Assembly (NCBI GenBank): GCA_947458585.1
Contig: CANGYY010000009.1
Coordinates: 1-64,000, forward strand
DNA: 64,000 nucleotides
Origin: Cyclobacteriaceae bacterium
GTDB lineage: Bacteria > Bacteroidota > Bacteroidia > Cytophagales > Cyclobacteriaceae
Direction of reading: 5' to 3'
The position numbers and the translations under genes were made by a program. The notes under the pieces are model-generated. The model ran no database searches and was not told where the DNA came from. It saw only the letters and a program-made list of their open reading frames with translations. Positions 1 to 64,000 of the stretch are shown one piece after another. Every line of letters begins with the position of its first letter. Positions within the stretch are counted from its first letter, which is position 1.

Positions 1-10
1 AAAGAAGGAA

Positions 11-100
11 TTACTTCTTCTTGTGTCTGTTTTTTCTAAGTCTTTTCTTACGCTTGTGCGTAGCGATCTTATGTCTTTTTCTTTTCTTACCGCAAGGCAT
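11..100 (-). CDS. Very small basic protein, 29 aa (MPCGKKRKRHKIATHKRKKRLRKNRHKKK); AURKAIP1/COX24-domain-like, bS22/mS38-type ribosomal protein
   Basis: Manual translation of the reverse complement: ATG at 100-98, TAA at 13-11, no internal stop. Lys/Arg/His-rich composition and KKRKRHK..THKRKKR pattern resemble short Bacteroidota AURKAIP1/COX24-domain proteins. Below the length cutoff of the supplied ORF track. Confidence 0.8.
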   Translation of the reverse strand: MPCGKKRKRHKIATHKRKKRLRKNRHKKK

Positions 101-129
101 AGTTTTAAAATTTAATTGTTTACAATTTG

Positions 130-948
130 TTATAGCTGATCCAAGTAGCCTTGAATACTCTCTAAGATCATCGGATCGTCGGTCATTTTCTTGACTAGCT
201 CAAACTGTGCTTTCGCTTTATTTTTCTCTTTGGACTCAAAATAACTTACCCCTAGGTAAAACTGCCCTTGAATGTTTTGCGGGTGTGCTTTTACCAATTC
301 TTCAAAACGTCCAATCGCTCGATCGTATTGTCCAGATTGCATGGAGAGTACCCCCATATTAAACAAACCTTCTTCATTCTTCGGATCCTCTTCCAAAATC
401 TCACGCAACAAGGTGATTCCTTGCATTGGATTGGATGAGGACACATAGGTCATCGCTATTTTGGATTTCAAATCGAGTCGGGTCGGATCTTTTTCCAACA
501 CCTTGGTTAAGAAGTTTCTGGTTTTCTCTGCCAGTACTTCTACTTTGTTTTTGTCTAAGGCAAAGGAAAATGCATCGTAATTTGCTTTTCCAGCTTCCTC
601 GGCAAGGAATAAATTGTCTGGCCATAGCGTACTCGCCTCAGTCCAGTAATAGGCGGCACTATCAAATAGCCCTTCTTCCTTGTAGATCCCTGCTAGCACT
701 TGCGCAGCAGCTACTTTTTCTTCAGGAGTAGGAGCAGATCGGAATTGAGCAATCAATTGATCTGCCTGAACTCGATTTTGGGAAGATAGTTCATTCTCAT
801 GCGATTCGGAAATGGCCGCGGGTGCTTCTGCCCCACTTTCCATTTTTTCACCTGTAGCCTCATTATCGACCACCACCTTGGGTAATAAATAAAGCCCTGC
901 TACAGCTGCTATACCAAATCCAATGAGAACAACCTGTAGTTTTTTCAT
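130..948 (-). CDS. Membrane-anchored tetratricopeptide repeat protein
   Basis: 272 aa, N-terminal TM segment, TPR-like repeats (GLFNMGVLSMQSGQYDRAIGRFEELVKAHPQN). Confidence 0.8.
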   Translation of the reverse strand: MKKLQVVLIGFGIAAVAGLYLLPKVVVDNEATGEKMESGAEAPAAISESHENELSSQNRVQADQLIAQFRSAPTPEEKVAAAQVLAGIYKEEGLFDSAAYYWTEASTLWPDNLFLAEEAGKANYDAFSFALDKNKVEVLAEKTRNFLTKVLEKDPTRLDLKSKIAMTYVSSSNPMQGITLLREILEEDPKNEEGLFNMGVLSMQSGQYDRAIGRFEELVKAHPQNIQGQFYLGVSYFESKEKNKAKAQFELVKKMTDDPMILESIQGYLDQL

Positions 949-963
949 GCCCTTAGCCCAGGC

Positions 964-1272
964 TTAGGCCTGAGTTACCAATTGTTTGATTTTTTTGCTA
1001 TTCTTGATTTTCTCTACAAACACCTTGGAAGGCTTGAATGCAGGGATATAGTGCTCGTCAATTACAATTGCCGTATTCTTGGAAATGTTGCGGGCAATTT
1101 TCTTCGCTCTTTTCTTGTTGATGAAACTTCCAAAACCTCTGACATAGATGTTTTCTCCATCAGCCATGGAATCTTTTACTACTTTGAAAAATGCCTCAAC
1201 TGCTTGAGTTACATCGTCTTTTTGAATTCCTGTCTTCTCGGAAATTTTAGTAATTACTTCTGCTTTAGTCAC
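964..1272 (-). CDS. HU family DNA-binding protein
   Basis: MTKAEVITKISEKTGI...VRGFGSFINKKRAKKIARN, HU/IHF signature. Confidence 0.93.
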   Translation of the reverse strand: MTKAEVITKISEKTGIQKDDVTQAVEAFFKVVKDSMADGENIYVRGFGSFINKKRAKKIARNISKNTAIVIDEHYIPAFKPSKVFVEKIKNSKKIKQLVTQA

Positions 1273-1417
1273 TGTGATTAAAATTTAGAAATTTCGATAT
1301 ACCCTTAACAACCTATTAACCAAGTATTTTTGGGACTGCAAATGTACAAGAATCAACGCAATTAAAAAAGATATTCAAAAAAAATACCTTGGTTTGTGGC
1401 CCCGCAATCTTACACCC

Positions 1418-2473
1418 ATGAAGAGTAAAGTAACTGAAAATCAATTGTTTTCAAATTCGATAATTTCTTGGTACCGAGAAAATCCCAGAAATCTGCCATG
1501 GAGAGAAACTCAAGACCCTTATAAAATTTGGCTCTCTGAAATCATTCTTCAGCAAACCCGTGTGGCGCAGGGATTGCCCTATTACGAGGCATTTTCAAAA
1601 ACCTATCCTACTGTACAATTATTGGCAGAAGCACCAGAAGAAGAAGTACTCCGACTTTGGCAAGGCCTAGGCTACTACAGCAGAGCACGCAACCTGCACG
1701 CTTGCGCAAAATACATCTGGAAGGAATTGGGAGGTAGTTTTCCCAACAACTACGCCAGTTTGATTCAACTCAAGGGGGTGGGTAGCTACACCGCAGCAGC
1801 CATCTCGAGTTTTGCCTTTGGAGAAGTACAGGCTGTGGTGGATGGCAATGTATTTCGGGTACTTGCCCGATACTTTGGAATCGCCACCGATATCGCTAGC
1901 GGGAAAGGGAAAAAGGAGTTTGAAGCACTGGCCAACCAACTCATCCCCAAAGCGTACCCTGGAGAATTCAATCAGGCCATGATGGATTTTGGGTCCCGAT
2001 GCTGCACTCCAAAAAACCCGAATTGCGTGGAATGTCCATTGACAAGTTCATGCTTCGCCTTTCAAAAAGAACTTGTATCCTCATTGCCTGTAAAAATCAA
2101 TAAAACCAAGGTCAAGGATCGGATTCTCTATTACTTAGTGATTCGTTGCGGAGGTCAGGTCGTATGGAACAAAAGGGGTGAAGGAGATATTTGGACAGGG
2201 CTGTATGATTTTCCACTACTCGAACAGGAAAACTTCCCTTGGAAAGAAAATCTGCCACAGGAAGCGGTCTTGTTTCCTAAAAAATACCGACATCTTTTGT
2301 CACACCTACGGATACTTGGAAGCTTCTGGGAAGTCGAACTTTCTTCAGCTAAACTTCCTGAACTAGCGAAATGGTGTCAAAAAGAGGGATTTGACTTGGT
2401 GGATGAACAGCAAATTGATGCTTTACCCAAACCTAAATTGATTGTTCGCTATTTGACTGATCGAGAGATTTGA
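1418..2473 (+). CDS. mutY: A/G-specific adenine glycosylase
   Basis: LPWRETQDPYKIWLSEIILQQTRV, LKGVGSYTAAAI, Cys cluster CCTPKNPNCVECPLTSSC. ATG at 1418 preferred; the ORF-track start at 1394 is TTG. Confidence 0.95.
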   Translation: MKSKVTENQLFSNSIISWYRENPRNLPWRETQDPYKIWLSEIILQQTRVAQGLPYYEAFSKTYPTVQLLAEAPEEEVLRLWQGLGYYSRARNLHACAKYIWKELGGSFPNNYASLIQLKGVGSYTAAAISSFAFGEVQAVVDGNVFRVLARYFGIATDIASGKGKKEFEALANQLIPKAYPGEFNQAMMDFGSRCCTPKNPNCVECPLTSSCFAFQKELVSSLPVKINKTKVKDRILYYLVIRCGGQVVWNKRGEGDIWTGLYDFPLLEQENFPWKENLPQEAVLFPKKYRHLLSHLRILGSFWEVELSSAKLPELAKWCQKEGFDLVDEQQIDALPKPKLIVRYLTDREI

Positions 2474-2519
2474 TTACTTTCATTCTTCTAAACTTTTTAA
2501 CTACTAAAAACAAAATGTT

Positions 2520-2969
2520 ATGGCAGGAGTAAACAAAGTCATTTTATTGGGTCACCTAGGTGCAGATCCAGAGGTCAAATATTTAGAGGGAGATAAGGTG
2601 GTAGCCAACCTAAGCCTAGCCACCTCCGAAGCCTATCAGGATCGAAATGGCAACCGTGTGGAGCAAACCGAGTGGCACGACTTGGAGCTTTGGGATCAAC
2701 AAGCAAAAATTGCTGAAAAATACCTGAAAAAGGGCTCTCAAATCTATGTAGAAGGCAAAATCAAGTCCGACAAATGGACCGATGAGCAAGGACAAAACCG
2801 GAAGAAGATGAAAATCCGCGTGTTGAGTTTTACCATGGTGGGAGGCAAACCAGAAGGAATGCCAGGCGCTCCTGCAGCACCAGCAGCATCAGGGGCAATG
2901 CCAAGCCCTTCACCTGCAACAGCCCCAATGGTGTCCCTAGATGAGGGGGAGGACGACCTTCCCTTTTAA
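2520..2969 (+). CDS. ssb: Single-stranded DNA-binding protein
   Basis: MAGVNKVILLGHLGADPEVKYLEGDKVVANLSLATSE; acidic C-terminal tip DDLPF. Confidence 0.96.
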   Translation: MAGVNKVILLGHLGADPEVKYLEGDKVVANLSLATSEAYQDRNGNRVEQTEWHDLELWDQQAKIAEKYLKKGSQIYVEGKIKSDKWTDEQGQNRKKMKIRVLSFTMVGGKPEGMPGAPAAPAASGAMPSPSPATAPMVSLDEGEDDLPF

Positions 2970-2973
2970 TGGA

Positions 2974-3012
2974 AATCAAATCCCCTGTTCCTTGGATTCA
3001 GGGGATTTGATT
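2974..3012. repeat. Perfect 14-bp inverted repeat AATCAAATCCCCTG / CAGGGGATTTGATT with 11-nt loop, between ssb stop and gldE start
   Basis: Arms read at 2974-2987 and 2999-3012; TACCTTTG (Bacteroidota -7-like) at 3012-3019 abuts the right arm. Confidence 0.85.
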
Positions 3013-3040
3013 ACCTTTGAACACTTATTTTAACAAACAC

Positions 3041-4390
3041 ATGGATGATCCCTACCCGAGTTACTTACTGATAGCCCAGGTTTCCTCATTTTCATTCTCC
3101 TATTTTTTCGTCAACGGGCTAGCGCTCCTCCTACTCTTAATAGGTTCTGCCTTGGTCTCTGGTTCTGAAGTAGCCTTCTTTTCCCTCACGAAGGATGACC
3201 TCACAGATCTCAATCAAAAGCATCCAGAAAAGGGACGAGTAATTACCGGACTTTTGGCAACTCCCAAAATTTTATTGAGTACCGTACTGATCCTCAATAA
3301 CTTAATCAACATTGGGATTGTGACCTTGACTACATTTGTCACTTGGACTCTTTTTGGTACGAATGCCACAGGAATTATCGTCATCCTCATTCAAACCGTT
3401 GGCGTTACCTTTGCCATTGTATTTTTTGGGGAAATTGTACCCAAAGTTTATGCAAATCAGGCAAAGACCCGCTTTGCGCTAAACCTCGCAATTCCCATCT
3501 CTTTTTTCACAAAGGTGTTGAAGCCATTCTCCGCTTTTTTGATTGCATTTAGCAACATCATCGAAAAGCGGGTAGAGCAAAAGGGCTATTCACTTTCTGT
3601 AGATGAATTGAACCAAGCCTTAGAATTAACCACAGAAGACACCCCTGAAGAAGAAAAAGAAATTCTACGCGGCATCGTAAATTTTGGCACGCTTAGCGTT
3701 CGCCAAGTGATGAAAAGCCGCATGGAAATTTCAGCAGTGGATGCGGAAATTGATTTTCATGAACTCATGGACAAAGTCAATAAGAGTGGCTACTCCAGAA
3801 TTCCTGTATACGAAGAGACCATAGACCACATTCTTGGCATTCTTTACATCAAAGATCTACTTCCCCATATCGATAAGGATGAAAACTTTGAGTGGAAATC
3901 CCTCATTCGAAAGAGTTTCTTCGTTCCTGAAAACAAAAAAGCTGACTCCCTACTCAAAGATTTTCAAAAAATGAGGGTGCACATGGCTATCGTTGTGGAT
4001 GAGTATGGAGGCACCTCAGGCTTGGTCACCCTCGAAGACTTAATTGAAGAAATCATTGGGGAAATCAACGATGAGTTTGACGATACCGACACGCTCTTCT
4101 TTCAGGAACTCGATGTGGACACCTTTATCTTTGAAGGGAAAGTTTCACTCAATGATTTTTGCAAAAAACTCGATTTAGACACGCAAATATTTGACGAGGT
4201 GAAGGGTGAAAGTGAGTCCTTGGGAGGATTGCTGCTGGAACTGAACTCCAAACTTCCTAAAAACGGAACCAAAATCACCTACAAGGATTTTGAATTCACT
4301 ATCCTTGCCGTAGATGCACGAAAAATCAAGAAAGTGAAGGTCCACTTGAAGGGGGAAGAAAAGGACTTTTCTGGTCCATTTACCGACTAA
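3041..4390 (+). CDS. gldE: Hemolysin/CNNM family transporter-like protein with CBS and CorC domains, GldE-like
   Basis: DUF21 TM region, paired CBS (VRQVMKSRMEISAVDAEIDFHELMDKVNKSGYSRIPVYEE), VDEYGGTSGLVTLEDLIEEIIGEI. mutY-ssb-gldE order is typical of Bacteroidota. ATG at 3041 preferred over the TTG at 3017. Confidence 0.82.
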   Translation: MDDPYPSYLLIAQVSSFSFSYFFVNGLALLLLLIGSALVSGSEVAFFSLTKDDLTDLNQKHPEKGRVITGLLATPKILLSTVLILNNLINIGIVTLTTFVTWTLFGTNATGIIVILIQTVGVTFAIVFFGEIVPKVYANQAKTRFALNLAIPISFFTKVLKPFSAFLIAFSNIIEKRVEQKGYSLSVDELNQALELTTEDTPEEEKEILRGIVNFGTLSVRQVMKSRMEISAVDAEIDFHELMDKVNKSGYSRIPVYEETIDHILGILYIKDLLPHIDKDENFEWKSLIRKSFFVPENKKADSLLKDFQKMRVHMAIVVDEYGGTSGLVTLEDLIEEIIGEINDEFDDTDTLFFQELDVDTFIFEGKVSLNDFCKKLDLDTQIFDEVKGESESLGGLLLELNSKLPKNGTKITYKDFEFTILAVDARKIKKVKVHLKGEEKDFSGPFTD

Positions 4391-4756
4391 AGTTCACTTA
4401 GAAGTAATTTCAACTTTACCCCATTCGGCCCATTTTTATTTGGCAGACACGAACCGCCTCCCTAGTTTCAGTAGGTTTAAAAAAATTTTACCAAAAATTT
4501 ACTTTTTTATTTCGGCTAAGTTCTCATGAATTTTACCTCCTAATTTTATGGGCTCAGGATCAAAAACGTCCTGTTTTTTTAAAAGAATCAACTTTTCCCC
4601 TTTGAACCAACTTTTTTTTCAAGTTTAGATATTGTCTAATTTTCAAAAACAATCGTTTTCGTAGCTGTTATTTTCAGTTAGCATTGATTTCTATTGTGTT
4701 TAATTCAATTTAAATCCTTATTTTTGAAAATTTTCCAACCTATTAAATTCAGTAAA

Positions 4757-9250
<4,494 letters not shown>

Positions 9251-9251
9251 T

Positions 9252-10727
9252 ATGGGGGCCAAAGACGGATTTTTAAAGCACAACAGAGAAACGCCCGGAA
9301 GCCGGGATCCACAAGTACGCTTGGGGGATTACCAGGAAATCTACACTCCATTCTCCGAAAAGCAGTTGCACAACCAAGCAGCCCGATGCATGGACTGTGG
9401 GGTGCCCTTTTGCCATCATGGCTGTCCACTTGGAAACGTAATTCCTGAATTCAATGAAGCGGTATACCAGCAAAATTGGGATCAGGCCATTCGCATTTTA
9501 AAAAGCACAAACAACTTTCCGGAGTTTACGGGCAGGATCTGTCCCGCCCCCTGCGAGGCGAGTTGCGTACTCGGCATCAACAAGGATCCAGTTGCCATCG
9601 AGTTGATCGAAAAAAACATTGTGGAAAAAGCCTACGAACTCGGGCTGATCCACGCTACCTCACCCAAAAGCCGAACCGGAAAGCGGGTGGCAGTAGTTGG
9701 TTCTGGACCAGCAGGACTTGCTGCAGCAGACCAGCTCAATCAAGCAGGGCATGAGGTGACCCTCTTTGAAAAGAATGCCAAATTAGGTGGACTTCTTCGC
9801 TATGGGATCCCTGATTTTAAACTGGAAAAATGGGTCATTGATCGAAGAATTGCCTTGATGGAAGAAGAAGGTGTTCGCTTTGAAACCCAAACAGAAATAG
9901 GGATAAACCGGGATGCGGATGAGCTATTGAAAAATTACGACGCGGTAGTTCTTTCGGTTGGAGCCCAGCAACCTCGCGCCTTGACTATTCCAGGGAGTAA
10001 CTTGAAGGGGGTTCATTTTGCGATGGAATTTCTAGGTCCACAAAACCAAGTGATTGGAGGTGAACTTCCGAAAAATCCTATTTCTGCTACCGGCAAAGAA
10101 GTCTTGGTCATCGGTGGTGGAGATACAGGAAGTGATTGCATTGGCACTTCTCGACGGCATGGTGCTACACAAGTGACCCAGTTGGAACTGATGCCCAAGC
10201 CCCCGGTGAAACGAACCACCGCTAACCCTTGGCCCGAATGGCCCATGACCTTACGAACTTCCAGTTCTCATGAGGAAGGAGCCGAACGTCTTTTCTCCGT
10301 GCTTACCAAAGAATTTGTAGGCAATGAAAAGGGCGAATTGAAGGGATTAGTAGTAGTAGATATTGTCTGGAAGGATGCTGGAGGGCGCATGACCTATGAC
10401 CTAGTGGAAGGCTCAGAGCGGACCATCCCCTGTGACCTTGCCTTTTTGGCTATCGGTTACCTTGGCCCCGGACAGTCTACTCTCTTGGCTAGTTTTGGGG
10501 TAGAACTGATGGAAAACAACCTGCCCAAATCAAGGCAGTATCGAAGTGCCAACCCAAAAGTCTTCCTTGCTGGAGACATGCGTCGGGGCCAATCCTTGGT
10601 GGTCTGGGCTATCTCCGAAGGCCGTGAAGCTGCGGTGAGTGTGGATGAATTTTTGATGGGCTCCTCTTCCCTACCCAGGAAGGACGCTTCCTTGTATGAG
10701 GTCGAAGAGCAGCGCGAACATTTGTAA
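9252..10727 (+). CDS. gltD: Glutamate synthase small subunit
   Basis: [52 protein letters not shown]; immediately downstream of gltB. Confidence 0.96.
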
Positions 10728-10737
10728 CTAAGGAATG

Positions 10738-10768
10738 AAAAAAGGGCCAATAAAACCGGCCCTTTTTT
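10738..10768. terminator. Bidirectional Rho-independent terminator between gltD and the convergent 10770 gene
   Basis: AAAAAAGGGCC-aataaaacc-GGCCCTTTTTT. Confidence 0.88.
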
Positions 10769-10769
10769 C

Positions 10770-11177
10770 TTAACGTCCTCTTCGAAATCTTAGTCTCCCA
10801 CCTCGGGGATAATCCCCACGAGAATGATCCTTGCCTCTATTTCGCAAGGCTTCCTTTCGTTGTTCCCAAATCTGTTTTTGCTCTTCAGTCAGGATCGACG
10901 CCAATTTCTGATTTTGAGCCAATCGGTATGCTTTTTGGGCCTCAAATTCCGCCATTCTACTTTTTCGAAGCTCCTCTTGTCGATTGGCATTTTCAAGAGT
11001 GAGTTGGCTCACCTGCTTTCTTTGCTCATCTGTTAGTTTGAGCTCTTCCGCCAACCGATCGGTCATTTTTTGTGCGCGCTCGGTTGGATTGCCCTCTCTA
11101 AAATTTTTGTGCTGCTGAGCAGAAAGTCCAAAGCTTATGCTGGCCAAGACTACTGCACCTAGGATCCATTTTTTCAT
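10770..11177 (-). CDS. Small secreted Spy/CpxP-like (LTxxQ-like, DUF4890-like) protein
   Basis: Signal peptide, [14 protein letters not shown] and [17 protein letters not shown] repeats, Arg/Gly-rich tail. Confidence 0.65.
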
Positions 11178-11356
11178 GGTATTAATTGGTTTGTTTCGAA
11201 ATTTAGACCTTGGAAAAAGCCCTTAGTTTAATTCCAAAAAAGTATTCGTTCTGAAAAGTTGATTTACCTCCTCAAAGGCCTTCTTTTTCCTTCAAAAAAT
11301 TGCACTTCTTCCGAGAAAAGAAATTGCTATTTTTGTTTCCTATAAACAGCAAATCC

Positions 11357-12064
11357 ATGGGAAGAGCATTTGAATTCCGAAAAGAGAGAAAATTCAAGCG
11401 TTGGGACAAAATGTCCAAGGTATTTACCCGATTAGGGAAGGAAATCGTCATGGCCGTCAAGGCTGGCGGACCAGATCCCTCAAGTAATGCCAAACTTCGG
11501 ACCGTCATCCAAAACGCCAAAGGTGCTCAAATGCCCAAGGATCGCATTGAAGGAGCCATTAAGCGTGCCTCCAACAAGGACGAAAAAGATTACGAAGAAG
11601 TGGTATACGAGGGATATGGCCCTTTTGGCGTTCCTTTTATCGTAGAAACCTCTACAGACAATACCAACCGAACAGTCGCCAACGTGCGTTCCTACTTTGC
11701 CAAAGCAGGGGGCTCTTTGGGAACTTCGGGATCGGTGAGCTTTATGTTTGAGCGCAAGGCGGTATTTCGATTTGCAAAAGCAGCCTACGACCTAGAAGAA
11801 CTCGAATTGGAATTGATTGATTTTGGACTTACTGAAATTGCTGAGAACGAAGGTGAAATTTTTGCTTACACCGAATTCGAAGATTTTGGATTGATGCAAA
11901 AAGCACTAGAAGACCGAAATATCGAAGTCATTTCCGCAGATTTCCAACGCTTCCCAACTACCCTCACCGAGTTGACCGAAGAGCAGGAAGAGTTGATCAA
12001 CAAGCTTATCGATCGCTTGGAAGAGGATGACGATGTCAACCAGGTATTTACCAACATGGCCTAA
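11357..12064 (+). CDS. yebC: YebC/PmpR family transcription/translation factor
   Basis: MGRAFEFRKERKFKRWDKMSKVFTRLGKEIVMAVKAGGPDPSSNAKLRTVIQNAK. ATG at 11357 preferred. Confidence 0.92.
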   Translation: MGRAFEFRKERKFKRWDKMSKVFTRLGKEIVMAVKAGGPDPSSNAKLRTVIQNAKGAQMPKDRIEGAIKRASNKDEKDYEEVVYEGYGPFGVPFIVETSTDNTNRTVANVRSYFAKAGGSLGTSGSVSFMFERKAVFRFAKAAYDLEELELELIDFGLTEIAENEGEIFAYTEFEDFGLMQKALEDRNIEVISADFQRFPTTLTELTEEQEELINKLIDRLEEDDDVNQVFTNMA

Positions 12065-12623
12065 GGCGTTGACTGCAGAAAAAACTACCCTACATGTAAT
12101 CGTGGGGAGCAAAAACCCTGTAAAAGTAGGCTGTACCCGAGAGGCCTTTTCCCAAGCATTTGGAAGTGTGGGTTTGGTGGAAGGCGTGGACGCCCTCTCA
12201 AATATTCCCCCACAACCCAGATCTGAGGAGGAAACCCTCCTTGGCGCTAAAAACCGAGTATTCCATGCCAAATCTCTTGTTCCTGAGGCAGACTATTGGG
12301 TAGGCATAGAAGGCGGAGTGGACGAGGATCCGCAAGGCATGTATGCTTTTGCTTGGATCTACGTCCTGCATCGTTCGGGCAAAAGCAGCCAATCCAAGAC
12401 CGGTACTTTTTACTTACCTCCCCAAGTGGTTGCGTTGATTCGAGAAGGAATGGAGCTGGGTCATGCGGATGATTTGGTATTTCAGGCACAAAACTCCAAA
12501 CAGAAAGGTGGATCAGTGGGCCTGCTTACCCAGGGAGTCATCACTCGAGAGGCCTATTACCAACAAGCTATGGTGTTGGCCTTGATCCCTTTTTTGAACG
12601 ATTCCTTGTATCCTGCCGGATAA
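12027..12623 (+). CDS. Inosine/xanthosine triphosphatase (DUF84, YjjX-like)
   Basis: HVIVGSKNPVKVGCTREAF, DYWVGIEGGVDED. The start overlaps yebC; an in-frame TTG at 12069 is an alternative. Confidence 0.82.
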   Translation: MTMSTRYLPTWPKALTAEKTTLHVIVGSKNPVKVGCTREAFSQAFGSVGLVEGVDALSNIPPQPRSEEETLLGAKNRVFHAKSLVPEADYWVGIEGGVDEDPQGMYAFAWIYVLHRSGKSSQSKTGTFYLPPQVVALIREGMELGHADDLVFQAQNSKQKGGSVGLLTQGVITREAYYQQAMVLALIPFLNDSLYPAG

Positions 12624-12677
12624 CAATTCTAAGACCAAAAACCTACTAGTTTAATTTTTTGAAGGATTGGATTGCCT

Positions 12678-13664
12678 TTACTTTTTCAGGTTATCCAAAA
12701 ATTGACTCAAGGCGATTCGCCAGTCTGGGTGTGCATCCCAAACTGGGCCCAGATAAAGCTCTTCCCGCACTAAAAATCGGATGTAGTATTTCACCACAAT
12801 TTTGTTTCCGTCTTCTCCAGTCAAGGGTTCAAGTCCCATGCTTTTCATCAGGTCTACTTGCCGGCCTTCCACCTTGACTAACACAAATTGAATGCGGTCG
12901 GCAATAAGCTGTGGATTACTTTTCGCTTCAGTAAGCCATGCCAGTTCGTGGGGATAGGTGCTCGTAAAAATTTCTTCTAGGCCTCTTTTTTGTTCACCTT
13001 GCTCAGCCAGCAAGGTCTCGGGTGACTTTCCAAAAGCAGGGTAACGAAAGGTGTTGATTGGACCAGTAACAGCGGAAGTTCCTTCCAACGGTATTCCCAA
13101 ACGAAAGACTTCTAGGTTAAGTGGATTTCGGGGGATAAACTTTTGGGCACTTGAGGTTGCTGTTTGGGCCACGAGCAGGGGAAACTCTGCCAAGTCGGGA
13201 ACGAGCAAATTTTTGGTGGAAGTGGTACTCCCGTAACCGGCAAATTGTTGGGCAGCGCTTTTCCAATCTTTGGACGAAACCCCAGAAAGATTCGCCTCGG
13301 CAATGAGCTTTCCATCACCAGAGAATTTGCCTACATGAATGCTGGTTTGTTCTTTTTGGCGGGTAATGAGGATCACGTTTTGGATTTGCCGCTGCAAAAA
13401 GGCTTTGGCATACTCCGCTTGCCGCTCCGCAGAAAGGGCCACTTGTTCGAGTTCGTAGTAGGCTACCGGATCTCCTCCAGCACGTACTAAAAAAGGATGG
13501 ATGCTATCCGCAAGTGTTTGCCAAGTGATTATTGGCCTAGCGCCGGGATCGTTCGATACCAACACGATGGACTTTCCTTCAAAAAACGAAGGGGGGAAAG
13601 TTCCCTGGCCATGGGCAAGGAACGAACAAAGAAGAAAAAAAAGCAGCGTGGTGATATATTTCAT
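12678..13664 (-). CDS. Secreted hypothetical protein
   Basis: 328 aa ORF with clear signal peptide (MKYITTLLFFLLCSFLAHGQG); no family recognised. Confidence 0.75.
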   Translation of the reverse strand: MKYITTLLFFLLCSFLAHGQGTFPPSFFEGKSIVLVSNDPGARPIITWQTLADSIHPFLVRAGGDPVAYYELEQVALSAERQAEYAKAFLQRQIQNVILITRQKEQTSIHVGKFSGDGKLIAEANLSGVSSKDWKSAAQQFAGYGSTTSTKNLLVPDLAEFPLLVAQTATSSAQKFIPRNPLNLEVFRLGIPLEGTSAVTGPINTFRYPAFGKSPETLLAEQGEQKRGLEEIFTSTYPHELAWLTEAKSNPQLIADRIQFVLVKVEGRQVDLMKSMGLEPLTGEDGNKIVVKYYIRFLVREELYLGPVWDAHPDWRIALSQFLDNLKK

Positions 13665-13732
13665 AAAATTTCTGAGGGATTGAACCCAAGGACCGTATTT
13701 TTACAGCAATACTTCACTTTTCCTTTTTACAG

Positions 13733-14671
13733 ATGCCATTCCTACAACGCAAATTAGGTACAATAATTTTAGTTCTCGCCTCCTTTACGGGATTGTATGC
13801 CCAAGAAATTGACGGCAACAAGCTCCTACGACACTTGGAATACTTATCCTCCGATGCACTTGAGGGAAGAAAACCTTTGACTAAAGGCAGTAGTATGGCT
13901 CAAAAATACATATTGTCAGAACTTACATCCTTAGACTTGGTGGAGCCCCTGTATCCGGATTTTATCCAAAAATTTTCATTTGAAGACCGCCGCTCAAAAA
14001 AGATGGTGGTGGATGCAAGCAATATTGTGGCCTTCATTCCTGGAGCAGCCTCCAAAAAAGTAATCGTAGTTACTGCTCATTACGACCATGTGGGCATTGG
14101 AAGGGCAGATGCGTCAGGTGATTCCATCTACAACGGAGCAGATGACAATGCTTCGGGAACTGCAGCAATGTTGGTATTGGCCGAGTACTTCTCCAAAAAT
14201 CGTCCCCAGCATGGGATGCTCTTTGTGGGTTTGGACGCAGAAGAAATGGGACTTCAAGGAGCAAAAGCCTTGGTCAATGATTTTCCTTATCCGCTTGAGC
14301 AGATTGTATTGAATTTAAATATGGACATGCTTTCTCGAAGTGATGCCAAGGAGGTATATGTATCAGGAACCCATTATTATCCACAGTTTAAGGACATTCT
14401 TGAAAAAGTCCCTGGAGAAGCGGGTACCACGCTTCGCTTTGGCCACGATGTCCCAGGTACAGGAGCAGAGGATTGGACCAGGTCTTCTGATCACGGGGCA
14501 TTTTTCGAAAAGAAGGTCCCCCATCTGTATTTTGGGGTAGAGGACCATGCGGATTACCACCGGCCTAGTGATTCCTTTGCGGGAATCCATCCAGAATTTT
14601 ACAAAGCGACTGTGAAGCTAATCTTGAGATCCTTACGCGCCTTGGATGAAAGCTTGCTGGAAAAGCAATAA
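13733..14671 (+). CDS. M28 family zinc aminopeptidase
   Basis: VTAHYDHVG, GADDNASGTAAML, GLDAEEMGLQGAK metal-binding motifs; signal peptide. Confidence 0.93.
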   Translation: MPFLQRKLGTIILVLASFTGLYAQEIDGNKLLRHLEYLSSDALEGRKPLTKGSSMAQKYILSELTSLDLVEPLYPDFIQKFSFEDRRSKKMVVDASNIVAFIPGAASKKVIVVTAHYDHVGIGRADASGDSIYNGADDNASGTAAMLVLAEYFSKNRPQHGMLFVGLDAEEMGLQGAKALVNDFPYPLEQIVLNLNMDMLSRSDAKEVYVSGTHYYPQFKDILEKVPGEAGTTLRFGHDVPGTGAEDWTRSSDHGAFFEKKVPHLYFGVEDHADYHRPSDSFAGIHPEFYKATVKLILRSLRALDESLLEKQ

Positions 14672-14966
14672 CCTTTACAGCCTAAACTCCGATCAAGGAC
14701 TACTAGAAATAGTGACTTTGGATGCTATTCGACACATCATGTTTGATGCAGAAAAACAAAAAAATGTACTTGTCCGAGAGCTCATGCATAGTCCTTCAGA
14801 AATCCTATTCTCTTCAGAAAATATGCAATCAACTATGGGAAAGTTTGAGAAATCCGGAGCCTGGAATCTTCCTGTAGTGGAAAATAATCAATATCAAGGC
14901 TTTGTATCTAAGGCAAAAATCTTCAATGCTTATCGCAAAAAATTACAGCGCCAAAAAGAAGAATAA
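14646..14966 (+). pseudogene. C-terminal CBS fragment of a CLC-type voltage-gated chloride channel
   Basis: QGLLEIVTLDAIRHIMFD...VRELMHSPSEILFSSENMQSTMGKFEKSGAWNLPVVENNQYQGFVSKAKIFNAYRKKL matches the CBS tail of Bacteroidota CLC channels. No membrane domain upstream; an M28 peptidase gene abuts it. Confidence 0.72.
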
Positions 14967-14999
14967 ACACCAATTTAAAATAAAATTTTGTGTTTGAAA

Positions 15000-15158
15000 T
15001 TATCCACTTTTGCCAACAGATTTAGACTTGACAATCATGTAGTTAGCAAAGATTATCCACAAAATCCATTAAATGAAAATAGATTTAACTCATTGATTTA
15101 CATTGTTTTATAGGTTTTTTTATTATGAATGTGGATAAATTATTGAAATTGTGGATAA
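15000..15158. promoter_or_regulatory. Cluster of DnaA-box-like 9-mers
   Basis: TTATCCACT 15000-15008 (+), TTATCCACA 15053-15061 (+), TGTGGATAA 15130-15138 and 15150-15158 (TTATCCACA on -), in AT-rich non-coding DNA. Confidence 0.75.
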
Positions 15159-15240
15159 ATTTTTCTTGCATTTTTTAATCTGCTTTAATTTTGTATTTAA
15201 GGGCATTTTTTAAAATTTATTCAGCAAGAAATCGCCCAAT

Positions 15241-15254
15241 AAATACGCGTATTT
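15241..15254. repeat. Perfect 14-bp palindrome AAATACGCGTATTT
   Basis: Read directly; 80-90 bp from the DnaA-box-like cluster. Confidence 0.8.
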
Positions 15255-15321
15255 TACGACTAATTATAGACCCAAATTAAAATTAAATTTGGCAACCGGC
15301 CTACCGAAGGGTGAAGTGGGC

Positions 15322-15368
15322 AGAAAAAAACCTAGACAAGAATCTTCTCGAAATCCTCAACTAGGTTT
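15322..15368 (-). terminator. Probable terminator for mtgA (long-loop hairpin)
   Basis: AAACCTAG 15328-15335 pairs with CTAGGTTT 15361-15368; on the minus strand followed by a T-run. Confidence 0.5.
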
Positions 15369-15397
15369 AATCACATTTTAACAACTAATCTTCAAAT

Positions 15398-16096
15398 TTA
15401 TTTTCCAAAGCCAGTTGGCGGAAGGTTACTCATCTGCCGCATGATCCAGCTTTTCCGACCTTGGATATAGGAAGTCGGCCTAGCTGGACTCCAGCGTCTC
15501 GGGTTGGGCAATACCGCTGCTATTAATGCTGCCTGTCCCTTAGAAATTGAGGAAGCATCCTTATCAAAAAAGGTTTGGGATGCTGCCTCAATTCCATAAA
15601 TCCCATCACCCATTTCAATCACATTGAGGTACACTTCCATGATTCGTTCTTTGGGCCAGATTAACTCTACCAAGACGGTGAAATAGGCTTCTAGCCCTTT
15701 TCGAACATAGCTTCTTGAGGGCCATAAAAACACGTTCTTCACAGTCTGTTGTGTGATCGTACTTGCTCCTTTGATTTGCTTGCCTTTTTTATTGTTTTCC
15801 CAGGCTTCTTCCATTGCTTCCAAATCAAATCCATGGTGATCCATGAATTTTTGATCTTCGGCTGCATACACTGCTTGTGGAGCATGGCTTGAGATCTCCG
15901 AAATTGGGACCCAATCCTTAACCAAACGTAAGTCTTTTTCTGGGTCCAGGCCTTGTTCCACCAATCGGATCACCATCAAGGGGGTGATGGGCACTGGCAC
16001 AAATCGATAAACAATGACTAGACCAATCGAAAGCCCAAAAAACCACAAAGCGGACTTCCAAATAAATTTTCCAATCCAACGAATAACTTTCATCAA
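15398..16096 (-). CDS. mtgA: Monofunctional biosynthetic peptidoglycan transglycosylase
   Basis: AAEDQKFMDHHGFDLEAMEEA, KGASTITQQTVKNVFLWPSRSYVRK, GT51 motifs. Confidence 0.94.
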   Translation of the reverse strand: MMKVIRWIGKFIWKSALWFFGLSIGLVIVYRFVPVPITPLMVIRLVEQGLDPEKDLRLVKDWVPISEISSHAPQAVYAAEDQKFMDHHGFDLEAMEEAWENNKKGKQIKGASTITQQTVKNVFLWPSRSYVRKGLEAYFTVLVELIWPKERIMEVYLNVIEMGDGIYGIEAASQTFFDKDASSISKGQAALIAAVLPNPRRWSPARPTSYIQGRKSWIMRQMSNLPPTGFGK

Positions 16097-16102
16097 CGAG
16101 AA

Positions 16103-16897
16103 TTAAAGGGTAACATTTGCTTGTACAAATTGGTAGAAAAAAATGGCATTTTCATCATTGCTCAATTTTTCTAAATCTTCCTGCATTTTTTTTACTGCAG
16201 AAGGTGTACTTACCCCCTCGGCTAGCAATGCAGGTGCCGCACTATTTAGTAACTCTTTCCAATAGTCCGCTACAAGTTTTCTTTTTTCGCCACTTCTGGC
16301 ATCTAGGTAAAATCCATCGAACCGGGTGGAGCAACTAGAAAATCCCACCTCCCTCATCAGATTTCCCAATTCAATCCCTACATCTGGATTACCTCCTATC
16401 TTCCGCTGAAAGTCGCTCATGACCTCAACATAATGCCGCAGATGGGAGTATCCTGGGGAAACATACAAACTTGAATTAAAAACTTCCGTCACATACAGGC
16501 GAGCACCTGGTTGAAGATGTTCTTTGAGCTTTATCAAAAGCTGAATCGGCGAAGGGACATGCTCCAAGGTCCAACACACAAAGGCGGCATCAAATCGCTC
16601 TCCTAGCTGAAGCGCAACACCATCCTGCTCCACAAAACGAACACGATCTCCAAATGATTCCAAGTTGATCCGTGCTTGAGCTAGCTGGACCGCAGAGGAA
16701 TCCACACAGGTAATTTGGAGGTTGGAAAATTTTTCTAACAAAATGCGCGTTTGGGCACCAACTCCACAGCCTACTTCTAGGAGATTTTTGCAATCCCTAA
16801 AATCCACCTCTTTGTAAACCATGGGTGCTAAAAACTCAGCCTGCACTCTCAAGCGCAACTGCTCTTCCGGATCAAAACCATGCACATAGTTTGCCAT
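16103..16897 (-). CDS. Class I SAM-dependent methyltransferase
   Basis: LLEVGCGVGAQTRILLEKF, FVCWTLEHVPSP. Confidence 0.88.
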   Translation of the reverse strand: MANYVHGFDPEEQLRLRVQAEFLAPMVYKEVDFRDCKNLLEVGCGVGAQTRILLEKFSNLQITCVDSSAVQLAQARINLESFGDRVRFVEQDGVALQLGERFDAAFVCWTLEHVPSPIQLLIKLKEHLQPGARLYVTEVFNSSLYVSPGYSHLRHYVEVMSDFQRKIGGNPDVGIELGNLMREVGFSSCSTRFDGFYLDARSGEKRKLVADYWKELLNSAAPALLAEGVSTPSAVKKMQEDLEKLSNDENAIFFYQFVQANVTL

Positions 16898-17023
16898 TGA
16901 TGAAAAGTAAAGTGGATTACAGGTACTAGAAAGGACGAAGATGAAACTTTTTTAAAGATTGAAAAATCCACGTCCTTACTTTTTCCTATTTTCGAATTCT
17001 ATATCTCTTAAACCTACCCTCCT

Positions 17024-17491
17024 ATGCCCCCTATTGCAATTGGCAGCTTTGAAGAATTTGAATCCTATCTCGGAAAAGAACTCGGCGCCTCCGCTTATTT
17101 TCAAATCACCCAAAAGCAGATCAATCAATTTGCCGAGGCAACCTTAGATCATCAATGGATTCATACGGATCCTGTCCGAGCCAAAGCGGAAGGGAGTTTT
17201 GGAAATACCATTGCCCATGGCTACCTCACATTGAGCATTGTACCCTACCTCTGGGAACAAATAGTACAGGTCAACAACCTCAAAATGATGATCAACTATG
17301 GGATTGAAAATCTCCGCTTTGCACAAGCAGTGACAGTAGATAGTGAAGTTCGCTTGGTGGCTTCCTTAAAAAATATCAACAATCTCCGAGGAACCATCAA
17401 GGCAGAGGTAGAGGTGAAATTGGAAATCAAGGATCAAAAAAAGCCTGCTTTTGCTGGACTACTGATCTTCTTGTACCACTTTAAGGATTAA
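17024..17491 (+). CDS. MaoC family dehydratase
   Basis: QINQFAEATLDHQWIHTDPVRA...GNTIAHGYLTLS hot-dog hydratase motif. Confidence 0.9.
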   Translation: MPPIAIGSFEEFESYLGKELGASAYFQITQKQINQFAEATLDHQWIHTDPVRAKAEGSFGNTIAHGYLTLSIVPYLWEQIVQVNNLKMMINYGIENLRFAQAVTVDSEVRLVASLKNINNLRGTIKAEVEVKLEIKDQKKPAFAGLLIFLYHFKD

Positions 17492-18217
17492 TCAGGAGGC
17501 AAGGAGGTCATTGATTACCGTGGCCGCACAGGCACAACCAAAAGCTGCTGGAAGAAATGACATGGTGCCATAAGCGGACTTTTTGAAATTTTTCCCATCG
17601 GTGAGCATAAGGCTTTCCTTAATGACCACCTCGGTGGAAAACACTGCTTTGAAACCCCCGTCAATATCCCTTCTTTTCAGTCGCTTCCGAAGCATCTTGG
17701 CCAACTTGCACTGGTGCGTGTCTGCAAAATCTACCACCTTGATTTGTGTGGGATCTACTTTTCCACCAGCGCCCATGGAACTAACCAAAGGGAATCCACG
17801 CTTTTTTGCGCCTTCTATGAGGTGCATTTTGGGTGTAAAGCTATCGATGCAATCCACCACATAGTCGTATTGATTGAGTTCTAGCAAGGCAGTCATCTCC
17901 GATGGATCCAAAAATTTCTTCACTGCCACTAGCTTCATTGCAGGATTAATGGCCAATAAGCGTTCCTCCATCCAGCCCGCTTTGGCCTGCCCTACATTGA
18001 GTTGGGTAGCAGGAAGCTGACGATTCACATTGGAAATATCCACCGTGTCTCCATCAATAATCGTCATTGCGCCGACTCCAGAACGGGCAATAAACTCTGC
18101 TGCAAAAGACCCTACACCCCCTAGTCCGACGACTAGCACGTGCTTTTTTGCCAATTTTTCAAGCCCTTCACGACCCACTATCAATTCGGTGCGACTCAAC
18201 CAGGCAAATTCATTCAT
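17492..18217 (-). CDS. tcdA: tRNA threonylcarbamoyladenosine dehydratase
   Basis: ThiF/E1-like fold: LVVGLGGVGSFAAEFIARSGVG, DGDTVDISNVNRQLPA. ATG at 18217 forms an ATGA overlap with the upstream gene. Confidence 0.9.
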   Translation of the reverse strand: MNEFAWLSRTELIVGREGLEKLAKKHVLVVGLGGVGSFAAEFIARSGVGAMTIIDGDTVDISNVNRQLPATQLNVGQAKAGWMEERLLAINPAMKLVAVKKFLDPSEMTALLELNQYDYVVDCIDSFTPKMHLIEGAKKRGFPLVSSMGAGGKVDPTQIKVVDFADTHQCKLAKMLRKRLKRRDIDGGFKAVFSTEVVIKESLMLTDGKNFKKSAYGTMSFLPAAFGCACAATVINDLLAS

Positions 18218-18861
18218 GAGATCTTTCTTTTGGAGATGGTATTCCAATTCGCAATCACCTGCTCGGCAAGCCTTGCTTCTGGAAGCTGTAAAATTAGGGA
18301 AGCTGCTTGATAAATTGATCCAATTTTCAACTCGGAATCGTCGGTTTCGAAAAACACTCGGTTAATCGGGCATGCTGCCAGCCATTTTGCTGCATTGCTT
18401 CCAGGATGAAGCAGCTGCCTCCCAAAGGAGAAAAATACAGGAAAGGGCAGCAGTTGGGTGGCTAACTCGGGCTTTTGATTCCAGCTATGCCAGATGATGC
18501 AAGGAGGATTCATTGCTGACTTCAGGTACTCGAGGAGTAGGTCATGGGACTTCACACAATGCAAAATCAACGGGATTCCCAATTCAGCGGCAGCCCTTGC
18601 TTGGGCATGAAAAGCAGCTTTTTGAAGGGAAATTTCAGGCCCCTTTAGCCGATCAAAACCTGCTTCCCCAATTGCCAAAACGCAAGGGTTCTGGTCTGCT
18701 TCCCGCTTGATTTTTTCAAAATGAGTCTCCCAGTTGGAATCCAACTCCCAAGGATGAATCCCTAGAGAAACGGCAACCTCTTCCGTCATGGTGGATTTCC
18801 CTACCTGGAGGATGGAATGGAGCTGCCCCTCGCGATGTGTGTGGATATCCCAACAATGCAT
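18214..18861 (-). CDS. TatD family metal-dependent hydrolase
   Basis: MHCWDIHTHREGQ, AIGEAGFDRLKG, PLILHCVKSHD, VFFETDDSE. Start at 18861 preferred over 18939. Confidence 0.87.
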   Translation of the reverse strand: MHCWDIHTHREGQLHSILQVGKSTMTEEVAVSLGIHPWELDSNWETHFEKIKREADQNPCVLAIGEAGFDRLKGPEISLQKAAFHAQARAAAELGIPLILHCVKSHDLLLEYLKSAMNPPCIIWHSWNQKPELATQLLPFPVFFSFGRQLLHPGSNAAKWLAACPINRVFFETDDSELKIGSIYQAASLILQLPEARLAEQVIANWNTISKRKIS

Positions 18862-18889
18862 TCCCGAAGGTCGAAAAAATAGTTTTGAG

Positions 18890-18927
18890 AAAAAATGCCC
18901 CCAACAAGTCCTACTTAATTGGGGGCA
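18890..18927 (-). terminator. Rho-independent terminator downstream of the outer-membrane protein gene
   Basis: TGCCCCCAA 18896-18904 / TTGGGGGCA 18919-18927, T-tract on the minus strand. Confidence 0.9.
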
Positions 18928-18949
18928 GGTACACATCAACTAACTAGTC

Positions 18950-21376
18950 TTAATCCAAGCGCTTTCGCTCTTCTGAACTTCCCGAATTCGAATTCACTCG
19001 GAAGCTTTGTCCTTTGGAAAAATTGTACCGCAGCGTGAATCGAACACTCTGGTCATTGCGGTATTGGCGAATTTGGGTATCGATAGGCCCAAAATCTATA
19101 GCCGCTCGAATCCAATAGGTTCGGAACAAGTCTCCCCCATTGATGGATAAGGAAAGTTTGTCCTTCATCAACGATTTTGTGATTCCAGCATCGACCCATC
19201 CAAATCCGCGAACCTCTCCCATCCCCCAAATCTGTGGACCAAGGTAAATCCCTACCAACTCCATCTTGAATCCTTTGGGTAAAGTAAAGTTATGCTGCGT
19301 TCGAACGATATAGGTTACTTGACTGATATCCAATACGTCTTTGCCAATGAGCGACTTGAATTTGTTGTAGTTTAGTTGAACCAAGTTGGAAGTGTTCCAC
19401 CATTTTGCCAATTCAACAGGTACCACGCCTTGGAAATTGATATTCTTGGTTTGGTCAAAATTTGCTGTGTATGCAGTAGTACTACGTGCTTCCTCGTCTT
19501 GCTCAAAGATTTGTTGAAACGCATCTTCAGTGACGCTGTAGCCAAGGGTAAACTGGTACACCCCTTTGATGACGTGGTCCATCTCAAAGTTTGTTGAATA
19601 CTGAGGTCTCAAACTTGGATTCCCCTTTTCTGTAGTCAGAGGATCAATGTAGTACACAAAGGGGTTAAGCAAGCGGTAATTGGGTCGCGTAATCCGGCGA
19701 TTCACGTTATAGACCACCTGGTAGGCATCGCTGATCTTGTGCTGCAAAAATACACTTGGAAAGAGGTTGGTGTATTCTTGCTTATTGACTTGGTTGAGTG
19801 TCTTGGAAGTTCCAGTCACGTCGGAATACTCCATTCTTAAGCCCGCCTGATAGGATAACTTGGGCGAAAAATCCCCTTTCAACGAACTATAGGCTGCCAA
19901 TACATTCTCTTGGTAGATAAAACGATTTGAGTTGGGATCGGGCTGAAGCGGTGCATCGCCATTGCCTCGGCTTAGGTCTAGGTTATTGTCCGACTCTACC
20001 CAGCTCCCCTTGAGGCCAGTCTCTAGCAATTTTCCTCCTTTCAAGGGTTGGATCCAATCCACCTTGGACGTAAAGATGGTGTAGTACATGTCATTGAGCG
20101 TCAACACACGGTCTTTACTTTGGGCCAACCCAGTTGAATAGGAATTATTCAACAAGGCATTGCTTCCCATATCCATCACCGTAAAATCTAGGTCGGCAGA
20201 AATCTTTCCCCCCAGGGTATCCAACTTGGCATCGTAATGCAGGTTGGTAAATAGTCTACTTCGCTGGTCCTCGGAATCATTGATTGAAGTGAAGCTCGTC
20301 CCGTTGGTCTGTCCAGGATTTGAAATTGAGGTTCCGGAGTTATTGAGGCCATTGCTAGAAGTGGTAGAAGCCTGAACGTTGATCCCCAAATTCTGAGTGG
20401 GTGTTAATTCGTAGTTGGCAGCGCCCGTAAAGGAAGGGGTATGGCTGCGCTCGACGATTCGAGAATCTTGCAAAAAGGTGGATTTGCCACCTTCCACTTG
20501 GAAATTCCTACCGATTTCCAAATCATTAATCTCTACATCCTCATTGTAGTTGATCGTTCCATTACTCGTCCACTTCCCTTTTTTGACATTAAGGGTAACC
20601 CCTGCATTGGGCGCCGCCTTTCCATTGTATCTACCTCCGATCATCACATTCCCAAATACCCCATCGACCGTGTTTTTCTTGAGTTGAATATTGATCACCC
20701 CAGCAGCACCCTCTGCATCAAAGCGTGCTGACGGGCTAGTCATCACTTCAATACTTTTAATGTTGTCCGCGGGCATGGAACGCAAAAAGCTAGTCAAATC
20801 GGCAACGCTCATGTACATCGGCCGATCGTTGATCATCACGGTCACGCCTGTTCTCCCATTCAGGTTGATACTCCCATCCGAGGTAATGAATACCCCCGGA
20901 GATCTTCCCAATACATCCAGCGCATTGGCCCCTTCCGCCATCACCGTGCCTTCTACATTGACGATGGTCTTATCCGGCTCGATGATGATTTGTGGACGTG
21001 AAGCCTTGACGGTGACCTCATCTAAGCCAGTTACTTCATCAGCAAGAATAATCTTCCCAAAATCTTTTTGTAGTCCAGCCTGAAGCTCAAACTCCCCGGA
21101 AGTGAAGGAGGTATACCCTAGCGAAGACACCACCAGTTTGACACGGGCGGTTTTTGTAGTAGCAATCGAAAAATTTCCTGCTTCATCGGTTACTGCACCT
21201 TCAAGAAGTACTCCTTCTGGGGAAAGTAGCGCCGCATTGGCATAGGGCACGGGCTCTCCTTTTTGGTTGGTAATGGTTCCGCGCAACAGGGCCGAGGAAT
21301 TGGGTTGAGCCGCAAGGGTACTCATTCCTAGCAGGTACACAAAAATCGCTAGGACTAAAAAGTGACGGGTCTTCAT
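18950..21376 (-). CDS. Outer-membrane beta-barrel protein, TonB-dependent receptor-like, with carboxypeptidase-regulatory-like domain
   Basis: Signal peptide, GTITNQKGEPVPYANAALL, plug domain (VLGRSPGVFITSDGSINLNGRTGVTVMINDRPM), C-terminal barrel. Confidence 0.9.
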   Translation of the reverse strand: MKTRHFLVLAIFVYLLGMSTLAAQPNSSALLRGTITNQKGEPVPYANAALLSPEGVLLEGAVTDEAGNFSIATTKTARVKLVVSSLGYTSFTSGEFELQAGLQKDFGKIILADEVTGLDEVTVKASRPQIIIEPDKTIVNVEGTVMAEGANALDVLGRSPGVFITSDGSINLNGRTGVTVMINDRPMYMSVADLTSFLRSMPADNIKSIEVMTSPSARFDAEGAAGVINIQLKKNTVDGVFGNVMIGGRYNGKAAPNAGVTLNVKKGKWTSNGTINYNEDVEINDLEIGRNFQVEGGKSTFLQDSRIVERSHTPSFTGAANYELTPTQNLGINVQASTTSSNGLNNSGTSISNPGQTNGTSFTSINDSEDQRSRLFTNLHYDAKLDTLGGKISADLDFTVMDMGSNALLNNSYSTGLAQSKDRVLTLNDMYYTIFTSKVDWIQPLKGGKLLETGLKGSWVESDNNLDLSRGNGDAPLQPDPNSNRFIYQENVLAAYSSLKGDFSPKLSYQAGLRMEYSDVTGTSKTLNQVNKQEYTNLFPSVFLQHKISDAYQVVYNVNRRITRPNYRLLNPFVYYIDPLTTEKGNPSLRPQYSTNFEMDHVIKGVYQFTLGYSVTEDAFQQIFEQDEEARSTTAYTANFDQTKNINFQGVVPVELAKWWNTSNLVQLNYNKFKSLIGKDVLDISQVTYIVRTQHNFTLPKGFKMELVGIYLGPQIWGMGEVRGFGWVDAGITKSLMKDKLSLSINGGDLFRTYWIRAAIDFGPIDTQIRQYRNDQSVRFTLRYNFSKGQSFRVNSNSGSSEERKRLD

Positions 21377-21534
21377 GAAGAAAATAGTTGGTTTAGTTTT
21401 CTAGTAGATGCAGAAAACCAAGAAAAGGATGTGCCAAGTATAAAAAAATGGGAAAAATAATCGCAAATCATGATTTTGAAGGTGGCAAATCCGCGCACTG
21501 TCTCATTTTCGAACAGTGATTTTTCAGAATGGAA

Positions 21535-21567
21535 CAAAAAAACTCCTGAAGATTGTCCTCAGGAGTT
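21535..21567 (-). terminator. Rho-independent terminator for sodB
   Basis: AACTCCTGA 21541-21549 / TCAGGAGTT 21559-21567, T-run on the minus strand. Confidence 0.88.
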
Positions 21568-21592
21568 CATTTATTGGGAATTAGGGATAAAC

Positions 21593-22198
21593 TTACTTCG
21601 CAGCAGCGTATCGCTTGCTTACGGCATCCCAGTTGACCACATTCCAGAAAGCGGCAATGTAGTCTGGGCGTCTATTTTGGTAGTGTAGGTAGTAGGCATG
21701 CTCCCACACATCCAAACCAAGGATAGGAGTACCTGGGCAATCGGATACATCCATCAAGGGATTGTCTTGATTAGGAGAGGAGCACACGCAAATCTCTTTC
21801 TTGGTATCGATACAAAGCCAAGCCCAGCCTGAGCCAAATCGAGTGGTTGCTGCCTTGTTAAAAGTCTCCTTGAAAGCATCAAAGGAGCCAAATTTGGCAT
21901 CAATAGCAGCAGCTAACTCCCCGGTAGGAAGGCCGCCGCCGTTTGGTGAAATGGTTTCCCAAAAAAGGCTATGGTTCCAATGACCACCTCCATTGTTCCG
22001 AACGGCAGTATTAGAGCCTGCCACTTTCATCAATTCTTCTAAAGACTTGCTTTCCAGATCGGTGCCTGCAATCGCAGCATTTAAGTTAGTCACATAAGCA
22101 TTGTGGTGCTTTCCATGGTGAATTTCCATGGTACGTGCATCGATGTGTGGTTCCAATGCATCAAGGGCATAGGGAAGGGCAGGAAGTTGAAAAGCCAT
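21593..22198 (-). CDS. sodB: Fe/Mn superoxide dismutase
   Basis: [50 protein letters not shown]. Confidence 0.95.
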
Positions 22199-22286
22199 AA
22201 GAGTAGGGTTTAATGAACGATAAAATTAAGGAGTTCTGATGATTATGTCCCTAAAACCAGCCTTTTCTTGAAAAAGTTCTGCTGGT

Positions 22287-22739
22287 TTATAAAGACTTTT
22301 TTCGAAGGCCTTGAAAAAAGTCTAAGAGCAACTGCTCTGATTCCTTCTCTAATAATCCTTCAGTCACTTTGGTTTTTGGGTGAAGCATTTGCGTATTGCA
22401 CTGCCGATAGCCTCGCTTGGGATCCTTGGCCCCGAGGTAGAGTTCTCCGAGCTGTGCCCAATAAAGCGCTCCCGCACACATGGGGCAAGGCTCCAGAGTG
22501 ACGTACAAGCGGCATTCATTCAGGTATTTTGCGCCAAGGTAGTTGGCCGCAGCTGTGATTGCCAACACCTCTGCATGGGCAGTGACATCATTCAGCTTTT
22601 CAGTTTGGTTATAGGCACGAGCAATAACCTTGTTTTTGGTGACGACCACCGCTCCCACAGGTACTTCACCTTCTTCAAAAGCAATTTTTGCCTGCTTGAA
22701 GGCTTCATTCATGAAGTACTCGTGCGTGTAAATTTCCAA
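22287..22739 (-). CDS. Nucleoside deaminase, TadA-like tRNA adenosine deaminase
   Basis: TAHAEVLAI, TLEPCPMCAGALYWAQL zinc deaminase motifs. Confidence 0.87.
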   Translation of the reverse strand: MEIYTHEYFMNEAFKQAKIAFEEGEVPVGAVVVTKNKVIARAYNQTEKLNDVTAHAEVLAITAAANYLGAKYLNECRLYVTLEPCPMCAGALYWAQLGELYLGAKDPKRGYRQCNTQMLHPKTKVTEGLLEKESEQLLLDFFQGLRKKSL

Positions 22740-22744
22740 AAGCC

Positions 22745-23884
22745 TTAGAAATTAAAGAGTGCGAAAATCTCCTCGCGAACTCCTTTGTTGATCACTACCG
22801 CCAAAATCAAGGAAACAATCAATCCAGCCATCGCCTTGTACATGTCTTTTCTGGCCAGTCGGAAGGCTCTTATCAACCAAGCTCCTCGATTTTTAGCTTT
22901 TCCATGTTTGCCCAAGGCAATCGCAAATTCCCGGCCAGCAAGCAAGCCAATAAACACCCAGGTGGTACTCATCGGTACATTGTTGTACATCTTGAAGTAG
23001 AACAAAATCACCGCATAGACCAAATCAACCAAGGTAGCTGCGCGCACATCGGCTACATTGGTTTTTTCATTGATGATGTCCTGGATTTTATCACCTTTCA
23101 GGTAAAAAATCAGTCCAAGTCCCAAGAATACAAAGCCCGTATAAACGATAAATTCGAAGGTGTCTAATTGTCTAGGAAGGAATACTGCAATGTTGGCAGC
23201 GTCTTGCATAATCCACACTGCCCAAAGTGTCCCGGATGTAATCCACTGCAAAACCATCCAATAGGAACGAGCCTCGCCTTTTAGGTAATTTTTGACAAAG
23301 CGCTCTAGCAAAAACCATACAAAAATAGCCAAGACAAATGCCAGCACATAGCCAAAAAAGCTTTTGGACATTACCGAAACAATGGTGCCTGCCTTGTAGG
23401 TAAATACATTCAGCAACAAGAAGGTGGTAGATACTGGCCATCTCATCCGCGTCATGATTAACAAGACAATAGGTGCTGCCAATTGTAGAAAGACAAAACT
23501 TTCAGGTGCTTTTTCTAAACCAGGGGTGCTCAGTAGCTGGAAGGAAACGTCCCCATTGAAGACGAACCAACTGTAGGTGATGGTAACTACCCAAATCAAC
23601 CCAATAAAAATCCACAACCAATACCATTTAATTTTTTGATTGGAAACAATAAATGTCCCGATGGTCTGAATACTGTCATTGGCTATGGCAGAATAGGCCG
23701 CTAGAGCAAACCCAAACCACATCGCAGCATAGGTATATTCGGTGATTATCCCAGCAATGGAGATAAGAACCAAGATGATGATTAAAAAGGGACGTTCGGC
23801 CTTGGCTAATTCAAAAATCCTATAGGTTTTTTTGGAAAGATTTTCCTGATTAATATTTTGATCAATCAGCTTTTGCTTGGCCAT
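22745..23884 (-). CDS. PiT-like inorganic phosphate transporter family protein
   Basis: ANDSIQTIGTFI and MSTTWVFIGLLAGREFAIAL PiT-type motifs, multiple TM. ATG at 23884 preferred. Confidence 0.75.
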   Translation of the reverse strand: MAKQKLIDQNINQENLSKKTYRIFELAKAERPFLIIILVLISIAGIITEYTYAAMWFGFALAAYSAIANDSIQTIGTFIVSNQKIKWYWLWIFIGLIWVVTITYSWFVFNGDVSFQLLSTPGLEKAPESFVFLQLAAPIVLLIMTRMRWPVSTTFLLLNVFTYKAGTIVSVMSKSFFGYVLAFVLAIFVWFLLERFVKNYLKGEARSYWMVLQWITSGTLWAVWIMQDAANIAVFLPRQLDTFEFIVYTGFVFLGLGLIFYLKGDKIQDIINEKTNVADVRAATLVDLVYAVILFYFKMYNNVPMSTTWVFIGLLAGREFAIALGKHGKAKNRGAWLIRAFRLARKDMYKAMAGLIVSLILAVVINKGVREEIFALFNF

Positions 23885-23983
23885 GGGAGGGATAGAGATG
23901 AACTGGGTCCAAAAATAAATAAGATATTCCGCAACACGTGTTATTAAATTGTTAAAAGAAAGAAAAACTATCCCCAAATACAG

Positions 23984-23999
23984 AAGTCAAAATTGACTT
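23984..23999. promoter_or_regulatory. Inverted repeat AAGTCAA-AA-TTGACTT in the divergent region between two phosphate transporter genes; AACACGTGTT palindrome at 23933-23942
   Basis: Read directly from sequence; function inferred from position. Confidence 0.5.
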
Positions 24000-24102
24000 T
24001 AGGGAAAAAAAGACAATTTTTGTACCGCATTCTAGTTAGCATTTACCGATTTAAAGATGCGCTATTGGACAATTTGGAAGGATTGTCCCCGTCGATACAA
24101 AA

Positions 24103-25215
24103 ATGGAAAGCTTGGAAAAGCAGGAAGGTCCTGCTAAAGGTAATTTTTTTCAATACGCGCAGGTATTCTTTGCCTTGCTACTCTTCATTTTTGCCATTGA
24201 TCTCCTCACAGTTGGCATTGGAAATATCAATGGAGGCATCGCATTAGAAATTCTAAACGCGACCAAAAATCCATTCATCAGCTTGTTTATTGGCTTATTG
24301 GTAACCGCCTTGATCCAAAGTAGCTCGACAGTCACTGCTAGCGTCGTGGCAATTGTGGCTTCGGGAAATCTTACCCTACAGCAAGCCGTTCCCATTGTCC
24401 TAGGGGCCAACATCGGCACTACGCTTACCTCCACCCTGGTATCCTTGTCTTATTTGATGAATAAAAAGGAATTTCGACGGGCGCTATCCGCCGGGATTTC
24501 TCATGACATTTTCAATATTCTTACAGTCATTCTGTTATTGCCCCTTGAAATTTACTTTGGATTTCTTTCCAATACTGCAAGCCATATTGCAGGCTGGTTT
24601 GCCTCAGACAATTCATTTGATGGCCCCATTGTTTACAACCGGATGTTTACACGTTCCTGGACCGAATGGGTAGTAGCCCAGATCAACCAACCTGTGGCAT
24701 CCATGATCCTGTCAGTTGTCCTTGTGTTTTTAGCGATCAAAGTATTGTCTACTGCCATGTACAAATCCTTTATCAAAAATACTTTTCAGGACATCAACAA
24801 AGTCATTTTCCAAAAAACTGGGCTTGCGTTTTTTTACGGACTTTTCTTTACAGCAGCGGTACAGTCCAGTACCGTGACCACGTCCCTCGTAGTACCACTT
24901 GTGGCTAGCAAAAAAGTTACTCTAAGCAGGGTTTTTCCTTTCATCATTGGAGCAAATATTGGCACCACCATGACAGCAGTCATTGCTTCCATTTACAAAC
25001 CAGAAGCAGCCATTGCGCTGGCTTTAGTCCATGTTTTATTCAATAGTTTGGGCGCCTTGATTTTTCTGCCCATTTCAGGAATTCGGAAAATCCCAGTTTG
25101 GATTGCCAACTTCATGGGTAAAATTTCTGTCAAGTACAGGATAGTCGTTTTTGCTTACATCCTACTGACCTTTTTCATCATCCCTTTTCTACTGATTTAC
25201 TTTACCAAAGGCTAA
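24103..25215 (+). CDS. Na/Pi cotransporter family protein
   Basis: Paired QSSSTVTAS and QSSTVTTSLVVPL repeats with GANIGTTLTS/GANIGTTMTA. Confidence 0.92.
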   Translation: MESLEKQEGPAKGNFFQYAQVFFALLLFIFAIDLLTVGIGNINGGIALEILNATKNPFISLFIGLLVTALIQSSSTVTASVVAIVASGNLTLQQAVPIVLGANIGTTLTSTLVSLSYLMNKKEFRRALSAGISHDIFNILTVILLLPLEIYFGFLSNTASHIAGWFASDNSFDGPIVYNRMFTRSWTEWVVAQINQPVASMILSVVLVFLAIKVLSTAMYKSFIKNTFQDINKVIFQKTGLAFFYGLFFTAAVQSSTVTTSLVVPLVASKKVTLSRVFPFIIGANIGTTMTAVIASIYKPEAAIALALVHVLFNSLGALIFLPISGIRKIPVWIANFMGKISVKYRIVVFAYILLTFFIIPFLLIYFTKG

Positions 25216-25874
25216 GCTTTTTCACTTCTCCATGCATCCATTAGGGATTTGGCAGCGCTTGTACCCAAGCGATCCGCTCCTGCTTGGATTAAGGCCAATG
25301 CTTGCTCTAAGGTTTTTATTCCCCCGCTTGCTTTGATTCCAACGGTAGAGGGAAGTACTTGCCGCATCAAAGTGATGTCTTCTACCTTAGCTCCAGAAGG
25401 GGCATATCCAGTGGAGGTTTTGACAAAGTCTGCACCTGCATCTTGACAGATCAAACAGGCTTCCTGGATTTGTGCTGGACTTAGGTAGGCAGTTTCAATG
25501 ATTACTTTCAGAATCTTTTCGGAGGCATGAGCCACTTTGGCCAGCTGGGCCAACTCAATTTTTGGCCAAGACATCCCCGAGTGGAAGGCAGTTTGGGACC
25601 AAACCACATCCAATTCATCGGCTCCTGCTTCAAGGACAGTATGCGCCTCTGCTACCTTGGCAGCTGTGGTTTCATACCCAAATGGAAAACCGATCACCGT
25701 CACCACTTGAATATCGGTTTCGCTTACCTCCCGCTTTACTTTCTTCACCCAAAAGGGCGGAACACAAATCCCAATAAATTGCTCAGCAATCGCATCCGCT
25801 ATCAAAAGATCAATTTCTCGATCTGTGACCGTGGGCTTGAGCAAGGTAGATTCTAGATATCGATTTAGTTTCAT
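25212..25874 (-). CDS. deoC: Deoxyribose-phosphate aldolase
   Basis: VIGFPFGYETTAAKVAEA, DFVKTSTGYAPSGAKVEDI, VGIKASGGIKTLEQA. Confidence 0.95.
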   Translation of the reverse strand: MKLNRYLESTLLKPTVTDREIDLLIADAIAEQFIGICVPPFWVKKVKREVSETDIQVVTVIGFPFGYETTAAKVAEAHTVLEAGADELDVVWSQTAFHSGMSWPKIELAQLAKVAHASEKILKVIIETAYLSPAQIQEACLICQDAGADFVKTSTGYAPSGAKVEDITLMRQVLPSTVGIKASGGIKTLEQALALIQAGADRLGTSAAKSLMDAWRSEKA

Positions 25875-25883
25875 TTATCTTGA

Positions 25884-27092
25884 TTAAGAAGCGTCACTCA
25901 CGTAATCGCTCAGGTACATAAATTCCAAGGTCAAATCGCCATCTCTTGCAATAGTGGCCTTTTCTAAAATTGGTGAAATTTCTTTCCCCAGTTCTGGGAT
26001 GACCCATTCCCGAAGCTGTCGAGCAAACTCAGCCGAAGACTCCCTAGGAAGCTCACAAGGCAAATTATCGATGGCCATCACTGAAATACTATCCTGCTTG
26101 CCAAAAGCCGGTAGTTCTTTTGCTGTGCCGCGATCTACATCGTATACAGGTTCTAGGATAGTAGAGGCTCTTCGCGTAGTGGGAATAGATCCATCCAAAT
26201 CACAAGTAATGTCGGCAATTACCGAAATCGTAAAATCGGGAGTTTGGATAGCGGGCAACTCAAACAAACGAGGAGCTATGGGATCCCAGTAGGCTGCTGC
26301 AATTAAGATTTCTCCCGCTTTTGCAAAGGGCAAGAAATGACTTTCATAGGCTTCGGGATGGGCATAAAAATCAGCCTGATCGTATCCTCCATCCAATTTT
26401 CTTCGCAAATAATCGGAGGAGGAAAGGCAAACAAATACAGGTTCATCAAAGTCGGTACTTAGGAATTCCTGGGGCTCCACCTCTCGTAATCCCAAGATGG
26501 TCAAGATCTCCAAAACCCCTTTCCCTACTCTTCCTCTTCCAGTCACAATGATTTTTATGGGAGGAAGGACGACTTTCTTCAATTCTACTTTTAAATCTTC
26601 CAGGTCTCTGCAGGCTATGGCTCTTTTAATCTCAAAAAGGCCCGTCTTCATGCCATAGGTCCAAAACGCATTGTAGGCCCCTACAATTCCTGCCCATCGC
26701 CCAAAGGCTACTACCCGCTCCCCGGCTGGGTTCTTCAAGAGCTCATAGTCAATTAATCGAATGGATTTAGCCAGAATGGATTGCAATAAGGCCTTATTTT
26801 TAGGTTGTTTTTTGATGGTATGGGAAAAGAAAAAATAGGTCTTACCTGGAATCAATTGGGTAATTGGGACTTCTTTCACTCCAAATAAAACATCCGCTTC
26901 TACTAAGTCCGTTACCACTTCTATCCCTTGCTCTACATATTCTTCATCTGTGAAACACCGGAATTCGCTTTTTTCTACACAAATGGAAAGGTTATTTCCA
27001 AAGGTTTTTTGAATTTCACGAAGAAGGGCAGGGGTAAATGGACTGCGGTGATCTGCAGGGATTTTTCCTTCTTGGATGATTCCAATTTTCAT
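25884..27092 (-). CDS. Saccharopine dehydrogenase (lysine-forming)/alanine dehydrogenase-like oxidoreductase
   Basis: MKIGIIQEGKIPADHRSPFTPALLREI; IIVTGRGRVGKGVLEIL; VIADITCDLDGSIPTTRRAS. ATG at 27092 preferred. Confidence 0.78.
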   Translation of the reverse strand: MKIGIIQEGKIPADHRSPFTPALLREIQKTFGNNLSICVEKSEFRCFTDEEYVEQGIEVVTDLVEADVLFGVKEVPITQLIPGKTYFFFSHTIKKQPKNKALLQSILAKSIRLIDYELLKNPAGERVVAFGRWAGIVGAYNAFWTYGMKTGLFEIKRAIACRDLEDLKVELKKVVLPPIKIIVTGRGRVGKGVLEILTILGLREVEPQEFLSTDFDEPVFVCLSSSDYLRRKLDGGYDQADFYAHPEAYESHFLPFAKAGEILIAAAYWDPIAPRLFELPAIQTPDFTISVIADITCDLDGSIPTTRRASTILEPVYDVDRGTAKELPAFGKQDSISVMAIDNLPCELPRESSAEFARQLREWVIPELGKEISPILEKATIARDGDLTLEFMYLSDYVSDAS

Positions 27093-27245
27093 AAAAAAGT
27101 CATTTGGGTGAATTGATTCTGACAAGCTGGCCCATATTCGTACATCCCAAAAACACTACCTTAACAAGGGGGCATTGTACTAACAAGTTAGAAAGAATTT
27201 TGAAGTCAAGGGTCTCTTCCCTTTCAAAAAAGATGTTGAGCCAAA

Positions 27246-27275
27246 ACAAAAAAGGGGCTTTGAGCCCCTTTTTTT
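27246..27275 (-). terminator. Rho-independent terminator after the FKBP genes
   Basis: AAAAAAGGGGCT-ttg-AGCCCCTTTTTTT. Confidence 0.88.
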
Positions 27276-27825
27276 AATCTATTCCTAAGAAATCTACTTG
27301 GAAAATCAAGACCGAATTCTCTGGTATTTTATCGTTGTTTTTCTGATTGCTGTAACCATAAGGCGAGGGAATAATGATCGTCGCCTTAGAAGTAGGTCGA
27401 AGTCGCTTGAATCCAATATCCCATCCTGTAATTACCGTGGCGCCTCCTACGACAAAGCTAAGCGGAGCATAGACTCTTCCCTCCACAAAAATGTTTTTTA
27501 GCCGAGCTACATTCTCGTAAGAAGTGTCAAACACTGTTCCGGTAGTCATCAACTTTCCAATGTAATCCGTATACACGACCGTATTGTTAGTTGGGCGAGA
27601 GCCCTTCCCTTCTTTTTGAACAATTACCACCACTCCACTTGGATCATGGATACGATAGATGCTATCTATTTTGGCCGTGTCCAAATACGCAGCAATTTTC
27701 TTTCGGTCAATCGCCAAGTTGCCTTCGAAATCATAGGCAGGGCCCTGGTTAAATGGGTTAGGGGTCTCGCAAGCACTTAGGCCCACTAGAGCAAAAAGAA
27801 AGAATACTAGAAGGTGACGCATCAT
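27274..27825 (-). CDS. FKBP-type peptidyl-prolyl isomerase lipoprotein
   Basis: Lipobox LVGLSAC, YTDYIGKLMTTGTVFDTS, GGATVITGWDIGFKRL. Confidence 0.9.
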   Translation of the reverse strand: MMRHLLVFFLFALVGLSACETPNPFNQGPAYDFEGNLAIDRKKIAAYLDTAKIDSIYRIHDPSGVVVIVQKEGKGSRPTNNTVVYTDYIGKLMTTGTVFDTSYENVARLKNIFVEGRVYAPLSFVVGGATVITGWDIGFKRLRPTSKATIIIPSPYGYSNQKNNDKIPENSVLIFQVDFLGID

Positions 27826-28382
27826 GGATTTAAATTCGGGCCTTTTTTAACCTGTACAAGCTCAAGTTCAAAAATCAATGGAGAATTTGCAGGAATACCT
27901 CCACTTGCCTGGCTACCATACCCAAGTCGGGAAGGGAAAATTACAGTTGCCTTTTCGCCAGCATGCATCATAGATAAGGCAAATTCAAATCCAGTGATGG
28001 TAAATCCATAGCCAACGGCATAGCGAAGCGGTTGATACTTTCTTCCTGAATTGAAAATCCCATTGTCCCTTGCAACCTGCTCGATAGAGGTATCAAAGAT
28101 TTTCTTGTCAAGGGTTTTTCCAACGTAATTAACAGAGACCGTATCCCCTTTCAATAAGTTGTTTCGGGTTTCTTTGGTAGAAACTTGCCAGAACATATAA
28201 AACCCTTCAATCGGCTCACTGTATTCTTTCACGCTAGCAATGGGATTTTCTTGAAGAAATTTTTGAATAGCTTCCTTATCCCGCTCCAAGATGACTTCTT
28301 GCGTTTGATCAGAATCCACACAGGATAGCAGAGAAAGTGCTCCAACAAGCAAGGCCAATGCGGCAAATAGTCTGGATTTCAT
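27822..28382 (-). CDS. FKBP-type peptidyl-prolyl isomerase lipoprotein
   Basis: Lipobox LSLLSC, VNYVGKTLDKKIFDTS, FPSRLGYGSQASGGIPANSPLIFELELV; 4-nt overlap with the next gene. Confidence 0.92.
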   Translation of the reverse strand: MKSRLFAALALLVGALSLLSCVDSDQTQEVILERDKEAIQKFLQENPIASVKEYSEPIEGFYMFWQVSTKETRNNLLKGDTVSVNYVGKTLDKKIFDTSIEQVARDNGIFNSGRKYQPLRYAVGYGFTITGFEFALSMMHAGEKATVIFPSRLGYGSQASGGIPANSPLIFELELVQVKKGPNLNP

Positions 28383-28408
28383 AGGTTCTGGATTTATTTG
28401 TTTATTCC

Positions 28409-29335
28409 TTATTTCTGCGAGTTTGTTACTTCTACGTCAAATACAAGAATAGAGTTGGCTGGAATCAATTCACCAGCGCCACTTTCTCCATAACCAAGCG
28501 GAGAAGGAATGATCAACTTGGCTTTGGAACCTTTTTTCAATAGCATCAAGCCCTCATCCCATCCTGGGATTACTTGACCTATGCCTACATTCACTGGAAG
28601 TGGCTCATAAGGACGTGCTTCGTCAAATTGATTATTTGCCTTTGCAACTTCTGGCCAAGAAGTATCAAACAGGGCACCACCAAGTAAATATCCCGCATAA
28701 TTCACATACAAAGTAGTTCCAGGAGTAGTCGGCTCACCTGTTCCTTCTTTTTCAATCACGTAGTACAAACCGCTTTGGGTCTTCTGCGCTTTCAAGTTAT
28801 TTTTAGTTAAGAAGGCTTCGATGGTTTTTGACTCTTCCACAAGAAGTGCTTTTGCACGTTCCGCTGCTTTTTCCTGTTCTTTTTGCATGGCCTCTTCGTA
28901 AAAAGTCTGCATTTGAGCTTCTGTCTTCACTTCGTATGCACCAAGTCTCACTTTGATCACGTCATCCTCTTTAATTGGGGAAGGCTGATTGCCACTGAAA
29001 ATGATTTTAGCGGCAGCTTCGAAGGTGATTGAATCTCCTTTTCTCAAACTCAAAAAGATCTCATCCATACCATTCTGAGCTTTGATGGTGTCGTTTGCCA
29101 TCAAATATCCTGGAAATGGCTCTTTCAAAGTACTGTAAATCACAGAGTCGGCCTGGGTTAAAATTTCCAGATTGTACAATAGAAAATCACCATTTGTAGG
29201 CTTATCAGTGCCTTCCTTGATGTAGGTAAATTCGATAGCGTCCTTTTCAGTCACCTTTGTTTTTTGGCAAGAAGAAAGCGTGCTTACCCCAGTTACAAGG
29301 GCAAATAGTAGTACTAGGGATTTGTAATTTTTCAT
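28409..29335 (-). CDS. FKBP-type peptidyl-prolyl isomerase lipoprotein with an additional degenerate N-terminal FKBP-like domain
   Basis: Lipobox STLSSC; C-terminal LYVNYAGYLLGGALFDTS...IPANSILVFDVEV; N-terminal half has an FKBP-like pattern. Confidence 0.9.
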   Translation of the reverse strand: MKNYKSLVLLFALVTGVSTLSSCQKTKVTEKDAIEFTYIKEGTDKPTNGDFLLYNLEILTQADSVIYSTLKEPFPGYLMANDTIKAQNGMDEIFLSLRKGDSITFEAAAKIIFSGNQPSPIKEDDVIKVRLGAYEVKTEAQMQTFYEEAMQKEQEKAAERAKALLVEESKTIEAFLTKNNLKAQKTQSGLYYVIEKEGTGEPTTPGTTLYVNYAGYLLGGALFDTSWPEVAKANNQFDEARPYEPLPVNVGIGQVIPGWDEGLMLLKKGSKAKLIIPSPLGYGESGAGELIPANSILVFDVEVTNSQK

Positions 29336-29373
29336 AAACGAATTGGTGAATTTCAATTTTTAAAGTCTTCAGG

Positions 29374-30408
29374 TTAGGAATTAGATACTGCTTGGGAATG
29401 AAAAAGGGCTTCTTGATACTCTTGAACTAGGGATTCAAAGCGTGCTACCGTTTTTTTCAAACTTATGGAAGACTTTCCTCCAGCAGCATTTTTATGTCCC
29501 CCTCCTCCAAAATGAGCAGCGGCAAACTTATTCACCGCCACATCCACACTGGAACGAAAAGATATTTTAATGCCATCTTCTCGTTCAGAAAACAAAGCGG
29601 CTAACTTCACTCCATCCAAAGATAAGGCATAATTCACCAAACCTTCGGTGTCTCCGGTCTGGCTTTGATATTTTTTAAGATCTTTTTTACTAATCACGAA
29701 ATAGGCGGTATGCAAATCTTCCCGTACTACCAAACGCTTCGTGATGGCAAAACCGATGAATTTGAGTCTATTTAAGGAGTTTGAATCGTAAATCAAGTTG
29801 GCAATTTCCGTGGCATTGGCTCCAGCTTCCAGCAGTTCCGCTACAACTAAGTGCACATTTTTGGTAGTGTTGGGGTGGCGAAATCCCCCCGTATCAGTCA
29901 AAATCCCCGCATAAAGACAAGCCGCAATGTGCTTATCAATCAATTCTTTGTCACCAAGAGACACGATCAATTCATAGACAAGCTCGCAGGTAGCTGCTGC
30001 CTGGGTACTCCACAACCTGTGGTGTGCAAAATCTTCAGGATCTTGGTGGTGATCAATGTTGACGATGAAGGCATTTGATTGGCGAATTATTTCTCCCAAT
30101 TCATTTACCCGATTCAGTACCGAAAAATCCAAACAAAAAATCAATTCGGCTTTTTCTAGTTTGACGAGCGCCTTTTTTCGATCTGCATCCTTTGAGAAAT
30201 CCAATACGGCATCGTTGCCCTTCATCCAGGTCAAAAAATAAGGATAGTCGGATGGGGTAATTACCGTGACCTCGTGCCCCTTCTTCAGTAGGTAGTTAGA
30301 AAGCCCCAAAGAAGAGCCTAAGGCATCTGCATCAGGCTTCACGTGGGTGGTAATGACGATTTTCCTAGGTGAGGAAAGTTTTTGAATAAACGTACCTAAA
30401 GCTTCCAT
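29374..30408 (-). CDS. DHH family phosphoesterase (NrnA-like oligoribonuclease/pAp phosphatase)
   Basis: ITTHVKPDADALGSSLGL, NIDHHQDPEDF, GGGGHKNAAGG. Confidence 0.92.
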   Translation of the reverse strand: MEALGTFIQKLSSPRKIVITTHVKPDADALGSSLGLSNYLLKKGHEVTVITPSDYPYFLTWMKGNDAVLDFSKDADRKKALVKLEKAELIFCLDFSVLNRVNELGEIIRQSNAFIVNIDHHQDPEDFAHHRLWSTQAAATCELVYELIVSLGDKELIDKHIAACLYAGILTDTGGFRHPNTTKNVHLVVAELLEAGANATEIANLIYDSNSLNRLKFIGFAITKRLVVREDLHTAYFVISKKDLKKYQSQTGDTEGLVNYALSLDGVKLAALFSEREDGIKISFRSSVDVAVNKFAAAHFGGGGHKNAAGGKSSISLKKTVARFESLVQEYQEALFHSQAVSNS

Positions 30409-30593
30409 TAATTTGATTCAGCTGCACATTTGGCTCCGGAGGCTGCAAAGGTCAGCAAATTTTAATCAATTCCCAAAGCATCAAATTTACTGATACTGAA
30501 GCATCTAGGATAGAATTCTAGATCTTCCATCTAAATATGAATCAAAAAGCGCTAATTTTGCAGCCGAAATAAACCAATGAAACTCCAAATCCC

Positions 30594-31016
30594 ATGGCAG
30601 GAAACAGAACATTCACCATGATTAAGCCAGATGCTTTCCTAGCAGGCAACTCAGGTGCAATCTTGAAAATGATTGAAGAAGCAGGTTTTAAAATCGTTGC
30701 TTTGAAGGCTACCCAACTTACTCCGGAACTAGCAGGAAAATTTTATGAAGTACACAGCGAAAGACCTTTCTACAAGGACCTTTGCAACTACATGTCTTCT
30801 GGGCCAATTTTTGCCGCTATCCTAGAAAAAAACAATGCTGTGGAAGATTTCCGTACCCTAATCGGCGCTACGAACCCAGCCAATGCAGCAGATGGCACTA
30901 TCCGCAAAATCTTTGCTAAATCCATCGAGGCAAATGCAGTGCACGGATCTGACTCAGACGAAAATGCAGCCATTGAAGGCAGCTTCTTCTTCAACCAATA
31001 CGAGCGAGTACTTTAA
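30594..31016 (+). CDS. ndk: Nucleoside diphosphate kinase
   Basis: [32 protein letters not shown] active-site His. Confidence 0.96.
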
Positions 31017-31034
31017 TCCACCCCTTAAAAATCG

Positions 31035-31066
31035 AAAGAGCGGCCAATTAGGTCGCTCTTTTTTTA
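31035..31066. terminator. Terminator between convergent ndk and the desaturase gene
   Basis: AAAGAGCGGCC-aatta-GGTCGCTCTTTTTTT (one mismatch). Confidence 0.85.
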
Positions 31067-31076
31067 TTGATAAGAT

Positions 31077-32549
31077 TTACTTTTTCAAATCGGGGATTTC
31101 TTCCGACATGATCTTGGCAGAAAGTAAGGCCAAAGGAATCCCTCCCCCTGGATGCACCGATCCTCCACAGAAATATAGATTTTTGAGTTGGGAGGAAACA
31201 TTTGGATGCCTCAAAAAAGCAGCGAATCGCGTATTGGAGCTATTGCCATACAAGGCTCCATGCGCAGAAGAAGTCTTGAATTCAATGCTTCTGGGATCCA
31301 ACACTTCCTCAAAGGCGATCAATTTCTCTATATCTGCATGCAGCAATCGGCTCAACTTGGCAAGAACATCCTTCCTGGCCTTGGCAATCAGCTGATCCCA
31401 ATCTTGTCCCTGGTTGTTGGGCACATTGATCATCGTAAACCAGTTCATACCCCCCGAAGGCGCATCGTCTGGTTTGGTCACGGAAGTACAATTGATGTAG
31501 ACAGTGGGATCCTCATAGATGGTACCCCGTCTGAAAATATGCGCAAACTCCGTCTCGTAATCTTCTGAAAAAAAGATGTTGTGCATACCAATTTCTTCAA
31601 AAACCTGAGTAATCCCCCAATAAAAAATAAGCGCAGAGCTTGACTTGGGCTGTTCTAGCAATTTTTTAGGCTGAACCTGCTTTTTAAGAATGGTCTTGTA
31701 AGCATTGACCATATCCATGTTATTGACCACAAGATCTGCAGGCACGTTTTCTCCCTTCACCCTGAGCCCGCAAGCACGACCCTTCTCCACCAAAACTTCC
31801 TCTACCGGTGCATTGAAATGGTAACGAACACCCAAAGACAAAGCCAACTGGTACAAACTCATGCTGATGTCGTGCATGCCACGCTTAGGAAAATAAGCTC
31901 CCAGATTAAACTCCAGGTGGGGAATGATGGTCAGCGTCGCTGGAGTCTGGTAAGGATCGGAACCATTGTAGGTTGCATAGCGATTGAAGAGCTGTACCAA
32001 TTTGGAATCTCGCAACAACTTGGTGTTCGAAGCATGCATGGTGGAAAAAAGCCCCAATTTTCCCAAGTTCAAATAGGCTTTCAGTGCTTGTGGGCCTAAC
32101 CAGGTTCCTAACTTTCGAAGGGAACGGTGCATAAATAAGGGGGCAAGGTGCTCGTAAATAAAGGCAGATCGCTTCAACACCTCCCTAATTCCCTGATCAG
32201 AAACGCCAAGCTGAGTGGCTACTTCGGTGGCAAATCGCTCCGGATCTGCCCAAGCCTTCACCTTCTTGCCATCTTCCCAAAAATAATGACAGACCACATC
32301 TAGACGCTCGTATTCAAAGTGCTGCTTTGGATTTTTGCCTGCTAGATGAAATAATTCTTCCACTTGTTCGGGCAGCGTAAACAAGGAAGGCCCAGCATCA
32401 AATCGATACCCCTTCCCTTCAATTGCTGAAAGTTTTCCCCCCGGGTAGGCATTGGCTTCAAATACCTCCACGTCATACCCTTTGACTGCCAAGCGAATGG
32501 AGGAGGCAATGCCAGCAATACCCGAACCAACAACAAGCGCTTTTTTCAT
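31077..32549 (-). CDS. Phytoene desaturase family protein, CrtD-like carotenoid desaturase
   Basis: VVGSGIAGIASSIRLAVKGYDVEVFEANAYPGGKLS; C-terminal GGSVHPGGGIPLALLSAK. Confidence 0.85.
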   Translation of the reverse strand: MKKALVVGSGIAGIASSIRLAVKGYDVEVFEANAYPGGKLSAIEGKGYRFDAGPSLFTLPEQVEELFHLAGKNPKQHFEYERLDVVCHYFWEDGKKVKAWADPERFATEVATQLGVSDQGIREVLKRSAFIYEHLAPLFMHRSLRKLGTWLGPQALKAYLNLGKLGLFSTMHASNTKLLRDSKLVQLFNRYATYNGSDPYQTPATLTIIPHLEFNLGAYFPKRGMHDISMSLYQLALSLGVRYHFNAPVEEVLVEKGRACGLRVKGENVPADLVVNNMDMVNAYKTILKKQVQPKKLLEQPKSSSALIFYWGITQVFEEIGMHNIFFSEDYETEFAHIFRRGTIYEDPTVYINCTSVTKPDDAPSGGMNWFTMINVPNNQGQDWDQLIAKARKDVLAKLSRLLHADIEKLIAFEEVLDPRSIEFKTSSAHGALYGNSSNTRFAAFLRHPNVSSQLKNLYFCGGSVHPGGGIPLALLSAKIMSEEIPDLKK

Positions 32550-32628
32550 GGAACAAAGGAGATGGATATAAATCAGTTTTTCAAGGCAAATTGTTTAGAT
32601 AGTCTTGAAAATTAAAGGTAGAGGGAAT

Positions 32629-33210
32629 TTATTCCTGGGTTGTTGGCGATGGGTTTTCTGATCTATTGCCAAAAATTAAGGGGGCAATCACCTTCCATCG
32701 CCCCTCCACTTTTTTCAATAAATAGGCTTGAGCTACCAAAAACTCCCCCCTAACCTCATTTTTTCGAGCAAAGCCAAGCACCTCCTCAAAATTGGCCGGC
32801 TTCAAATCCTTATATGCCAAGGTCACATGGGGTTGAAAATTCCGGTCGCTGAGTTCTTCAACCAAGTGCAATGATCTCTTGCAAAAGCTAAGCAAGGTTG
32901 TTTGAAGGTGATGCAAGGGTTTAGATGGAGCCACTTGTTGGTGGATGTTTCGGATTCCAAAATGTCCAATGCGAGTTAGCTGGAGTAGAAATGGCCCCTG
33001 TGTTGCCAACAAAGAAGTGAACTGAGCGACTAATTCTCCTTCTTTTGCCTCTTTGTAACGAAAAGGCATCTTTAAGGTCAAGTGAGTTGGAGATTGAAGG
33101 GCGTATTTTACCCGAAATTGGGCTGCAATACCCTGTTTAAGCAGTTTAATTTGGGCCTCGAATTCAGGAGGAGGAAGTAGTCCTACAAAGTACTTGCCCA
33201 TTCCTTTCAT
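32629..33210 (-). CDS. 2'-5' RNA ligase (LigT-like) family protein
   Basis: SPTHLTLKMPFRY and FQPHVTLAYKDL (two HxT motifs). Start at 33210 gives an ATGA overlap. Confidence 0.82.
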   Translation of the reverse strand: MKGMGKYFVGLLPPPEFEAQIKLLKQGIAAQFRVKYALQSPTHLTLKMPFRYKEAKEGELVAQFTSLLATQGPFLLQLTRIGHFGIRNIHQQVAPSKPLHHLQTTLLSFCKRSLHLVEELSDRNFQPHVTLAYKDLKPANFEEVLGFARKNEVRGEFLVAQAYLLKKVEGRWKVIAPLIFGNRSENPSPTTQE

Positions 33211-34166
33211 GCCTGGTCCTCCACTTTTCCCCCAGCCTTGACACAAAAGAAGCAGGCTTGGTCTCCTTTTCCTTCCAAGTTATATTGAATGGCTTGCTGT
33301 TCCCATGCTTCCAATTGCTTGCTTGAAAAATGGGTGTCCATTTTGCTTCTGTCAAGCTTTTCCCCACGCTCATACAAGGCGGTTCCCCAAAATTGGAAGG
33401 CTGTAGAGTCAAAAAGAATCTCTTTCACTTCAAAGCCGGATCGTTTGGCTGCCCCAACAAATCCATGGGTACTGGGTATGGAAAGGTGTCGAGGAGCATC
33501 GAGCTGAACCCAAAGCGCTTGCTTTTGCTTCCATACGGCTGCATTAGCCACCGGACAGCGCACCAAAAGCCTCCCTCCGGGATTTAATCGTTCATGGCAG
33601 ATACGCAGAACTCCTTCAGGGTCTGCCAAATGCTCAAAGGAATGGTGGAGCATCACTAGGTCAAACTTGAGATCGGTCTCCGCAAGGTCTTGTTTCCAAA
33701 GCTTCAGGCCAGGTGCCAACTGCTCTGTTTTCGGCAAATAGGGATCAAATCCATGCAAGTCTTTAAATCCTGACACATGCAATTCATACAGGAGCTGCCC
33801 ATTGCCACAACCCACATCAGCGATGCGGTCTGTAAACTTCGGATGAAGCCTTTTGAGCCAGTAGCCGCCAAATCGGGGAGAGAAAAAGGAATTTTCCGTA
33901 GCCAAAAAGGCCCGCATTCGTATTTTCTTCAAAAAATTTCGCAAGCCCCCGGAAGGCTGAAGTCGTCCTAGGGAATAGTAATCGCTTGGATAATAAGGAC
34001 TAAGGTCTTGGGGAACAGTAAGGAGTTGAAGGGAACCACAAGCATCACAAGTGACATAGGTAAATTCTCCCCCTATTCCGAGCATGCGCTCTGTCGCTAA
34101 AAAATTGGTTCCCTGAGTTGAATGACAATAATGACAGCTATAAGCCAAATCAATAGGCATTTTCAC
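33207..34166 (-). CDS. Class I SAM-dependent methyltransferase with N-terminal Zn-ribbon-like Cys pairs
   Basis: CHYC...CDAC; IADVGCGNGQLLYEL; LHHSFEHLADPEGVL. Confidence 0.88.
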   Translation of the reverse strand: MKMPIDLAYSCHYCHSTQGTNFLATERMLGIGGEFTYVTCDACGSLQLLTVPQDLSPYYPSDYYSLGRLQPSGGLRNFLKKIRMRAFLATENSFFSPRFGGYWLKRLHPKFTDRIADVGCGNGQLLYELHVSGFKDLHGFDPYLPKTEQLAPGLKLWKQDLAETDLKFDLVMLHHSFEHLADPEGVLRICHERLNPGGRLLVRCPVANAAVWKQKQALWVQLDAPRHLSIPSTHGFVGAAKRSGFEVKEILFDSTAFQFWGTALYERGEKLDRSKMDTHFSSKQLEAWEQQAIQYNLEGKGDQACFFCVKAGGKVEDQA

Positions 34167-35520
34167 GATTGAATAACAACTCGTACACAGTTTTGACCAT
34201 AATCTCCAAGTCTAGAAGAAAAGACCAATTGTTGATGTAAAAATAGTCCAAGCGTACTCTAGACCGGATTTGGAATGAATTTTCAATTTCGCCTCGGTAT
34301 CCTCTCACCTGCGCCAACCCTGTAATTCCAGGCTTTATTTTATGGCGGGAATTGTAGCGTTCAATTTGGGTTCGAAAGGTATCGTTCATGGGCAAGGTAT
34401 GTGGTCTGGGACCTACAATGGACATGCTTCCCATGAGCACATTCAAAAACTGAGGCATTTCATCCAAAGAAGTATTGCGGAGGAAAGCCCCAATTCGAGT
34501 TACTCGAGGATCCCCTTTGGTGGCCTGATGCGAGTCGGCATAATCGTTTGGAGTCATGGAACGAAACTTCAGGCAATTGAACACCTTGTTGTTTAGTCCA
34601 TTTCGTTTTTGAATGAAAAATACAGGCCCTCGAGACTCTAATTTGATCAATAACCCTACCAAAGGGATCAACCAAGAAAGAATAAATACGGTTACAAAAC
34701 TGGCAAAGGCAAGATCAAATACACGCTTGGCAACGCTATTGAGCGGATGATCTAAAGGAATATCGTTGACATTGATGACAAAAAAATCTCCATAGCGAGA
34801 AAAGGAAAGGCTTTTTTCCAATTGCAAACTAGTTCCTGGAATCATCTTCACTTTGATGTAATTCTCGTCTGCAAAATCAATTACCCGCTTTACCTGACTA
34901 GCCTCCAATTTTTCATGGATGTAGATTAAATCCACATCCATTTTTGGCACTTTTTCAAATATATCTTCGATCGCCCCTTTTGTTTGTTCACAATCGGCTT
35001 GGTCGTCAAAGTATCCTAAAAAGTTAATGCCAAAATCTTTCCGAATGCGAAGTACATCCACCAATCTAGGGCTTGTACTCCCTTTTCCTACAATGATCGC
35101 ATTTTGGTAGTTATTGCCAGAAGCTCGGTATTTCCTTAGTACCATCTGAACAGCCACTCGGAAGATCCCCATCAAAAGCCCTAGCGTCAATCCCAAGGCT
35201 GCGATTTGAATCCAACGGTAATTGCCCTCTTGAAGTGGGGTCCAAAGGATGGCAGTAGCACCTAAAAACCAGAGTAAGGTGACGGAAAAGCTGCTTAATG
35301 TTTTATCGTATTCGTCTGTACGCCCTATTTTGTAATCTTTCCGAAGACTAGAAATTAAAATCCAAAGTAGCGACAAAGGAAGAAATGCTGAAAAATCGGT
35401 TTGCCCCAATACCTGAAAACGCTGCAAAAAAGCATTTGCAATCGCCATAGAAAGTAAGGACGCCAAAAAATCACTGACCGTAAACACCCAAGGAAAATAC
35501 GTATCAAATTTTTTCTTCAT
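34150..35520 (-). CDS. Polyprenyl glycosylphosphotransferase (undecaprenyl-phosphate sugar phosphotransferase, WcaJ-like)
   Basis: N-terminal TM bundle; KRVFDLAFASFVTVF; FKCLKFRSM-like NCLKFRSMTPN; SLDEMPQFLNVLMGSMSIVGPRPH; KPGITGLAQVRGYRGE. Confidence 0.92.
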   Translation of the reverse strand: MKKKFDTYFPWVFTVSDFLASLLSMAIANAFLQRFQVLGQTDFSAFLPLSLLWILISSLRKDYKIGRTDEYDKTLSSFSVTLLWFLGATAILWTPLQEGNYRWIQIAALGLTLGLLMGIFRVAVQMVLRKYRASGNNYQNAIIVGKGSTSPRLVDVLRIRKDFGINFLGYFDDQADCEQTKGAIEDIFEKVPKMDVDLIYIHEKLEASQVKRVIDFADENYIKVKMIPGTSLQLEKSLSFSRYGDFFVINVNDIPLDHPLNSVAKRVFDLAFASFVTVFILSWLIPLVGLLIKLESRGPVFFIQKRNGLNNKVFNCLKFRSMTPNDYADSHQATKGDPRVTRIGAFLRNTSLDEMPQFLNVLMGSMSIVGPRPHTLPMNDTFRTQIERYNSRHKIKPGITGLAQVRGYRGEIENSFQIRSRVRLDYFYINNWSFLLDLEIMVKTVYELLFNRENAY

Positions 35521-35538
35521 AAAAATCTAACCTAGTGG

Positions 35539-35576
35539 GCCCTATTTTTTGTCAAAATTTTGTCAAAAAATAGGGC
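35539..35576. repeat. 38-bp near-perfect palindrome with two tandem TTTTGTCAAAA units
   Basis: GCCCTATTTTTTGTCAAAATTTTGTCAAAAAATAGGGC; self-complementary except the two GTC/GAC positions. Confidence 0.9.
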
Positions 35577-36339
35577 TGAGGAAGGAATCCTTGTAAAATT
35601 AAGAAAGAAATTCTCAAGGCTTATTACTTTTGGATATATTTCTCACCTTCCAAGGCACAAAAAGTACATGTCCTCCCTTTTTCATTTTTTTGCATCTTCA
35701 GACAATCCCAAATCTTTAGGTTTTAAATTTCGCAGAAAACGGCTTCAGGAATTCGAAAACCTGTTCTTTACTCATTTTGCAGGTGCTGAAAAAATTGAAA
35801 TCCTGGATGTCGGAGGCAAAGATTATTTTTGGGAGCATAGTGCGTTGCTAAACCATCCAGGTGTTCGCATCACGTTACTCAACCTGCACCTTGAAAAAAC
35901 AAGCCATCCTGCTATTCGAGCGATTGAAGGAGATGCGACCAGTATGCCTGAATTTGAAGAGAATAGCTTTGATTTGGTATTTTCCAATTCAGTAATCGAG
36001 CACGTATACACCTTTGAAAACCAGCAAAAAATGGCGTCTGAGATCCGCCGGGTTGGCAAAAGTCATTTTATACAAACTCCCAACATCTATTTTCCGATTG
36101 AAGCGCATTATGCTTTGCCCTTTGCGCAATATTACCCGAATGCACTGCTGCACTTTATCCTAACCAAAACCACCCTCAGCCGCTTTAAGCGATGGAATCC
36201 TGCCGAAGCCAGTCAATACCAGGATGAAATTCGACTGCTCACCATATCGGAAATGAAGGCCTTGTTTCCAGAGTCTATCCTCCTCAAAGAAAAAGCACTT
36301 GGGCTTACCAAGTCCTTTACTGCACATAATCTCAGTTAA
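35560..36339 (+). CDS. Class I SAM-dependent methyltransferase
   Basis: IEILDVGGKDYFWE, FDLVFSNSVIEHVYT. The track start is TTG inside the palindrome; the true start may be downstream, e.g. ATG 35668. Confidence 0.78.
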   Translation: MSKNRAEEGILVKLRKKFSRLITFGYISHLPRHKKYMSSLFHFFASSDNPKSLGFKFRRKRLQEFENLFFTHFAGAEKIEILDVGGKDYFWEHSALLNHPGVRITLLNLHLEKTSHPAIRAIEGDATSMPEFEENSFDLVFSNSVIEHVYTFENQQKMASEIRRVGKSHFIQTPNIYFPIEAHYALPFAQYYPNALLHFILTKTTLSRFKRWNPAEASQYQDEIRLLTISEMKALFPESILLKEKALGLTKSFTAHNLS

Positions 36340-38123
36340 TCCGCAAATTGGAGTCGCACCAAATTGGCATAGATGCCCGCGGCATCTTGGACTAGTTCCT
36401 GATGATTGCCTTGCTCCACAATCTTTCCCCCAGTCAATACGTAGATGCGGTCTACCTTTCGGATCGTAGCCAGTCGGTGTGCAATAATTAGCGTAGTCCT
36501 TCCCTTCATCAATTCATTCAGGGCTTCTTGAACCAAGGACTCCGATTCTGCATCCAAAGAGGAGGTGGCCTCGTCCAAAATCAAAATCGCAGGGTCTTTC
36601 AAGATTGCCCGGGCAATGGCCACTCGCTGCCGCTGCCCTCCAGAAAGTTTAATCCCTCGCTCACCCACCAGGGTATCCAGGCCCTCGGGAAACTGGGAAA
36701 TAAACTGCCAAGCATTCGCTTTTTTGGCGGCAGTAATGATTTCTTCCTCCGATGCACCTGGCTTTGCATAGGCAATATTTTCTCGGATACTTCCTCCAAA
36801 TAACAAGACCTCTTGGGGTACAATCCCAATCTTACTGCGCAGAGAAGCCAACTCCCAATGAGGTAATGGCTGTCCATCAATTCGAATTTGGCCTGTGGTG
36901 GCTTCATAAAATCGGAGCAGCAACTGAATTATGGTCGATTTTCCAGCGCCTGAAGGACCTACTAGTGCTACTTTTTCCCCCGACTGGATTTGGAAAGAAA
37001 GCCCTTGCAAGACCTCCACTTCTGGTCGGGTAGGGTAATGAAAACCTACCTCCTCAAATTCAATGTTCCCTTTAAAGTCGACAATCTGCTCGCCTGCACC
37101 TGCTTCCTCTTCTTCAGCCAAGAGTTCCACCACCCGCTCTGAACTTCCGATTGCCTTCTGCAATTGGCTGTAGATATCCCCCAATCCTGCTATGGAACCT
37201 CCAATAAAGGTGGTGTAGAGCACAAAAGAAACCAGTTCCCCAACGCTCATCTCACCCGAGGCAACTAGGCTAGCGCCATACCACATCACGCCTACTATTC
37301 CTCCAAACAGGGCAAAAATGATGAAGGAAATAAATGCCCCTCGGTACTTGGCCGTGGACAAGGCCACACGGACCACTTTTTCCAGTCCTTTGCCATAGCG
37401 ATTCACTTCATAGGCCTCTCCAACAAAAGATTTGACCGTACTGATGGACTGCAGCGTCTCTTCCACAATGACGTTAGCAGCGGCGAGTTCATCCTGCGTT
37501 TTTTTGGAAAGTCGACGAATAAACTTCCCGAAAATCAAGGCAAAGAGGACCAGTACAGGAAAGGTTGCCAACATAAATACCGTCAACTTAGGCGTATTGA
37601 TCAGCAAGAAAGCTACGCCCGCCACCAAGGTCACTACTTGCCGAAAGAGCTCCGCAAGCGTCGTGGAAAAGGTGTCCTGAAGTAATCCCACATCCGAAGT
37701 AATGCGGCTGATGAGTTCACCAGTACGACGTTTATCAAAAAAAGGAAGGGGAAGGCGAACCAATCGCCCGTACACCGCTAGTCGAATGTCGCGCATGGCC
37801 TTTTCAGAAACCAGGGCAAACAACCACACGCGAAAGAAGGAAAATACACTTTGTAAAGCCAAAATACCAAGCAAAAGCAAGGCAATGTGATGGATATCCG
37901 AAAAAATCCAAGCCGATCCCTGGGCGGTATCGATCAACTTTCCCGCTACAAAAGGAAAACTTAAGAGGGTAAGGGAAGAGAACAATAGAAACAAAAGCCC
38001 CGCAAAGAAGGCTCCTTTGTAGGGGGTCAAAAATTTAAAAATCTGGTTCAACTTGCTTAGATTCTGCTTGTTGAGCTTTCTTTTTTCTTCGGGCTCTAAT
38101 GCAGTTCCTCGTTGCTTTGCCAT
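36336..38123 (-). CDS. ABC exporter, fused TM and ATP-binding domains (MsbA-like)
   Basis: GPSGAGKSTIIQLLLRFY (Walker A), LSGGQRQRVAIARAILKDPAILILDEATSSLD. Confidence 0.94.
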   Translation of the reverse strand: MAKQRGTALEPEEKRKLNKQNLSKLNQIFKFLTPYKGAFFAGLLFLLFSSLTLLSFPFVAGKLIDTAQGSAWIFSDIHHIALLLLGILALQSVFSFFRVWLFALVSEKAMRDIRLAVYGRLVRLPLPFFDKRRTGELISRITSDVGLLQDTFSTTLAELFRQVVTLVAGVAFLLINTPKLTVFMLATFPVLVLFALIFGKFIRRLSKKTQDELAAANVIVEETLQSISTVKSFVGEAYEVNRYGKGLEKVVRVALSTAKYRGAFISFIIFALFGGIVGVMWYGASLVASGEMSVGELVSFVLYTTFIGGSIAGLGDIYSQLQKAIGSSERVVELLAEEEEAGAGEQIVDFKGNIEFEEVGFHYPTRPEVEVLQGLSFQIQSGEKVALVGPSGAGKSTIIQLLLRFYEATTGQIRIDGQPLPHWELASLRSKIGIVPQEVLLFGGSIRENIAYAKPGASEEEIITAAKKANAWQFISQFPEGLDTLVGERGIKLSGGQRQRVAIARAILKDPAILILDEATSSLDAESESLVQEALNELMKGRTTLIIAHRLATIRKVDRIYVLTGGKIVEQGNHQELVQDAAGIYANLVRLQFAD

Positions 38124-38208
38124 AGGTTCGGTAGCTATTCAGGCCACAAAAGTACAGTTTTCGGAGGGGATTAGACTAGAAAACTTGGAAGGAATGCGCC
38201 TTAGACAA

Positions 38209-39327
38209 TCAAAACCCCAATCGTTGCACCAAATGCTCTCCTAAAGCTGCGGAATGCTTAAATCCATGCCCCGAACAAGCAGATACCCAGAGAAAATTCT
38301 TATCCCCAGCCATGGCTTCAATAAGAAATTGAGAATCTTCAGTAACCGTGTAAAAACAGACCGAAGTCTTGAGGAACTGTTTTTTCAATCCAACCAGTTT
38401 TCCCTCCACCTTGGTGTTCCAAAAAATTTCCTGCTCCTCTGCCGTCACTTCTCGATTCAACTGATCGGGATGATCCACTTCAACAAAGGATTCGGAGGCC
38501 ATTTTGATGGTCTTGCCATCCAGGGAGGGAAAGCCGTAAATGAAATCCTCAGGCGCTGCTCCATAGCCCCACATCCACACCGGGTAACGTTGCCAATCCG
38601 TAAATCCTTCCTCTACCGCAAGCCAATACAGCACTTGGCGGCAAATCTTAAGTTTCTTTTTGCTAGAAATGGGTAGAAAGTCCTTCAACCATCCCCCTAC
38701 AGTAAGCACTATCTGCTTGGCAAGCACTTCCTTTCCCTCCACCTGGATTCGGAAATGTGCCCCCTCAGATTGAATGGACTTTACCTTGGAAGAGGTCCAA
38801 ATCGTTGCTCCCTGTTTTTTGGCCTGGTCCAACTGGGTTTCTATCGCTTGTTCCGGGAAGAGGTAGCCCGCCTCTTCTTCCCAATAGACTTTTCCCGTAG
38901 CGGGTAATTGAAAAGCGGGATAATTTGTATTCGCTTCGATAAGGTCTAAAACACGATGCGAAACCTGCTGGTTTTGGGCATACCGGAGGGTACGCTCCCA
39001 AAAGCCCTCCACACCATGTTTGGACCAGGGGTTTACTCCTGAATCCAAAAGAATGCCCCCTGTTTTGGTACGAATCTTCTTTCCAGAAAGGGCTTCTAAT
39101 TCCGCCCAAATCTCATGCGATCGCTTGGCCAGGGCCACATACTCTTCTCCTTCTCCCACCGCCAAGCGCGTAATGCGGGTTTCCCCATGACTGGATCCCA
39201 AGGCGTGTGGCGGTTCAAATTGATCTATTCCTAAGGCGGCTATGCCTCGCTTGCTCAACTGGTAGAGGGTGGCGCTACCCACCGCCCCCAAGCCAACGAC
39301 CACCACATCAAAACTGACTGTTTTCAT
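38209..39327 (-). CDS. N-methyl-L-tryptophan oxidase/sarcosine oxidase-like FAD protein
   Basis: VVVVGLGAVGSATLYQLSKRGIAALGIDQFEPPHALGSSHGETRITRLAVGEG. Confidence 0.88.
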   Translation of the reverse strand: MKTVSFDVVVVGLGAVGSATLYQLSKRGIAALGIDQFEPPHALGSSHGETRITRLAVGEGEEYVALAKRSHEIWAELEALSGKKIRTKTGGILLDSGVNPWSKHGVEGFWERTLRYAQNQQVSHRVLDLIEANTNYPAFQLPATGKVYWEEEAGYLFPEQAIETQLDQAKKQGATIWTSSKVKSIQSEGAHFRIQVEGKEVLAKQIVLTVGGWLKDFLPISSKKKLKICRQVLYWLAVEEGFTDWQRYPVWMWGYGAAPEDFIYGFPSLDGKTIKMASESFVEVDHPDQLNREVTAEEQEIFWNTKVEGKLVGLKKQFLKTSVCFYTVTEDSQFLIEAMAGDKNFLWVSACSGHGFKHSAALGEHLVQRLGF

Positions 39328-39392
39328 GGAGCCATATTACTACAAAAAACAAAGGAAAGAAAAGGGGATGGGAGAGAAAACAGCGGCCTGGT

Positions 39393-40619
39393 CTAAAGTT
39401 CCTTTAGTGGATCTACCTGTGCGGCAATCCAGGCAGGACGCCAAGAAGCTGCTAGGGTAATTGATACCACCGCCAAACTTATCCAGGCCAGATCAGGCCA
39501 ATGCACCCGCACAGGATAGGCATCCACGACCCCGGAAGCGATCCCTAGGGTGATCAGCCCAAATTTTTCCTGAGCGCCGACCAGGAGAAGGCCCAAGACC
39601 AACCCCAATAAAGCTCCAGAAAATGCAATCAAGGCTCCTTGCTTCAAAAATATCCCCCGAATTAAGGAGTTTTTGGCCCCCATGGCCTTCAGTACCGCTA
39701 GGTCCTTTTTCTTTTCAATCGCCAGCATGCTCAAGGAAAAGAAAATATTGAAAGAGGCTAGGGCTAGGATAAAGGTGAGCGTGAGAAATACGAATAACTT
39801 TTCCAGTTTGACCGTTCGGATCAGTGTAGCATGCTGTTCATCTGCATTTTTTACTGCAAAATCAGTCCCCAAGTGTGCCTGCACAGATTTCTGTACTGTG
39901 GAAATGGAATATTCTGGGTCCACCTTTAGTTCGACAGCCGTACGCTTTTGACCGTAACCGAGTAATTCTTTGAAAAAATCAAGGCGAACGAGGACGTATT
40001 CATTATCTACCCCTTGTTCGATGCTAAAAAACCCTCGGGGTTCTACCTGCCCAGATGCATACAATTGATTTGGATCTAGAGATGCTGCAGATTTGGGGGC
40101 TTTGGGATAGTAAATGTTCAGGACGGAGTTGATATCGTCTAAGTTGGCGGATAAGGCAAAGGCCACCCCTCTGCCAAGTAGCGCTCCGGGCCGAAGGCTA
40201 TCGCCTAAGGTCGTATCTCCCCAAAAATACCCTTTCGAAAAACGATCGTGTTCAAAGTAATTTTCAGACACCGCTTTCACTCGGGCTACATGTTGGTTGC
40301 CTCGGTATTCAAGTAGGGCATTGTCTTCGATGACCTCGGTGATGACTTTTACTCCTTCTACCTGACGGAGCGCATGCAGCCATTCCTCAGTGACCACAAA
40401 ACTTTTTCCTGAAGTGGGGGTAACCTGAAGTTCCGAATCAAAACTTGAAAAAAGTCCTCGTATCAAATCCTCTAAGCCATTGAACACAGACATCACTGCC
40501 ACCAGGGCCATCGTGCTGATAGCCACGCCCACCATCGAGATCAAGGAGAGGATGGTGATGAAATTTTGCTTCTTTTTGCTGCGAAAATACCTTCCGGCAA
40601 TAAAAGAACTTGTGTTCAC
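39393..40619 (-). CDS. FtsX-like ABC transporter permease, LolC/E-like
   Basis: FIAGRYFRSKKKQNFITILSLISMVGVAISTMALVAVMSVFNGLE; C-terminal FtsX TM region. Confidence 0.88.
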   Translation of the reverse strand: MNTSSFIAGRYFRSKKKQNFITILSLISMVGVAISTMALVAVMSVFNGLEDLIRGLFSSFDSELQVTPTSGKSFVVTEEWLHALRQVEGVKVITEVIEDNALLEYRGNQHVARVKAVSENYFEHDRFSKGYFWGDTTLGDSLRPGALLGRGVAFALSANLDDINSVLNIYYPKAPKSAASLDPNQLYASGQVEPRGFFSIEQGVDNEYVLVRLDFFKELLGYGQKRTAVELKVDPEYSISTVQKSVQAHLGTDFAVKNADEQHATLIRTVKLEKLFVFLTLTFILALASFNIFFSLSMLAIEKKKDLAVLKAMGAKNSLIRGIFLKQGALIAFSGALLGLVLGLLLVGAQEKFGLITLGIASGVVDAYPVRVHWPDLAWISLAVVSITLAASWRPAWIAAQVDPLKEL

Positions 40620-40634
40620 GGGATAAATCGATTT

Positions 40635-41015
40635 TTAATCCTCTTCCTCCTCCTCTTCTTCTGGAGCAGGGGGGATGTGAAGGTCAGAAATCACCTTGTC
40701 CATGTGCTGAGCATAGGTGGCGGATTCATCTGAAAAGAAAGCCAATTCAGGGATTACACGAACCGACTTGCCGATACGCTTGGCCAAGGCATGCCGTATT
40801 TCTTTTTTGTGCGCATTGATTGCATCAAAGCTCGCCTTTGGATTGGGTAGCAAAAAACTAAGGTAGGCTTTGGCAAATCCCAAATCTGGACTCATCATGA
40901 CCCGTGTAATGGTCACTAACGTAGACCCAACCAGGTGTTTGGCCTCTTTTTGAAAAATGTCGCCCAGCTCCTTTTGAATTAACTTGGCATATTTTAATTG
41001 TCTTTTGCTTTCCAT
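40635..41015 (-). CDS. rbfA: Ribosome-binding factor A
   Basis: MESKRQLKYAKLIQKELGDIFQKEAKHLVGSTLVTITRVMMSPDLGFAKAYLSFL. Confidence 0.92.
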   Translation of the reverse strand: MESKRQLKYAKLIQKELGDIFQKEAKHLVGSTLVTITRVMMSPDLGFAKAYLSFLLPNPKASFDAINAHKKEIRHALAKRIGKSVRVIPELAFFSDESATYAQHMDKVISDLHIPPAPEEEEEEED

Positions 41016-41097
41016 CTGAAGTATTTATGATGCAAATTTAGCGAAATACTTGGGCATGCTTTAATTTCGAGTCAAAACCAATTTTCCCCGATCCACC

Positions 41098-42489
41098 TTG
41101 TTTAGTTTTTTTAGAGTAAACGACCCCTTTCGCCTAGTTGGAATACTGCTCTATGTGGTCTTATTCTCTGTAATCTCTTGGGTTTTTTTCTCATTTCCAA
41201 GTACTACTCCTACCCTCATGTGGATGGTCTTGGGCGAGCGCCTCAGTGAGGGACATTTGCTCTATGTAGACGTGATCGACGATACAGGTGCGCTATCTGC
41301 CGGAGTATTCACTGGCCTTCACCTCCTATTTGGAAGAAGTGAACTTGCCTATCTGTTGCTTGGGAAAATTTTCGTCTTGTTCCAGATATACTACTGGAAT
41401 AGTACCTTAATCAAGTACCGCGTATTTGACGAAAACACCTACTTGCCAGCCATTGTCATGGCTGCCTTGTTTCATTTTTCCTTTGACCTGATGTACTTGT
41501 CACCCACACTACTTGGAAGTACATTTTTATTGTTGGCATTTGGACAACTTTTTTCCCATACGGTCCTCCAAAAAGAGAGTAGTGAATCCACCCTCCTCAT
41601 TGGTATTTATGGGGGACTTGCTACTGGCTTTCATTGGAACTTTGTGTTCTTTCTCCCCTTCCTAATCTTTACGGGATTGGCTATTTCGAGCTTTACTGTA
41701 CGCCAACTTTTTCTGTCCATCATGGGGTTTTTACTGCCCATCTTACTGATTTTGGTGTTTTATTTTTGGAACGATGGCCTAGAACAAGCCCTACAGGTTT
41801 GGCCGATTGTCTTCACTTATCCCAACTACAATTACCAACCCTATCTCAGTTGGCTCACCCCAGGTATACTCCCACTGGTACTTGGCCTTGCCGGGTATTT
41901 TATTAGTTCCTTTTTTCGTGGAGCCACGATCAACCAACAAAAACAACGGCAACTTATTCTCATTTGGCTCCTTTTTTCGGCAGGCTTGTTTTTTCTCGTG
42001 AAAAATACAGCCTCCTACCAGTTGGTCGTATTCTTGCCAGCAATGAGCTATTTTATTACTCAATTTTTTCTTCATTTCAGCTGGACACTGCTACTAAGAC
42101 CTGCATTTTTTGGATTAGTGTTGGCGTTACCCCTTTGGGGGATGAACTATTGGAAGGGACGAACAGCAGTAGATGCTTCCTACTTTGTAAATGCCAGCTA
42201 CGAAACGGATCAACTCAATCAAAAGGGATTGATGGTTTTGGAAGAAGACCCTTCCCCATACCTCACCCACCCCTTGGATGGGCCCTTTTTGAATTTCCAC
42301 ATGTCTGAGAGTTACCTCAAGCAAGAAAAAACATTGCAACAAAAAGCACAGGTATTTCAAATGATTCGACTCCAACAACCTGAACAAGTCTTTGACAAGC
42401 AAGGTCTATTTAAAGCACTTTTAGAAGAATTGCCTGCTCTCAAAGAATTCTATACCGAAGAAAAGCCAGGTATCTATACCAAAAAATAG
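41098..42489 (+). CDS. Polytopic membrane protein of unknown function (DUF6427-like)
   Basis: 463 aa, many TM segments, starts MFSFFRVNDPFRLVG from a TTG codon. Confidence 0.72.
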   Translation: MFSFFRVNDPFRLVGILLYVVLFSVISWVFFSFPSTTPTLMWMVLGERLSEGHLLYVDVIDDTGALSAGVFTGLHLLFGRSELAYLLLGKIFVLFQIYYWNSTLIKYRVFDENTYLPAIVMAALFHFSFDLMYLSPTLLGSTFLLLAFGQLFSHTVLQKESSESTLLIGIYGGLATGFHWNFVFFLPFLIFTGLAISSFTVRQLFLSIMGFLLPILLILVFYFWNDGLEQALQVWPIVFTYPNYNYQPYLSWLTPGILPLVLGLAGYFISSFFRGATINQQKQRQLILIWLLFSAGLFFLVKNTASYQLVVFLPAMSYFITQFFLHFSWTLLLRPAFFGLVLALPLWGMNYWKGRTAVDASYFVNASYETDQLNQKGLMVLEEDPSPYLTHPLDGPFLNFHMSESYLKQEKTLQQKAQVFQMIRLQQPEQVFDKQGLFKALLEELPALKEFYTEEKPGIYTKK

Positions 42490-42499
42490 CCCCCTCCTC

Positions 42500-44116
42500 A
42501 TGAAAAATTTTCTATCTCAATTCCTCGCTCTTGCCACACTTAGCTTTTTGGGAATGGCTTGTGCTACCACAGCCCAACTTAGTCCCCCCACCAGTGCCTC
42601 GTTAAGTGCAAGCTCCCGCAACCAGCCCCTGAAGGAAAAGGAAAGCCTTCGCTGGTCTCATTTGGATCCAATCCAAGATACTGTTCCAGGGATGAGTGTG
42701 GATCGTGCGTATGCAGAAGTGGTCAAGAAAAGAAAAGGAGCTCCCGTGGTAGTGGCCATCATTGACTCGGGAATTGACTTAGCCCACGAAGACCTCAAAG
42801 ACTTACTTTGGAAAAATCCAGGAGAGGTCGCTGGGGATGGACTCGACAACGATCAAAACGGCTACATTGACGATGTGCATGGCTACAACTTTCTTGGAGA
42901 GTCTTATCGTGAACAGATGGAATTTGTGCGGATTGTATCCAAAAAATTAGGGGATTCAGCTCTTCAGGAAAAGGCCAGCAATCACTTGGAACCAAAGTTG
43001 ACAGAGGCAAAGACGTCAGTTCTACAGTTTCAACAAATTGAACAGCTCGTCAGTATCGCGCACCAGAACATTCAAAAAAAACTAGGGAAGGAGTACTATA
43101 CTCTAAAGGATCTTGAAAAATACGAAGCCCAAAGCGAGGAAGAAGAACAAGTACTAGGCCTACTAGCTCAAGTGATGGCCATGGGACAGGATATTCCTAC
43201 TGCATTGGCTGAGCTACAAGAGGGAATTGCCTACTATCAGTCCCAGTTGGAGTACAACCTCAACCTTGCCTTTGATGGAAGAAAACCAGTAGGAGATAAT
43301 CCCTACGACATCAAAGAGCTGAACTATGGCAATGGCAATTCCAACCACCAACTCGAGGAGGAAAGCCACGGCACTCACGTAGCAGGGATTCTTGCTGCCA
43401 ATAGAGCCAATAAAAAAGGGGTAAAAGGAGTAGCGGAAAATGTAAAGTTGATGGCCCTACGTACCGTTCCAGATGGAGATGAATACGACAAAGACATTGC
43501 CCTGGCCATCCGCTATGCAGTAGATCAGGGAGCCAGAGTGATCAATGCTAGCTTTGGTAAGAAATTTTCTCCAAATGCATCCTGGGTTCAAGATGCCTTG
43601 CGCTATGCCGCTTCCAAGGACGTGCTTTTTGTCCATGCTGCTGGCAACGATGGCGTAGATTTGGACCTTCCGGAAAATCCTAATTTTCCAAATGATGTCT
43701 ACAGCCTGGGCGGAACTTCTTCCGAAAACAATTACTTGAGCATCGGGGCATTGACCCCCAATTATGGCCCAGACATGATCGCCTCTTTTTCAAATTATGG
43801 AAAAAAGGGGGTAGACATTTTTGCGCCTGGAGATGAGATTTATTCTACGCTACCCAATTCAAATTACGGGGTTGAAGGCGGTACCTCCATGGCTGCTCCT
43901 GCCGTTGCTGGTATGGCAGCCTTGATTCGTTCCTTGTATCCTCAACTTACGGCTGTGCAGGTGAAGCGCATCATTCTAGATTCAGGTCTATCCGTACCTA
44001 TGAAAGTTCGTGTAGGGGAGCAGGAGTTAGCCTTATCGGATCTTTGTGTGTCGGGCAAAATTGCAAACCTCTACACGGCCCTACTTCTTGCAGAGCAAGT
44101 TGCTTCTGGAAAATAG
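42500..44116 (+). CDS. S8 family subtilisin-like serine peptidase, lipoprotein
   Basis: Lipobox LGMAC; VAIIDSGIDLAHEDL, HGTHVAGILAAN, GGTSMAAPAVAGMAAL. Confidence 0.95.
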   Translation: MKNFLSQFLALATLSFLGMACATTAQLSPPTSASLSASSRNQPLKEKESLRWSHLDPIQDTVPGMSVDRAYAEVVKKRKGAPVVVAIIDSGIDLAHEDLKDLLWKNPGEVAGDGLDNDQNGYIDDVHGYNFLGESYREQMEFVRIVSKKLGDSALQEKASNHLEPKLTEAKTSVLQFQQIEQLVSIAHQNIQKKLGKEYYTLKDLEKYEAQSEEEEQVLGLLAQVMAMGQDIPTALAELQEGIAYYQSQLEYNLNLAFDGRKPVGDNPYDIKELNYGNGNSNHQLEEESHGTHVAGILAANRANKKGVKGVAENVKLMALRTVPDGDEYDKDIALAIRYAVDQGARVINASFGKKFSPNASWVQDALRYAASKDVLFVHAAGNDGVDLDLPENPNFPNDVYSLGGTSSENNYLSIGALTPNYGPDMIASFSNYGKKGVDIFAPGDEIYSTLPNSNYGVEGGTSMAAPAVAGMAALIRSLYPQLTAVQVKRIILDSGLSVPMKVRVGEQELALSDLCVSGKIANLYTALLLAEQVASGK

Positions 44117-44252
44117 AAAGGATTATCCCCAATCAAGTGATCCTAATAATAAGTCCTTAGTGCAGGATAATCGTCCACAGCAGACAGACCACAGTCCACT
44201 GCTCACTTTCTTGAACTTCAACTCTTTTTTCTTTGACGATTGGTACTCCCGC

Positions 44253-44280
44253 TGCTAAGTCCCCAATAGGGGACTTAGCA
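44253..44280. repeat. Perfect 12-bp stem, 4-nt loop hairpin TGCTAAGTCCCC-aata-GGGGACTTAGCA
   Basis: Read directly; no T-tract on either side. Confidence 0.88.
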
Positions 44281-44312
44281 AAAAGGACCTTGATGAATCA
44301 AGACCCTTTTTG
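44280..44312. terminator. Bidirectional terminator-like hairpin between S8 peptidase and rpiB
   Basis: AAAAAGGACCTTGA-tgaa-TCAAGACCCTTTTT with two internal mismatches. Confidence 0.75.
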
Positions 44313-44317
44313 ATTTG

Positions 44318-44755
44318 TTAAGTACAAGCTATTTTATTCACCCTACTTTGGTGCCTACCTCCTTCAAATGGAGTACTTAAAAATATTTCAGCCAGCTGCT
44401 CTGCCAATTCGTAGGAAATAAATCGAGCCGGTATGGCGAGTACATTGGCGTCATTGTGCTGCCTTGCAAGTGCGGCAAGTTCTTCGTTCCAGCAGAGTGC
44501 TGCACGGATTCCCTGGTGCTTGTTGGCGGTAATGGCTACTCCATTTCCACTTCCACAAATCACAATTCCAAAATCAAATTGTCCTGCTTCCAGAGCTTTG
44601 GAAAGTGGGTGTACATAGTCCGGATAATCTACAGAAGCTGTGGTCACTGGACCAAAATCCTGTACGACGTAGCCAAGTGCTAGCAAGCGCTGATGCAACT
44701 GCTCCTTGTACCCTACTCCTGCATGATCCCCACCAATTGCAATTCGTAATGCCAT
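44318..44755 (-). CDS. rpiB: Ribose 5-phosphate isomerase B
   Basis: RIAIGGDHAGVGYKEQL, VDYPDYVHPLSKAL, CGSGNGVAITANKHQGIRAALC. Confidence 0.95.
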   Translation of the reverse strand: MALRIAIGGDHAGVGYKEQLHQRLLALGYVVQDFGPVTTASVDYPDYVHPLSKALEAGQFDFGIVICGSGNGVAITANKHQGIRAALCWNEELAALARQHNDANVLAIPARFISYELAEQLAEIFLSTPFEGGRHQSRVNKIACT

Positions 44756-44763
44756 GGCTTCAA

Positions 44764-45621
44764 TTATTCAGCATCTCTGTTTTGTTCGAACTCAGCTTCC
44801 CGAAGCGCTCTCTTTTTCTCCAAACGCTTGGCAATTACAATTCCCACTTCGTATAAGACGAGAATTGGTATGGCAATCAACAATTGACTGATCACATCTG
44901 GAGGAGTAATAATCGCCGATACAATCAAAATCACCACAATGGAATGTCTTCTGTAGGACTTCAACATCTTGGAGGTGACCAAGCCAGACATCGACAAAAA
45001 GTAAACCACTACAGGAAGTTGAAACATGATGGCCGATGCCAAGACCAGCATGGATAAGGTAGACACGTAAGAGGTAATGTCGAATTCGTTCGCAATACTA
45101 GCATCCAACTGGTAGTTGGCTAGGAAGTTGATCGACATTGGAGTAAGCACATAGTACCCGAATAATGCCCCTGAAAGAAAAAGAAAGCTCACAAAGAATA
45201 CCGCTCCTCGGGCAGCATTTCGCTCCTTAGAATAAAGCCCTGGGCTTATAAATCGCCACACTTCATAAAACAGGTAGGGAAATGCTCCAATCAAGCCAAC
45301 CACAATACTAGAAGTCATGTGCATGGAGAATTGACCAGTCATTTGACGGCTTTGGATAGTAAAGGGTAACTCATTGATGCAAAGTGCAGGAATCCCGAAG
45401 TAGTTTCCTATATCACACAAAACACGGTAGGTTAAAAAATCAACTTTAGAAGGTCCTAGAATCAACACTCCAAAAACAAAATCTTTGGCAATGAAGGCGG
45501 CCACCGCAAAGATAAGTATGGCAGAAACAGATCGCAGTAAGTGCCATCTTAAAGCCTCCAAGTGGTCCAAAAAGGACATTCCTCCCTCTTCTTCTTCGTC
45601 TTTATATTGATCTAGTGCCAC
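44764..45621 (-). CDS. tatC: Sec-independent protein translocase TatC
   Basis: SFLDHLEALRWHLLRS; FPYLFYEVWRFISPGLYSKER. Confidence 0.95.
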   Translation of the reverse strand: MALDQYKDEEEEGGMSFLDHLEALRWHLLRSVSAILIFAVAAFIAKDFVFGVLILGPSKVDFLTYRVLCDIGNYFGIPALCINELPFTIQSRQMTGQFSMHMTSSIVVGLIGAFPYLFYEVWRFISPGLYSKERNAARGAVFFVSFLFLSGALFGYYVLTPMSINFLANYQLDASIANEFDITSYVSTLSMLVLASAIMFQLPVVVYFLSMSGLVTSKMLKSYRRHSIVVILIVSAIITPPDVISQLLIAIPILVLYEVGIVIAKRLEKKRALREAEFEQNRDAE

Positions 45622-45636
45622 GTGGGTTGGGGAAAA

Positions 45637-46905
45637 TTAGTACAACGGAAATTTAACCATCCAAGCATTGACATCAGCCTTGATTTTTGCCAATGCTGCC
45701 TCATCTTGGTGCTGCTGAAGTGCTCGATCAATCAAATCGACTATTTTTTTCATGTCTGCTTCCTTCAATCCACGCGTAGTCACTGCAGCAGTACCTACTC
45801 GCATTCCGGAAGTTACAAAAGGAGATTTGGTATCAAAAGGCACCATGTTTTTATTGATGGTGATGTCCACTTTTCCAAGGGTTTCCTCAGCAAGCTTACC
45901 AGTCAAATCCTTGTTTCTCAGGTCAATCAACATGAGGTGATTGTCTGTGCCACCAGAAATAAGCTTGTATCCTCGAGCTACAAATTCATCCGCCATCACA
46001 GAGGCATTCAATTTGACTTGAACCACATAGTCCATGTACTCATCTGAAAGGGCTTCTTCAAAGGCAATTGCCTTAGCGGCAATGATATGTTCCAAAGGTC
46101 CACCTTGCGTGCCTGGGAAAACCCCCATATCCAAAAGCGCGGACATTTTTCTGATTTCTCCTTTGGGAGTAGTCAATCCCCAAGGATTATCGAAGTCTTC
46201 TCGCATGAGGATCAAACCTCCTCTAGGACCTCTCAGTGTTTTGTGAGTAGTGGTAGTCACAATGTGGCAATGCTCTAGCGGATCATTGAGTAAGCCCCTA
46301 GCTATTAAGCCAGAAGGGTGGGAAATGTCTGCCAATAGCAAGGCATCCACTTCATCTGCTATTTCACGTAAACGTGCATAATCCCAATCTCTGGAATAAG
46401 CCGAAGCCCCGCAGATGATCATCTTTGGCTTCACAGCGATCGCTTTTTCAGCCACTTTATCGTAATCAATTACTCCAGTAGCTTCATCAACCCCATAAAA
46501 ATTGGCCTGATACAGCTTTCCTGAAAAATTGACTGGAGATCCATGAGTCAAGTGCCCGCCATGCGAAAGGTCAAATCCCAAAATAGCATCCCCTGGATTC
46601 AAGCAAGCAAGCATCACGGCTGCATTTGCCTGAGCCCCGGAGTGTGGCTGTACGTTGGCCCAAGAGGCTCCAAACAATTTCTTGGCTCGATCTATCGCGA
46701 GTTGCTCAATCTCATCCACCACTTCACATCCTCCGTAGTAGCGCTTGCTAGGAAGACCTTCTGCATACTTGTTGGTCAGCACGCTACCCGCAGCTTCCAT
46801 CACTTGCTTAGAGGTAAAGTTCTCAGAAGCAATCAACTCTATGCCCCTTTTCTGTCTGTCTTCTTCTTTGGATATTAGGTCAAAAATCAAGGAATCTCTT
46901 TTCAT
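45637..46905 (-). CDS. glyA: Serine hydroxymethyltransferase
   Basis: [39 protein letters not shown]. Confidence 0.97.
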
Positions 46906-47121
46906 AATCGAGGATAGCGAAACGCAATAAATCTAATTGGAAAATTTTAAACCACGGGTGATCTTGGGAATTCAAAAATAGACTTAAAGTCCTGATTATC
47001 CAATCGGATCCACGACTTGTCCAGGACTAAAATTGAAATTTCTTCCACTCCATCAAAAAACCAAAAATCGTATCGATTCTTAGCGGTAAATCCAGTACTT
47101 TGAAAACCAATTCGAGAATTT

Positions 47122-47493
47122 ATGGACTTTTTGTTTAGACCGGCTACCTATTTTTCTGAAGGCGTCACCTCCGTGCTGCTGGTCAAGTTACACTATCCGG
47201 AAAGTACTTGGGGGGAACAAATCAGTATTTATGCGCATGCCCTCGATCAAAAAATTCAGTTCGAAGCAGTGGACTTTTATGGCAATGAATACCTGCTGTA
47301 TCCTAGCAGTAGTGAGGAGCCACTAAACCTGGAAGATCTCATTTACCTCATTGAAGGAATGCAGCTCAACCAAGATACATTTGAAGGGAATATGGAATTG
47401 GTACTGGATGGATTCCCGGAAACCGAAAGTGAATGGTATCCCGAGTTAAAAAATTACTTTGACGCCAAACGTAAACAAGTGGGACTAGACTAA
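47122..47493 (+). CDS. Hypothetical protein
   Basis: 123 aa ORF, no family recognised; fits the genomic gap. Confidence 0.6.
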   Translation: MDFLFRPATYFSEGVTSVLLVKLHYPESTWGEQISIYAHALDQKIQFEAVDFYGNEYLLYPSSSEEPLNLEDLIYLIEGMQLNQDTFEGNMELVLDGFPETESEWYPELKNYFDAKRKQVGLD

Positions 47494-47717
47494 AAATCTA
47501 GAATAGCTGATTTGGAAAAGGTCAATTCTTTCAAGCGCAACCAGCAGGAATAGGTTTTAAAATCCAAGCATTCCGTAAGGACTACTCCAGGAAGCATCAC
47601 TTTTTTGAGACGGTAACTTGGGAGCCATTCCTTAAATGACTTTTTTTCCTGTTCTGAAAAATAGGTAAGTGGAATCCACTTTTCACCTTCGATGTAAATA
47701 GGCAGGTGTTTGCTCAT
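47490..47717 (-). CDS. Small hypothetical protein
   Basis: 75 aa from MSKHLPIYIEGEKW (47717); no family recognised. Confidence 0.55.
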   Translation of the reverse strand: MSKHLPIYIEGEKWIPLTYFSEQEKKSFKEWLPSYRLKKVMLPGVVLTECLDFKTYSCWLRLKELTFSKSAILDF

Positions 47718-47825
47718 GATTTTTTGCTTTGTTTCTACTAAAACTAGCATGGCAATCATTTGGTTACAAGTAGTTTACATTATCTTTAGGTTACCCTACA
47801 ATTACCTCTTCTTTATCCCCTACAC

Positions 47826-48731
47826 ATGGGCCTTTGGATTGCAATTTTCAGCCTTTTTTGTGGTGTAGCCCTTCAATTTTTTCCTGCATTTCCCAAGGAA
47901 AAAGTAGCGCGTTTAGGAAAGGCCTACCTGATCTATCTCGTGCTTCCTGCCCTTGCCTTGATTCATATTCCTCCGCTACAACTTACGTGGGATATGCTTC
48001 TTGCTCCCTCTTCCGCTTGGTTTACCTTCCTCCTGTCTTGGGGAATTTTTGCTTTTCTTGGTGCTAAATCTGGATGGGATAAGCAGACCACAGGCTGTTT
48101 GATCTTGGTAGCAGGGCTTGCCAATACCTCCTTTCTGGGATTTCCAATCGTGGAACTCCTTTATGGAAAAGAAGCCTTGGCTACTGCCTTCTTGATTGAC
48201 CAAGGAGGTTCTTTTTTGTTGGTCAGTACGCTGGGGGTCTATATCGGATCCAGGTATGGAAATGGAGACCGCGCTGTGCTCCAAGTTTTGAAAAAAATGG
48301 TTCTATTTCCTCCCTTCCTATTTTTGTTAGCCGGTCTTTTGATGAGTTACTTCCGGCTTTCGTTACCCGATATCCTCCTGCCTTGGCTTCAGGGCATTGG
48401 CAAGAGCATGGCACCAATAGCCATGGCAGTCATTGGATTAACGATGTCTTTGGATAGTAAATGGACCCACAACAAATCCCTCTGGTATGGCTTGGGGTAT
48501 CGCCTGCTACTTGCTCCCGCATGCATATGGGTAATTTACGGACTCCTCCTGCCATCAGATAGCCTTACGCTTAAAGTACTCGTTTTAGAAAGCGGAATGG
48601 CTCCCATGATTACGGGCGCACTGCTCGCGATGGAATTTGGTCTTCAACCCCGTCTTGCCACATTGTTGGCGGGAATAGGCATCCCAGTTTGCGGAATAAC
48701 CTTGCTACTTTGGCAGTATTTATTGGGCTAA
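47826..48731 (+). CDS. AEC family transporter (auxin efflux carrier-like)
   Basis: About ten TM; LPALALIHIPPLQLTWDML, LANTSFLGFPIVELLYG. Confidence 0.85.
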   Translation: MGLWIAIFSLFCGVALQFFPAFPKEKVARLGKAYLIYLVLPALALIHIPPLQLTWDMLLAPSSAWFTFLLSWGIFAFLGAKSGWDKQTTGCLILVAGLANTSFLGFPIVELLYGKEALATAFLIDQGGSFLLVSTLGVYIGSRYGNGDRAVLQVLKKMVLFPPFLFLLAGLLMSYFRLSLPDILLPWLQGIGKSMAPIAMAVIGLTMSLDSKWTHNKSLWYGLGYRLLLAPACIWVIYGLLLPSDSLTLKVLVLESGMAPMITGALLAMEFGLQPRLATLLAGIGIPVCGITLLLWQYLLG

Positions 48732-49538
48732 TTAGCTCCAGTGCGCTGCAATGACCCCCATCAGCTCCTCGTGGATGGAATGGTTGGTGGCTACCACATG
48801 CCGCCCAAAAATATAATCCTTCCCCCCTTCAAAATCAGTTACTTTTCCCCCGGCCTCTTGCACCAGAATTATGCCGGCGGCCACATCGTAGGAGTTGAGG
48901 TTGTATTCAAAATACCCCTCTGACCTGCCCGCAGCTACATAGCAAAGGTCTACAGCCGCAGAGCCAAGTCGCCTCAATCCGTGGGTCTTCTGCATTAAGG
49001 ATTTCATGATGTTCAAGTATCGATCGATCAAGTCAAACTGGTAGTAAGGGAAGCCTGTGGAGATAAGCGAAGCAGAAAGCGTAGGCGCCCCACTTACCTT
49101 GAGTGGGACTCCATTACAAAATGCCCCTCCACCCTTGTATGCATAGAAACTCTCCTTCCGATTCACCTCGTAAACTACGCCCAGTACTACCTCGTCCTGC
49201 TCCAGCAAGCCAATGCTGACCGCAAAGGTGGGGAGCCCATGAATAAAATTGGTAGTCCCATCCAAGGGGTCGATGACCCAGTTGTAGGTTTCCCCTCGAG
49301 TGGTATTGGTCCCTTCTTCGGTGATGAATCCTGCCTCTGGAAAAATCGCCTGCAACTGAGCTACCAGCTGCTTTTCGGCTTCCTTGTCCACGTAGGAGAC
49401 TAGGTCGTTGAATCCCTTGTGTTCCACCCGATCCATGGAAAAATGAAGTCGCTCCTTTTCAATAAAAGTACCTACCTCCTCCGCAATTTTGCGAGTTTGG
49501 TCCAAGAGCTGGGAAAGTTGGGCTGAGGTCAGCATCAT
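48732..49538 (-). CDS. Inositol monophosphatase family protein
   Basis: FITEEGTN, WVIDPLDGTTNFIHGLP, YDVAAGIILVQEAGGKVTDFEG. Confidence 0.94.
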   Translation of the reverse strand: MMLTSAQLSQLLDQTRKIAEEVGTFIEKERLHFSMDRVEHKGFNDLVSYVDKEAEKQLVAQLQAIFPEAGFITEEGTNTTRGETYNWVIDPLDGTTNFIHGLPTFAVSIGLLEQDEVVLGVVYEVNRKESFYAYKGGGAFCNGVPLKVSGAPTLSASLISTGFPYYQFDLIDRYLNIMKSLMQKTHGLRRLGSAAVDLCYVAAGRSEGYFEYNLNSYDVAAGIILVQEAGGKVTDFEGGKDYIFGRHVVATNHSIHEELMGVIAAHWS

Positions 49539-49545
49539 GATACGT

Positions 49546-50313
49546 TTAGTCTATTTCCTTACGGGGTTTCTTTTCTTTTTTCCATTCCGCCTGCTTCTTT
49601 TCCTGCTTTTCGGCACGGCTCTCCCGCTGTTCGGCACAGCCAGCCACCACCAGCACGATTTCCCCTTTGAGGGGATTGACTTGGTAGTAGTCGATTAGTT
49701 CGACCAGGGTACCGCGGGCGATTTCCTCATGCAGCTTGCTTAGCTCACGCGCTACAGCTCCCTGTCGATCTGCACCAAATGCTTCTGCGAGCTGCTCCAA
49801 GGTTTTGAGCAAACGGTGCGGGGATTCGTAAAAAATTAGGGTTCGGCTTTCGTCAACGAGTGCATCGATACGGGTTTTTCTTCCCTTTTTATGGGGCAAA
49901 AATCCTTCAAATACAAAACGATCATTGGGTAAGCCGCTAGACACCAAGGCAGGCACAAATGCCGTAGCCCCAGGCAAGCACTGCACTTCCAGGCCTGCGG
50001 CAAGCACCGCCCTTACGAGCAAGAATCCTGGATCGGAAATCGCGGGAGTACCTGCATCGCTAATTAAGGCAAAGGTTTCTCCTTTTTTCATGCGCCCTAC
50101 CAGTTTTTCCACAGCCTTGTGTTCGTTGAAGCTATGGTAGCTCTGTAGGTTTTTAGAGATCTGTAAATGCTTCAATAGGATGCCACTCGTACGGGTATCC
50201 TCTGCAAGGATCACATCCACGGACTGTAAGGTATCGATGGCACGCAAGGTAATGTCCCGAAGGTTTCCAATCGGGGTAGGCACCAAATACAAGGAAACCA
50301 CGGTCTGACTCAT
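49546..50313 (-). CDS. rsmI: 16S rRNA (cytidine(1402)-2'-O)-methyltransferase
   Basis: [55 protein letters not shown]. Confidence 0.95.
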
Positions 50314-50543
50314 ACCAGCAGTTGATCTATGGCCTTCGCCAATTTCCGATCTTTTTCAGTCACCACATTTCCAGCATCATGAGTGGTCAGTGCGATGTCT
50401 ACTCGATTGTAGACATTGAACCAATTGGGATGATGCTGCTGAGCTTCTGCCAAAAATGCCACGCGAGTCATAAACGCAAAGGCCTCTGTAAAATCAGAGA
50501 AAGTAAAGCTCTTTTTCAACTGATTTGATTCTTCTATCCACAT
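50310..50543 (-). CDS. 4a-hydroxytetrahydrobiopterin dehydratase
   Basis: [45 protein letters not shown] at 50543 avoids overlap with the DUF493 gene. Confidence 0.9.
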
Positions 50544-50553
50544 AGGGTACCCA

Positions 50554-50826
50554 TTAAAGTGAAATAACTCCTTCAATCCTTGCTGCCTTCTCATACAACC
50601 CAAGCACTTGATCCGCACTCTCCACTTGCTTATGAATGGTGGTACTGATGTACTTCCCACCACTACTCGGCTTCAAGATCACCTCTTCGTCTGGGAAAAT
50701 GGCAGCGACTTCCCCTTCCTTCCCGAATGGAACAATAAACTTAAAGAGGTAAGGCATGGGAAAAGTACCGAAAGATTCTAACTTTTCTTTGAAGGCGATG
50801 GGATCAAAGTTCGATTTCATATCCAA
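50554..50826 (-). CDS. DUF493 family protein
   Basis: [46 protein letters not shown]. Confidence 0.85.
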
Positions 50827-50856
50827 AATTAATCCTTTCCAGGAAGATTACGGCAC

Positions 50857-50888
50857 AAAAAAAACCCATGTCTTATCGACATGGGTTT
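50857..50888 (-). terminator. Rho-independent terminator for ppiD
   Basis: AAACCCATGTC-ttatc-GACATGGGTTT with T8 on the minus strand. Confidence 0.9.
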
Positions 50889-50906
50889 CATTCCTTGACT
50901 TATAGT

Positions 50907-53015
50907 TTAGAAGAACTTGTATCGGTAATCCTTCACTTTGGCAAGCTCTTGGAGTGCCATCATGATTTGATAGGTCATACGCTGTGAAGCTCCTTGAGCC
51001 AATTGCGCTTGGTAGGAGGTATAATCTCCGATAGCTGCTGCAGGGGTTAAGGTATTCACTTTGGCCACAAGGACCCCAATGTCTTCTTGCACAGGCATAG
51101 TAAGCTGACCAGAAGTCTTCGTTCCAAAGATGGTTCCGATTGCTTTTGGAGCAAATCCAATACCTGGAAGCACGGCATCACTCAAACGCAATCCTGGAAC
51201 TTCATTGATCGAAGCATCCGGGAATACAGCCTTCATTTGCTCCAAGGTAGTTTTACCTTTCAACTTTTCTTGGATCATGGCTGCCTTCTTATCGTTCAGT
51301 ACCAATTGCTTTACTTGGTCCTTCACATCTTCCAATTTTGCTTCTCCCTCTTCTTTTTTGCTTACCAAAGAAGCAACCAAGTAGGAATCGTTTAATTCAA
51401 ACACTTTGGAAACTTCTCCAACTGATGCTTCGCTAAATGCCCAGATCATTACCTGTCTCGCATCCGTGATGTTGTTCAAGTTTCTGGAAGTGGCATCTAC
51501 ATTGTTGGCCTGAATGATTCGGAATCCTTTTTCAGTAGCATTGGCAGTAAACTCATCACGGTTACCACTTTCTGCCACAAAGGAATCTGCATTTCTAAAG
51601 GCCTCGTCACGTGTCAAATCTGAAGCGACTAATTCAAGTTCCAATACCGCCAACTTCGTGTAAGTAGTTACAGGAAGTTCAGTGATCTCGATGATGTGGT
51701 AGCCATATTCTGTTTCTACCAAATTGGGAAGTAGTCCTTTAGACCTAGCCGCATAGGTGGCATTTGCAAAAGGCTCCACAAAGTCCGCTTTTGCAAACCA
51801 GCCTAGATCTCCACCGTTTTGAGCGGTACCATCTTGACCGTATTGTCTGGCAGCATCTACGAAGTTGCCAGTAGTTTTGATTTCGGCAAGGACAGTTTCG
51901 GCTTGTGTTTTGACAGCCGCTCTACCTGCCTCATCCATCCCTTCTATTCCAAACAGAATATGAGAAGCTCTCATTTTCGGAGTGCCTTCGTACTGGTCAG
52001 CTACTTTGTAGGATACATACGAAGAATTGGCAGTGATAAAAGGACCGTAAGTCTCTCCTTTAACAAATTCAGCCACATTGGTTGACAGCGAAACTGGCAA
52101 CTGATCTCCAGGCGCAAAGGTCTGGAAAGGCTGCTGGATCTCTGAATTTTTGCTTACATAAGCAGAGTCTTCTACCGAAGTCTTCAAGGCTGCTGTAAGC
52201 TCAGTAATTCTAGAAATCACTGCTGCAGAATCTTCCCCGCTAGGCAAAATGCTAAAGGAAACATATTCTAGGTTAGCGGAATTACCCACTTTAAACTTCT
52301 CTTGATTTTTGGCAAGGTAAGCTGCTAGTTCAGCATCTTCAATCTTTATGTCCCCATCAGGAATCACGTAGTAAGGAAGGAAAAGCACAGAAGCATCCGC
52401 AATGGTATTGGCTGACTTGTGCTCCAACTTAGCCTCTGCTGTAGTGGCATATTCTGTGGTGGCAAGTAGGTTGTCGAACTTCACACGGTTTCTTGCCTGA
52501 GCAAATAACTTTTCCTGCTCCGCCCAAGCCGCTTGCTGTGCTGGATCTGCAGTTTCTAAAGATTGCAAAAAGGTAAGGAGTTGCGATTTGTCAAACTCAC
52601 CCGTTTGTGGATTCACCAATTGAGCGCGAAGTTCAGGCACAATATTTTTGCCCTGAACCATATCGATCAATTCTTGGCTAGTAACCATCAATCCCAACTT
52701 GTCGTATTCTTCTTCAAACACGCGCTCTACAATCAAGGCTTGCCAAGCTTGCTCACGTATGGAAACTAGCTCTGCTTCTGCAGGAACTCGTCCTGTTCGC
52801 TGCTGATAAGAAGCCTTGAACTCTTCCACTTTCACGGAAAATTCTTCCAGGGTAATTTCTTCCCCTGCAATTTCACCTACAATGTTTTGGTTGGTATTGA
52901 GTAGAGAGGAATTAGGGCTTAATAAATCCCCACCCAAAAGAAATAAAATTAACCCGCCAGCAATTACGCCGATTGCGAGACCTGTTCGTTGTCTAATTTG
53001 CTTAATTAACGCCAT
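50907..53015 (-). CDS. PpiD/SurA-like peptidylprolyl isomerase, membrane anchored
   Basis: MALIKQIRQRTGLAIGVIAGGLILFLLGG; parvulin domain MRASHILFGIE...YGQDGTAQNGGDLGWFAKADFVEPFANA. Confidence 0.9.
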   Translation of the reverse strand: MALIKQIRQRTGLAIGVIAGGLILFLLGGDLLSPNSSLLNTNQNIVGEIAGEEITLEEFSVKVEEFKASYQQRTGRVPAEAELVSIREQAWQALIVERVFEEEYDKLGLMVTSQELIDMVQGKNIVPELRAQLVNPQTGEFDKSQLLTFLQSLETADPAQQAAWAEQEKLFAQARNRVKFDNLLATTEYATTAEAKLEHKSANTIADASVLFLPYYVIPDGDIKIEDAELAAYLAKNQEKFKVGNSANLEYVSFSILPSGEDSAAVISRITELTAALKTSVEDSAYVSKNSEIQQPFQTFAPGDQLPVSLSTNVAEFVKGETYGPFITANSSYVSYKVADQYEGTPKMRASHILFGIEGMDEAGRAAVKTQAETVLAEIKTTGNFVDAARQYGQDGTAQNGGDLGWFAKADFVEPFANATYAARSKGLLPNLVETEYGYHIIEITELPVTTYTKLAVLELELVASDLTRDEAFRNADSFVAESGNRDEFTANATEKGFRIIQANNVDATSRNLNNITDARQVMIWAFSEASVGEVSKVFELNDSYLVASLVSKKEEGEAKLEDVKDQVKQLVLNDKKAAMIQEKLKGKTTLEQMKAVFPDASINEVPGLRLSDAVLPGIGFAPKAIGTIFGTKTSGQLTMPVQEDIGVLVAKVNTLTPAAAIGDYTSYQAQLAQGASQRMTYQIMMALQELAKVKDYRYKFF

Positions 53016-53101
53016 GGTTGCTACTTCGCTATATTTAAAGTGGTGCAAAATAAGATGTTTCAGGGGGAAATTCAAAATTTCAGCCCCAACAATGTCCAGT
53101 C

Positions 53102-54382
53102 TTAGAAATTATCTGAGTCGCTGATTTTCAGCCGAACACTTTCAATTCGATGGGCTTGCTTGGCCACAATGGTAAAGGTAAACCTCCCATAGGTGATGGT
53201 TTCGCCGATATTGGGCAGATTTTCAGTTTGGGAAAGGATAAATCCCGATAGCGTTTCGAAATCCCCATCCGGCAAATTCCACGCATATTTCTCATTGAGG
53301 TAATCGATTTCTAATCGAGCACTGAGCAAAAATTCCAGTTCGCCAATCAATTGTTCGGTAAGCGCTTCGTTATCGTACTCGTCATCAATCTCTCCGAAAA
53401 TCTCCTCAATGATGTCCTCCATGGAGACAAGTCCGCTAGTCCCTCCAAACTCATCGACCACCAACGCGAGACTCTTTCGCTCTTGTATAAATTGGATGAG
53501 CAGCTCATTGGCCAAGGCAGATTCGGGCGCAATGATGATGGGGGTAAGGATGTCTTCGACGGATTTAGGCTTTTTGAATAATTCCAATTGATGGCAATAG
53601 CCAATCACTTCATCAATGGAATCTCGGTAGACCACTACCTTGGAGTGGCCACTTTCTTCAAATACTTGTTTCAAGTCTTCAATGGTATCCATTACTTCCA
53701 CCGCTACAATATCTGTTCGGGGAATCATGCACTCGCGAATGCGTACCGTCTTGAATTCAATGGCATTGTCAAAAATCTTGGAGTCTACCTCCACCTTACC
53801 CGAATTCCGATTTTGGCCCATTTGATCCTTGATGAAGGAGTTGAGGTCCGTAATCGTAAAAACTGGCTTTTCCTCGTTGTATTCCAATCGCAAAACTTGC
53901 GTGATAAATCCCTTGGACAAAGCGACGATCAACCAAACGATGGGATACATGACCGAATAAATGATCAAGAAGGGTAACGCAAAAAAGTTGAGCATACGGT
54001 TGGGATCCAACATGAACAGGCTTTTTGGCAAAAATTCCCCAGTAATCAATACGAGAAGGGTGGATAGAACGGTCTGAGAAATCAAAATTACCGCTTCATT
54101 GTTGAAGGACTCAGGAAAGAAATTTCGCAGCGGTTCATCCAGCAAAAAAGCCATAAAAGTGCCATAAAGCACCAGCATAATGGTATTGCCGATTAACGTA
54201 GTCCCTATAAACTGGCCGGGCCTAGCCAAAAACTTACTCAATACTTTTCCGCTCCACATCCCTTGCTTTTTTTGAAGCTCAATCTGAAGTTTATTGGCAG
54301 AGATGTAGGCGATTTCAATTCCTGAAAAAAATGCTGAAAAAATCAACGAAATCACGACATACACGACATAATTATTGTCCAT
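53102..54382 (-). CDS. Hemolysin/CNNM family protein with CBS and CorC domains
   Basis: DUF21 TM region; VDEFGGTSGLVSMEDIIEEIFGEIDDEYD. Confidence 0.92.
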   Translation of the reverse strand: MDNNYVVYVVISLIFSAFFSGIEIAYISANKLQIELQKKQGMWSGKVLSKFLARPGQFIGTTLIGNTIMLVLYGTFMAFLLDEPLRNFFPESFNNEAVILISQTVLSTLLVLITGEFLPKSLFMLDPNRMLNFFALPFLIIYSVMYPIVWLIVALSKGFITQVLRLEYNEEKPVFTITDLNSFIKDQMGQNRNSGKVEVDSKIFDNAIEFKTVRIRECMIPRTDIVAVEVMDTIEDLKQVFEESGHSKVVVYRDSIDEVIGYCHQLELFKKPKSVEDILTPIIIAPESALANELLIQFIQERKSLALVVDEFGGTSGLVSMEDIIEEIFGEIDDEYDNEALTEQLIGELEFLLSARLEIDYLNEKYAWNLPDGDFETLSGFILSQTENLPNIGETITYGRFTFTIVAKQAHRIESVRLKISDSDNF

Positions 54383-54384
54383 GA

Positions 54385-54606
54385 TTACCTCTTTTTGAGG
54401 GGTTTGCTGCTTTTTAGTGGCTTTTTTGGCAGGGATTCACTGCTTTCACGCGCCTTGTTTCTCCGCAGTTGAAACCAGAACAAAAGGCCTACTGCAAACA
54501 TGAATAGAGAATAGGAAAAACCGATCCCATTCACCATCGTTTGGTGGATGCCTACCACAATAAATGCAAGGGCAACAGAAAAGAGGATTGCGTCCAGTAA
54601 CTTCAT
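54385..54606 (-). CDS. Small two-TM hypothetical membrane protein
   Basis: 73 aa; 4-nt overlap with lptC; basic C-terminus. Confidence 0.7.
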   Translation of the reverse strand: MKLLDAILFSVALAFIVVGIHQTMVNGIGFSYSLFMFAVGLLFWFQLRRNKARESSESLPKKPLKSSKPLKKR

Positions 54607-55142
54607 AGTCCTTCCCCAGGTAAAAGTGTTCGGCTATCCCTCACTTTTTTTAGTTTATAAGTTGAAAAACCATCGTCTGCCTCCATCCCCGTTCCATTAA
54701 ACAAGGTTTGCCGCTCTTGGATGGTCACAAATTTTTCAGTGTATATTTTTCGTTCGGCTTGATTCCAGAACAATTCTTCTGTCTGTAACCGCTGGTCCTT
54801 GGGTAAATTTTTCACCTGCACATTTCCTTCCCCCTTGTAGAGATTTTGGTCTCGGAGAAAATACCCCTTGTCGGCGCGCATGGTGGTTTCCAACTGTCCA
54901 TTCAAATTAAAAAACTGGATGTCAATCCCCTCAGGAAATTCCAGATTTCCATTGGCAAATTCCAATTGCTTGGGAGCGGTAATTTCCGAGCGAAGTACAG
55001 CCGAGTCACTGTGTAGTATATGAATGTTTTGAGCGGAATTTACCGGCCCCTCGTAAATCTGCAGCGACTCTGGGTCTACTCCCTCTCGGCAAGAGAGAAG
55101 ACTAACAAGTAAAGAAAGAGAAAAAAGAAGACACCGGTTCAT
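54603..55142 (-). CDS. lptC: LptC-like LPS export protein (lipoprotein)
   Basis: Lipobox SLLSC; GIDIQFFNLNGQLETTMRADKGYFLRDQNLYKGEGNVQVKNLPKDQRLQTEELFWNQ. Confidence 0.85.
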   Translation of the reverse strand: MNRCLLFSLSLLVSLLSCREGVDPESLQIYEGPVNSAQNIHILHSDSAVLRSEITAPKQLEFANGNLEFPEGIDIQFFNLNGQLETTMRADKGYFLRDQNLYKGEGNVQVKNLPKDQRLQTEELFWNQAERKIYTEKFVTIQERQTLFNGTGMEADDGFSTYKLKKVRDSRTLLPGEGL

Positions 55143-55185
55143 TGTCCACAAAGATAGCAGGAAAGTTGACGTGAATAAAACGAAA

Positions 55186-55209
55186 AAAGGCAGCCCTAGG
55201 GCTGCCTTT
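55186..55209 (-). terminator. Terminator for the TPR gene (24-bp perfect palindrome)
   Basis: AAAGGCAGCCCTAGGGCTGCCTTT followed by T-run on the minus strand. Confidence 0.85.
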
Positions 55210-55231
55210 AGTATGAATTATAATGATAAAC

Positions 55232-56533
55232 TTAGTCTCTAGTAGATAGGGAAACGGTCTCCCCAACCCAGCAACCTGTGCTTAAAGAAGAACCAAGTGC
55301 ATACCCTTCGGTAAAGAGTTCTTCCTTGGATGGGAATCGTGCTCTTGCACTACCCATGCCTTTGGAATCTCCTGCTCTCTGATACGCATTGTAAGCTGCA
55401 ATGAAAACTGCATAGTCTTTTGCACGGCTTTCACCTCCTCTACAATCGTTGTATGCAGACATGTACAAATCACCAATCAACCCGAAGGCAGAAGAAGACA
55501 ATTCTGAGTCAAGACCTGCTGCCTCACGAGCCGCTGTTCTTGCTGCAGATTTCTTACCTGCTCTAGCATAGATTTTGGCCAATTCCATCATTGTTTCACC
55601 TTTTTCCTTGTTGGTGCTCGCCAAAGTCATGGCCTTCTCGAATACAGGCTCTGCCTTTTCAAAGTCACCAGCCGACATGTAGAGCATTCCTCTTACCTGT
55701 GACGTCTTGAAAGTTGGCGCCTTGGAATCTTTAAACTCTAGCGCAGCCAAGAAGGCTTTGGTAGTGATACACTTGTACTGCAAGGAATAGGTAAAGATTT
55801 GCTCAGCAAGCTCCTCGTTTGTTGGATCAGCAGCCAACTTTGGCCCTAAGGTATTTTCGATAAAGTCACAATCAATCAACTTCATTTTGACCAAAAGGGT
55901 CTCTAGTGTGGATTTGGAATCGGTTACATCCTTGCCAGAAGCGGCGGCAGCATCCAAAAGTTTGTTGGACTTATCGAAGATAGTCAACACTTGTTCTGGA
56001 CTGTAGGCCTTATTTGAGCTGTAGTTTTTCTCCACCAAATCGAAATACATAGGAACAAACTGGAAGTTAAGCGATCCTTTCAGCTCCCATGCCTTTTCAA
56101 AATCGGCCACTACTCCAGGTATTTTGGAATTATCATTTCTGAAAAACAAGTACCCATAATAGGCTTTGGTCTCCATCCACTTTACAGGATTGTTGTAAAT
56201 TTCTCCTCTCTTGTTGTAAAGGGCCATCACACTATCCTGGTATACTCGCTTCTGCGCAGCATCTGCAGTTTTATCGGCAGCACCTTTGTATACAGTCACC
56301 CCTTGGATGTAGATGGACTCATTCAAATTGGGCACATTCACCAACAACCAACTCAAAGGCTTGGTTGCCTCCACAAATTGCTCTGCCTTCATGTAATCAA
56401 AGTAGGCGGCATTGTACTCACGAGCCTTTGCTTCCTGAGCAGGATCAGCAGGCCAGTTCCAGCCCTCTTGAGCGTGGGCGATACCAGCAAGGAGCAGGGC
56501 TCCGAAGACAAGTAGGGTTGATTTAATTTTCAT
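55232..56533 (-). CDS. Secreted TPR-containing protein
   Basis: Signal peptide ...LLLAGIAHAQE; TPR-like repeats. Confidence 0.82.
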   Translation of the reverse strand: MKIKSTLLVFGALLLAGIAHAQEGWNWPADPAQEAKAREYNAAYFDYMKAEQFVEATKPLSWLLVNVPNLNESIYIQGVTVYKGAADKTADAAQKRVYQDSVMALYNKRGEIYNNPVKWMETKAYYGYLFFRNDNSKIPGVVADFEKAWELKGSLNFQFVPMYFDLVEKNYSSNKAYSPEQVLTIFDKSNKLLDAAAASGKDVTDSKSTLETLLVKMKLIDCDFIENTLGPKLAADPTNEELAEQIFTYSLQYKCITTKAFLAALEFKDSKAPTFKTSQVRGMLYMSAGDFEKAEPVFEKAMTLASTNKEKGETMMELAKIYARAGKKSAARTAAREAAGLDSELSSSAFGLIGDLYMSAYNDCRGGESRAKDYAVFIAAYNAYQRAGDSKGMGSARARFPSKEELFTEGYALGSSLSTGCWVGETVSLSTRD

Positions 56534-56603
56534 AATCGTCCAGATTTAATCAGTTGTTGACTCTAGGTAAATCCCTTTTGGGGCTATTATTGTTTAACTT
56601 TTT

Positions 56604-57878
56604 TTATTCAAAAACTCGTTTGTAGAACCAGCTATTGTCGTTGAGCGAAAAGCCTAAAGTAAAATTGACATAAGCTTCACGAATCAATCCATTATCCACT
56701 GTTCCTCTTCTTCCCACCTTCATTGCCATGTTCACCAAGGAGAGTTGGTTCACAGGAATTGAAGTACCAAAGTTGATGCCAATATCATTGATGGTGGTCT
56801 CATTTATAAAATAAGGTGTTCGCATCCATTCCAAGCCCATGCGATAGGTTGACCGATTCAATAGCTTATCAAAGTCAGTAAAGTCTGGCACTACTTGGAA
56901 TCCAAGCCCCACTTTTTGGGCTGCTTGAAGGCTTAAAGGTTGACCAAAGAAGTTTCTGTATTGAGAGAAATCTTGCATTTGCCCTTCTAAGCCAATCACG
57001 AATTTATTATTTTTCTCATAACTCACCCCAAATCCGTAGCGACTTGGCAGGTAAATATTTCCTTTTTCGTTGTTGGCAATCAAATCACCATCTGTTTTCG
57101 GACTGCTAGCTTGGCCAATTGGTGCCAATTTTGCAAAGGCTGTTCCATTAACGTCCCCAAATGTCTGATAAATGGCGCCAAGGTGGAGGTTGCTTTTTTC
57201 GGAAGTCTTAAAAAAGTAATGCGCACCCACCTTCAAAGCTACATCGGAGACGCTAATACGTTCGTAATACTCAGAAGCTCTTCCTACCTCAACTCCCTCC
57301 TTATCAAATACCAGCAATTGATTGGATCGGATGGAGGATCCAAAAAGGTACGAACCATGCACCCCAATACTTAAATTTTTGGCCAACAAGTACCCAAAAT
57401 TCACATAGGCCTCTGAAATACCCCCATCCCCTTCTAGGTAATTATTGGCAATCAAGGTGGAGTTTGCAATGGGACTATCCACTTTCAATCGATAATTGAT
57501 ACTGGAAATTTGACCCAAGCCCATGCCTGCAGTGAACTTACCGGTCTTGACAGGAAGGGAAAGAGCGATGTAGGAAAGTCCTCCACCATCTACCAACGAG
57601 TTTTCGGTGTCGTTGGCAACATCGATTCGCTTGTAGTTGAGGGAAGCCTGAAAATTAAAAATGGTATTGCGTGTGGTCAATGCCGGGTTTACAGCATTTG
57701 CGCTCCAACCTGTTCCAAAGCTGATGCCAAGACCACCCATGCCTTGGTTTTGAATTTGACCTCCGTAATTAAATTCCCCAATGCCTAACGCGCTGTAGGT
57801 GGAGGAACTATTTTGACCGAAGCCTTCTGAAATTAGTAATAGGGTGCTGAGCACACCCAACGCTAGTTTACGCAACAT
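56604..57878 (-). CDS. Outer-membrane beta-barrel protein (FadL-like/unknown family)
   Basis: Signal peptide; amphipathic beta pattern; terminal aromatic ...NDNSWFYKRVFE. Confidence 0.75.
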   Translation of the reverse strand: MLRKLALGVLSTLLLISEGFGQNSSSTYSALGIGEFNYGGQIQNQGMGGLGISFGTGWSANAVNPALTTRNTIFNFQASLNYKRIDVANDTENSLVDGGGLSYIALSLPVKTGKFTAGMGLGQISSINYRLKVDSPIANSTLIANNYLEGDGGISEAYVNFGYLLAKNLSIGVHGSYLFGSSIRSNQLLVFDKEGVEVGRASEYYERISVSDVALKVGAHYFFKTSEKSNLHLGAIYQTFGDVNGTAFAKLAPIGQASSPKTDGDLIANNEKGNIYLPSRYGFGVSYEKNNKFVIGLEGQMQDFSQYRNFFGQPLSLQAAQKVGLGFQVVPDFTDFDKLLNRSTYRMGLEWMRTPYFINETTINDIGINFGTSIPVNQLSLVNMAMKVGRRGTVDNGLIREAYVNFTLGFSLNDNSWFYKRVFE

Positions 57879-58584
57879 GGTGGTTTAGAATACAATTTAG
57901 TCCAATGAGTACTAAATTTGGGACTACAAATATGTGGTCTTTTGCCAATGAATCAAAAGATTCTGCATCCCCACCACATAGATAAATAGATATTTCGGGA
58001 AAATTAACGCGGTAGGCGGCAATAAATCCCGCCAATTCAAAATTTAATCCAGACCAAACCCCAATCTTCAAGCAGGAATCCGTGGAAGTTCCTTGCAGGG
58101 TTTTGGGAATAGGAGTTAGGGTTATCTCTGGAAGACTTGCCGTAAATGCATGCATGACTTTTGCCCGCATCTGGAGTCCGGGACTTATCGCCCCTCCTCG
58201 GTACACGCCTTGCACATCCACCAAGTCGTAAGTCACACAGGTTCCCAAATCAATCACCAAGGCCGCTTTTCGAGAAGCCAAGTGCCAGGCTCCTACTGCT
58301 GCTGCCAAGCGATCCAAGCCCAAACTTGCAGGGGTATCGTAGCCATTGACTAAGGGAATGGGGGTACTTGAAGTCAAAAATTCAACGGGAAACGGGAGCT
58401 TAGCCTCAAGTTCCTCCCTTCCCATTCGCACCGAACTGACCAAGCATTTTTGGAAAGACAATGCCGCCCATGAAACGACTCCTTGATCCAAATCAGCATA
58501 AACTGATTCTTCAAGCAACTCATCCCCGGCAAACAATGCCGACTTGATGCGTGAATTTCCAATGTCGATGACCAGATTTTTCAT
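57868..58584 (-). CDS. coaX: Type III pantothenate kinase
   Basis: LVIDIGNSRIKSALF, LGLDRLAAAVGAW, VIDLGTCVTYDLVD..GGAISPGLQMR. Confidence 0.94.
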   Translation of the reverse strand: MKNLVIDIGNSRIKSALFAGDELLEESVYADLDQGVVSWAALSFQKCLVSSVRMGREELEAKLPFPVEFLTSSTPIPLVNGYDTPASLGLDRLAAAVGAWHLASRKAALVIDLGTCVTYDLVDVQGVYRGGAISPGLQMRAKVMHAFTASLPEITLTPIPKTLQGTSTDSCLKIGVWSGLNFELAGFIAAYRVNFPEISIYLCGGDAESFDSLAKDHIFVVPNLVLIGLNCILNHHVA

Positions 58585-58676
58585 TTCTGGGGTAAATTAG
58601 GCATTAATAAAAAGACGATATTTAGGAGTCGCTAAATTCGAGTGGATTCTTGCGCAGACTTAACAATCTTTAACCC

Positions 58677-59753
58677 ATGCACCCAGAACGATACACCTTA
58701 ATCGGACTCATGTCAGGCACCTCAGGAGATGGCTTGGACCTAGCCCATTGCCATTTTGAGTACCTAGAGGGGAAGTGGAACTATGGAATTCTCCAAGCAG
58801 AAACTCGCCCATTTCCACTTGAACTCGGCTCTGCCCTAGCCTCTAGCCACCTGCTCTCGGGATTAGATCTGGCACTGCTAGATGTCCAGTTTGGCAAGTG
58901 GATGGGGGAGCAAGTAAATACCTTCTGTCTTCAGCACCAGGTCAAGCCCATGGCTGTGGCCTCGCATGGACATACCGTATTTCACCAACCCGAAAAGGGA
59001 CTGAGTCTACAGATTGGAAATGGTTGGGCCTTGCATCAAGCCTCTGGAGAAACGGTACTCGCGGATTTTCGCATGCTCGATGTGCAGTTTGGAGGTCAGG
59101 GAGCACCTCTAGTCCCCATTGGAGACCGGCTTCTTTTCCCACAAGTAGATTTTTGCATCAACCTGGGAGGCATTTCCAACCTTTCCCTTGAAAAAAATGG
59201 GCAGCGAATTGCGTTTGACTGCAGCCCTTTCAACCTGCTGCTCAATCGAGAGGCACAGAAATTAGGAAATCCCTACGACCAAGATGGCGCCTGGGCAAGA
59301 GCGGGAAATTTGGACCCCAAGCTACTTACCCAATTAAATGCGCTTCCTTTTTATGCGGTCTCGGGAGCGAAATCCCTGGGAAGAGAATCCATTGATCAGC
59401 TCTTCATTCCTCTATTGGATGAATGTGGGCTTTCCCCCAAAGATTGTTTAAGCACCTTAGTGGAGCATTTTGCAATTCAAATCGCTGCAATCATCCGAAC
59501 ACATGCCACCAAAGCGGCTCCAAGTGTACTCCTTACGGGTGGTGGGGCCTACAATCGTTATTTTGTGGAGCGATTGAATCATCATTTAAATCAAAATTGG
59601 GTGCAGGTGGAAGCAAGTAAGGAGCTCATTGAATTTAAGGAAGCCTTAATCTTCGCTTTTTTGGGAGTTTTAAAGTTGCGCGGGGAAGCGAATGCACTGG
59701 CTTCCGTGACAGGAGCAAGCCGGGATTCTTCCGGCGGGGCCATCTACAGGTAG
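58677..59753 (+). CDS. anmK: Anhydro-N-acetylmuramic acid kinase
   Basis: YTLIGLMSGTSGDGLDLAHC, HGHTVFHQP, NLGGISNLS, LLTGGGAYN. Confidence 0.95.
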   Translation: MHPERYTLIGLMSGTSGDGLDLAHCHFEYLEGKWNYGILQAETRPFPLELGSALASSHLLSGLDLALLDVQFGKWMGEQVNTFCLQHQVKPMAVASHGHTVFHQPEKGLSLQIGNGWALHQASGETVLADFRMLDVQFGGQGAPLVPIGDRLLFPQVDFCINLGGISNLSLEKNGQRIAFDCSPFNLLLNREAQKLGNPYDQDGAWARAGNLDPKLLTQLNALPFYAVSGAKSLGRESIDQLFIPLLDECGLSPKDCLSTLVEHFAIQIAAIIRTHATKAAPSVLLTGGGAYNRYFVERLNHHLNQNWVQVEASKELIEFKEALIFAFLGVLKLRGEANALASVTGASRDSSGGAIYR

Positions 59754-59835
59754 AAAATTGAATCTCGCCAGTAAAAGGCAGGAGAGTGTGGGAAATATTT
59801 TTCTATTTTTGGGGGGAATTATAAACCCAAACAAA

Positions 59836-61062
59836 ATGCTTGAGCTCCTCAAAAAATTTGAGAATAAATCCCCAGAAATCGTTTTTGAATGGAAAGATAG
59901 CGAAACCGAGGCCGAAGGCTGGGTCGTGATCAATTCTCTACGCGGTGGCGCAGCTGGCGGAGGTACCCGCATGCGAAAAGGCTTGGACAAGCGGGAGGTC
60001 GAATCCCTTGCCAAGACCATGGAGGTAAAGTTTACCGTATCGGGACCTGCCATTGGAGGCGCCAAATCTGGGATCAACTTTGACCCGGCAGATTCCAGAA
60101 AAGCGGGAGTACTGCAGCGCTGGTACAAAGCAGTAATGCCGCTCCTTAAAAATTACTACGGTACGGGAGGAGATCTCAACATCGATGAAATCCATGAAGT
60201 GATCCCCGTCACCGAATCTTATGGCCTTTGGCATCCGCAAGAGGGGATTGTCAACGGACACTTTCAGGCGAATGAACCCCAAAAAATTAGAAAAATTGGC
60301 CAATTGCGCCAAGGGGTGTCCAAGGTGCTTGAAGATCCCAAATTCACACCCAACGGCAGCAAAAAATACACCGTTGCCGACATGATCACAGGCTATGGAG
60401 TGGCAGAAGCCGTAAAACATTACTATGCCCTTTGGGGAGGTCAACTCGCTGGAAAGCGGGCAGTCATCCAAGGTTGGGGCAATGTGGGTGCAGCAGCAGC
60501 CTGCTTCTTGGCGGTGGAAGGAGTGAAAATCGTGGGGATTATTGACCGGATGGGAGGACTGATCCGAGAGGAGGGATTCAGTTTGGATGAAATCCGTGAT
60601 CTATTTTTAAAACGAGCCGGCAACCAACTTATCGCGAATGAGCTGCTTCCTTTTGAGGAAGTAAATGCCCAGATTTGGGATTTGAAAAGTGAGATTTTTA
60701 TTCCTGCAGCTGCCTCCCGACTGATTACTCAGGAGCAAGTGGAGCGCATGGTCGCGGCTGGCTTGCAAGTAATTTCCTGCGGCGCGAATGTCCCCTTTGC
60801 AGACCCTGAAATCTTCGTGGGCCCTACAGGAGTGTGGGCGGATGAGCAAGTGGCTGTAATTCCTGACTTCATCGCCAACTGTGGCATGGCTCGGGTATTT
60901 GCTTATTTAATGAGCGAGGGAGCGGAGGTGACCGACCAAGCGATATTTGCTGATGTGAGCAATACCATCTTGAAGGCACTTCAAAAGTCGCATGCCAAAA
61001 ATCAGGGGAAATCAAAACTCTCCCAAACTTCCTATGAAATAGCTCTAGCGCAGCTCATGTAA
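59836..61062 (+). CDS. Glu/Leu/Phe/Val dehydrogenase family protein
   Basis: GGGTRMRKG, GPAIGGAKSGINFDP, VIQGWGNVGAAAACFLAVEGVKIVGI. ATG at 59836 preferred. Confidence 0.92.
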   Translation: MLELLKKFENKSPEIVFEWKDSETEAEGWVVINSLRGGAAGGGTRMRKGLDKREVESLAKTMEVKFTVSGPAIGGAKSGINFDPADSRKAGVLQRWYKAVMPLLKNYYGTGGDLNIDEIHEVIPVTESYGLWHPQEGIVNGHFQANEPQKIRKIGQLRQGVSKVLEDPKFTPNGSKKYTVADMITGYGVAEAVKHYYALWGGQLAGKRAVIQGWGNVGAAAACFLAVEGVKIVGIIDRMGGLIREEGFSLDEIRDLFLKRAGNQLIANELLPFEEVNAQIWDLKSEIFIPAAASRLITQEQVERMVAAGLQVISCGANVPFADPEIFVGPTGVWADEQVAVIPDFIANCGMARVFAYLMSEGAEVTDQAIFADVSNTILKALQKSHAKNQGKSKLSQTSYEIALAQLM

Positions 61063-61140
61063 AAAATAGGCAGAGTAGGATTCAGAAGGAATATTTTGGC
61101 CTCTAGATCATTTTTAGTGACGATTTGGATCAACTTATCC

Positions 61141-61174
61141 ACTCAAAAATTGCTATCACTCAAGATTTTTGAGT
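61141..61174. repeat. Perfect 10-bp inverted repeat ACTCAAAAAT / ATTTTTGAGT, 14-nt spacer, upstream of nhaD
   Basis: Read directly in the 220-bp dehydrogenase-nhaD intergenic region. Confidence 0.8.
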
Positions 61175-61285
61175 CAATTTCTTCCCCTTTGGTTAGGAAT
61201 TTTAGGATAAAGGGACTAGAATCGCTTATTAGAATGAATCAAACCCTAGATTAAACCAAATTCATCACCAAAAAAACCCAGAAAA

Positions 61286-62713
61286 ATGGAGTTATTAATT
61301 ATCATCATCTTTGTGGTCGGCTACCTAGCCATCGCGCTAGAGCATCCCATCAAGATCAACAAAACTGCTTCCGCTTTACTAACCGCAGTGATTTGTTGGA
61401 CCATTTTTACCGTTTCAGGTTCTCCTGACACCCTTTTAGAAAGCGAACGATACCTGAATTTTATCAAAGAATTAGGCGAAAAAGGAGATTATGCAGAATA
61501 TAAGTTTTTGGATGGTTCCCTGCAATTTTTCGATGAAATCGGTGGCAAAGCAGTAGCTTCAATTTCTGGAACAGAACTTCATTTGGAGTACGTGGTAGAG
61601 CAATTGGGCCACCACCTCAATGAAATCGCACAAATCCTCTTCTTCTTGATGGGAGCAATGACCATTGTGGAATTGGTAGATGCACACCATGGCTTCAAAT
61701 TCATCACCGACCGCATCAAAACTAAGAATCCTATTGCCCTCCTTTGGGTAGTATGTATTGTTGCCTTCTTCCTATCCTCTGTATTGGACAACCTAACTAC
61801 TACCATCGTGATGGTTTCGTTGGTGCGTAAATTGATTCCAGACAAGGAAATGCGCCTATTCTTTGCAGGGATGATTGTGATCGCTGCCAATGCAGGTGGA
61901 GCCTGGTCTCCAATTGGTGACGTGACGACGACCATGCTTTGGATTGGTGGACAGATCTCTGCTGCTGCCATCATGAAAGGCCTTTTTATCCCAAGCATTG
62001 TATGTACGCTAGTTCCTTTGATTTTCCTCACCTTCACCATGAAGGGGACTTTGGGCGAATTCAAGGAAGAAACTGAATCTTCTGCAGCTTCAGTTAAAAC
62101 CGGAAACCTGATGCTTATCCTTGGTATAGGCGCCTTGATCTCCGTACCTATCTTTAAAACAGTGACACACCTTCCTCCTTACATGGGTATGCTCCTAGGA
62201 TTAGGTATTCTTTGGGTAGTTTCTGAATTGATTAATCCAGATATGGACGAGTCAGAACGAAAGAATTTCACCGCAAGTCATGCCTTGGCTAAGATCGACA
62301 TGCCAAGCGTCTTGTTCTTCTTGGGCATTTTGCTTGCTGTAGGCTCTCTACAGTCCATGGGCACTTTGGCCAACTTTGCTGGCTACCTGAATACCAGCAT
62401 TGGTGACAATAGAATCATCATCACACTTATCGGTCTCCTTTCTGCCATTGTAGACAATGTGCCTTTGGTGGCTGCCAGCATGGGCATGTACAGCTTGGAG
62501 GCCTACCCTATGGATAACTTTATCTGGACTTACCTCGCTTATTGTGCGGGTACAGGAGGAAGTATCTTGATCATTGGCTCCGCTGCAGGTGTAGCGGCCA
62601 TGGGTATGGAAAAAATTGAATTTGGCTGGTACTTGAAGCGTATCTCTTTCCTTGCAGCACTCGGTTATTTTGCCGGAGCAGGGGTTTACTTACTCATGGA
62701 TAAGTTTTTTTGA
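61286..62713 (+). CDS. nhaD: NhaD-type sodium:proton antiporter
   Basis: Polytopic; SSVLDNLTTTIVMVSLVRKL, NAGGAWSPIGDVTTTMLWIGGQ, VDNVPLVAASMGMY. Confidence 0.94.
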   Translation: MELLIIIIFVVGYLAIALEHPIKINKTASALLTAVICWTIFTVSGSPDTLLESERYLNFIKELGEKGDYAEYKFLDGSLQFFDEIGGKAVASISGTELHLEYVVEQLGHHLNEIAQILFFLMGAMTIVELVDAHHGFKFITDRIKTKNPIALLWVVCIVAFFLSSVLDNLTTTIVMVSLVRKLIPDKEMRLFFAGMIVIAANAGGAWSPIGDVTTTMLWIGGQISAAAIMKGLFIPSIVCTLVPLIFLTFTMKGTLGEFKEETESSAASVKTGNLMLILGIGALISVPIFKTVTHLPPYMGMLLGLGILWVVSELINPDMDESERKNFTASHALAKIDMPSVLFFLGILLAVGSLQSMGTLANFAGYLNTSIGDNRIIITLIGLLSAIVDNVPLVAASMGMYSLEAYPMDNFIWTYLAYCAGTGGSILIIGSAAGVAAMGMEKIEFGWYLKRISFLAALGYFAGAGVYLLMDKFF

Positions 62714-62731
62714 GCATTACCTAAACTAAAT

Positions 62732-62761
62732 AAAAAAAGGAGGCCTCTGCCTCCTTTTTTT
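62732..62761. terminator. Bidirectional terminator between nhaD and tag
   Basis: AAAAAAAGGAGGC-ctct-GCCTCCTTTTTTT. Confidence 0.9.
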
Positions 62762-62766
62762 ATGCT

Positions 62767-63339
62767 TTAGAATTCCTGCTTTCGGAAGCAGGTATCTAGG
62801 TGGTCATTGACTAGGCCTGTAGCTTGCATATGGGCATACAGTACCGTGCTTCCCAAAAACTTGAATCCTCGCTTCTTCATGTCCTTGGCTAACAAATCAG
62901 ACTCTCGAGAAGTGGCGGGATAGGGCGCTCCAGGAGCGATGGAATTTCGGATGGGCTTACCCCCTACAAAACCCCAGATGTAATTCGTGAAGGTGCCAAA
63001 CTCGGCTTGAACCTCCTGAAAGCGTTGTGCATTGTTGATGGCAGCACGAATCTTCATCCCATTGCGAATGATTCCCTTGTCTTGAAGCAATTCCTGTACG
63101 TAGGATTCAGGGAAAAGGGCCACTTGCTCGTAATCAAAGTCTGCAAAAGCCTTTCTGTAACCGGCTCGCTTCCTCAATACGGTAGCCCAACTGAGTCCGG
63201 CCTGAGCACTTTCCAAAATCAAAAATTCAAAATGAATGCGGTCTTCATAGACTGGCACCCCCCACTCTTCATCGTGGTAGGTGATGTATTCGGGAAATCC
63301 CAGACACCAGGGGCAGCGTGATTTTTGCAAAGGTTCCAT
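62767..63339 (-). CDS. tag: DNA-3-methyladenine glycosylase I
   Basis: CPWCLGFPEYITYHDEEWGVPVYEDRIHFEFLILESAQAGLSWATVLRKR. Confidence 0.94.
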   Translation of the reverse strand: MEPLQKSRCPWCLGFPEYITYHDEEWGVPVYEDRIHFEFLILESAQAGLSWATVLRKRAGYRKAFADFDYEQVALFPESYVQELLQDKGIIRNGMKIRAAINNAQRFQEVQAEFGTFTNYIWGFVGGKPIRNSIAPGAPYPATSRESDLLAKDMKKRGFKFLGSTVLYAHMQATGLVNDHLDTCFRKQEF

Positions 63340-63430
63340 GGGCCAAACCTCTACAATTTAGGCACAACAAACAAGACAGCGAGGCGACAAAGGAATTCCC
63401 ACGCCTAATCAAAATATTAGAGCTCGTGGC

Positions 63431-64000
63431 TTAAAGCGGGCTATTCCAAATACTCCAAGCCGCCTCTGCTTGCAATTCGAGCATGTCTTGTCCATTTTTT
63501 GCTTTTCCCCCACGAGTCATGCACACCTGCATCAGCCGAGTAATGGGAGGATTGTAAACCAAGTCATAGACAAGATGTCGACCATCCAGCTGCTCCAAGG
63601 GCAATTCGGGCATCCCTTCGACTTGAGGAAACGTACCCAACGGGGTGGTATTGATCACCAAAGGATGGTTTTGCAACCAGGCCTTATTCAGAAAAAGATC
63701 TTGATAGGTCAGTTGCCCTTCTTGCTTGGATCTGGAAACAATCCGGTAGGAAACTCCCAAGTCACGGAGTGCTTGCTGCACCGCCTTGGAAGCGCCCCCT
63801 GTACCCAGCACCAAAGCAGCCGGAATGGTGTCCCCAAGCCAAACTTGCAGCGATTGCTTGAAGCCGAGGTAATCTGTGTTGAACCCGACCTTTTTCCCAT
63901 CTCGAATGCGAATGCAATTCACCGCACCAATTCGTTCACAGGCTGGATCTAGCGCATCTAGGTAGGGGATTATTTGTTCCTTGTAGGGAATGGTCACTGA
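63431..64000 (-). CDS. aroE: Shikimate dehydrogenase, N-terminus cut by window edge
   Basis: SVTIPYKEQIIPYLD, IGAVNCIRI, GFNTDYLGFKQSL, LVLGTGGASKAVQQAL; frame open to position 64000. Confidence 0.9.
   Translation of the reverse strand, partial: SVTIPYKEQIIPYLDALDPACERIGAVNCIRIRDGKKVGFNTDYLGFKQSLQVWLGDTIPAALVLGTGGASKAVQQALRDLGVSYRIVSRSKQEGQLTYQDLFLNKAWLQNHPLVINTTPLGTFPQVEGMPELPLEQLDGRHLVYDLVYNPPITRLMQVCMTRGGKAKNGQDMLELQAEAAWSIWNSPL

Follow-up and report, generated by a model that had tools for sequence, protein, structure and literature searches.

A conserved DnaA-box cluster with an IHF-like dyad near the predicted replication origin of Cyclobacteriaceae: a putative datA-like DnaA control site

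The box cluster and its intergenic gap

The DNA analyzed here, a stretch of 64,000 nucleotides referred to as the window, represents contig C9 of an Algoriphagus-type genome (2.78-Mb assembly, 113 contigs). A 431-bp intergenic gap with an AT content of 72% separates a 106-codon CBS-domain ORF on its left from an mtgA-type transglycosylase gene on its right. Both genes end at the gap, in agreement with the initial annotation of this DNA, which had described mostly plus-strand genes on the left and mostly minus-strand genes on the right as converging on it. The four DnaA boxes that the same annotation had placed in the gap are indeed there, three of them perfect matches to TTATCCACA and one a match to TTATCCACT (Table 1). 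The three perfect ones had been judged very unlikely to have come together by chance, and a shuffling control agrees: among 20,000 dinucleotide-preserving shuffles of the gap, one perfect box was seen in 116, two in a single shuffle, and three in none (mean of 0.006 perfect boxes per shuffle; Poisson P ~3e-8 for three).

Table 1. Coordinates of the element, its gap, and the HU/IHF-family gene in the window
Feature	Coordinates	Strand	Remarks
DnaA box 1 (tandem pair, outer)	15150..15158	-	Perfect TTATCCACA; place invariant in Algoriphagus and in 41 family genomes
DnaA box 2 (tandem pair, inner)	15130..15138	-	Perfect TTATCCACA; 20 bp from box 1
DnaA box 3	15053..15061	+	Perfect TTATCCACA; opposite in orientation to boxes 1 and 2; begins 77 bp from the start of box 2
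DnaA box 4	15000..15008	+	TTATCCACT; last base T, G or C among relatives
IHF-like dyad in spacer	15086..15110	-	TAA-N4-YTGA-N3-TCAR-N4-TTA
Exact WATCARNNNNTTR match within dyad	15086-15098		
Short conserved flank outside box 1	15163..15178	-	TTAAAAAA-GCAAGAA type; Algoriphagus only
Intergenic gap holding the element	14967..15397		Between converging genes
Single PF00216 gene (HU/IHF family) identified in the window's genome	1006..1272	-	Candidate dyad-binding protein

Another perfect DnaA box stands alone at 14377-14385, inside the neighboring M28 peptidase gene; a near relative (L032) has a lone perfect box at about the same distance from mtgA. The ORF at the left edge of the gap (14646-14966) corresponds to the last ~97 residues of a 592-aa ClC/CBS chloride-channel gene, which is intact at the corresponding place in most Algoriphagus. 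The tail alone, ending beside the element, is also kept in the small-genome relatives L032, L040, L041, L042, L044, and L045.

Conservation of the core and of a central dyad

Conservation in relatives had been proposed as a check on the cluster, and the boxes, spaced as in the window, are indeed found next to mtgA in almost all Algoriphagus studied: almost all loci reaching the mtgA gap have matching boxes at matching distances, with the tandem perfect boxes 20 bp apart and the inverted perfect box 76-77 bp further. The fourth box, inverted and usually 52-53 bp beyond the third, varies in its last base and is absent or weaker in a few Algoriphagus loci; it is found in most loci of this genus and in about one-third of those read in other genera (26 loci).

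For a wider survey, a strict core was defined as two tandem boxes, 67-69 bp, and one inverted box. It is present as a single copy in 41 of the 198 Cyclobacteriaceae genomes sampled, representing 23 genera, and in none of the sampled genomes from other families of the class; a reversed control pattern gave no match in the 198 family genomes. The remaining 157, in which this strict pattern was missing, may carry relaxed versions of the core or none. All 30 family loci that were read have the core between genes, and the neighbors vary by genus. Beside mtgA, the core is absent in Belliella, Aquiflexum, Mongoliibacter, Arthrospiribacter, and Mongoliitalea, and one contig presumed to come from Belliella kenyensis has it at a different place, so that the element appears to change neighbors yet persist.

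These data bear on the proposal that the boxes serve as a DnaA-regulated promoter, or as a transcription block, for the adjoining genes. DnaA is a transcription factor in other bacteria, and converging genes could conceivably be separated by a protein block; nevertheless, both neighbors in the window end at the gap, which leaves the promoter proposed in the initial annotation weak, and neighbors differ between genera while the core stays. A further point against such a role is that the gap has no Rfam match (up to E 0.1); since it holds no tRNA either, an RNA or tRNA in the gap was ruled out. We consider regulation of the adjoining genes very unlikely.

The 67-69-bp spacer is poorly conserved, apart from the dyad TAA-N4-YTGA-N3-TCAR-N4-TTA, whose distance from the tandem boxes is fixed. 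At this offset, an average of 12.2 of 14 dyad positions match in 82 loci, compared with 3-7 when the offset is shifted and 5.0 when the spacers are shuffled, although these controls overstate the strength of the dyad somewhat, the motif having been derived from the same loci. An independent check is provided by its recurrence in oriC loci that were found by a pattern without the dyad (see below). By motif comparison only, each half of the dyad is near the E. coli IHF consensus (WATCARNNNNTTR), and the two halves are in opposite orientation. The two inner boxes lie ~31 and 36 bp, respectively, from the dyad center, and a sharp bend at this point would be expected to join the DnaA arms on either side.

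The three genomes searched have one PF00216 gene each; in the window's genome, its product is a candidate for the dyad-binding protein. A single gene would imply a homodimer, which would fit the symmetric site. About 14-17 kb separates the gene from the element, both in the window's genome and in two closed relatives, G034 and G009.

Position relative to the predicted oriC

GC skew, sampled in G034 and G009 (60 and 40 stretches of 20 kb), has one minimum and one maximum in each genome. In G034, for which the region 400-800 kb was read gapless, the skew reaches its minimum at ~610 kb, well away from the locus at 455 kb; in G009 the skew switches between 4340 and 4440 kb, and the locus is at 4286 kb. 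In neither genome does the locus sit at the skew minimum, where an oriC is expected.

When any box cluster near the skew minimum was sought, an AT-rich gap downstream of ybeY and mnmG was spotted, here called gap C (618.4-618.9 kb in G034; ~4400 kb in G009, inside the skew switch). In the Algoriphagus loci covering it, gap C has three to seven TCCACA-type boxes that end in a T.TCCACAAATCCACAG / CCTTAATAACCTTAATAG / T-rich arrangement. Known origins combine a DnaA box, a DnaA-trio, and an unwinding element, and the core of gap C resembles such an arrangement. A pattern made from this core only matched in further genera (26 hits, some plainly due to chance), and in most origin-like hits the dyad was present 115-117 bp upstream of the core, though it was outside the search pattern. 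The skew switch, the origin-like core, and the recurrence with the dyad in further genera lead us to predict that gap C is oriC. In the window's genome, gap C is on contig C11 (L274, 57624-60607); this contig ends near the predicted oriC, which has the conserved core and boxes.

Two other candidate origins were discarded. An origin linked to dnaA is contradicted by two observations: in the window's genome, the 3.5 kb surrounding dnaA contain no perfect box, and dnaA and gap C are ~0.76-1.04 Mb apart in G034, G009, and G022. In the box-rich zone at 551-585 kb of G034, all boxes are within genes and form no compact cluster.

The locus itself has some attributes of a chromosomal replication origin: a tight, conserved DnaA-box cluster in an AT-rich intergenic gap, present once per genome near the skew minimum, and in 400 kb of G034 the sole compact intergenic cluster of perfect boxes. 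Against this stand the skew minimum of G034, ~150 kb off at the mnmG-adjacent gap with its origin-like core, the skew switch of G009, which brackets the mnmG-linked gap too, and the centering of the surrounding box field on gap C. The right flank of the cluster (15159-15235) is, at 77% AT, as AT-rich as its initial comparison with a DNA unwinding element implied, but no conserved unwinding or trio-like element was found at the locus, where conservation is limited to the boxes, the dyad, and, within Algoriphagus, positions 15163-15178. It also happens that dnaA lies 925 and 927 kb from the locus in G034 and G009, on opposite sides. We treat this seeming mirror symmetry about the locus as coincidence: most opposite-side gene pairs of the two genomes put the symmetry axis further right, ~80-170 kb from the locus with some scatter, which agrees with gap C at +114 and +163 kb. 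On account of the skew, of the greater part of the mirror symmetry, and of gap C itself, we reject the locus as oriC and give that reading very little weight. The initial annotation had already argued against an origin, and its argument holds. What it had named as refuting the oriC reading was a skew minimum and a box cluster linked to dnaN/dnaA at another place; both lie elsewhere, but the cluster is linked to mnmG and not to dnaA.

The locus is tied to the origin region rather than to the far-off dnaA. It lies 66-304 kb from gap C in 11 Algoriphagus genomes that have both on one contig, and 53 and 74 kb from it in two genomes of other genera (G124 and G217). With the locus and gap C excluded, perfect boxes are ~5-fold enriched within 300 kb of gap C in G034 and G009, relative to the remaining chromosome, and their mean offsets from it are -10 and +2 kb. 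Dispersed perfect boxes, often in coding genes, were seen over several hundred kb around the predicted oriC (G034:C1:551338-585087; G009:C1:4100926-4683645; G204:C12:864242-1078538; contigs C11 and C33 of the window's genome).

The enrichment near the predicted oriC is consistent with titration, that is, with boxes that merely hold DnaA within an origin-centered dispersed field and form no catalytic complex. Support for titration in E. coli comes from the same kind of evidence, since both E. coli and Salmonella have their boxes concentrated near the origin (Olivi et al., 2025; PMC12371093). Titration alone, however, requires neither an invariant spacing nor a fixed dyad, and as a full account of the locus it appears quite improbable.

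A proposed DnaA control site and its known counterparts

The explanation that we favor, with modest confidence and on the strength of the comparative analysis, is that the locus serves not as an origin but as a DnaA control site, conserved in the family and close to the origin, that works like E. coli datA. The invariant spacing, the single core per genome, the intergenic place with varying neighbors, and the fixed dyad common to the predicted oriC support a control site. Together with the position near the origin, the invariant spacing, the single copy, and the IHF-like dyad in mid-spacer also support the earlier suggestion of a titration or reactivation site.

In such a control site, DnaA would bind the two tandem high-affinity boxes on one side, and the inverted box and the weaker one on the other. 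An HU/IHF-like protein on the mid-spacer dyad (assuming that the HU-family protein of Bacteroidota binds it) would bend the DNA so that the two DnaA arms meet. Given its closeness to oriC, the site would be doubled early after initiation. Its effect is most likely negative, as the origin-proximal place and the high-affinity boxes suggest: DnaA would be captured, or hydrolysis of its ATP stimulated as by E. coli datA, and premature re-initiation would be prevented. The locus probably helps decide when the chromosome is copied. No second PF00308 protein (e.g., Hda) was found in the genomes searched, and hence no Hda-type system was seen. A more specific version, which we put forward tentatively and consider rather doubtful, is a DnaA-inactivating locus of new design whose evolution in Bacteroidota was independent of datA; on the symmetric dyad, a homodimeric HU-family protein would fold the two DnaA arms together, near an oriC that uses the same dyad, in a box field of ~600 kb, and in genomes where no Hda paralogue was seen.

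Little is known about the timing of chromosome replication in Bacteroidota, and we found no description of such DnaA control sites in Cyclobacteriaceae in the open-access literature, of which coverage was incomplete. The 159-bp element defined here, the candidate for the protein that would bend it, and the predicted oriC are all testable in cultured Algoriphagus. If our reading is correct, DnaA control sites that resemble datA and lie near the origin are not confined to Proteobacteria.

E. coli datA is intergenic, lies near oriC, and together with IHF promotes hydrolysis of DnaA-bound ATP; it contains one IHF site, the distance of its DnaA boxes from this site matters, and it is weakened when moved away from oriC (PMC10380432). 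The locus has in common with datA an intergenic place (30 of 30 loci), proximity to oriC (53-304 kb from the predicted one), several high-affinity boxes at constant spacing, and among them, at a constant distance, one IHF-type site, recognized as a sequence motif. The plan of MG1655 datA is the same but its order is different: one box is 56 bp from the IHF match and a box pair is ~84 bp away on the other side, whereas at the locus a tandem pair and an inverted box flank the dyad at 31 and 36 bp. The dyad of the locus is symmetric and the IHF site of datA asymmetric, and no homology is expected. Because box order and distances differ, we do not class the locus as a homologue of datA and propose only that it works in a similar way. 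The unlike box order, the converging boxes that recall DARS1, and the missing strict core in 157 of the 198 family genomes count against the datA-like reading.

A DARS-like site would act in the opposite sense: a DnaA complex on the inverted boxes would promote exchange of ADP for ATP and so reactivate DnaA for the next initiation. DARS1 and DARS2 share with the locus perfect and near-perfect boxes in opposed orientation within intergenic DNA; high-affinity boxes converge in DARS1 as they do here, and IHF is used by DARS2 too (PMC10380432). DARS1 has three close boxes, within ~35 bp and with starts within 26 bp, and no IHF match was found in its sequence. The boxes of the locus are 20, 77, and 53 bp apart, far wider than the closely spaced core I/II/III, and span 159 bp around a dyad near oriC. 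E. coli DARS1 and DARS2 are far from oriC, unlike this site, which stays close to the origin. A DARS-like function is therefore unlikely, in our estimate.

Gap C, the predicted oriC, resembles the locus in its DnaA boxes, its dyad, and its AT-rich intergenic DNA, and is unlike it in having many weaker boxes, a box/trio-like/AT-rich core, and a skew switch. The density of boxes around the origin of E. coli and Salmonella has a likeness here in two Algoriphagus genomes whose boxes, many of them intragenic, are ~5-fold enriched within 300 kb. Among the known systems, the locus is closest to datA in plan and position, and to DARS1 in its converging boxes.
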